Source: Asaia bogorensis (GTDB lineage Bacteria; Pseudomonadota; Alphaproteobacteria; Acetobacterales; Acetobacteraceae). Taken from it: DNA of 32,034 nt. How positions within the stretch are numbered: the first letter of the stretch is position 1; each line of letters opens with the position of its first letter. A model generated the notes under the pieces. That model was not told the origin of the DNA. It saw only the letters and a list, made by a program, of their open reading frames with translations, and did not search any database. This document shows positions 1 through 32,034 of the stretch, one piece after another. The position numbers and the translations under genes are program-made. The stretch lies in the NCBI GenBank assembly GCA_945874805.1, contig CAMCJI010000014.1, positions 1-32,034 on the forward strand, given 5' to 3'.

Positions 1-1076
1 AGCATTCCGTCGAACGCCCCCATCGCCGGGGTGATCGGGATGGTGTCGCAGGCGATGCCGAGCAGGCGGGCGCATTCGGCTGCGTCGTCCAGGCTGTCCT
101 GGCTGGTGTAGGGGCTCGGCATCATGAAGCAGCGAACCCGCTCCGGCCCGAGCGCATCGACGGCAACGGCGGCCGAAAGTGCGGAGTCGATACCGCCGGA
201 CAGGCCGAGGATGACGCCGGGAAACCCGTTCTTGCGCACGTAATCGCGCAGGCCGAGCACCATCGCCTGGTAGATCGATTCCAGCCGCTCTGGCTCCGGG
301 CTGAGCGGCTGCGCGGCGCAGACCAGCCGGTCGCCATCGCGCTGCCAAGTGGTCAGCCGCACCTCCTCGGCGAAATGCGGCATCTGGACTGCGAGCTGGC
401 GGTCGGCATTGAGGACGAAGCTCGCGCCCTCGAACACCAGCTCATCCTGCCCGGCGATCTGCGCGCAGAACACGAAGGGCAATTCGGTCTCCACCACGCG
501 GTGCACCGCGAGATCGACGCGCTGGCGGTGCTTGTCCACCTCATAGGGGCTGCCATTGATCGACAGCAGCATCTCCGCCCCGCTTTCGGCGAGCGTCTCG
601 GCGACGGCGGGAAACCACCAGTCCTCGCAGATCAGCAGGCCGATGCGAAAGCCGCGGAAGGGGATGGGGCCGGGGGCGGGCCCGGCGTCGAACACCCGCT
701 TTTCGTCGAACACGCCGTAGTTCGGCAGTTCGTGCTTGGCGCGGCGGGCGACGATGCGGCCGCCATCGAGCAGGAAGGCACCGTTATACAGCTTGTCGCC
801 ATCCTGCCAGGGCGTGCCGACGATCACCGCCGGGCCGCCATCCGCCGTCTCTGCCGCCAGCACCTCGATCGCGGCGGCGCAGCGGGCGACGAAGGCCGGC
901 TTGCGGACGAGGTCCTCCGTCGGATAGCCGGCGATGGACATTTCCGGGGTGACGACGAGGTCGGCCCCCAATGCCGCGGCCTCGGCGCGGGCGCGGCGGA
1001 TGGCGGCGAGGTTCGCCTCCACCTGGCCGACATGGAGATTGATCTGGGCGAGGGCGAGCTTCAGGGTGTCCGACAT
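1..1076 (-). CDS. nadE: Glutamine-dependent NAD+ synthetase, N-terminal two thirds (runs off window)
   Basis: Converts deamido-NAD to NAD with ATP and glutamine, the last step of NAD synthesis. The minus-strand frame opens with ATG at 1076 (MSDTLKLALAQINLHVGQ) and is still open at base 1, so about 358 codons are visible and the C-terminus lies outside. Residues 1 to about 265 are a nitrilase-type glutaminase domain with the Glu-Lys-Cys triad: E45 in TPEMSIAGYP, K114 in AKHELPNYG and C150 in LLICEDWW. The synthetase domain then begins, with the ATP PP-loop LGLSGGIDSALS near residue 290. The fusion of both domains marks the glutamine-hydrolysing type rather than the ammonia-only enzyme. A nicotinate phosphoribosyltransferase of the same pathway lies at 4770-5930, but it is not in the same transcription unit. 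The identification is firm. Confidence 0.95.
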   Translation of the reverse strand, partial: MSDTLKLALAQINLHVGQVEANLAAIRRARAEAAALGADLVVTPEMSIAGYPTEDLVRKPAFVARCAAAIEVLAAETADGGPAVIVGTPWQDGDKLYNGAFLLDGGRIVARRAKHELPNYGVFDEKRVFDAGPAPGPIPFRGFRIGLLICEDWWFPAVAETLAESGAEMLLSINGSPYEVDKHRQRVDLAVHRVVETELPFVFCAQIAGQDELVFEGASFVLNADRQLAVQMPHFAEEVRLTTWQRDGDRLVCAAQPLSPEPERLESIYQAMVLGLRDYVRKNGFPGVILGLSGGIDSALSAAVAVDALGPERVRCFMMPSPYTSQDSLDDAAECARLLGIACDTIPITPAMGAFDGM

Positions 1077-1211
1077 GCGATCAAACTAAAGCAATCCGCG
1101 CGGGGCGGAAATCCCGCCCCCGCCGGCCGGTTCACCGCCGGTTCACATCGGCGTGGCATTGCCGCCGCATCTGCGCCATATCGGCGCCCAGCAATCGTCA
1201 GGATCCGCTTC

Positions 1212-2006
1212 ATGGTCACCCGCATCACCGTCAACGGCACCTCCTTCAACGTCGATGAGACGCTGCCGCACCCGTTCTGGTCCGGCGTGGCGGATGGGCG
1301 CTGGGAGCCGGACACGTTCCGCCTGTTCGACCGCGTGCTGCTGCCGGACTGGCGGTTCGTTGATATCGGCGCCTGGATCGGGCCGACCTCGCTCTATGCC
1401 GCACGCAAGGTTTCCCGGGTGGACGCCTATGAGTGCGACCCGGTGGCCCTGCGCGCGCTCCGCCGCAACATCGGCGCCAACCCCGACCTCGCCGGCCGGA
1501 TCACCACCTACGAACACGCCATCGGCGAGGAGGATGGGTTCATGCGGCTGTATTCGGCCGCCCTGGGTAACTCCGAGACCTCGATCTACGCCAGCCACCA
1601 GCGCGGCACGGAAATGCGCGAGCTGCGCGAATCGGTGCTGGCCGGCGTGCGCGACGTGCGCGCGGTGTTCCGCGACCGCGGCTATGCGGCCTGCGATCAG
1701 ACCTTCGTGAAGATGGATGTGGAGGGGGCGGAATTCCGCATCCTGCCGCGGCTGGCCGATGTGGTTGCCGATTCCCGCTGCGTCTGGTGCGTCAGCTTCC
1801 ACGAATGGAACCTCAATCCGCCGGGCCTGCCCGCCGAGCCGTATCGCGCGGCGCAGATGATCAACGCCCTGTCGGTCTTCGCCCCGCTGAACTGGTACAC
1901 CAGCGACCTGCAACCGATCGACAAGGCCGTGCTGTTCGACGAGCTGACGAAGCGGACGTGGCCGATCCACAGCTCGCTGGTGTTCTCGGCCAGCAAGCTC
2001 GGCTGA
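1212..2006 (+). CDS. FkbM family SAM-dependent methyltransferase
   Basis: A 264-residue protein of the FkbM type, a family that O-methylates sugars and natural products. The SAM-binding motif I is VDIGAWIGP at residues 50-58, followed by the acidic strand end in VDAYECDP. The characteristic FkbM motif FVKMDVEGAEF lies in the C-terminal half. I chose ATG 1212 because homology-like sequence starts just after it and AGGA lies about 10 bases upstream. The open frame extends upstream to 375, but that part is antisense to nadE and has no family character. A T8 run directly follows the stop (2009-2016). The gene is divergent from nadE and no glycosyltransferase is nearby, so the substrate cannot be inferred. 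Confidence 0.85.
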   Translation: MVTRITVNGTSFNVDETLPHPFWSGVADGRWEPDTFRLFDRVLLPDWRFVDIGAWIGPTSLYAARKVSRVDAYECDPVALRALRRNIGANPDLAGRITTYEHAIGEEDGFMRLYSAALGNSETSIYASHQRGTEMRELRESVLAGVRDVRAVFRDRGYAACDQTFVKMDVEGAEFRILPRLADVVADSRCVWCVSFHEWNLNPPGLPAEPYRAAQMINALSVFAPLNWYTSDLQPIDKAVLFDELTKRTWPIHSSLVFSASKLG

Positions 2007-2022
2007 GTTTTTTTTCACCATC

Positions 2023-2028
2023 TGTCGA
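2023..2028 (+). promoter_or_regulatory. Candidate ECF42-type -35 element
   Basis: The hexamer TGTCGA lies 70 bases upstream of the YCII/DGPF gene. ECF42 sigma factors are reported to recognise TGTCGA in the -35 region of the DGPF-protein genes they control, and such a sigma factor is encoded immediately downstream. I see no unambiguous -10 partner. A 7-bp stem (CGCCTGC/GCAGGCG, 2038-2062) follows in the presumed leader. The assignment is based on context. Confidence 0.45.
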
Positions 2029-2098
2029 AATCCGCCCCGCCTGCGGCTCATGGGGGCAGGCGTGGCGAAGGGCCGCGCCGGACAGGCAGGAGCGATCA

Positions 2099-2461
2099 AT
2101 GCAGTACATGATGGCGATCTATGAGCACGAGTCGGACATGAGCCGGCGTAACGACCCCGACGAGGCTGGCCCCTACTGGGGCGTCTGGATGGACTATGTC
2201 GCCGCCCTGAACGCCGCCGGCATCACCCGCGGCGGCAACGGCCTCGCGGTGCCGGCAACGGCCACCACGCTTCGCATGCAGGACGGCAAGCGGCTGGTGC
2301 AGGACGGTCCCTTCGCCGACAGCAAGGAGCAGCTCGGCGGCTACTTCATCCTCGACGTGCCCGACCTCGACACCGCTTTGGCCTGGGCGGCGAAATGCCC
2401 GGCGCTGCCCAACGGCGCGGTGGAAATCCGCCCGGTGCTGCCCCCGCCCCCCGGTGCATGA
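2099..2461 (+). CDS. YCII-related (DGPF) protein
   Basis: A 120-residue single-domain protein of the YCII/DGPF family. It begins MQYMMAIYEHE, carries the diagnostic QDGPFADSKEQLGGYFILD near residues 63-81, and ends in the usual VEIRPV strand. The biochemical function of the family is not settled; a ferredoxin-like fold and small-molecule chemistry have been suggested. AGGAG at 2088-2092 is well placed for ATG 2099. The stop overlaps the start of the downstream sigma factor gene. That pairing is typical of ECF42 loci, where DGPF proteins are both neighbours and regulatory targets. The upstream TGTCGA fits this. Confidence 0.88.
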   Translation: MQYMMAIYEHESDMSRRNDPDEAGPYWGVWMDYVAALNAAGITRGGNGLAVPATATTLRMQDGKRLVQDGPFADSKEQLGGYFILDVPDLDTALAWAAKCPALPNGAVEIRPVLPPPPGA

Positions 2462-3659
2462 GGCGGCGCGCGCGGCCGAACAGGCCGCACGCACATCCTA
2501 CGGCCGGCTCGTCGCCATCCTCGCCGGGCGCACCTGCGACCTCGCGGCGGTGGAGGACGCGCTGGCCGAGGCATTCGGCGCGGCGCTGGCCACCTGGCCC
2601 GCGCGCGGCGTGCCCGACCGGCCGGAGGCCTGGCTGCTGACCGCGGCCCGGCGCGTGCTCGGTCACGGCCAGCGCCATGCCCGCGTGCGCGCCGCCGCCG
2701 CCCAGGCCCTGCACCTGCTCGCCGAGGAGGCGGAGGACCGGATGACGACCGCCTCCCCCTTCCCCGACGAGCGGCTCGGCCTGCTGTTCGTGTGCGCCCA
2801 TCCGGCGATCGACCGCAGCGTGCACACCCCGCTGATGCTGCAGACCGTGCTGGGGCTGGATGCCGCGCGCATCGCCGGCGCCTTCGCCACCACCGCCGCC
2901 GCGATGGGCCAGCGCCTCGTGCGGGCCAAGGCGAAAATCCGCGATGCCGGTATCGCCTTCGCCGTCCCCGGGGCAGATCAGCTGGCAGAGCGGCTCGACC
3001 CGGTGCTGGAGGCGATCTACGCCGCCTACGGCACTGGCTGGGACGCACCCGATGGCCGCGACCTCACGGCGGAGGCGCTGTTCCTCTGCCGGCTGACCGC
3101 CGATCTGCTGCCCGGGGAGCCGGAGGTGCTGGGCCTGCTGGCCCTGCTGCTCCATTGCGAAGCCCGCAGCGGCGCCCGCCGCGGCGCGGGTGGCGCCTTC
3201 GTGCCGCTGGCCGCGCAGGACACCGCGCTGTGGGACCGCGGCATGATCGCCGCCGCCGAGCAGACCCTGGGGCGCGCCTTCGCGCTGCGGCGGATCGGCC
3301 ATTTCCAGATCGAGGCGGCGATCCAATCCGCCCATGCCGGGCGCGCCGCCACCGGGCGGGTGGACTGGGCCGGCATCGTGCGGCTGTACGACGCGCTGAT
3401 CGGCCTCGCCCCCGGCCTGGGCGCGCTGGTCGGCCGGGCCGCGGCGCTGGCCGAGGCGGGGGAGGCGCAGGTCGGGCTGGCAGCACTGGAGGCGATTGCC
3501 GGAGCGGACGGCTACCAGCCCTGGTGGGCGGTGCGCGCGCATCTGCTGCAGCTTCTCGGCCGCACGGCGGAGGCGGCGGCCGCCTATGCCCGTGCGGGCA
3601 GCCTGGCCAGCGATCCGGCCGTGCGCGAATTTCTCCGCGCCCGTGCCGCCGACGCTTGA
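2454..3659 (+). CDS. ECF42-like RNA polymerase sigma factor with C-terminal TPR-like domain
   Basis: A 401-residue protein matching the COG4941 type: an ECF sigma factor with a long helical C-terminal extension. Residues 1 to about 170 hold the sigma2 and sigma4 regions, including the helix-turn-helix area GLDAARIAGAFATTAAAMGQ and RLVRAKAKIRDAG. The family blocks RDLTAEALFLCRL and EVLGLLALLLHCEAR follow, then TPR-like helices ending in WAVRAHLLQLLGRTAEAA and AVREFLRAR. The start is GTG 2454, overlapping the last codons of the YCII gene, so the two are probably translationally coupled. No anti-sigma factor is adjacent. ECF42 members lack one, and the C-terminal extension is thought to control activity. 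Confidence 0.88.
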   Translation: MHEAARAAEQAARTSYGRLVAILAGRTCDLAAVEDALAEAFGAALATWPARGVPDRPEAWLLTAARRVLGHGQRHARVRAAAAQALHLLAEEAEDRMTTASPFPDERLGLLFVCAHPAIDRSVHTPLMLQTVLGLDAARIAGAFATTAAAMGQRLVRAKAKIRDAGIAFAVPGADQLAERLDPVLEAIYAAYGTGWDAPDGRDLTAEALFLCRLTADLLPGEPEVLGLLALLLHCEARSGARRGAGGAFVPLAAQDTALWDRGMIAAAEQTLGRAFALRRIGHFQIEAAIQSAHAGRAATGRVDWAGIVRLYDALIGLAPGLGALVGRAAALAEAGEAQVGLAALEAIAGADGYQPWWAVRAHLLQLLGRTAEAAAAYARAGSLASDPAVREFLRARAADA

Positions 3660-3714
3660 CGTTCTTCTATCGGACCAATACGCTTTCGGGGCCATATCAC
3701 GGGAGCCCTCCGCC

Positions 3715-4131
3715 ATGTCCAGCATCACCGCGACGGCCCAACTGTTCTTCGACGCCTGCGAATCCGGCAAAGGCTGGGAGGGGTGTGCCGCCTACTGCAC
3801 CCCCGACGCCACCTTCTCCGCCCAGTGCGAGGCGCTGGCGGGCATTGCCACGCTGCCGGCCTATTGCGACTGGATGAAGGGGCTGCTGACCATCCTGGAG
3901 GACGGCAGCTACGTCATCAAATCCTTCGGCACCGATGCGGCGCGCCACAACGTCACCGCCTTCGGCGTGTTCACCGGCACCCATACCGGCCAGGGCGGGC
4001 CGGTTCCGCCCACCGGCAAAACGATCCATGCGGACTACGTTTATGTGATGCAGTTCACCGGCGACAAGATCAGCCACATGACCAAGATCTGGCATTCCTG
4101 GCAGAGCCTGAAGGATCTCGGCTGGGCTTAG
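3715..4131 (+). CDS. NTF2-like / SnoaL-like protein
   Basis: A 138-residue protein with the cone-shaped NTF2/SnoaL pattern: an N-terminal helix (ATAQLFFDACESGKGWEG), a Cys-containing segment AAYCTPDATFSAQ, and a C-terminal sheet with GKTIHADYVYVMQFTGDKISHMTKIWHSW. Proteins of this superfamily are small-molecule isomerases, cyclases or binding proteins, and no catalytic set can be assigned here. ATG 3715 is preceded by GGGAG. The gene follows the ECF42 sigma gene by 55 bases on the same strand, so it may belong to the same transcription unit. No separate TGTCGA copy is visible in the gap. Confidence 0.75.
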   Translation: MSSITATAQLFFDACESGKGWEGCAAYCTPDATFSAQCEALAGIATLPAYCDWMKGLLTILEDGSYVIKSFGTDAARHNVTAFGVFTGTHTGQGGPVPPTGKTIHADYVYVMQFTGDKISHMTKIWHSWQSLKDLGWA

Positions 4132-4143
4132 GGCCAGCTTGAT

Positions 4144-4638
4144 TTATATTACGATATAGCAACTATAAGGCCGTGCGGCGGCGCCGGTTGCAATGGCCTT
4201 GGTGCTACATCGGGCATGGCGGCGCGGCCATGTCCGGGCCGGCGCCGAGCCGAATGAGGCATGCGGCGGGGTGACGGCGATGGCCGTGCCACGCGCCTGG
4301 ACCACCGGGAGCGAGCCATCCGCCGACGCGGGCGGCCGGCAAGCCGACGCGTGATCGCGGGCGCGGGTTCGCCTGGGGCTGCCGGACGGGCGGCGCGGTG
4401 CCGCTGCGGCCGATGACACCGGGATGGCGGCGGGTGCGATGGTGGGGGGCTCGGTGGCGGCGGGGAGCGGGGCCAGGGTTCCGGCCTGCCATTGGGCGAA
4501 CAGGCTCTCCAGCGCCGTGAGGGCGGCGGTGATGCGGCGGAGAAAGAACAGGTGCAGCACCAGCCCCATCCAGCCGCCGGACATCAGCCCGGCGAGGGCG
4601 CCTTTCAGTCCGGTGATCGGGTTGGCGGGTATGTTCAT
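4144..4638 (-). CDS. Small hypothetical protein with one hydrophobic segment, possible paralogue of 25568-26149
   Basis: A 164-residue protein of unknown function. ATG 4638 gives MNIPANPITGLKGALAGLMS, a hydrophobic stretch (GGWMGLVLHLFF), the motif LFAQWQAGTL, then an Ala/Pro/Arg-rich low-complexity tail. An upstream in-frame start at 4674 would put the promoter inside the gene, so I rejected it. The segment around residues 27-56 can be aligned without gaps to the protein at 25568-26149, sharing Leu-Leu, Arg-Ile and Trp-x-x-Gly-x-Leu. I have seen this Trp-x-x-Gly motif in uncharacterised acetobacterial proteins, but that is recollection. The final codons are read from an unusually AT-rich box (4144-4170), so the C-terminus may be eroded. 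Function unknown. Confidence 0.55.
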   Translation of the reverse strand: MNIPANPITGLKGALAGLMSGGWMGLVLHLFFLRRITAALTALESLFAQWQAGTLAPLPAATEPPTIAPAAIPVSSAAAAPRRPSGSPRRTRARDHASACRPPASADGSLPVVQARGTAIAVTPPHASFGSAPARTWPRRHARCSTKAIATGAAARPYSCYIVI

Positions 4639-4645
4639 GGTTTGT

Positions 4646-4674
4646 GCTATACGCCCACGCGGCGGTCGCTGCAA
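4646..4674 (-). promoter_or_regulatory. Sigma70-type promoter, probably leaderless, for the 4144-4638 gene
   Basis: Read on the minus strand, a -35 TTGCAG (4674-4669) is followed by a 17-base spacer and a -10 TATAGC (4651-4646). Only seven bases separate the -10 from ATG 4638, so transcription would start at or next to the start codon and the mRNA would be leaderless. No Shine-Dalgarno sequence is present, consistent with that. Confidence 0.5.
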
Positions 4675-4713
4675 CGGTTATTTTTCCATTGCTAGGATTT
4701 TTTGCTAAGCCTT

Positions 4714-4740
4714 GTTGGACAGCAGGTGCATGCTGCCAAC
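4714..4740. other. Bulged hairpin downstream of the phosphoribosyltransferase gene
   Basis: GTTGG-A-CAGCA pairs with TGCTG-CCAAC around a six-base loop, giving a 10-bp stem with one bulge. It lies about 30 bases beyond the stop of the minus-strand gene at 4770. On the minus strand it is followed by A-rich rather than T-rich sequence, so it is not a canonical intrinsic terminator. It may stabilise the 3' end of the message. Confidence 0.3.
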
Positions 4741-4769
4741 GGAAAAGCGTGGATCCTTCGCCAGGTGGC

Positions 4770-5930
4770 TCAGGATGAGGGATTTTCCAATTGCTTGCTG
4801 CTGCGATTGCCGTTGCGCTTGAGCAGAAATTCGCGGCCCACCTTGACCATCGGCACCCCGTCATAGGCGACGATGTCGGCTGTGGCGTAGGTTTCGCTCC
4901 ATACGTCCGGGATGAAGCTGCCGGTGCCCACCACGTCGATCGGCGCATGCGCGTCCGCCATCACCCGGCACTTGTCCACACCGAAGCCGGAGGAGGCGAC
5001 GATGCGGACCTTCGGGTAGCCGGCTTCGTCCAGCGCCTCCCGCATCCGCCAGATGGCGGCAGCAGAGACGCCGGTGCCGACGAGGGCGCGCAATTCGCTG
5101 TCGCTGCGGTAGCGGCGGATGGCGCCGGGCGCGCGGCGTTCGAGCACGGCATAGCTCTCGGCGGGGTCGAGGCCTTCCAGGAACCGGCCGCCGTGCGTGT
5201 CGAGGCGAACCTGCATCCGGCCGGCGGCGGCGAGGTCAGGAAAGCGGGCGCAGACGGCCAGCGCATCGGTGATCTCGCGGCCGAAGTAATCGACCAGTAC
5301 CGTCAGCACCTCCTCGGGGAAGGCCGCGTGGAACATCTCGGCCGCGCGCACGGTGCTGCCGGCATAGCCGATCAGGGCGTGCGGCATGGTGCCGCGGCCG
5401 GCGGCGGCGCCGAACCAGTGAGCCGTGCCGTCATTGGCGTTGCCGACGAAGCCGCGGGCGCCTTCCTTCTGCGCCGCCCGGCTGCCGACGGACGCGGCGT
5501 AGGCCATCATGTCCTGCATCTCCGCCCCGGCGCAGTGGCGCGCTTCCATAGCCAGGAAGGACACGGCGGGCAGGGCCAGGCACATCTGATAGGCGTTGTG
5601 CGCCGCCACGCAGGCAGGGCCGGTCTTCTGCAGGAAGATCGTCTCCAGGTCCGCCAGCTGGGCGAAGCTGCCGGTGATGTACACGAGCGGCTCGCCGGCG
5701 CCGACCCATTCGCCCTCGGCATGCGTCACATCGATATCGAACGCCACGCCCCTCTCGGCGGCCACCCGGCCTAGCCAGTCGAGCATCAGGCCCGCAGCCG
5801 AGATCACCGGCCGGCGCAGGAACACCGCGTAAGTGACGCGCTTGTCGCCGAACTGGCGGACGATCTGGCGGGTGCGGTTGAAATAGACGTCCGTGCGGGC
5901 CGCGATGTCGTCGTTGAGCGGACTGCCCAT
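4770..5930 (-). CDS. Nicotinate phosphoribosyltransferase-type enzyme
   Basis: A 386-residue protein of the nicotinate/quinolinate phosphoribosyltransferase fold. It would make nicotinate mononucleotide from nicotinate and PRPP in NAD salvage. The N-terminus has TDVYFNRTRQIVRQFG. The centre has GSFAQLADLETIFLQKTG, the AAHNAYQMCLALP segment and ARGFVGNANDGTAHWFG. The C-terminal barrel has VRLDTHGGRFLEG, VRIVASSGFGVDKC and PIDVVGTGSFIPD, the phosphate-binding part. It matches the shorter NAPRTase-like group more than classic PncB, so I give no symbol. The start lies two bases after the stop of the DAHP synthase gene, so the two form one unit. The C-terminus ends in a polar tail. Confidence 0.82.
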   Translation of the reverse strand: MGSPLNDDIAARTDVYFNRTRQIVRQFGDKRVTYAVFLRRPVISAAGLMLDWLGRVAAERGVAFDIDVTHAEGEWVGAGEPLVYITGSFAQLADLETIFLQKTGPACVAAHNAYQMCLALPAVSFLAMEARHCAGAEMQDMMAYAASVGSRAAQKEGARGFVGNANDGTAHWFGAAAGRGTMPHALIGYAGSTVRAAEMFHAAFPEEVLTVLVDYFGREITDALAVCARFPDLAAAGRMQVRLDTHGGRFLEGLDPAESYAVLERRAPGAIRRYRSDSELRALVGTGVSAAAIWRMREALDEAGYPKVRIVASSGFGVDKCRVMADAHAPIDVVGTGSFIPDVWSETYATADIVAYDGVPMVKVGREFLLKRNGNRSSKQLENPSS

Positions 5931-5932
5931 GG

Positions 5933-7309
5933 CTACTGTGCCGCCAGCGCCGGCGCGACGTCACGCCGTTGCTTCAACTCCTCGGCAATCAGAAAGGCCA
6001 GTTCCAGCGACTGCTCGGCATTCAGCCGCGGGTCGCAGAATGTTTCATACCGCTCGGAGAGATCGGTCTCGGACAGACGCCGGGCGCCGCCGATGCACTC
6101 CGTCACCTCGCGCCCGGTCATCTCCACATGCACGCCGCCGGCATGCGTGCCTTCGGCGGCATGCACGTCGAAGAAGCCGCGGACCTCGCGCAGGATGGCG
6201 TCGAAGTTGCGGGTTTTGATCTTGCTGGCGGTCGAGATGGTGTTGCCGTGCATGGGGTCGCACAGCCAGACCACCTTGTGGCCGGATTTGCGGATGGCGC
6301 GCACCAGCGGCGGCAGCAGGGTCTCGACCTTTTCGGCCCCCATGCGGCTGATCAGCGTCAGGCGGCCGGGCTCGTTGGCGGGGTTGAGCGTATCGGCCAG
6401 GCGCAGCAGGTCGTCCGCCGTGGTGGTCGGCCCGACCTTGAGGCCCAGCGGGTTCTTCACCCCGCGCAGGAACTCCACATGCGCGCCGTCCGGCTGGCGG
6501 GTGCGGTCGCCGATCCACAGGAAATGCGCCGAGCAGGCATACCAGTCGCCAGAGGTGCTATCGACGCGGGTGAGCGCCTGCTCATAGGGCAGCAGCAGCG
6601 CCTCGTGGCTGGTGTAGAAATCGGTTTCGCGGATCTGCGGAATGGCCGCACTCGTCATGCCGCAGGCGGCCATGAAGGCCAGCGTCTCCTCGATCCGCCC
6701 GGCGAGGTCCTGGTATTTCGCGGCCAGCGGCGAGCGGGCGGCGAAGTCGAGGTTCCAGCGGTGCACCTGGTGCAGATCGGAATAACCGCCGGTGGCGAAC
6801 GCCCGCAGCAGGTTCAGCGTGCCGGCGGACTGGAAATAGCCCAGTTCCATCCGGGCGGGATCGGGAATGCGGGCCTCGGCGGTGAATTCCGGGCCGTTGA
6901 TGATGTCGCCGCGATAGCTGGGGAAGGTCTCCGCCCCGATCGTCTCGGTGTCGGAGCTGCGGGGCTTGGCGAACTGGCCAGCCATGCGGCCCATCTTCAC
7001 CACCGGCACCCCGGCGCCGAAAGTGAGCACCACGGCCATTTGCAGCAGCACGCGGAAGGTGTCGCGGATGACGTTGGCGGTGAAGTCGCCGAAGCTCTCC
7101 GCACAGTCGCCACCTTGCAGAACAAAACCCTGCCCATTGGCCACCTGCGCCAGCGCCGCCTTCAGCCGCCGCGCCTCACCGGCGAAAACCAGCGGCGGAT
7201 ATTTGCCGAGCTTGGCCTCCATGGCGACGAGCTTGGCCATGTCGGGATAGGCGGGCACCTGGCGGATCGGCTGATTGCGCCAGGAGTCGGGAGTCCAATT
7301 GGTGCTCAT
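5933..7309 (-). CDS. Class II 3-deoxy-7-phosphoheptulonate (DAHP) synthase
   Basis: Catalyses the first shikimate-pathway step: phosphoenolpyruvate plus erythrose 4-phosphate gives DAHP, in the cytoplasm. The 458-residue length and the opening [19 protein letters not shown] are typical of the plant-like class II enzymes. Recognisable segments are [15 protein letters not shown] (metal-binding Cys), [90 protein letters not shown] and [21 protein letters not shown] 7309 gives the expected N-terminus. The nicotinate phosphoribosyltransferase gene follows after two bases. A coding link between aromatic synthesis and NAD salvage has no obvious mechanism and may be simple co-transcription. Confidence 0.95.
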
Positions 7310-7389
7310 ACGTTTCCATTCCGGCGCCGCACGGGGCGCTCCCGCGACGGTTCAAGCTTTGGGTTTATCCACGGAAACGGGGGGGTTGG

Positions 7390-8763
7390 CTACTCCGCCG
7401 CCTTTTCCTGCGCCACACCCACCACCCGCGTGCGGGTACGCATGGTGACGAACTCCTCGGCCGCCGTTGGGTGGATGCCCACCGTGCGGTCGAAATCGGC
7501 CTTCGTGGCCCCCGCGTTGATGGCGATGGACAGGCCCTGCATGATCTCGGCGGAGTCCTCGCCGAGCATGTGGGCGCCGAGGATGCGCTGGGTGGGCTGG
7601 TCGACCACCAGCTTCATGATGGTGCGGCGTTTGCGGCCTGAGAGCGTGTGGCGCATCGGGGTGAAGGCGGTGAGGTAGATGTCCGTCAGGCCGCGGGCGG
7701 CGGCCTGGGCCTCGGTGAGGCCGACGGTGCCGATCGGCGGGGTGGAGAAGACGGCGGTGGCCACCGCATCCAGCTCCCACCGCCGCGGGCCGGAGCCGTA
7801 GAGGCGGTCGGCGAGGGAGTGGCCTTCGGCGATGGCGACGGGGGTGAGGTTCATCCGGTCCGTCACGTCGCCGATGGCATAGATGTGGGGGACGGACGTA
7901 GCGCTGGTGTCGTCCACGATGATGGCGCCGGAGGGCTTGGTGGCGACGCCGGCGGCCTCCAGGCCGAGGCCGGCCGTGTAGGGCGTGCGGCCGAGGGCGG
8001 AGAAGACGAGGCCGGTCTCGAAGCTCTCCCCATCATCAAGCGTAACCCGCTTTGCCAGCCCGTCCGCCTCCACGCGGACGATGGAGCGGCCGGGCAGCAG
8101 GCGCACGCCCTGGTTGACCAGCGCCTCGGCCAGCCCCGTCCGCATGTCCTCATCGAAGCCGCGCAGCGGCAGATCGGCGCGGTAGATCAGGTCCACCTGC
8201 ACCCCCAGCCCGGCGAAAATCCCGGCGAACTCGACGGCGATGTAGCCGCCGCCGGCGATGGTGATGTGGGCCGGCAGATGCGCCAGATGGAACGCCTGAT
8301 CGGAAATGATAGCATGCTCGGCGCCGGCGAAGGGGGGCGGGGTGGGGCGGCCGCCGGTGGCGATCACAATCCGCTCCGCCGTCACCCGCTGGCCGCCGAC
8401 ATCGAGGGTATGGGCGTCGATGAAGATGGCCCGGGCATCGAAGCTGGTGCAGCCGGACATCAGCCGCTTGTAGATGCCGTTCAGCCGGGCGATCTCCCGG
8501 TCCTTCGCGGCGATCAGCGCCGGCCAGTCATGCGCGCCAGGCTGCGGCGCCCAGCCGAAGCCGCGCGCATCCTGGGCGGCCGCACCGTATTCGCTGGCCA
8601 TCACCAGCAGCTTCTTCGGCACGCAGCCGACATTGACGCAGGTGCCGCCCCAGGCGCCCTCCTCCGCCACGGCGACCCTCGCGCCATGCCCCGCCGCCAT
8701 GCGGGCGCAGCGCACGCCGCCGGAACCGCCGCCGATGACGAAGAGGTCGAAATCGTAGGGCAT
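7390..8763 (-). CDS. gor: Glutathione-disulfide reductase
   Basis: Reduces oxidised glutathione with NADPH through FAD and a redox disulfide. The 457-residue protein has the N-terminal FAD motif FVIGGGSGGVRCAR and the redox-active pair C42/C47 in GGTCVNVGCVPKKL, a form typical of glutathione reductase rather than lipoamide dehydrogenase. The NADPH-binding domain has ITIAGGGYIAVEFAGIF, and Arg residues in the following YRADLPLRGFDEDMR fit NADPH preference. The second FAD motif is HIYAIGDVTDRMNLTPVAI. The C-terminal catalytic HPTAAEEFVTMRT is intact. AGGAG precedes ATG 8763. The 5' side is occupied by a copy of the composite palindromic repeat, so its promoter would have to lie in or beyond that repeat. 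Confidence 0.95.
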   Translation of the reverse strand: MPYDFDLFVIGGGSGGVRCARMAAGHGARVAVAEEGAWGGTCVNVGCVPKKLLVMASEYGAAAQDARGFGWAPQPGAHDWPALIAAKDREIARLNGIYKRLMSGCTSFDARAIFIDAHTLDVGGQRVTAERIVIATGGRPTPPPFAGAEHAIISDQAFHLAHLPAHITIAGGGYIAVEFAGIFAGLGVQVDLIYRADLPLRGFDEDMRTGLAEALVNQGVRLLPGRSIVRVEADGLAKRVTLDDGESFETGLVFSALGRTPYTAGLGLEAAGVATKPSGAIIVDDTSATSVPHIYAIGDVTDRMNLTPVAIAEGHSLADRLYGSGPRRWELDAVATAVFSTPPIGTVGLTEAQAAARGLTDIYLTAFTPMRHTLSGRKRRTIMKLVVDQPTQRILGAHMLGEDSAEIMQGLSIAINAGATKADFDRTVGIHPTAAEEFVTMRTRTRVVGVAQEKAAE

Positions 8764-8780
8764 TTTGGTCTCCTGAAGGC

Positions 8781-9040
8781 AGGCAAGGGGCAGGAAGGAT
8801 TCTTCTTTTTGTGAACAAAAAGAAGCAAAAAACTTTATCCGTTGGGATGGAGCTTTAGTGTCAGAATTGGGTTTCGAGGCGAGAGGGTCTTATGGCTTCG
8901 CCGCTGAGCCGGATAGACGGTTGAATACCGGCGAAGCCAAAAAAACGAACCCGCGGCAATAACAATGCCGCCACGAAAGCCGCACCCAAACGAACAAGGT
9001 TTTTTTGCTTCTTTTTTTCCAAAAAAAGAAGACGCTTGCC
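8781..9040. repeat. Composite palindromic repeat, copy A
   Basis: A non-coding element filling the gap between the dehydrogenase stop (9050) and the gor start (8763). The outer ends are AGGCAAG (8781) and CTTGCC (9035-9040). The left hairpin CTTCTTTTT/AAAAAGAAG is at 8802-8825 and the right hairpin CTTC-T7/A7-GAAG is at 9008-9031. The inner flanks, AAGAAGCAAAAAACTTT and its near complement, make the two ends inverted copies of each other. The core at 8894-8938 is bounded by GGCTTCGCCG and CGGCGAAGCC. The same architecture recurs at 18155, 26183 and 28147. Small frames that read through it encode Lys/Phe-rich nonsense and are not genes. Confidence 0.85.
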
Positions 9041-9049
9041 TTCGCTCCC

Positions 9050-10540
9050 CTACGTCCCGATCCCGCCCAACGCCAGATACTTCACTTCCAGATACTCTTC
9101 GATCCCCTGGTGCGACCCCTCGCGCCCGAGGCCGGAGGATTTCATGCCGCCGAAGGGTGCCACCTCGGTAGAGATGATGCCTTCGTTGATGCCGACCATC
9201 CCGTATTCCAGCGCTTCGGCCACGCGGAAGATGCGGCCGACGTCGCGGGCGTAGAAATAGGCAGCCAGGCCGAATTCGGTGTCGTTGGCGAGCGCTATGG
9301 CTTCGGCCTCCGTCTCGAAGCGGAACAGCGGGGCGACCGGCCCGAAGGTCTCCTCGCGGAAGATCAGCGCATCCGCCGGCACGTCGGCCAGGATGGTCGG
9401 CTGGAAGAAGTTGCCGCCATTGCCGTGCCGCCCGCCGCCGGTCACCACGCGCCCGCCACGGGCGAGGGCATCGGCGATATGCTCTTCGACCTTCAGCACG
9501 GCATCGGCGTTGATCAGCGGCCCCTGGGTCATGCCGGGCTCCATGCCGTTGCCCACGCGCAGCGCCTCCACGGCGACCTTCAGCTTGGCGGCGAACGCGT
9601 CATACACGCTGGCCTGCACCAGGATGCGGTTGGCGCAGACGCAGGTCTGGCCGGTGTTGCGATACTTGCTGGCCATGGCGCCGAGCACGGCGGCATCCAG
9701 ATCCGCGTCGTCGAACACGATGAACGGCGCGTTGCCGCCAAGTTCCATGCTCGTCCGCTTCACCGTCGGCGCGCATTGGGCGAGCAGCTTGGCGCCGACT
9801 TCGGTGGAGCCGGTGAAGGTCAGCTTGCGGACCAGCTTGTTGGACGTCAGTTCGCCCCCCGTCTCCGCCGCCGGGCCGGTGATGACGTTGCACACGCCGG
9901 CCGGCATGCCCGCGCGCTCGGCCAGCACGGCGATGGCCAGCGCCGAGAACGGCGTCTGGCTCGCAGGCCGGATCACCCCGGTGCAGCCGGCGGCCCAGCC
10001 GGGGCCGGTCTTGCGGGTGATCATCGCAGCCGGAAAATTCCACGGGGTGATCGCGGCAAACACGCCGATCGGCTCCTTGGTGACGATGATGCGCCGGCCG
10101 CGGGCGTTCTGCGGGATCGTGTCGCCATAGACGCGTTTGCCCTCTTCGGCGAACCACTCGATGAAACTGGCGGCATAGGCGATCTCGCCTTTGCTCTCGG
10201 CCAAGGGCTTGCCCTGCTCGGCTGTCATGATGATCGCGAGGTCGTCGGTATTGGCGATCATCAGCTCGAACAGCCGGCGCAGGATGGCGCTGCGTTCCTT
10301 CGCCGTCATCGCCCGCCAGGCCGGCTGGGCGCGATGCGCCGCCTCGATGGCGCGCCGCGTCTCCGCCGCCCCCAGCGCCGGCACCGTGCCGACAACCGAG
10401 CCGTCCGCCGGATTGCGCACGGTCAGCGTGCGCCCGCTATCGGCACCGATCCAGGCGCCGTCGACATAGTTCGCCTGCCGGAACAGGCTGGGGTCCTTCA
10501 GCGCCAAAGGGGCGGCAGGGGCGGCGACTTGGTTGAGCAT
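9050..10540 (-). CDS. gabD: NAD(P)-dependent succinate-semialdehyde-type dehydrogenase
   Basis: A 496-residue aldehyde dehydrogenase of the GabD group, oxidising succinate semialdehyde or a related semialdehyde to the acid. Visible motifs are NYVDGAWIGADSG at the N-terminus, FAAITPWNFPAAMITRKTGP, the cofactor-binding LTFTGSTEVGAKLLAQC, the catalytic Glu in MELGGNAPFIVFDDADLD, the catalytic Cys in NTGQTCVCANRILVQ, and EETFGPVAPLFRFETE. I chose ATG 10540, giving MLNQVAAPAAPLALKDPSLF, because GGAG stands upstream; a longer frame to 10597 would overlap the cupin gene and has no family character. It is the third gene after an RraA-like aldolase and a cupin, which points to catabolism of a small organic acid. 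The true substrate may therefore differ from GABA-derived semialdehyde. Confidence 0.85.
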   Translation of the reverse strand: MLNQVAAPAAPLALKDPSLFRQANYVDGAWIGADSGRTLTVRNPADGSVVGTVPALGAAETRRAIEAAHRAQPAWRAMTAKERSAILRRLFELMIANTDDLAIIMTAEQGKPLAESKGEIAYAASFIEWFAEEGKRVYGDTIPQNARGRRIIVTKEPIGVFAAITPWNFPAAMITRKTGPGWAAGCTGVIRPASQTPFSALAIAVLAERAGMPAGVCNVITGPAAETGGELTSNKLVRKLTFTGSTEVGAKLLAQCAPTVKRTSMELGGNAPFIVFDDADLDAAVLGAMASKYRNTGQTCVCANRILVQASVYDAFAAKLKVAVEALRVGNGMEPGMTQGPLINADAVLKVEEHIADALARGGRVVTGGGRHGNGGNFFQPTILADVPADALIFREETFGPVAPLFRFETEAEAIALANDTEFGLAAYFYARDVGRIFRVAEALEYGMVGINEGIISTEVAPFGGMKSSGLGREGSHQGIEEYLEVKYLALGGIGT

Positions 10541-10556
10541 GGCGCGGTCTCCAGGG

Positions 10557-10907
10557 TCAGTCGATCGGGATGAACAGGGAACGGCGCATCTGGCCATTCA
10601 CGGCCTGACTGATATGGCCCTTGCCATGCGTGTCTTCCACCAGGAACACCTCGCCCGGCCCGATGATCCGGCTTTCGCCTGAGCTGACGGTGATTTTCAC
10701 CGCGGCATCGAGGTTGACGATGTATTGCCGGCGCGGCGCGGGGTGCCAGTCGTAATCATAGGTGCCGGGTGTTTCGCGGAAGATCAGCCCGGTGGCGGGG
10801 AAGGTCTTGGACATGCGCCCCCCCGGCCCGTCCTTCTCCCAATCGATCTCGATATCCTTGAAATGCGTCTCGCCGGCGTCATCGACATAAAGGTGATGGA
10901 TACGCAT
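10557..10907 (-). CDS. Cupin-domain protein
   Basis: A 116-residue single-domain protein with cupin character. It contains IFRETPGTYDYDWHPAPRRQYIVNLDAAVKIT, in which the His may act as a metal ligand. The second cupin-like half is GESRIIGPGEVFLVEDTHGKGHIS, with its Gly-Pro-Gly-Glu turn and a pair of His. The protein is short, with no signal peptide or membrane segment. It lies four bases after the RraA-like gene and 16 bases before the aldehyde dehydrogenase gene, all on the minus strand. It may be an isomerase, a lyase or a binding protein in that pathway. The reaction is not predictable. Confidence 0.7.
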   Translation of the reverse strand: MRIHHLYVDDAGETHFKDIEIDWEKDGPGGRMSKTFPATGLIFRETPGTYDYDWHPAPRRQYIVNLDAAVKITVSSGESRIIGPGEVFLVEDTHGKGHISQAVNGQMRRSLFIPID

Positions 10908-10911
10908 CTGG

Positions 10912-11598
10912 TCAGCCTCCGATGATATGCGCGGCTTCGGCGACGCGCCGGCCGCCGTCGCTCATGGTCAATCCGGCGGCGACCCGCTCCACCATGATCG
11001 CCTCGGCCGCCTGCACGCGGGCGAGGCTTTCGAGCACCTCGCCCAGCCGGTCCTGCGGGATGACGACGACGCCATCGGCATCGCCCACCACCACGTCGCC
11101 CGGCCGCACATGCACGCCGCCGAGCACGATCGGCGCGCCCACCACCCCGGGCCCGTTCAGCGCCGGGGAGTTCGGGTTGATCCCCATGGCGAACAGCGGC
11201 ATCCCCGCGGCGATGATCCCCGCCCGGTCGCGCGCCAGCCCGTCGGTGACGAAGGCCGCCACGCCCTTGTTGGCCATCATCCCCGCCGCGAGATCGCCGA
11301 TGACCGCCGTGCCGGTGAAGGCGTCGCAGGCGCACATGATCACGTCGCCCGCCTGCGCCTCATAAAGCGCCCCGAACATCGCGGCGATGTCGGCGGGATA
11401 GCAATAGGCGGTCATCGCCACGCCGACGAAGCTGGCCTGATCGGGATGCATCGGCTTGATCCGCCAGTCCACCGCGCCGCGCCCCTGCATGGCGTCCGCC
11501 AGATGCGATGTCTGCGCGCCCTTGAACCGCGCCACCACCGCAGGGTCCGGGCGCTGCCAGCCGCGATGGATGGTCAGGATGGGGGGATTGTCGATCAT
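10912..11598 (-). CDS. RraA-like aldolase/decarboxylase family protein
   Basis: A 228-residue protein of the RraA/HMG aldolase family. Members with catabolic roles cleave 4-hydroxy-4-methyl-2-oxoglutarate or decarboxylate oxaloacetate; others bind RNase E. The family signature is the segment with AGDVIMCACDAFTGTAVIGDLAAGMMANKGVAAFVTDGLARD, carrying the Gly-Asp and Arg-Asp metal and substrate positions, and near the C-terminus VRPGDVVVGDADGVVVIPQD. ATG 11598 follows a GGAG-like site and begins MIDNPPILTIHRGW. An upstream in-frame extension to 11649 is Arg-rich and unlikely. The spacing with cupin and dehydrogenase genes supports a metabolic aldolase rather than an RNase regulator. Confidence 0.82.
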   Translation of the reverse strand: MIDNPPILTIHRGWQRPDPAVVARFKGAQTSHLADAMQGRGAVDWRIKPMHPDQASFVGVAMTAYCYPADIAAMFGALYEAQAGDVIMCACDAFTGTAVIGDLAAGMMANKGVAAFVTDGLARDRAGIIAAGMPLFAMGINPNSPALNGPGVVGAPIVLGGVHVRPGDVVVGDADGVVVIPQDRLGEVLESLARVQAAEAIMVERVAAGLTMSDGGRRVAEAAHIIGG

Positions 11599-11649
11599 GG
11601 CGCGCCTCCGGTTTTGCCCCAGCGTGGCGCAGCGGCGGCGCGGAGGCAA

Positions 11650-13295
11650 TCAGCCGTATATCATCTCGCTCTCCGCCATCCCGCGGTCCCGCGCCAGCCA
11701 GTCCGGCCGGGCGGTGCCGGTGATCGACAGCGCCACCGCCTCGGCGACCCGGATGCCGTCCACCCCCGCCGAGAGGATGCCGCCGGCGTAGCCCGCGCCT
11801 TCGCCGGCCGGGAACAGGCCGGGCGTGTTCGGGCTCTGGAACGCCGCGTCGCGCGGGATGCGCACGGGCGAGGAGGTGCGGGTCTCCACCCCCGTCATCA
11901 CCGCATCATCCAGCGCGAAGCCAGGCAGCTTGCGGTCGAACGCCGGCAGAGCCTCGCGGATGGCGGCCACCGCGAAATCCGGCAGGCAGTCGCGCAGGTC
12001 GGCGGGGGTGACGCCGGGGCGGTAGCTCGGGATCACCTCCCCCAGATGCGTCGAGGCCCGGCCGGCCAGGAAATCCACCACGCGCTGGCCGGGCGCGGCA
12101 TAGGTGCCGCCACCGGCGACAAAAGCAGCACTCTCCCAGTGGCGCTGGAAGTCGATGCCGGCCAGCGGGCCGCCTGGATAATCGGCCGGCGTGATGCCGA
12201 CGACGATGCCGGCATTGGCGTTGCGCTCGGCGCGGGAATACTGGCTCATCCCATTGGTGACGACGCGGCCGGGCTCGCTGGTCGCGGCCACCACCGTGCC
12301 GCCCGGGCACATGCAGAAGCTATAGACGCTGCGGCCGTTCGAGGCGTGATGCACCAGCTTGTAGTCGGCCGCCCCCAGCGTGCGGTTGCCGGCGAATTCG
12401 CCGAAGCGGGCGCGGTCGATCAGCGATTGCGGGTGTTCGATGCGCACGCCGATGGAGAACGGCTTGGCCTCGATCGCCACCCCCGCCGCGTGCAGCATCG
12501 CAAACGTGTCGCGCGCGGAGTGGCCCACCGCCAGCACCACATGCCGCGTGGCGATCCGCTCGCCGCCGGCCAGCACCACCCCGGCCACGCCATGCGCGCC
12601 ATCGAGTTCCAGCCCCTCGACCCTGGTGCCAAAGCGGTATTCACCGCCCAGCGCCTCGATCGTCGCGCGCAGGCTCTCCACCATCGTCACCAGGCGAAAC
12701 GTGCCGATATGCGGCTTGGCGGCCCACAGGATCTCCTCCGGCGCGCCGGAGGTCACGAACTCCTCCAGCACCTTGCGCCCACGGAACAGCGGGTCCTTGA
12801 TCTGGCTGTAGAGCTTGCCGTCGGAGAAGGTGCCCGCCCCGCCCTCGCCGAACTGCACATTGCTCTCCGGGCTCAGCACCCCGCGCCGCCACAGCGCCCA
12901 GGTGTCCTTCGTCCGCTGGCGCACCACCTGGCCGCGTTCGAGGATGATCGGCCGGAAACCAGACTGCGCCAGGATCAGCGCGGCCAGCAGCCCACACGGC
13001 CCCGCCCCGATCACCACCGGGCGTTCGGTCATGCCCGCAGGCGCATGGGCGACAAAGCGATAGGCCATGTCGGGCGAGGCCGATGCCGCCACCGCCGGCA
13101 CAACACCCGGCCGCAATGCGACATCGACGGTGTAGACCAGCACGACGGCCTTCTTGCCGCGCGCATCCCAGCCCCGCCGGAACACCTGGACGTCGGCGAG
13201 GTCGGCCACCGTCACGCCGAGGCGAGCGGCAGCGGCCGCGTTCAATGCCTCTGGCGGGTGGTCGAGCGGGAGGCGGAGTTCAGTCAGCCGCAGCA

Positions 13296-13296
<1 letters not shown>
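11650..13296 (-). CDS. FAD-dependent oxidoreductase of the COG2509 type
   Basis: A 548-residue flavoprotein of uncharacterised function. After an N-terminal domain of about 95 residues (MLRLTELRLPLDHPPEAL) comes the dinucleotide-binding motif PVVIGAGPCGLLAALILAQSG. Then follow SNVQFGEGGAGTFSDGKLYSQIKD, HVVLAVGHSARDTFAMLHAAGV, the Cys pair in YSFCMCPGGTVVAA, and the C-terminal FAD segment GLFPAGEGAGYAGGILSAGVDGIRVAEA. This domain order is that of the widespread COG2509 dehydrogenases. ATG 13296 shares one base with the glmS stop (TGATG), so translation is probably coupled. The open frame continues upstream antiparallel to the reading of glmS, and that part is a shadow. No cofactor partner is visible. 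Confidence 0.85.
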
Positions 13297-15121
<1,825 letters not shown>

Positions 15122-15122
<1 letters not shown>

Positions 15123-16441
15123 CAGCCACGCTCCTTCTTATGCGCCGCCCGGAAGGCGGCCGCCGCCCCAGGCTTGCCCACCTGCCGCGCCCGGCCGAAC
15201 GCCATCTCATCCGCCGCCACATCCCCGGTGATGACGCTGCCGGCGGTGACGAAGGCACCATCGCCGACGCTCACCGGCGCCACCAACACCGAATCCGATC
15301 CCACGAACACATCGGCGCCGATCACCGTGCGGTGCTTGGCGAAGCCGTCGTAATTGCAGGTGATGGTGCCGGCGCCGATATTCGTCCGCGCGCCGACCTC
15401 GGCATCGCCGATATAGCTGAGATGCCCGGCCTTCACCCCCGCCCCCAGCCTGGCTGCCTTCACCTCGACGAAATTGCCGATATGCACGTCCTCGCCCAGC
15501 ACCGCCCCCGGCCGCAGCCGCGCGAAGGGGCCGACGCTGCTGGCAGGGCCGACCTCGCAGCCCTCCAGATGGCTGAACGGGCGGATATCCGCGCCGCTGC
15601 GCACCGTCACCCCCGGCCCGAACACCACATGCGGCCCCACCGTCACATCCGGCTCGAACACCGTATCGGCGGAGAGGAACACCGTCTCCGGCGCGGTCAG
15701 CGTCACGCCCGCCTCCATCGCCGCCGCCCGCAACCAGCCCTGCACGGTGGCCTCGGCCAAGGCCAGCTCGGCGCGCGAGTTGATGCCGCGCAGCTCCGCC
15801 TCCGGCGCCTCCACGGCGGCGACCAGCGCCCCGGCGGCGCGGGCCTGCACCACCACGTCGGTCAGGTAGAACTCGCGCGCCTCGTTCTCATCGCTCACGC
15901 CGCGCAGCCAATCCCGCATCCGCACCGAGTCGGCACAGAGCACGCCGGCATTGCACAGGCCGATCGCCCGCTCGTCCGGGCTCGCATCCTTGTATTCGAC
16001 GATGCGTTCGACGAACCCGCCCTCGGCCACCACCCGTCCGTAGCGGGCAGGATCGCCCGGCCGCATCGCCAGCAGCGCCAGGCCCGCATCCCCCGCCTGC
16101 CGCCGCGCCAGCAGCCGGCGCAGCGTCGCCGCGGTGATCAGCGGATTGTCGCCATACAGCACCGCCACCTCGCACGCGCCGAACAGCGCCTCGGCCTGCA
16201 AGGCCGCGTGCGCGGTGCCCAGCCGCTCGGTCTGCACCACGCAGGCATGCGGAGCGGCGATCTTCGCCACCGCCTCCATCCCCGGCCCGACGACGACGAC
16301 GATGCGGTCGAACACCGCCTCGCAGGAGGCGAGCAGATGGCGCAGCATCGGCCGCCCGGCGATGCGGTGCATCACCTTCGGCAGGCTGGATTTCATCCGG
16401 GTTCCCTGCCCGGCGGCGAGGATGACGGCGGTGGCGCTCAT
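15122..16441 (-). CDS. glmU: Bifunctional GlcNAc-1-P uridyltransferase / GlcN-1-P acetyltransferase
   Basis: Catalyses the last two steps to UDP-GlcNAc. The 439-residue protein has the N-terminal nucleotidyltransferase motif LAAGQGTRMKSSLPKVMH, with VLYGDNPLITAATL and the metal-ligand region EYKDASPDERAIGLCNAGV. From about residue 240 there is a left-handed beta-helix of hexapeptide repeats (VTVGPHVVFGPGVTVRSGADI), then HIGNFVEVKAARLGAGVKAGHLSYIGDAEVG and the acetyltransferase segment NIGAGTITCNYDGFAKHRT. ATG 16441 is the natural start. The stop overlaps the glmS start. The gene is divergent from the phosphatase gene at 16536 across 94 bases, which must contain both promoters. Confidence 0.97.
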
Positions 16442-16535
16442 GGCTGATCCCGATCTGGCGGCTCGTGCGGCGTCATGGCAGAGAATACCGCTCTAGCGAA
16501 ACCGCGCACATCCGGCCAGCCCCAAGGCACCCAGC

Positions 16536-17195
16536 ATGCAACGCACCCTGATCCTCGACCTCGACGGCACGCTGGTCGATTCCGTGCCCGACCTCGCCGC
16601 CGCCCTGAACCGGCTGATGGCCAGCCGCGCCCTGCCGGACTTCACCCGCCCCGAGGTTGCGGCCATGGTCGGCGACGGCGCGCGCGTGCTGATCGAGCGC
16701 GCCTTCGCCGCCCGCGCCCGCCCCGTCGATGCCGCCGCGCTGGATGACTTCCTCGCCGACTACACCGCCCACGCCGCCGACCTCACCCAGCCCTATCCCG
16801 GCGTGGTCGAAACGCTGGCCGCCCTCGCGCAGGACGGCTGGACGCTGGGGGTCTGCACCAACAAGCCCGAAAAAGCCGCCCGCATCCTGCTGGACGCGCT
16901 CGGCCTCTCGCAGCACTTCGCAGCCCTGGGTGGCGGCGACAGCTTCCCCGTCCGCAAGCCCGACGCTGGCCACCTGCTCGCAACCCTCGCCGCCGCCGGC
17001 GGCAGCCCGGCCGCGGCCGTGATGGCCGGGGACCATCACAACGACATCGCCGCCGCCCACGGTGCCGGCATGCCGGCGATCTTCTGCGCCTGGGGCTATG
17101 GCCCGGCGGAGACCGGCGCGCACGCCGACGCCACGGCGCACAGCTTCAATGACGTACCCAGGCTGGCGGCGGCACTGCTGGCGCGGGCGGGCTGA
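16536..17195 (+). CDS. gph: HAD-family phosphoglycolate phosphatase-like hydrolase
   Basis: A 219-residue HAD phosphatase that would dephosphorylate 2-phosphoglycolate formed by oxygenation or DNA repair. Motif I is LILDLDGTLVDSVPDLAAALN, with nucleophile D8 and general acid D10. A C1-type helical cap follows (MVGDGARVLIERAF). Motif II is LGVCTNKPEKAARILLDALGL, the motif III Lys is in VRKPDAGHLL, and motif IV is AVMAGDHHNDIAAAHGAGMPAIFCAWGYG. The HAD motif IV has DHHND, close to the usual D-x3-D. Other substrates such as pyrophosphate or sugar phosphates cannot be excluded. The last 50 bases overlap, antisense, the 3' end of the DUF3108 gene. Confidence 0.87.
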   Translation: MQRTLILDLDGTLVDSVPDLAAALNRLMASRALPDFTRPEVAAMVGDGARVLIERAFAARARPVDAAALDDFLADYTAHAADLTQPYPGVVETLAALAQDGWTLGVCTNKPEKAARILLDALGLSQHFAALGGGDSFPVRKPDAGHLLATLAAAGGSPAAAVMAGDHHNDIAAAHGAGMPAIFCAWGYGPAETGAHADATAHSFNDVPRLAAALLARAG

Positions 17196-17964
17196 TCACG
17201 TCGGTCAGATACATCGTCGCCTGGCCGAGCAGCCGCACATCGAAGCGCATGCGCACCGGCACCGGCGGCGCCCCCGGCGAGAGCCGGGCAAGCCAGGCCG
17301 AGCCGTTCTGCGGCCGCGCCGCCTTGTTCCGGTCGTCATCCAGCCAGAACCCGCCGATCTGCCGCCCTTCGAAATCGCAGCGCATCGCCGGCCCCGCGAA
17401 GAACGACCCGCGATCGGCCTCCAGCACCTCCTCGCCGACGGTGCGGCTGGCGATGGCGGACAGGCGCCGCCCGTCGAACACCCGCAAGCCGCCGTCGCAG
17501 CGCCCGGTGGCGGCGAACTGGCGGGTGAGCATGGCAATCGCACTCAGGCTGTCCACCGTGCCGGCCTGCTCCGCCGGCAGCACCGGCTCGCGCTCCCCAT
17601 CGTTCGGCGGCACCAGGGCGACCACCACCGGCTCGCCGGCGGGATAGTCGATCAACGTCTGCCGCGGCTTGCCCTGCCAGTGGCCCCAGTTGAGAAACCG
17701 CTGCGGCTGCGGGTTCATCTGCGCGAACCGCCCCTGCACCCGGCTGTGCAGGTCCGCACTGAACAGCGCGCCCACCACGCCGACGGTGCGATAGGCCAGC
17801 TCCACCCTGTAGGCCGCCTCGCTCTGCTCCACCAGGGCATCGACGGTGAACATCCGCAGCCCCGCCACGCGCCCGGTGAAGCCCAGCTGCACCGGCGCCT
17901 GCGCGGCAGCTAGAGCGGGGGTCAGAATCGCGGCCAGGAGGATCAGGATACGCATGGCAGTCAT
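17146..17964 (-). CDS. Exported DUF3108-type protein
   Basis: A 272-residue protein with a clear signal peptide (MRILILLAAILTPALAAAQA, cleavage likely after AAAQA), so it acts in the periplasm. The mature part resembles DUF3108: VQLGFTGRVAGLRMFTVDALVEQS, YRVELAYRTVGVVGALFSADLHSRVQG, then NWGHWQGKPRQTLIDYP and GAGPAMRCDFEGRQIGGFW-like beta-rich repeats. The function of DUF3108 proteins is unknown. Either ATG 17964 or ATG 17955 could be the start, and the latter gives the more standard signal peptide. The Pro-rich C-terminal tail (SPPAPAVPPPAWVRH) is encoded within the region antisense to the phosphatase gene, so it may have been gained by readthrough of a lost stop. Confidence 0.72.
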   Translation of the reverse strand: MTAMRILILLAAILTPALAAAQAPVQLGFTGRVAGLRMFTVDALVEQSEAAYRVELAYRTVGVVGALFSADLHSRVQGRFAQMNPQPQRFLNWGHWQGKPRQTLIDYPAGEPVVVALVPPNDGEREPVLPAEQAGTVDSLSAIAMLTRQFAATGRCDGGLRVFDGRRLSAIASRTVGEEVLEADRGSFFAGPAMRCDFEGRQIGGFWLDDDRNKAARPQNGSAWLARLSPGAPPVPVRMRFDVRLLGQATMYLTDVISPPAPAVPPPAWVRH

Positions 17965-18006
17965 GTCGGCCCGCCCCCGCCCCCGCGCAAGAGCCGCTGC
18001 GATCTC

Positions 18007-18035
18007 TTGACAGGCAGAACCCCCAGACCTATCCC
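18007..18035 (+). promoter_or_regulatory. Sigma70-type promoter of tRNA-Val
   Basis: A consensus -35 TTGACA (18007-18012), a 17-base spacer and a -10-like TATCCC (18030-18035) lie 15 bases upstream of the tRNA. The GC-containing -10 is usual for alphaproteobacterial stable-RNA promoters. Transcription would start at about 18042. Confidence 0.65.
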
Positions 18036-18050
18036 TCGCCGCCTCGGGAT

Positions 18051-18125
18051 GGGCGCGTAGCTCAGCGGTAGAGCATCGCCTTCACACGGCGGGGGTCACA
18101 GGTTCAATCCCTGTCGCGCCCACCA
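18051..18125 (+). tRNA. tRNA-Val, anticodon CAC
   Basis: A 75-base cloverleaf including an encoded CCA. The acceptor stem GGGCGCG (18051-18057) pairs with CGCGCCC (18115-18121), followed by discriminator A and CCA. The D-arm GCTC-AGCGGTA-GAGC is standard. The anticodon stem TCGCC/GGCGG encloses the loop TTCACAC, giving anticodon CAC, which reads GTG. The T-arm ACAGG-TTCAATC-CCTGT is intact. The tRNA stands alone. The first hairpin of repeat copy B, about 50 bases downstream, is the nearest terminator-like structure. No attachment-site duplication of the 3' end was seen in the window. Confidence 0.97.
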
Positions 18126-18154
18126 TCCCGGCTACCCCCATCTGCGTTTGGTGC

Positions 18155-18421
18155 AGGCAAGCGGAAGTCAGAAGTCTTCTTTTTGTGAACAAAAAGAAGC
18201 AAAAAAACTTTGTTCATGGGCGGGCGGTGGAGCTACTGCGTTGGTTCTGCGCGACTTCGCGTTTGATGGCTTCGCCGCCGAGCCGCGTAGATGGTTGAAA
18301 ATCCGGCGAAGCCAAAAAAAATCCCCCCAATCAAACGCAACCCCGGCGCTCAGCCCCCGCAAACGGCCAAAAGTTTTTTGCTTCTTTTTTTAAAAAAAGA
18401 AGACCCTTCCTACCCCTTGCC
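18155..18421. repeat. Composite palindromic repeat, copy B
   Basis: Fills the convergent gap between tRNA-Val and the M20 peptidase stop at 18434. The outer ends are AGGCAA (18155) and CTTGCC (18416-18421). The left hairpin, with GTGAAC at its top, starts at 18176. The right hairpin CTTC-T7/A7-GAAG (18381-18402) has no loop bases. The core at 18268-18313 is bounded by GGCTTCGCCG/CGGCGAAGCC and is in the same orientation as in copy A. The hairpins may serve as a two-way terminator between the tRNA and the peptidase gene. Confidence 0.85.
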
Positions 18422-18433
18422 TTGCGACCGCCC

Positions 18434-19822
18434 CTACGGCGCGCCCGGCTCCCCCAGATCCCACCAGATGCCCGTATAGGCGGCCAGGCCCTCGCGGGCC
18501 GGGGCGATCAGGAAATGTTCGTTCGGCCCGTGCTGCTTGCAGCCGTTGTAGCTGTGCGGAATCCACACCAGCGGCACGTGCAGGTGATCGACGAACACGT
18601 CGCCCGGCAGCCCGCCGCCGCCATTGGGGATCAGCTGCACCCGCTTGCCCAGCGAGCGTTCCATGCTGGCGATCGTCCAGCCCACCCAGGGGTTGGCGAG
18701 GTCGGTGCGGCTGGCCGGCAGCCGGAGGCCGGCGTTCTCCACACCCACCTCCGCGAAGCCCTCGGCATCCAGATGCGCGCGGACGGCGGCTTCGAACTTC
18801 GCCGGGTCGCTATCGACGGTGTAGCGGATCTGGCAGGTCGCCCGCGCGAAGGGGGCCACCGCGTTCACCGGGTTTTCCGGCTTGCCGGCCACCATCGCCA
18901 GCACGATGAAGCTGGTCCAGCCGAACACCTTCTCGGCGGCGGTGAAGCCCGGCTCGCCCCAGTTCGGATCGATCGTGGCCGAAGCCTCGCTCGGCAGTTC
19001 CAGCCCCGCCAGCGCCCCGCGCACCGCGGCCGGCAGCCCGTTGGCCGGCAGCCAGTCGCGCACGCGGATACGGCCGTGCCGGTCGCAGATGGAGCCGATG
19101 GCGTGGCTGAGCACGATCGCCGGATCGACGATCATGCCGCCCCAGTTGCCGGAATGCACCCCGCCCGGCCGCAGCGCCAGCACGAGATCGAAATGGTAGC
19201 TGCCGCGCGTGCCGGTCGTCACCGTGGGGATCTCGGCGGCCACGCGCGGGCCGTCCGAGGCGATCAGCACATCGGCGGCCAGCGCCGTGGTGTTGCCGGC
19301 GACGAACTCGCGCAGCCCGGTCGAGCCGCGCTCCTCGCTGGTCTCCAGGATCAGCTTGACGTTGAAGCCCAGCTTGCCGCCGCGCGCTGCGATGACGTGT
19401 TCCAGCGCGGTGAGGTTCACCACGTGCTGGCCCTTGTTGTCCGCCGTGCCGCGGCCGTACCAGCGGTCGCCGACTTCCTGCAGTTCCCAAGGCTTGAGGC
19501 CCGCATCCCACTGGTCGTCCAGCCCGCGCACGGTATCGCCGTGGCCGTAGGTCAGCACGGTGCGATAGCTGGGGTCCTCGATCCGCTCGGCCACCAGGAT
19601 CGGCCCGAAGCCCTCTACGGGGTTGGGATGCACCACCACGGAGAAGCCCATCCGCTCCACCCAGGGGGCGATGCCCTCCTGCAGGTAGCGCCAGACATCC
19701 GGCAGATGGTCGTCGTCCTGCAGGGTGGACGGGATCGCCACCAGCCCCGCCAGCCGATCGCGGAAACTGCCCGCATCGAAAAAGCCGAGGGCAGTGCTGA
19801 TGGCGGTGTCGCGTGTGGTCAT
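18434..19822 (-). CDS. M20 family metallopeptidase (dipeptidase/deacylase-like)
   Basis: A 462-residue cytoplasmic zinc hydrolase of the M20 clan, which cleaves peptide or amide bonds next to a free carboxylate. The first metal ligand is H94, with D96 in LTYGHGDTVRGLDDQWD. The bridging Asp lies in WYGRGTADNKGQHVVNL, the catalytic Glu pair in ILETSEERGSTGLREF, and a further Asp ligand in VLIASDGPRV. The dimerisation domain has GVHSGNWGGMIVDPAIVLSH, and the last His ligand is probably in KQHGPNEHFLI. No signal peptide is present. It is transcribed away from the binding protein gene by 67 bases of spacing on the same strand, so it could hydrolyse what the adjacent ABC importer brings in. Confidence 0.87.
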   Translation of the reverse strand: MTTRDTAISTALGFFDAGSFRDRLAGLVAIPSTLQDDDHLPDVWRYLQEGIAPWVERMGFSVVVHPNPVEGFGPILVAERIEDPSYRTVLTYGHGDTVRGLDDQWDAGLKPWELQEVGDRWYGRGTADNKGQHVVNLTALEHVIAARGGKLGFNVKLILETSEERGSTGLREFVAGNTTALAADVLIASDGPRVAAEIPTVTTGTRGSYHFDLVLALRPGGVHSGNWGGMIVDPAIVLSHAIGSICDRHGRIRVRDWLPANGLPAAVRGALAGLELPSEASATIDPNWGEPGFTAAEKVFGWTSFIVLAMVAGKPENPVNAVAPFARATCQIRYTVDSDPAKFEAAVRAHLDAEGFAEVGVENAGLRLPASRTDLANPWVGWTIASMERSLGKRVQLIPNGGGGLPGDVFVDHLHVPLVWIPHSYNGCKQHGPNEHFLIAPAREGLAAYTGIWWDLGEPGAP

Positions 19823-19889
19823 GCTCGGGGGCTCCGTGATTCGCCCCCGAGTATGCGGCGCCGCCGTTTCGGGCGGTAGGGGGTGAGGC

Positions 19890-21470
19890 CTACTTCACCT
19901 CCACCACGTCCTTGAACAGCACGTTCCACTGCAACCGCGCCCACTGGTAGCCGGTGCGATTGGCGCGGTGGGCGACCGGGTTCACCTGGTCGTGGATGGG
20001 AACCCACACCGCGGCGTCCATGACGATCTTCTGCGCATCCGCATACATCGCGTCGCGACGCGCGGGGTCGCCCTGGCTGGCGGCGTCTTCCATCAGCTTG
20101 TCCAACGCCGGGTTGTTCAGCCGCCCGTAGTTGAACTTGTGGTAGCTCGGCGCCGGGATATTGCGGCTATGGAACATGATCTCCAGCACCGAGGGGTCGC
20201 CGGAGATGAAGCGCAGCGGCATGATGCCGTTCTGCGCCGTCATCGCCAGCTCGTCGCGGCGGGCGACCGTGATGATCTCCACCTTGATCTCGAAGCCGAG
20301 CTTCTTCAGCTGGGCCTGGATGTCCACCGCCGTGTCCGGCTCAAGGGCCGCGATCGGGTCGTAGTTCATCGTCAGGCGCTGGCCGTCCTTCACGCGGATG
20401 CCGTCTGGCCCGGGCTTCCAGCCGGCTTCGTCGAGCAGGGCGGCGGCGCGGCGGGGGTCGAAGGGGAAGTAGGATTCGACACCTTTCCAGTAGCCCGCGG
20501 ACGTGGCCGAGAGCGGGCCGAAGGCCGGCTTGATGAGGCCGAAGAACAGGTCCTCGGTCAGCCGCTTGCGGTCGATGCCCATGGCGAAGGCCTGGCGGAC
20601 CCGGATGTCGCTGAAGGCGCCCTTGGTGGAGTTGATCAGCAGGCCGAAAGGCAGGCCAGTCGCCTCGCCCACCATCGTCTTGTAACGGCGATCGGCGCCG
20701 AGGCGTTGCAGGTCGAGGATCGGCGTCAGATCGGCGATATCGACCTCGCCCGATTCCAGTGCCGCGATGCGGGTGGAGGCATCTGGGATGAAGCGCACCA
20801 CCACGCGCGCCGGGCTGGCCGGGCCGGGCTTCATGAACGACGGCGCCCAGTTGTAGGCGGGGTTGCGCTCCAGCACCACCGAGCGCCCACGCTCCCAGGA
20901 GACGAAGCGGAACGGCCCGGCGCCCACCGGGGCGGAAGCGAAACCGCCATCGCCGAGCTTGCGCACGGCGGTCGGCGAGACGGGGGAGAGCGTGTTCTCC
21001 GCCAGCGAGGGGGCGGCAGCGCCGAAGGGGCGCTTGTAGTTGATGCGGATTTCGTAGGGGCCGAGGATATCGGAACTTGCGTAGGGGCCGAGCTGATCGA
21101 CCGCCGTCTGGCTGGCGAGCTTTGGATCGACGATGGTGTCGAAGGTGAACTTCACCGCCTCGGCATCGAAGGGGGTGCCGTCATGGAAGGTCACGCCCTG
21201 GCGCAGCTTGAGGGTGATGCTGCGCGCGTCCGGCGCCACCACCCAGGATTCGGCCAGGCCCGGAGACAGCTTGCTGTTCGCGTCCGACGCGATGAGCTGA
21301 TCGAAGACGTTGACGATCACCTGATACTCGTGCCGCGACTGGGTAACGCGGGGGTCGTAGGTGCGGGCGGAGTTGTCGTCCTCGCCCCAGGTGATGGTGA
21401 GTCCCTGCGCGGCGGCGGGAAGCGCGCCCCCGAGCAGAAAGGCGGAAGCCAGCAGCGTGGTGCGGCGCAT
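19890..21470 (-). CDS. Family 5 extracellular solute-binding protein (peptide/nickel ABC importer type)
   Basis: A 526-residue periplasmic binding protein. GGAGG precedes ATG 21470, and the signal peptide MRRTTLLASAFLLGGALP ends near AAAQG. Family 5 landmarks are TYDPRVTQSRHEYQVIVNVFDQL, LAESWVVAPDARSITLKLRQGVTFHDGTPFDAEAVKFTFD, RVRQAFAMGIDRKRL and AALLDEAGWKPG. Members bind oligopeptides but also sugars, opines and other amphiphilic solutes, so the ligand is open. The gene is divergent from the dimethylformamidase-like gene (21588), which is followed by two matching permease genes. The binding protein therefore probably serves that importer although it is on the other strand. Confidence 0.9.
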   Translation of the reverse strand: MRRTTLLASAFLLGGALPAAAQGLTITWGEDDNSARTYDPRVTQSRHEYQVIVNVFDQLIASDANSKLSPGLAESWVVAPDARSITLKLRQGVTFHDGTPFDAEAVKFTFDTIVDPKLASQTAVDQLGPYASSDILGPYEIRINYKRPFGAAAPSLAENTLSPVSPTAVRKLGDGGFASAPVGAGPFRFVSWERGRSVVLERNPAYNWAPSFMKPGPASPARVVVRFIPDASTRIAALESGEVDIADLTPILDLQRLGADRRYKTMVGEATGLPFGLLINSTKGAFSDIRVRQAFAMGIDRKRLTEDLFFGLIKPAFGPLSATSAGYWKGVESYFPFDPRRAAALLDEAGWKPGPDGIRVKDGQRLTMNYDPIAALEPDTAVDIQAQLKKLGFEIKVEIITVARRDELAMTAQNGIMPLRFISGDPSVLEIMFHSRNIPAPSYHKFNYGRLNNPALDKLMEDAASQGDPARRDAMYADAQKIVMDAAVWVPIHDQVNPVAHRANRTGYQWARLQWNVLFKDVVEVK

Positions 21471-21530
21471 CGAACCCTCCGTTAGATGACAGACCACGAC
21501 TATGGCGGCGGATTTTCAGCAGCACCAGCC

Positions 21531-21558
21531 TTGCTCTGTGCCCGCGAGCGGCTAGCAT
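21531..21558 (+). promoter_or_regulatory. Candidate promoter for the amidase-permease operon
   Basis: TTGCTC (21531-21536), a 16-base spacer and TAGCAT (21553-21558) stand 30 bases upstream of ATG 21588, next to a short AT-rich stretch. The match is moderate. Confidence 0.35.
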
Positions 21559-21587
21559 AAAATAATCCGCAGACGGGGACAGGCACG

Positions 21588-23753
21588 ATGCACGCATTGA
21601 CCGGCTATACCGACCGCTGGAGCGTCAAGGCCGGGGGGCGGATCGGCTTCCACATCTCCTCCGCCGCCGCTGCGTTCACTGCCCGCGTCGTCCGCCATGT
21701 CTGCGCCGACCCGAACCCGCAGGGGCCGGGCTATGAGGAACATCCCGTCGCCTCCGCGCTGGACGGCAGCCATGCCGGCGCGCCGCGCCAGGCCTGGCTT
21801 GGCAGCTTCGGCCATGCGCCGGGCCTCGCCGTCGATCCCGCGAAGGGGCTGGTGCTGACGGCCGCGATCTGGCCGACCACGCCGGGCAAGGGGCGGCAGG
21901 GCATCGTATCGGTCGCCGCGCCCGGCTGGACGCTGACGCTGGGCATCGGGCCGAACGGCGGGGCGATGGTCGAGGCGGTCTCGTCCGCCGGCACCGCCTC
22001 CGCCGAGGTGCCGCGCGCCCTGCTCGGCCGGCGCTGGTATCAGGTCGAGGCCGGGATCGATGCCGCCGGCCGGTTGCATGTGGCCCAGCGCCCGCAGGCG
22101 CCTTTGGCCGATGCCGGGGAGGCCAGCGCCTCCGCCGCCCCGCTCGGTGCGGCCGTCGCCTCGGTGTTTCTCGCCGCTTGCCCGCCCGACGGCTCGGGCG
22201 CGCCGGCGAGTGCCCACTACAACGGCAAGATCGAGGCGCCGGCGATCTGGCGCCACGCCGCCTTCGCCCGGCCCGCTGTGGCCGCCTGGGATTTCTCGAT
22301 CGGCATCCCCACCCAGATCGCCGCCGAGACCGGACCCTCAGCCGCGCATGCCACCCTGCGGAACCTGCCGACGCGGGCGATGACCGGCAGCACCTGGACC
22401 GGGGCGGTGCATGACTGGAAGACCGATCCCACCCAGTACGGCGCCATCCATTTCCACGACGACGACCAGGGCGACCTCGGCTGGCCGGAGACATTCGCGC
22501 TGGACGTGCCGGCGGACTGGCAGAGCGGGCTCTATGCCCTGGCGATCTCGAGCGAGGCCGGCCAGGACTACATCCCCTTCATCGTCCGGCCGATCAAACC
22601 GACCGCCGATGCGGCGCTGATCATCCCGACCTTCAGCTACCAGGTCTATTCCTGCTTCGTCCGCCCCGGCCGCGGCGCCGAGATCGCGGCGCGGGCGAAG
22701 GAGTGGGGGGCGCTGCCGGAGACGCCGGACATGAATCCGGAGTTCGGGCTGTCGACCTACAACTACCATTCGGACGGCTCGGGCGTGTCGCTCGTATCCA
22801 TGCTGCGGCCGATGCTGGATACGCGTTCGCGGCAGTTCAGCCTGATGGACCCGGCCCCCGGCGGGTCCGGCACCGGGCGGCTGGGCTGCGACAGCTATTT
22901 CATCAAGTGGATGACCGATGCCGGGATCGCGCATGACGTGATCACCGACCACGACATCCATGAGGACCCGGAGATCCTGAAGGGCTATCGCGTCGTGCTG
23001 GCGGCCCAGCATCCGGAGTACCACTCGATCAAGATGATCGAGGGGTTCGAGCGCTTCCTCGAAGCCGGGGGGCGGCTGATGTATCTCGGCGGCAACGGCT
23101 TCTATTGGCGGGCAGAGATGAGCGAGCATGTGCCCGACGCACTCGAGGTGCGGCGGGCCGAGTCCGGCATCCGCGTCTGGGCGACCGAGCCGGGGGAGAG
23201 CTACAACCAGTTCGGCGGCGGCTATGGCGGGCTGCTGCGCCGGGTCGGCAAGTCCGGCCATCGGCTGGTCGGCATCAACTTCTCCAGCCAGGGGCGGCAT
23301 CTCGGCTTCCCGTACAAGTTCGTCGATGGGATCAACGATCCGCGCGTGGCCTTCATGCGCGCGGGGATCGAGACGGCGCCGGGCACCGTGTTCGGCGATG
23401 CCGGCTACATGGGCGGTGGGGCGGCCGGGTTCGAACTCGACAGCGTGAACTTCAAGTACGGGTCGCCGCCGCATATCCTCACCGTGGCGAAGGGGATCGT
23501 GATCCATCCCGATTACGGCTGGGTCAATGAGGACATGCTGACGCATCGCCATCCGCTGCCGCAGGAGGACTGGTCCTGTGCGGACATGTCCTTCTTCGAG
23601 ACGGCCTCGGGCGGGGCGGTGTTTTCCGTCGGCTCGATGACCTATGCCGGCAGCCTGCCGGTGGCGGGGGGCAAGAGCACCCTGGGCAAGCTGACCGAGA
23701 ACGTGCTGCGCCGGTTCCTCGACCCCGCGCCGTTTGTGTTGCCCGGCGCGTGA
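21588..23753 (+). CDS. N,N-dimethylformamidase large-subunit-like hydrolase
   Basis: A 721-residue protein resembling the beta (large) subunit of N,N-dimethylformamidase, which hydrolyses dimethylformamide to dimethylamine and formate at a mononuclear iron held by tyrosines and a carboxylate. Residues 1 to about 250 are a beta-rich, lectin-like part (HYNGKIEAPAIWR). The catalytic half has ALIIPTFSYQVYSCF, FGLSTYNYHSDGSGVS, DHDIHEDPEILKGYRVVLAAQHPEYHSI, then FLEAGGRLMYLGGNGFYWR and ESYNQFGGGYGGLLRR. Tyr 478 of HPEY is a plausible iron ligand, but only an alignment could confirm this. No gene for the small alpha subunit is adjacent. The stop overlaps the GTG of the first permease gene, which ties it to import of its substrate. 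The substrate is likely an amide but not necessarily dimethylformamide. Confidence 0.82.
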   Translation: MHALTGYTDRWSVKAGGRIGFHISSAAAAFTARVVRHVCADPNPQGPGYEEHPVASALDGSHAGAPRQAWLGSFGHAPGLAVDPAKGLVLTAAIWPTTPGKGRQGIVSVAAPGWTLTLGIGPNGGAMVEAVSSAGTASAEVPRALLGRRWYQVEAGIDAAGRLHVAQRPQAPLADAGEASASAAPLGAAVASVFLAACPPDGSGAPASAHYNGKIEAPAIWRHAAFARPAVAAWDFSIGIPTQIAAETGPSAAHATLRNLPTRAMTGSTWTGAVHDWKTDPTQYGAIHFHDDDQGDLGWPETFALDVPADWQSGLYALAISSEAGQDYIPFIVRPIKPTADAALIIPTFSYQVYSCFVRPGRGAEIAARAKEWGALPETPDMNPEFGLSTYNYHSDGSGVSLVSMLRPMLDTRSRQFSLMDPAPGGSGTGRLGCDSYFIKWMTDAGIAHDVITDHDIHEDPEILKGYRVVLAAQHPEYHSIKMIEGFERFLEAGGRLMYLGGNGFYWRAEMSEHVPDALEVRRAESGIRVWATEPGESYNQFGGGYGGLLRRVGKSGHRLVGINFSSQGRHLGFPYKFVDGINDPRVAFMRAGIETAPGTVFGDAGYMGGGAAGFELDSVNFKYGSPPHILTVAKGIVIHPDYGWVNEDMLTHRHPLPQEDWSCADMSFFETASGGAVFSVGSMTYAGSLPVAGGKSTLGKLTENVLRRFLDPAPFVLPGA

Positions 23754-24670
23754 TCCGCTTCATCCTCCGCCGGCTGATCTCGGTCATCCCCACGCTGCTG
23801 CTGACCTGGACGGTGGTGTTCGCGGCCATGCACGCCATTCCCGGCGACCCCGTGTCGATGTCCATGGGGGGGCAGCCGGCGAGCCAGGAGGTGATGGAGA
23901 ACGAGCGCAAGCGGCTCGGGCTCGATCGGCCGGTGATCGTGCAGTATGTCGATTTCCTCCGCCGCGCGGCGACGGGGGATTTCGGCCTGGCGTTCGGGAC
24001 GCGCCAGCCGGTGGTCTCGATGATCGGGTCGCAGCTTCCTTATACCTTATCGTTGGCGTTCGGCGGCCTGCTGGTCGGGGGCGTGCTGGGGACGGTGCTG
24101 GGGACGCTGGCCGGGTTGCGGCCGAATGGCTGGACGGATGCGGCGGTGATGACGGCCGCGCTCGGCGGGTTGTCGCTGCCGAGTTTCTGGATCGGCATGG
24201 TTTTGATCCATGTGTTCGGCACGATGCTCGGCTGGGTGCCGATCATCGGGACGGGGGTGCAGGCACTGATCCTGCCATCGATCGCCGTGGGGCTGTTTCT
24301 GGCAGGCGGGCTGGCGCGGCTGATCCGGGCGAGCATCATCGAAGTTATGGGGCAGGACTACATCCGCACCGCCTTCGCCAAGGGGCTGCCGACCTTTCTG
24401 ATCGTCGGCAAGCATGTGGCGCGTAATGCGGTGATCCCGCCGATCACCCTGCTGGGCGTGCAGTTCGCGGTGCTGATCGGCGGCGCGGTGGTCACTGAGC
24501 GGGTATTCGCCCGGCCGGGGATCGGGGCGATGCTGGTCGAAGCCGTGCTGAGCAAGGATTTTCCGCTGGTGCAGGGCATCGTGGTGATGACGACCAGCGC
24601 CTATATCCTGATCAATCTGCTCATCGATATTCTCTACGGCATCATCGACCCGCGGATTGCACGCACGTGA
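23750..24670 (+). CDS. ABC importer permease, DppB type
   Basis: A 306-residue inner-membrane permease of the peptide/nickel importer family. The N-terminus MIRFILRRLISVIPTLLLTWTVVF is the first membrane helix with the family's RRL-P pattern. It is followed by the periplasmic loop AMHAIPGDPV, then five further helices. The EAA coupling loop, read as DYIRTAFAKGLPTFLIVGKHVARNAVIP, contacts the ATPase. The start is GTG 23750, within the TGA overlap of the amidase gene. Its own stop overlaps the next permease gene in the same way. The neighbouring genes give it a binding protein and a second permease, but no ATPase is encoded nearby, so a subunit from elsewhere must be shared. Confidence 0.9.
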   Translation: MIRFILRRLISVIPTLLLTWTVVFAAMHAIPGDPVSMSMGGQPASQEVMENERKRLGLDRPVIVQYVDFLRRAATGDFGLAFGTRQPVVSMIGSQLPYTLSLAFGGLLVGGVLGTVLGTLAGLRPNGWTDAAVMTAALGGLSLPSFWIGMVLIHVFGTMLGWVPIIGTGVQALILPSIAVGLFLAGGLARLIRASIIEVMGQDYIRTAFAKGLPTFLIVGKHVARNAVIPPITLLGVQFAVLIGGAVVTERVFARPGIGAMLVEAVLSKDFPLVQGIVVMTTSAYILINLLIDILYGIIDPRIART

Positions 24671-25524
24671 GTGGCGCATTGCCGCCGCCGGAGCGGGTGC
24701 TTGCGCGGATATTTGCGGCGCCGGGGGCGGCGGTGGGGGCGACGATCCTGGGGGTGCTGATCCTCGGCGCGTTGCTGGCCCCCTGGATCGCGCCGTTCGA
24801 CTGGAACGAGACGCGGGTTTGCGCGCGGCTGGCGGCTCCTTCCTGGACCAATCTGTTCGGTTGCGACCTGTACGGGCGGGATATCTTCAGCCGGGTGCTG
24901 TATGGCGGGCGGTTTTCGCTATCGGTGGGGATTGCCACCGTCACCGTCAGCCTGTTCGCCGGCGCGCTGCTCGGGACGATCATCGGCTATGTCGGCGGGC
25001 GGGTGGATGCGGCGGGGACGCGGGTGATCGATGTGATGCTCGGGTTTCCGCCGATCATCCTGGCGATCCTGGTGGTGGCCGTGCTCGGGGTGGGGCTGTG
25101 GAATGCAGCGCTGGCGGTGGGGATCGCGGGCATCCCGCGGTTTGCCCGGGTGGTGCGCTCGGCGACGCTGAGTCTCGCGGCGCGGGAGTTCATCGAAGGG
25201 GCGCAGGCGGTAGGGGCGACGCATCCGCGGATCATCCGGCGGCATCTGATCCCCAATCTGGCGCCGACGCTGATCGTGCTGGCATCCCTCGATCTGGGCA
25301 ATGCGGTGCTGGCGACGGCGACGCTGAGCTTCCTCGGCCTGGGCGCGCAGCCGCCGACGCCGGAATGGGGGGCGATGCTGAATGCGGGCCGCGAGTTCAT
25401 CCGCTATGCGCCCTGGACGATGCTGTTTCCGGGGGCGGCGCTGTTCCTCGCGGTGATGAGCGTCAACCTCGTTGGCGACCGGCTGAGCCAGGTGCTGGAC
25501 CCGCGGCAGCGCGGGCGGAGTTAG
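24667..25524 (+). CDS. ABC importer permease, DppC type
   Basis: A 285-residue inner-membrane permease, partner of the DppB-type protein upstream. The family's N-terminal helix (VGATILGVLILGALLAPWIAPFDW) is followed by the typical LFGCDLYGRDIFSRVLYGGRFSLSVG and a GYVGGRVDAAGTRVIDVMLGFPPIILAIL segment. The EAA loop is REFIEGAQAVGATHPRIIRRHLIPN. It ends with SVNLVGDRLSQVLDPRQRGRS, usual for DppC. The start is GTG 24667, overlapping the upstream stop (GTGA). A 6-bp GC stem at 25500-25515 and a T7 run at 25525-25531 mark the likely end of the transcript. No DppD or DppF ATPase gene follows; the next gene is convergent. Confidence 0.9.
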   Translation: MSGALPPPERVLARIFAAPGAAVGATILGVLILGALLAPWIAPFDWNETRVCARLAAPSWTNLFGCDLYGRDIFSRVLYGGRFSLSVGIATVTVSLFAGALLGTIIGYVGGRVDAAGTRVIDVMLGFPPIILAILVVAVLGVGLWNAALAVGIAGIPRFARVVRSATLSLAAREFIEGAQAVGATHPRIIRRHLIPNLAPTLIVLASLDLGNAVLATATLSFLGLGAQPPTPEWGAMLNAGREFIRYAPWTMLFPGAALFLAVMSVNLVGDRLSQVLDPRQRGRS

Positions 25525-25531
25525 TTTTTTT
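25500..25531 (+). terminator. Weak intrinsic terminator after the permease operon
   Basis: CCCGCG-GCAG-CGCGGG (25500-25515) forms a 6-bp stem in the last codons of the DppC-type gene, and T7 follows at 25525-25531. The nine-base gap between stem and T run is longer than usual, so efficiency is doubtful. Confidence 0.4.
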
Positions 25532-25567
25532 ATCGTAATAATATAGCGCGCGGTTCTCCCCCGAGGC

Positions 25568-26149
25568 TCAGGGGCCGGTTTTGAATCTGAGGCCGAGGCG
25601 GCGCAGGCGGGCGCGGTCTTTCGGGGGGATGAAGCGGATCGCGATCGGGCGGAGGTCCGAGAGGTCCTCGCGCGGCTTGCGGGGCTTCGGCACATAGGGT
25701 TTGCGCGTCCGCGGCGGCAGGCGGAGATGTTCGGGCAGCTTGATGCCGAACATTCTGGCCCAGGGGCGCAGGATGCGGCCGGCGGCAGGGTGGGCGGCGA
25801 CGAGGGCCTTGATGTCGGCGTCGTTCAGCAGGCCCTCGATGTGGCCGATGTTCTCGGCGGTGAACGGGACGAGCTTGACCAGCCACATCTCGGCCGTCGG
25901 CAGGCGCAGTTCGGGCTTCGGGCGGGGCTTGCTCGGGCGCTTGGCCCTTGGGCGGGCGGTGGGGAGCTGGCCGCGCTCCCACAGCAGCATGAGCCGGGTG
26001 AAGCGGTTGCGCAGGCGGCAGATGCGGTTCCACACGAGGAGAATCAGCGGCGCCAGGGCGCGGAACTTCACGGCGTACTGGCCCACCTTCTCACGGAGAA
26101 GCTCGACGGTGCGGGAGAGGTTCTCGCCTAGGGGGGTGGAGGGGTGCAT
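25568..26149 (-). CDS. Hypothetical protein, basic and proline-rich, acetobacterial type
   Basis: A 193-residue protein of unknown function. Residues 1-60 are helical and partly hydrophobic (LAPLILLVWNRICRLRNRFTRLMLLWERGQLP). A Lys/Arg/Pro-rich linker follows, then a compact segment LVKLVPFTAENIGHIEGLLNDADIKALVAAHPAAGRILRPWARMFGI and a second basic tail. The combination of Trp-x-x-Gly-x-Leu and RILRPWARMFG is one I recall from repeated uncharacterised proteins of Acetobacteraceae; this needs a search. ATG 26149 lies only three bases after a perfect 11-bp dyad. Both ends of the gene are AT-rich in a GC-rich setting. Part of the N-terminus can be aligned to the product of 4144-4638. Confidence 0.62.
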   Translation of the reverse strand: MHPSTPLGENLSRTVELLREKVGQYAVKFRALAPLILLVWNRICRLRNRFTRLMLLWERGQLPTARPRAKRPSKPRPKPELRLPTAEMWLVKLVPFTAENIGHIEGLLNDADIKALVAAHPAAGRILRPWARMFGIKLPEHLRLPPRTRKPYVPKPRKPREDLSDLRPIAIRFIPPKDRARLRRLGLRFKTGP

Positions 26150-26152
26150 GGT

Positions 26153-26180
26153 TTATAACTAACATTTTTGTTAGTTATAA
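26153..26180. promoter_or_regulatory. Perfect 11-bp dyad at the start of the 25568-26149 gene
   Basis: TTATAACTAAC (26153-26163) and GTTAGTTATAA (26170-26180) are exact inverted copies around a six-base spacer. The dyad ends three bases before the start codon of the minus-strand gene and contains a TATAAA-like -10. As DNA it looks like an operator for a dimeric repressor covering the promoter. As RNA it would be an AU-rich hairpin at the 5' end. It does not work as a terminator for a known gene. Confidence 0.6.
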
Positions 26181-26182
26181 GG

Positions 26183-26460
26183 CACGGGAAGAGTCTTCTT
26201 TTTTGAAAAAAAGAAGCAAAAAACTTTTGGGACTTGGTGGGGGGTGGCTCACGGTGGGGGCGCTGGCGGTGGGGGGTTTTGGGCTTCGCCGGGCTTTGCA
26301 CCGTCTTTGCGGCTTGGCGGCGAAGCCAGGAGGGGGTCTATGCCAAGGAGAAAGCATCTGTTTGCCAGTGCAAGTGGCGGAAGGCGCTGCGCTTTTCCGC
26401 CCTACTCGAAAACGGATAAAAGTTTTTTGGTTCTTTTTTTCAAAAAAGAACGCGCTTGCC
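26183..26460. repeat. Composite palindromic repeat, copy C
   Basis: Fills the gap between the dyad and the stop of the ATP-grasp-like gene (26461). The left hairpin is at 26195-26216. The right hairpin, 26430-26451, has GTTC/GAAC ends instead of CTTC/GAAG. The outer end is CTTGCC at 26455-26460. The core at 26282-26327 has the same GGCTTCGCCG/CGGCGAAGCC borders as copies A and B, but its interior reads in the opposite direction. About 90 bases of unrelated sequence separate the core from the right hairpin. Confidence 0.82.
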
Positions 26461-27363
26461 TCACCCGATGATCGCGCGGCGCAGGGCCGTGCGGGCGGCG
26501 CGGCCGGCGGCGAGGTCGGTGCAGTTGACGATGGCGACACGGAAGCCGCCGGGGGGCATGGCGTGGGTGGCGGGGTCGCGGTCTTCGTGGAAGGTGATCT
26601 GGATGCTCGATATGCCAGGCCGGGCGGCCAGCTCGGCGGTCAGGGCCGGTGGGGGGTGGCGGTAGCGGCGGCCGTTCGGGCCGAACAGCGCGAGGCTGAA
26701 GCCGGTGGTGCGGGCGGTGTCGGCGAAGCGCCACTGGCCCTCGGCGTAGAGGCCGATGAGGGCATCGACCCAGCCGGGACCGTAGAGGTCTGGCCATTGG
26801 TCGGCGAAGCGCAGATGCGCCTCGATGATGCGCCCGCCGATGGTCTCGAGGTTCAGCATGCCGGTGTAGCCGGGCAGGTTGGCGGCGATCCAGGTGGCGC
26901 AGGCGGCCTCCAGCCTGGGGCGGGGCGCGGCGTGGACCACCCAGCGGTCGAAGGTGCCGCCGGGGCGGGGGATGCCGGTGGCGTGGCGCCACCAGACGGC
27001 GCGGCCACCCTGCACGGCGGCGTCGCTGCTGACATGGGTGCCGCGCAGCAACTGCATCCAGAAATGCCCGGGCGTGAGGGCGGCGAGATAGGAGGCCGCG
27101 TCGGCGATGACGCGACTGCCGGTGCCCATGCCGCGCAGGTTGACGATGGGCTTGGAGAAGACCGGGAAGGCCGGCGGCATCACCCCGTGCGGGGCAGCGG
27201 GGAGGCCCTGGGAGTGGGCGATGCTCAGCTTGTCGTAGAGCCAGCGGTGGGCGGGGTACCAGGCCCAGGCGTCCGCATCCTCGGTGGGGATGCGGATGCC
27301 GGGGGGGCAGGCGGCGGCGGTGAAGTATTGCTCGCGCCAGGGGTCGGCCTCACAGATCGGCAT
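26461..27363 (-). CDS. ATP-grasp-like protein
   Basis: A 300-residue protein with features of the ATP-grasp fold. These include a Lys-containing glycine-rich strand (FPVFSKPIVNLRGMGTGSRVI), a short lid-like region (FWMQLLRGTHVSSDAAVQGG, AVWWRHATGI), and an Asn-x-Glu metal site in GMLNLETIGGRIIEAHLRF. The opening MPICEADPWREQYFTA replaces the usual N-terminal domain, so the protein is short for the fold. It could be a carboxylate-amine ligase or a degenerate relative. AGGAG precedes ATG 27363. It is divergent, by 73 bases, from a SAM-dependent methyltransferase gene, so the two might modify one product. The assignment rests on pattern recognition and remains moderate. Confidence 0.5.
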   Translation of the reverse strand: MPICEADPWREQYFTAAACPPGIRIPTEDADAWAWYPAHRWLYDKLSIAHSQGLPAAPHGVMPPAFPVFSKPIVNLRGMGTGSRVIADAASYLAALTPGHFWMQLLRGTHVSSDAAVQGGRAVWWRHATGIPRPGGTFDRWVVHAAPRPRLEAACATWIAANLPGYTGMLNLETIGGRIIEAHLRFADQWPDLYGPGWVDALIGLYAEGQWRFADTARTTGFSLALFGPNGRRYRHPPPALTAELAARPGISSIQITFHEDRDPATHAMPPGGFRVAIVNCTDLAAGRAARTALRRAIIG

Positions 27364-27436
27364 CGATTCCGCTCCTCTCTGGACAATTCGGCGCCTCTGC
27401 GGCAACAGCGGTCAATGCATTTTAGTGGGCCGCAAG

Positions 27437-28120
27437 ATGAGCAACGGCGAGGTTGACGGCAAATATTATCAGATCGCCCGGCCCGGCTCGCTCGCCGACC
27501 GGCTGGTGGTGCGGGCGCGAGACGCGATTTACGCGGATTTCATCCGCCGGACTGGTTGCACCGCTTCCGATACAATCCTCGATGTCGGGATATCCGACGT
27601 GGTCGGCGAGAGCGCCAACATGCTCGAGCGGCTGCATCCGCATCAGGCGCAGATCACCGCGGTGGGGATCGGCACGGCCGAGGCGTTCCAGGAGGCCTTC
27701 CCCGCGGTGACGTATCGGCAGATCGTGCCGAATACGACCCTGCCCTTTGCCGACAAGACGTTCGATATCGCGACCTCCAACGCGGTGGTGGAGCATGTGG
27801 GCAGCGCCGAACATCAGCGCCTGCTGATCTCGGAGATGCTGCGCGTGGCGCGGCGGGTGTATGTGACGGTGCCGAACCGGTTCTTCCCGGTGGAACACCA
27901 TACCGGCATTCCGCTGCTGCACTATTGGGACGCGAGCTTCGCACTGGCCTGCCGGCTGACCGGCAAGACGGAATGGGCGGACCCCACCAACCTCATCCTG
28001 ATGTCGACCGGCAAGCTGCGCGCGGTCTGGCCGCCGGGGCGGCGCGTGGAGATCGGCATGACCGGACTGCCGTTGGGGCCGTTCAGCTCCAGCGTTTACG
28101 GGTATGTCGATCAGGGGTGA
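27437..28120 (+). CDS. Class I SAM-dependent methyltransferase
   Basis: A 227-residue methyltransferase of the Methyltransf_11 type. SAM-binding motif I is ILDVGISDVVGESANMLE (with Ile-Ser in place of the more usual Gly-x-Gly). Motif IV is FDIATSNAVVEHVGSAEHQ, followed by LLISEMLRVARRVYVTVPNRFFPVEHHTGIPLLHYW. I chose ATG 27437 because the upstream in-frame sequence is antisense to the neighbouring gene. The Shine-Dalgarno match is weak. Such proteins often act on lipids, quinones or surface sugars, and nothing here fixes the substrate. Repeat copy D begins about 27 bases after the stop. Confidence 0.8.
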   Translation: MSNGEVDGKYYQIARPGSLADRLVVRARDAIYADFIRRTGCTASDTILDVGISDVVGESANMLERLHPHQAQITAVGIGTAEAFQEAFPAVTYRQIVPNTTLPFADKTFDIATSNAVVEHVGSAEHQRLLISEMLRVARRVYVTVPNRFFPVEHHTGIPLLHYWDASFALACRLTGKTEWADPTNLILMSTGKLRAVWPPGRRVEIGMTGLPLGPFSSSVYGYVDQG

Positions 28121-28146
28121 GGCTCGTTGGCGGGAAGGTAAGGGAC

Positions 28147-28365
28147 AGGCAAGGGTCTTCTTTTTGTGAACTTGCGACGGCGAAGGCGCCGCGCAGGAAA
28201 GAAGCAAAAAAACTTTGTCCTTTGGTTTGGTGTTCGCTCTCGGTGGTGGGTTTGACGGAGAGGGGGTTTTGGGGCTTCGCCGGGTTTTGAACCGACGATC
28301 CGGCTAGGCGGCGAAGCCAGGAAAAAGTTTTTTGCTTCTTTTTTCCAAAAAAGAAGATGCTTCCC
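28147..28365. repeat. Composite palindromic repeat, copy D
   Basis: Lies between the methyltransferase stop and the helicase promoter. The left outer end is AGGCAAG (28147-28153). The left hairpin (from 28157) is interrupted by about 25 GC-rich bases including GGCGCC (28172-28196). The core at 28273-28318 has the standard borders and the same interior direction as copy C. The right hairpin CTTC-T6-CC-A6-GAAG (28335-28356) follows the core after only a few bases, so this copy lacks the right-hand spacer found in A, B and C. The right outer end is degraded (ATGCTTCCC). Confidence 0.82.
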
Positions 28366-28421
28366 TTTCTGCCCCTTCCCTTCGCGCCGGCTGCCCCGCG
28401 AACGGCGCGGGTGGAAAATTC

Positions 28422-28450
28422 TTGACTTTGTTGCGGCGCACAACTATTTC
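28422..28450 (+). promoter_or_regulatory. Sigma70-type promoter of the DEAD-box helicase gene
   Basis: TTGACT (28422-28427), a 17-base spacer and TATTTC (28445-28450) form a good promoter about 220 bases upstream of the helicase ATG at 28673. It starts just after repeat copy D, so the helicase mRNA would carry a long leader. Within the rest of the 28366-28672 stretch I see no gene. Confidence 0.6.
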
Positions 28451-28578
28451 CCGGTGGCGCCTCTTGATGTGTTTCTGCGCGCTGCCAGCCTGCCATCGCT
28501 TTTCTGGGTTTCGATCCGGGAGCACCGGCCGGCCAACACGCTCCCCGGTAGCTCCATTACCAGCAAACTGCGCCGGCC

Positions 28579-28631
28579 CACGGTCCTGTTGACCGTGAAT
28601 GACCGCGCTGCGGCCTCCCCCGATTGCGGGG
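28579..28631 (+). other. Two hairpins in the helicase leader
   Basis: CACGGTC-CTGTT-GACCGTG (28579-28597) is a perfect 7-bp stem, and CCCCG-ATTG-CGGGG (28618-28631) is a 5-bp GC stem. Both lie between the promoter and ATG 28673. The ribosome-binding site itself is poor. Long structured leaders are known for RNA helicase genes that respond to cold or regulate themselves, so this may be a cis-regulatory leader. That role is inferred. Confidence 0.45.
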
Positions 28632-28672
28632 CGGCGCCGACGACGTGCGTCCCAGACGAAAGACTATTTCAT

Positions 28673-29818
28673 ATGCTCGACTTCAATTCGCTCGGCCTCG
28701 ACCCGCTCCTGCTGAAGGCGCTGGCCGCCGAAGGCTATGTGGCGCCGACGCCGATTCAGGAACAGGCCATCCCCCATGTGCTGGCCGGCCGTGACGTGCA
28801 GGGCATCGCCCAGACCGGCACCGGCAAGACCGCCGCCTTCGCGCTGCCGATCCTGCAGCGCCTCGCCTCGATCAAGAAGCAGCCGCCGCGCGCGGGTTGC
28901 CGCGTGCTGGTGCTCTCGCCGACGCGTGAGCTGGCCAGCCAGATTGCCGAATCCTTCCGAGTCTATGGCAAGTTCATGGGCGTGCGGGTGGCGCTGATGT
29001 TCGGCGGCGTGCCGAAGGGCAAGCAGGTGCGCGCCATCGAACGCGGCGTGGACGTGCTGGTGGCAACGCCAGGCCGGCTGATCGACCATCTGCAGGACCG
29101 CGCCGTGCGGCTCGACGCGGTGGAGATCCTGGTGCTCGACGAGGCGGACCACATGCTCGACCTCGGCTTCATCATTCCGATCCGCCGCATCGTGGGGTTC
29201 ATTCCGGCGAACCGGCAGACGCTGTTCTTCTCGGCCACCATGCCGAAGGAGATCGGCAACCTCGCCAGCTCGATGCTGAAGGACCCGGCACACGTGGCCG
29301 TAACCCCGGTGGCAACGACCGCCGAGCGGGTGGAACAGGCCGTCATCATGGTGGATACCGCGCGCAAGCGGCACGTGCTGTTCGACCTGCTGAAGTCCAC
29401 CGCACTCGGGCGGACGCTGGTGTTTACCCGCACCAAGCATGGCGCCGATCGCGTGGTGAAGTATCTTGAGGAATCCGGCGTGCCGGCCGCGGCGATCCAT
29501 GGCAACAAGAGCCAGCCGCAGCGGGAGAAGGCGCTCGCCAACTTCAAGGCGGGCACGGCACGGGTGCTGATCGCCACCGACATCGCCGCACGCGGCATCG
29601 ATGTGGACGGCGTGCAGCACGTCATCAACTTCGACCTGCCGAACGTGCCGGAAAGCTACGTCCACCGCATCGGCCGCACCGCGCGCGCCGGGGCGGACGG
29701 TATGGCGATCAGCTTCTGCGCGCCCGACGAACGCGCCTTCCTGCGCGATATCGAGAAACTGATCCGCACGAAGGTGCCGGTCATGAACCAGCCCGGCCAG
29801 CTCGCGCGGGCGGCTTGA
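28673..29818 (+). CDS. rhlE: DEAD-box RNA helicase, RhlE type
   Basis: An ATP-dependent RNA helicase of 381 residues, acting in ribosome assembly or mRNA turnover. All family motifs are present in order: Q motif GYVAPTPIQEQAIP, motif I AQTGTGKTAAFALP, Ia PTRELASQ, Ib ATPGRLIDHL, II VLDEADHMLDLGF, III FFSATMP, IV TLVFTRTKHGADRV, V IATDIAARGIDVDGVQHVINFDLP and VI HRIGRTARAG. It ends 40 residues after motif VI with PVMNQPGQLARAA, so the long basic tail of many RhlE proteins is absent. ATG 28673 starts MLDFNSLGLDP, the standard N-terminus; the frame extends upstream to 28454 within the leader. The last 38 bases overlap, antisense, the end of the recombinase remnant. Confidence 0.93.
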   Translation: MLDFNSLGLDPLLLKALAAEGYVAPTPIQEQAIPHVLAGRDVQGIAQTGTGKTAAFALPILQRLASIKKQPPRAGCRVLVLSPTRELASQIAESFRVYGKFMGVRVALMFGGVPKGKQVRAIERGVDVLVATPGRLIDHLQDRAVRLDAVEILVLDEADHMLDLGFIIPIRRIVGFIPANRQTLFFSATMPKEIGNLASSMLKDPAHVAVTPVATTAERVEQAVIMVDTARKRHVLFDLLKSTALGRTLVFTRTKHGADRVVKYLEESGVPAAAIHGNKSQPQREKALANFKAGTARVLIATDIAARGIDVDGVQHVINFDLPNVPESYVHRIGRTARAGADGMAISFCAPDERAFLRDIEKLIRTKVPVMNQPGQLARAA

Positions 29819-31133
29819 TCGTGTAGGCAAGTAAGGCCAGGGGCTTTGCCCCTGGAGCCTCTTTTACCGAACTGATGAACCTGTCTAGGGCCGAGGTGTC
29901 GGTTTGGCGGGATTCCTTGGGTTTTGGCGGGTTGGCGGTAGTTAGCATGGCTTTCAGGTCGCCCACGAGTTCGATGTTTGACGGATCTCCGTCGATTTCG
30001 GGCGGGGTGATGATGATGCGGTCGATCAGCTGACGGGCGGTTTCCAGGGCTTCAGGGTCTGTGCCGTTGGTTAGGGCGATCTGCATGTCGGTGATTTTCC
30101 GCTGGTAGGCTTCGGCGATGCCGGGCGAGAGCGGCGGAGCGGTTTGGCGTGCAACCGCCGCCTCGGTGGGGATACGAGCGAGTTCGGCTTCGAGGGTGTC
30201 GATCCGCTGGAGGAGGCTTGGGCGGGACTGACCTTCGGTGACGGCATCGACGAGGTGGGTGAGTTTGCGCTCGATGGCGGCGCGCTGTCGGTGCCGGGTA
30301 TCCGCCTGGGTGGCGGCTTCGGCGGCGATGGCGCGGCAGGCCTCGGCGTAGGCCTCGGTGAAGGCGGCGACCAGGGCCGGGTGCATGAGTTGGCGCCCGA
30401 GGGCCTGGAGCACAGAGGTCTGAAGTGGGCCGCGGCGTATCGTAGCGGTGTTGCGGCAGGCGCCGTTGGTGGCCGTGCGGCAGCCGAGATAGTCCTGGCC
30501 ACGAGCACTGAACGGGCGGTGGCAGAGGCCGCAGACGACTTTGCCACTCAGCAGGTGCCGGGGGCGGCGGCGTTCCCAGAAGGCATGGGTCGCGCTTTCG
30601 GCGGGGCGGGCGACGGGTGCGGCCTCGGTTGCCAGCCGTGCCTGAACGCGCTCCCAGATGTTCTGGTCGATGATGCGCAGATGCGGAACGTCGCGGACGA
30701 CGATATCGGCGGGGTCGCCGGTGCGGCGGATACGCGTGCCGGTCACCGGATCCTTCACGGCGTGGCGGCGACTCCAGACGAGTTGGCCGGTATAGGTGGG
30801 GTTGCGCAGGATGCCGTCATTGCGTTCAGCGCGGCCACGGATGGTCGCGTCGTACCAGATGCCGCCGCCCGGGCCAGGGATACCCTGCTGGTTCAGGGTC
30901 CGGGCGATGCGCAGCGGACCGAGGCCGGCGGCGTAGTCGGCGAAGATGCGGCGGACGATGGCGGCCTTGTCCGGGGCGATCTCGCGCAGACCACGGTCGA
31001 TCTCCCCGTCGCCGGTGAGACGGCGGACGACGCGGTAGCCGTAGGGTGGGGTGCCGATGCTGCGTCCCTCGCGGATGCGGCCCTCCCCTCGTCGAAATCC
31101 AAAGTCTTTGCGATTCCGGCGTATTCTGGACAT
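29781..31133 (-). pseudogene. Large serine recombinase lacking its catalytic domain
   Basis: The frame encodes 450 residues that match the middle and end of a large serine recombinase. The Recombinase domain begins at EGRIREGRSIGTPPYGYRVV and contains IVRRIFADYAAGLGPLRIARTLNQQGIPGPGGG and ILRNPTYTGQLVWSR. The zinc-ribbon VVCGLCHRPFSARGQDYLGC, with a Cys further on, follows, and then a coiled-coil region (AIERKLTHLVDAV). The N-terminal resolvase domain of about 140 residues with the catalytic Ser is absent. Upstream sequence instead belongs to a tyrosine integrase read in another frame. Codons upstream of about 31090 are therefore not native. The C-terminal end runs into the helicase terminator and antisense helicase codons, so it is also probably not native. 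It should be inactive. Confidence 0.82.
29837..29855 (+). terminator. Hairpin after the helicase gene (repeat-like terminator)
   Basis: CCAGGGGC-TTT-GCCCCTGG is a perfect 8-bp GC stem 19 bases past the helicase stop, followed by a weak T stretch (CTTTT at 29861-29865). It is preceded by AGGCAAG (29825-29831), the same heptamer that ends the composite repeats. Hairpins of this sequence recur after genes in many alphaproteobacterial genomes. Confidence 0.6.
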
Positions 31134-31760
31134 TGCGAGAGACGACGGTCGCTCTCTCGAGCAGGCGCGGCCGATAGATCGAAAGATAGGTCTCGAGGTA
31201 GCCGATCAAGGCCGCTGGAAAGCCCGCCTCCAGCGCCTTGCGCGTCTTGGTCTCCGAGGCCGCGAACCGGATAAAAAAGCCATCCCCTTGCTTGACGAGG
31301 TGTCGGCCGATCTCGATCGACGCAAAGTTCGAGATCCTGAACGGCCGCGCGGCCAACAGGGCAATGATCAATCCATCCCGGTAGGATGCGGCTTGGTGGC
31401 GGCCAACGCCGTCGGATTGCCGCTCGGCTTCCTGCATCAGTTCGATGCCAAGGGATAACAGCGCCTTCGATGGCAGGATCCGCCCGATCTTGCTGGCGGG
31501 TGGTTGCGCGACACGCTTCAACCGGTTGGCAACATCCCACAGCCACTGCCAGTTGAGCCCCGGCGCCAAGGCCTGTGTGACCGAGCAAAGAGCGAGGATG
31601 TAACCCGCGACCGTGCCTGTTGAAACCTGAGCGCGCAGGCCCGCAACATAGGCGGCAATGCGCTCCGGCGTGACCCGGGCCGCGATCGGCTGGGCCAACT
31701 GCCCCTCTTCGTTCAGACGGAGCCAATTGGCCTGCTGCTGGTTCGCTGGACACCTGGTTA
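31082..31760 (-). pseudogene. Tyrosine site-specific integrase fragment, broken at both ends
   Basis: About 225 codons resemble a tyrosine recombinase. A core-binding domain is seen in ARVTPERIAAYVAGLRAQV and GTVAGYILALCSVTQAL. The start of the catalytic domain is RDGLIIALLAARPFRISNFASIEIGRHL, with the first catalytic Arg. The Lys of the beta hairpin is in ASETKTRKALE, and the segment ends at QRLWISTRGG. The later HxxR, His/Trp and catalytic Tyr are missing because the sequence joins the serine recombinase remnant at about 31082-31093. On the upstream side the frame is cut near 31760, where the IS1380 end begins. The fragment cannot be active. Confidence 0.78.
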
Positions 31761-31761
31761 A

Positions 31762-32034
31762 GATAACCTGAATTATGCATGACGGGTGGCGGGTGGCGGG
31801 CATCGAGACAACCCGCTGATCTGAAGTAGGATTTGGGTATTGATACTTATTCGATCCGATCTTGGATGCGCCATGCCCGCCAGTGACGACGCTACTCCCG
31901 CTTTGCCCGGCCTGTCACCGATCTGCGGACGGCCGATCGAGGTGCGCTTCGACGGCGGGCTGATGTCCTCCGATGGAGGCCTTCTGGTGCTGCGGCAGAT
32001 CGAGCAGCGGCTGGGGATCGCCCGGCGTCTGGCC
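31762..32034 (+). mobile_element. Left part of an IS1380-family element (runs off window)
   Basis: The transposase start and the break in the integrase place an IS end near 31762. The sequence AACCTGAATTATGCATGA beginning at about 31766 is the likely terminal region, and TTAA (31758-31761) could be the flanking target duplication. A tandem GGGTGGC pair lies at 31784-31797. The exact tip cannot be fixed without the right end. Confidence 0.6.
31873..32034 (+). CDS. IS1380-family transposase, N-terminal 54 codons (partial)
   Basis: ATG 31873 opens a frame that stays open to the end of the window. The product, with PALPGLSPICGRPIEVRFDGG, LMSSDGGLLVLRQIEQRLGIARRLA, has the DGG-L-SSDGG-LLLR-E-RLGIA pattern that starts IS1380-type DDE transposases. 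Only about an eighth of the usual length (about 430 to 450 residues) is visible, so intactness of the catalytic DDE residues cannot be judged. The gene is transcribed away from the integrase remnant that the element interrupts. Confidence 0.8.
   Translation, partial: MPASDDATPALPGLSPICGRPIEVRFDGGLMSSDGGLLVLRQIEQRLGIARRLA

Follow-up and report, generated by a model that had tools for sequence, protein, structure and literature searches.

The window analysed here, 32,034 nucleotides of Asaia bogorensis DNA that make up one complete contig of a 4.53 Mb draft genome in 401 contigs, carries four copies of a repeat family that is previously undescribed in the open-access literature, occurs in more than 100 copies in this genome (G000) and is spread across one bacterial family, the Acetobacteraceae. 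On balance, the sequence comparisons tip towards this dispersed family being a bidirectional transcription-terminator (3′-end) element that would be retained by selection. The initial annotation knew of no named family with such a layout, and a literature search of open-access papers upheld this, no description of the element being found; just one unrelated Leptospira paper contained one of the strings when exact sequences were searched. An Rfam search returned tRNA only, and no RNA family was assigned to the element.

Layout of the window copies and of the repeat unit

The four window copies were inspected directly and then aligned with each other (Table 1). Every copy has an A/T hairpin at either end, arms that are complementary to each other and a core of 45-46 bp with GGCTTCGCCG/CGGCGAAGCC as its boundaries, and the shared layout that the initial annotation had described was therefore borne out in all four. 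The outer AGGCAAG/CTTGCC ends it had listed were exact in copies 1 and 2; the left outer end of copy 3 reads AGGCACG and the right outer end of copy 4 CTTCCC. The placement of the copies close to gene 3′ ends was also confirmed, with edges 0-33 bp from an ORF stop or a tRNA 3′ end. Folding z-scores of the copies range from -3.8 to -9.0 (both strands), and when up to one mismatch was allowed the arm matched 205 times genome-wide, against 7 times for the reversed pattern used as control, which together place the copies far beyond chance. With 205 matches rather than just four copies, the proposal of one genome-wide family held.

Table 1 Coordinates of the four window copies, their parts and their neighbours
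Feature	Position	Strand	Basis or remark
Copy 1, full inverted dimer	8781-9040	.	direct inspection, alignment, gene calls, relatives' junctions
Copy 1, neighbour: aldehyde dehydrogenase-like gene (3′ end)	9050-10540	-	
Copy 1, neighbour: glutathione-reductase-like gene (start)	7390-8763	-	
Copy 1, left end hairpin CTTCTTTTTGTGAACAAAAAGAAG, B type	8802-8825	+	direct inspection; hairpin-base covariation
Copy 1, left purine arm CAAAAAACTTT	8826-8836	+	direct inspection; mirror relation to stem
Copy 1, core palindrome GGCTTCGCCG...CGGCGAAGCC	8894-8938	.	direct inspection, alignment
Copy 1, right arm AAGGTTTTTTTG, U-rich tract for + transcripts	8996-9007	-	direct inspection
Copy 1, right end hairpin, A type (T7/A7, arm A7)	9008-9031	-	direct inspection; stem/arm comparison
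Copy 2	18155-18421	.	convergent: tRNA gene (18051-18122, +) and 3′ end of 18434-19822 (-)
Copy 2, left hairpin, B type	18176-18199	+	direct inspection
Copy 2, core palindrome	18268-18313	.	direct inspection
Copy 2, right hairpin, A type	18381-18402	-	direct inspection
Copy 3	26180-26460	.	direct inspection, alignment; right end of GAACC subtype
Copy 3, neighbour: gene stop	26461-27363	-	
Copy 3, neighbour: gene start	25568-26149	-	
Copy 3, left hairpin, A type	26195-26216	+	direct inspection
Copy 3, core palindrome	26282-26327	.	direct inspection
Copy 3, right hairpin GTTCTTTTTTTCAAAAAAGAAC, closing pair swapped to G-C	26430-26451	-	direct inspection; covariation
Copy 4	28147-28365	.	26 bp past stop of methyltransferase-like gene (27425-28120, +)
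Copy 4, left hairpin, G+C-rich insert in loop	28157-28204	+	direct inspection; insert recurs in several copies
Copy 4, core palindrome	28273-28318	.	direct inspection
Copy 4, right hairpin, A type	28335-28356	-	direct inspection

The anatomy of the family was examined in about 1.10 Mb of G000, in contigs picked for carrying the arm. The elementary unit is about 40 nt long and consists of a 10-11 bp A/T hairpin followed by a purine arm; each end of a window copy is one such unit, and in all four copies two of them form an inverted dimer. Besides inverted dimers flanking a G+C-rich palindrome there are also single units, and after arm pairing the sample held 107 elements, 62 of them two-ended and 45 with one recognised end. 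Most dimers pair an end of type A (CTTCTTTTTTGAAAAAAAGAAGCAAAAAACTTTT) with one of type B (CTTCTTTTTGTGAACAAAAAGAAGCAAAAAAACTTT). Arm-to-arm lengths cluster near 82, 145, 195 and 235-247 bp, and the consensus of the 197-bp class in G000 folds into one continuous, near-perfect 276-nt hairpin (-203.7 kcal/mol) from AGGCAAG to CTTGCCT. The spacers, noted at first as differing between copies, have indeed diverged but are not unrelated, being halves of this one long palindrome. Shorter length classes look, from their sequences, like one-sided deletions of the 197-bp class, and longer ones contain inserts. The inner part tends to be shorter in other genera, usually 46-70 bp, and tail-to-tail units with touching hairpins were found also in relative G020 and in a public MAG, which indicates that the unit, rather than the whole element, is the constant part; head-to-head dimers occur in most genomes. 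Read on either strand, the order is hairpin, A-rich tract, G+C-rich stem-loop, U-rich tract, hairpin.

Some copies carry further sequences. The G+C-rich insert in the end-hairpin loop of copy 4 recurs in several other copies (L045, L053, L059, L062, L063, L075, L086 and L089), and a similar insert is present in another species (G001, L242:8489). A GTAG-tagged, REP-like palindrome, GTAGGGCGGAAAAGCGCAGCGCCTTCCGCC, lies within element spacers, in the window at 26376-26405 and also in L040 and L041, and CGTC-like inserts are present in other element copies; CGTC REPs have been reported missing from Acetobacteraceae (PMC3733652).

The base of the hairpin was counted by script over 527 units. The pair was C-G in 367 units, G-C in 115 and T-A in 12, and the base was complementary in 494 of the 527, against 303 expected with independent columns, although relatedness inflates this count; the hairpin is therefore maintained by compensatory change. 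A further set of 77 loci was anchored on their interiors, the arms being unused in finding them. Perfect arm matches were seen at 117 of its 154 ends and matches with a single error at 27, a level at which random flanks are seldom found (rarely within five errors), while the interiors of the same loci are about 79% identical to the consensus.

Distribution, gain and loss

The 147 relatives were scanned for the exact arm at up to one mismatch. Matches to the exact arm were found in 45, in numbers from 1 to about 900; most relatives, many Acetobacteraceae among them, had none, and outside the family only scattered matches were seen, roughly as many as the reversed control gave. Of the 147 genomes, 35 were positive with a covariance model of the unit, and 34 of these belong to the same family. 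Public exact matches were mainly to Acetobacteraceae and Rhodospirillales, including Acidiphilium and Rhodovastum, and the element is present in two Pseudoroseomonas plasmids. Exact unit matches also turned up in ten sequences titled Acidobacteria, Clostridia, Defluviitaleaceae or Nitrospirae (L110, L168, L103, L114, L116, L117, L142, L143, L145 and L178), which could be misbinned contigs, chance matches in A/T-rich genomes or real spread.

At the junction that holds copy 1, G001 and G027 have overlapping aldehyde dehydrogenase-like and reductase-like genes (gap -1); the two genes are 10 bp apart in G017 and are separated by a tail-to-tail pair in G020. For a second element of G000, the corresponding junction in G001 measures 3 bp. 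Orthologous sites were further compared at five positions in the genus of G062, using G062, G147 and G151 (about 85% identity). The element occurs in all three species at three of the five sites; at one site G062 has a full element and the other two half an element, and at another only G062 has it, alongside a gene absent from the other two. The occupied and empty sites suggested for comparison were thus found in part, with empty sites in G001 and G027 and some sites kept across species. At site L316:4722 the end units are almost identical in the three species and the interiors cannot be aligned. Judged from these sequences, selection is likelier than gene conversion to have kept the ends alike, although gene conversion could also do so.

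The block 25513-26461, containing copy 3 and its downstream gene, recurs in L040 at about 84% identity and as two pieces in L066, and copy 3 has spread at least partly together with its neighbour gene. The gene 25568-26149 is itself multicopy, with 13 matches in 1.1 Mb, five of them at 85-100% protein identity, and gave no match in a Pfam search. A palindrome, TATAACTAACATTTTTGTTAGTTATA (26154-26179), precedes its start and is partly repeated in other copies of the gene, several of which have a repeat element directly upstream. The gene 4144-4638 belongs to a second small multicopy family (at least 10 matches in 1.1 Mb, with no Pfam match), which in L042 and L088 lies between two element ends. 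Close to the contig end, the window also holds two overlapping recombinase-like reading frames (29781-31803).

Location at gene 3′ ends and a candidate terminator function

Genes in G000 were predicted with a codon-model script (90% coding), and 98 of the 107 sampled elements could be classified by the orientation of their neighbours. Convergent pairs flank 33 elements, tandem pairs 57 and divergent pairs 8; free intergenic length would predict 12, 52 and 34 (p about 1e-12), and gene-pair numbers 15, 68 and 14. Copies mostly begin 0-40 bp past stops, the median distance from hairpin edge to nearest upstream stop being 14 bp, and 33 of 36 tandem dimers lie closer to the upstream stop than to the downstream start. 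Only two of the 107 elements overlap a predicted gene, both being wide pairs that span a small gene. In an independently annotated Pseudoroseomonas plasmid, an element that folds as hairpin, G+C stem and hairpin exactly occupies the interval between two convergent stops, which lie 0 and 2 bp away from it, and in a second annotated plasmid an element begins 5 bp past a stop. A fixed polarity of A and B ends relative to transcription was considered as well; the B end faced the upstream stop in 16 of 23 cases, too few for a bias.

The initial annotation had left the choice between a mobile element and a 3′-end RNA structure, and the latter fits best with the proximity to stops, the preference for convergent genes and the conserved ends. 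We propose that a polymerase arriving from either side would terminate after transcribing the central G+C stem followed by a U-rich tract of the UUUUUUGCUUCUUUUU type, while the end hairpins would border and protect the mRNA 3′ ends. The element would have spread by copying, at least once with a neighbouring gene, after which selection on its ends would hold it in place. Termination, 3′-end protection and selection rather than gene conversion are what we infer from these comparisons.

The short forms of Pseudoroseomonas and G062, in which a G+C stem is followed by a U-rich tract in both directions, support the terminator reading, whereas in the long forms of G000 the G+C core is often farther from the U tract. 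Because of this separation, a simple consensus scan of G000 for intrinsic terminators gave no excess over shuffles. Further observations count against the terminator reading: only one end is recognised in 45 of the 107 sampled elements, divergent genes flank eight copies, and copy 1 sits between two genes whose G001 counterparts overlap, a place at which strong termination would cut an operon in two. In addition, PIT/TM elements of similar layout in E. coli showed neither promoter nor terminator activity (PMC4666352). Bidirectional intrinsic terminators share with the family the symmetric order of A-tract, G+C stem and U-tract between convergent stops, but the family differs in its conserved flanking hairpins, its homologous dispersed interiors and the long spacer between G+C core and U tract in G000.

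Alternative readings and known repeat systems

It is possible, although we think it unlikely, that the copies are non-autonomous, selfish mobile elements of foldback MITE or REP-like type, which a transposase with a preference for gene 3′ ends would move in trans; they would have no host function, and their ends would be conserved by the requirement of that transposase. Long terminal inverted repeats, interiors shared within a genome, arm matches varying from 0 to about 900 between genera and from 13 to 118 between species within one genus, and the empty orthologous sites in G001 and G027 all agree with it, and dispersal by copying, as part of the mobile option first raised, is supported by the homologous interiors, empty sites and patchy copy number. 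The RAYT helper that had been suggested was rejected, PF01797 being absent from G001 and from G000, whose assembly is about 91% complete; it was detected in 18 of the 147 relatives, in both low-copy and high-copy genomes, and G020, G052 and G080 are not among them. No transposase was seen between element ends in the 1.1 Mb sampled, and three widely spaced pairs considered as autonomous copies (L042, L048 and L088) contain ordinary or multicopy host genes, the multicopy gene giving no Pfam match. No target duplication was recognised at the testable empty sites, in relatives only about 75-85% identical. Moreover, at sites shared by species of about 85% identity the ends have remained intact, and divergent intergenic regions are avoided.

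Foldback MITEs resemble the family in being non-coding, with long terminal inverted repeats and empty sites in relatives, but here neither a target duplication (among relatives of the above identity) nor a cognate transposase (in the 1.1 Mb) was found, the ends are conserved after insertion and the location at 3′ ends is strong. REP/BIME sequences (PMC3733652) are the nearest kind by behaviour: both are short palindromic intergenic units in high copy, with single units and inverted dimers of two subtypes, found where genes converge or run in tandem and patchily among close relatives, and the unit of about 40 nt falls at the REP size of 20-40 bp. The new family differs in its A/T-rich hairpin with an extra mirror arm and in the G+C palindrome that its dimers carry in their middle. 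Because neither a GTAG nor a CGTC tag was found at the unit ends and the RAYT tyrosine transposase was absent from G000 and G001, we did not file it as REP/BIME.

A DNA-structure role is improbable, in which an intergenic cruciform or H-DNA/intrastrand triplex would absorb supercoiling or stall polymerases at converging transcription. The enrichment between convergent genes and the perfect long palindrome of the consensus are consistent with it, as is the relation of the arm to its own stem. Arm length follows stem length, T6/A6 stems carrying A6 arms and T7/A7 stems A7 arms, and the stems TTTTCT, TTTTTCT, TTTTTTCT and TTTCTT carry the arms AAAAGA, AAAAAGA, AAAAAAGA and AAAGAA, respectively. 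Where the stem is perfect and the tract includes a C, the arm mirrors the stem in 62 units and copies it directly in none. However, most units have pure A/T tracts, in which mirror and direct repeats look the same; the GTGAAC type (stem TTTTTGT) keeps the length with an A7 arm but has A where the mirror requires C; a few G080 variants break the rule; and the closing CTTC/GAAG pairs must open to give the triplex linker sufficient length.

Mirror order is a requirement of a triplex and would not result from an alternative hairpin, so the arm allows a triplex. It is nevertheless doubtful that the end unit is a conserved triple-helix motif, by which bacterial mRNAs would end in a U.A-U triplex shielding the 3′ end. 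The outgoing strand carries two U-rich tracts followed by an A-rich one, the first of the three being an exact parallel Hoogsteen partner (T.AT, C.GC and T opposite CG). The MALAT1 triple helix has the same order of U-rich, U-rich and A-rich strands, and T opposite CG follows the T.CG pairing rule for triplexes. The tracts of 6-8, loop of 2 and linker of 5 lie within the published ITxF definition, which asks for three compatible tracts, each 6-15 nt long, and for loops of 1-6 nt (PMC4666352). The PIT/TM-ECO triplex motifs of E. coli and others (PMC4666352) likewise consist of pyrimidine stem, short loop, purine stem, short linker and mirror purine tract, are intergenic, sometimes form inverted pairs and vary in copy number between close strains; they are G/C-rich, whereas the family described here is A/T-rich, belongs to Acetobacteraceae, consists mostly of inverted dimers around a G+C core and has a strong 3′-end bias.

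The hundreds of natural variants would offer material for asking if the triplex pairing of mirror repeats is conserved among bacteria, and compact two-way terminators for use in acetic acid bacteria and their relatives could be drawn from the family. If the terminator reading is right, some thirty genera of one family would share a copy-and-spread element as a 3′-end signal, giving an unusual chance to watch a selfish-looking repeat turn regulatory.
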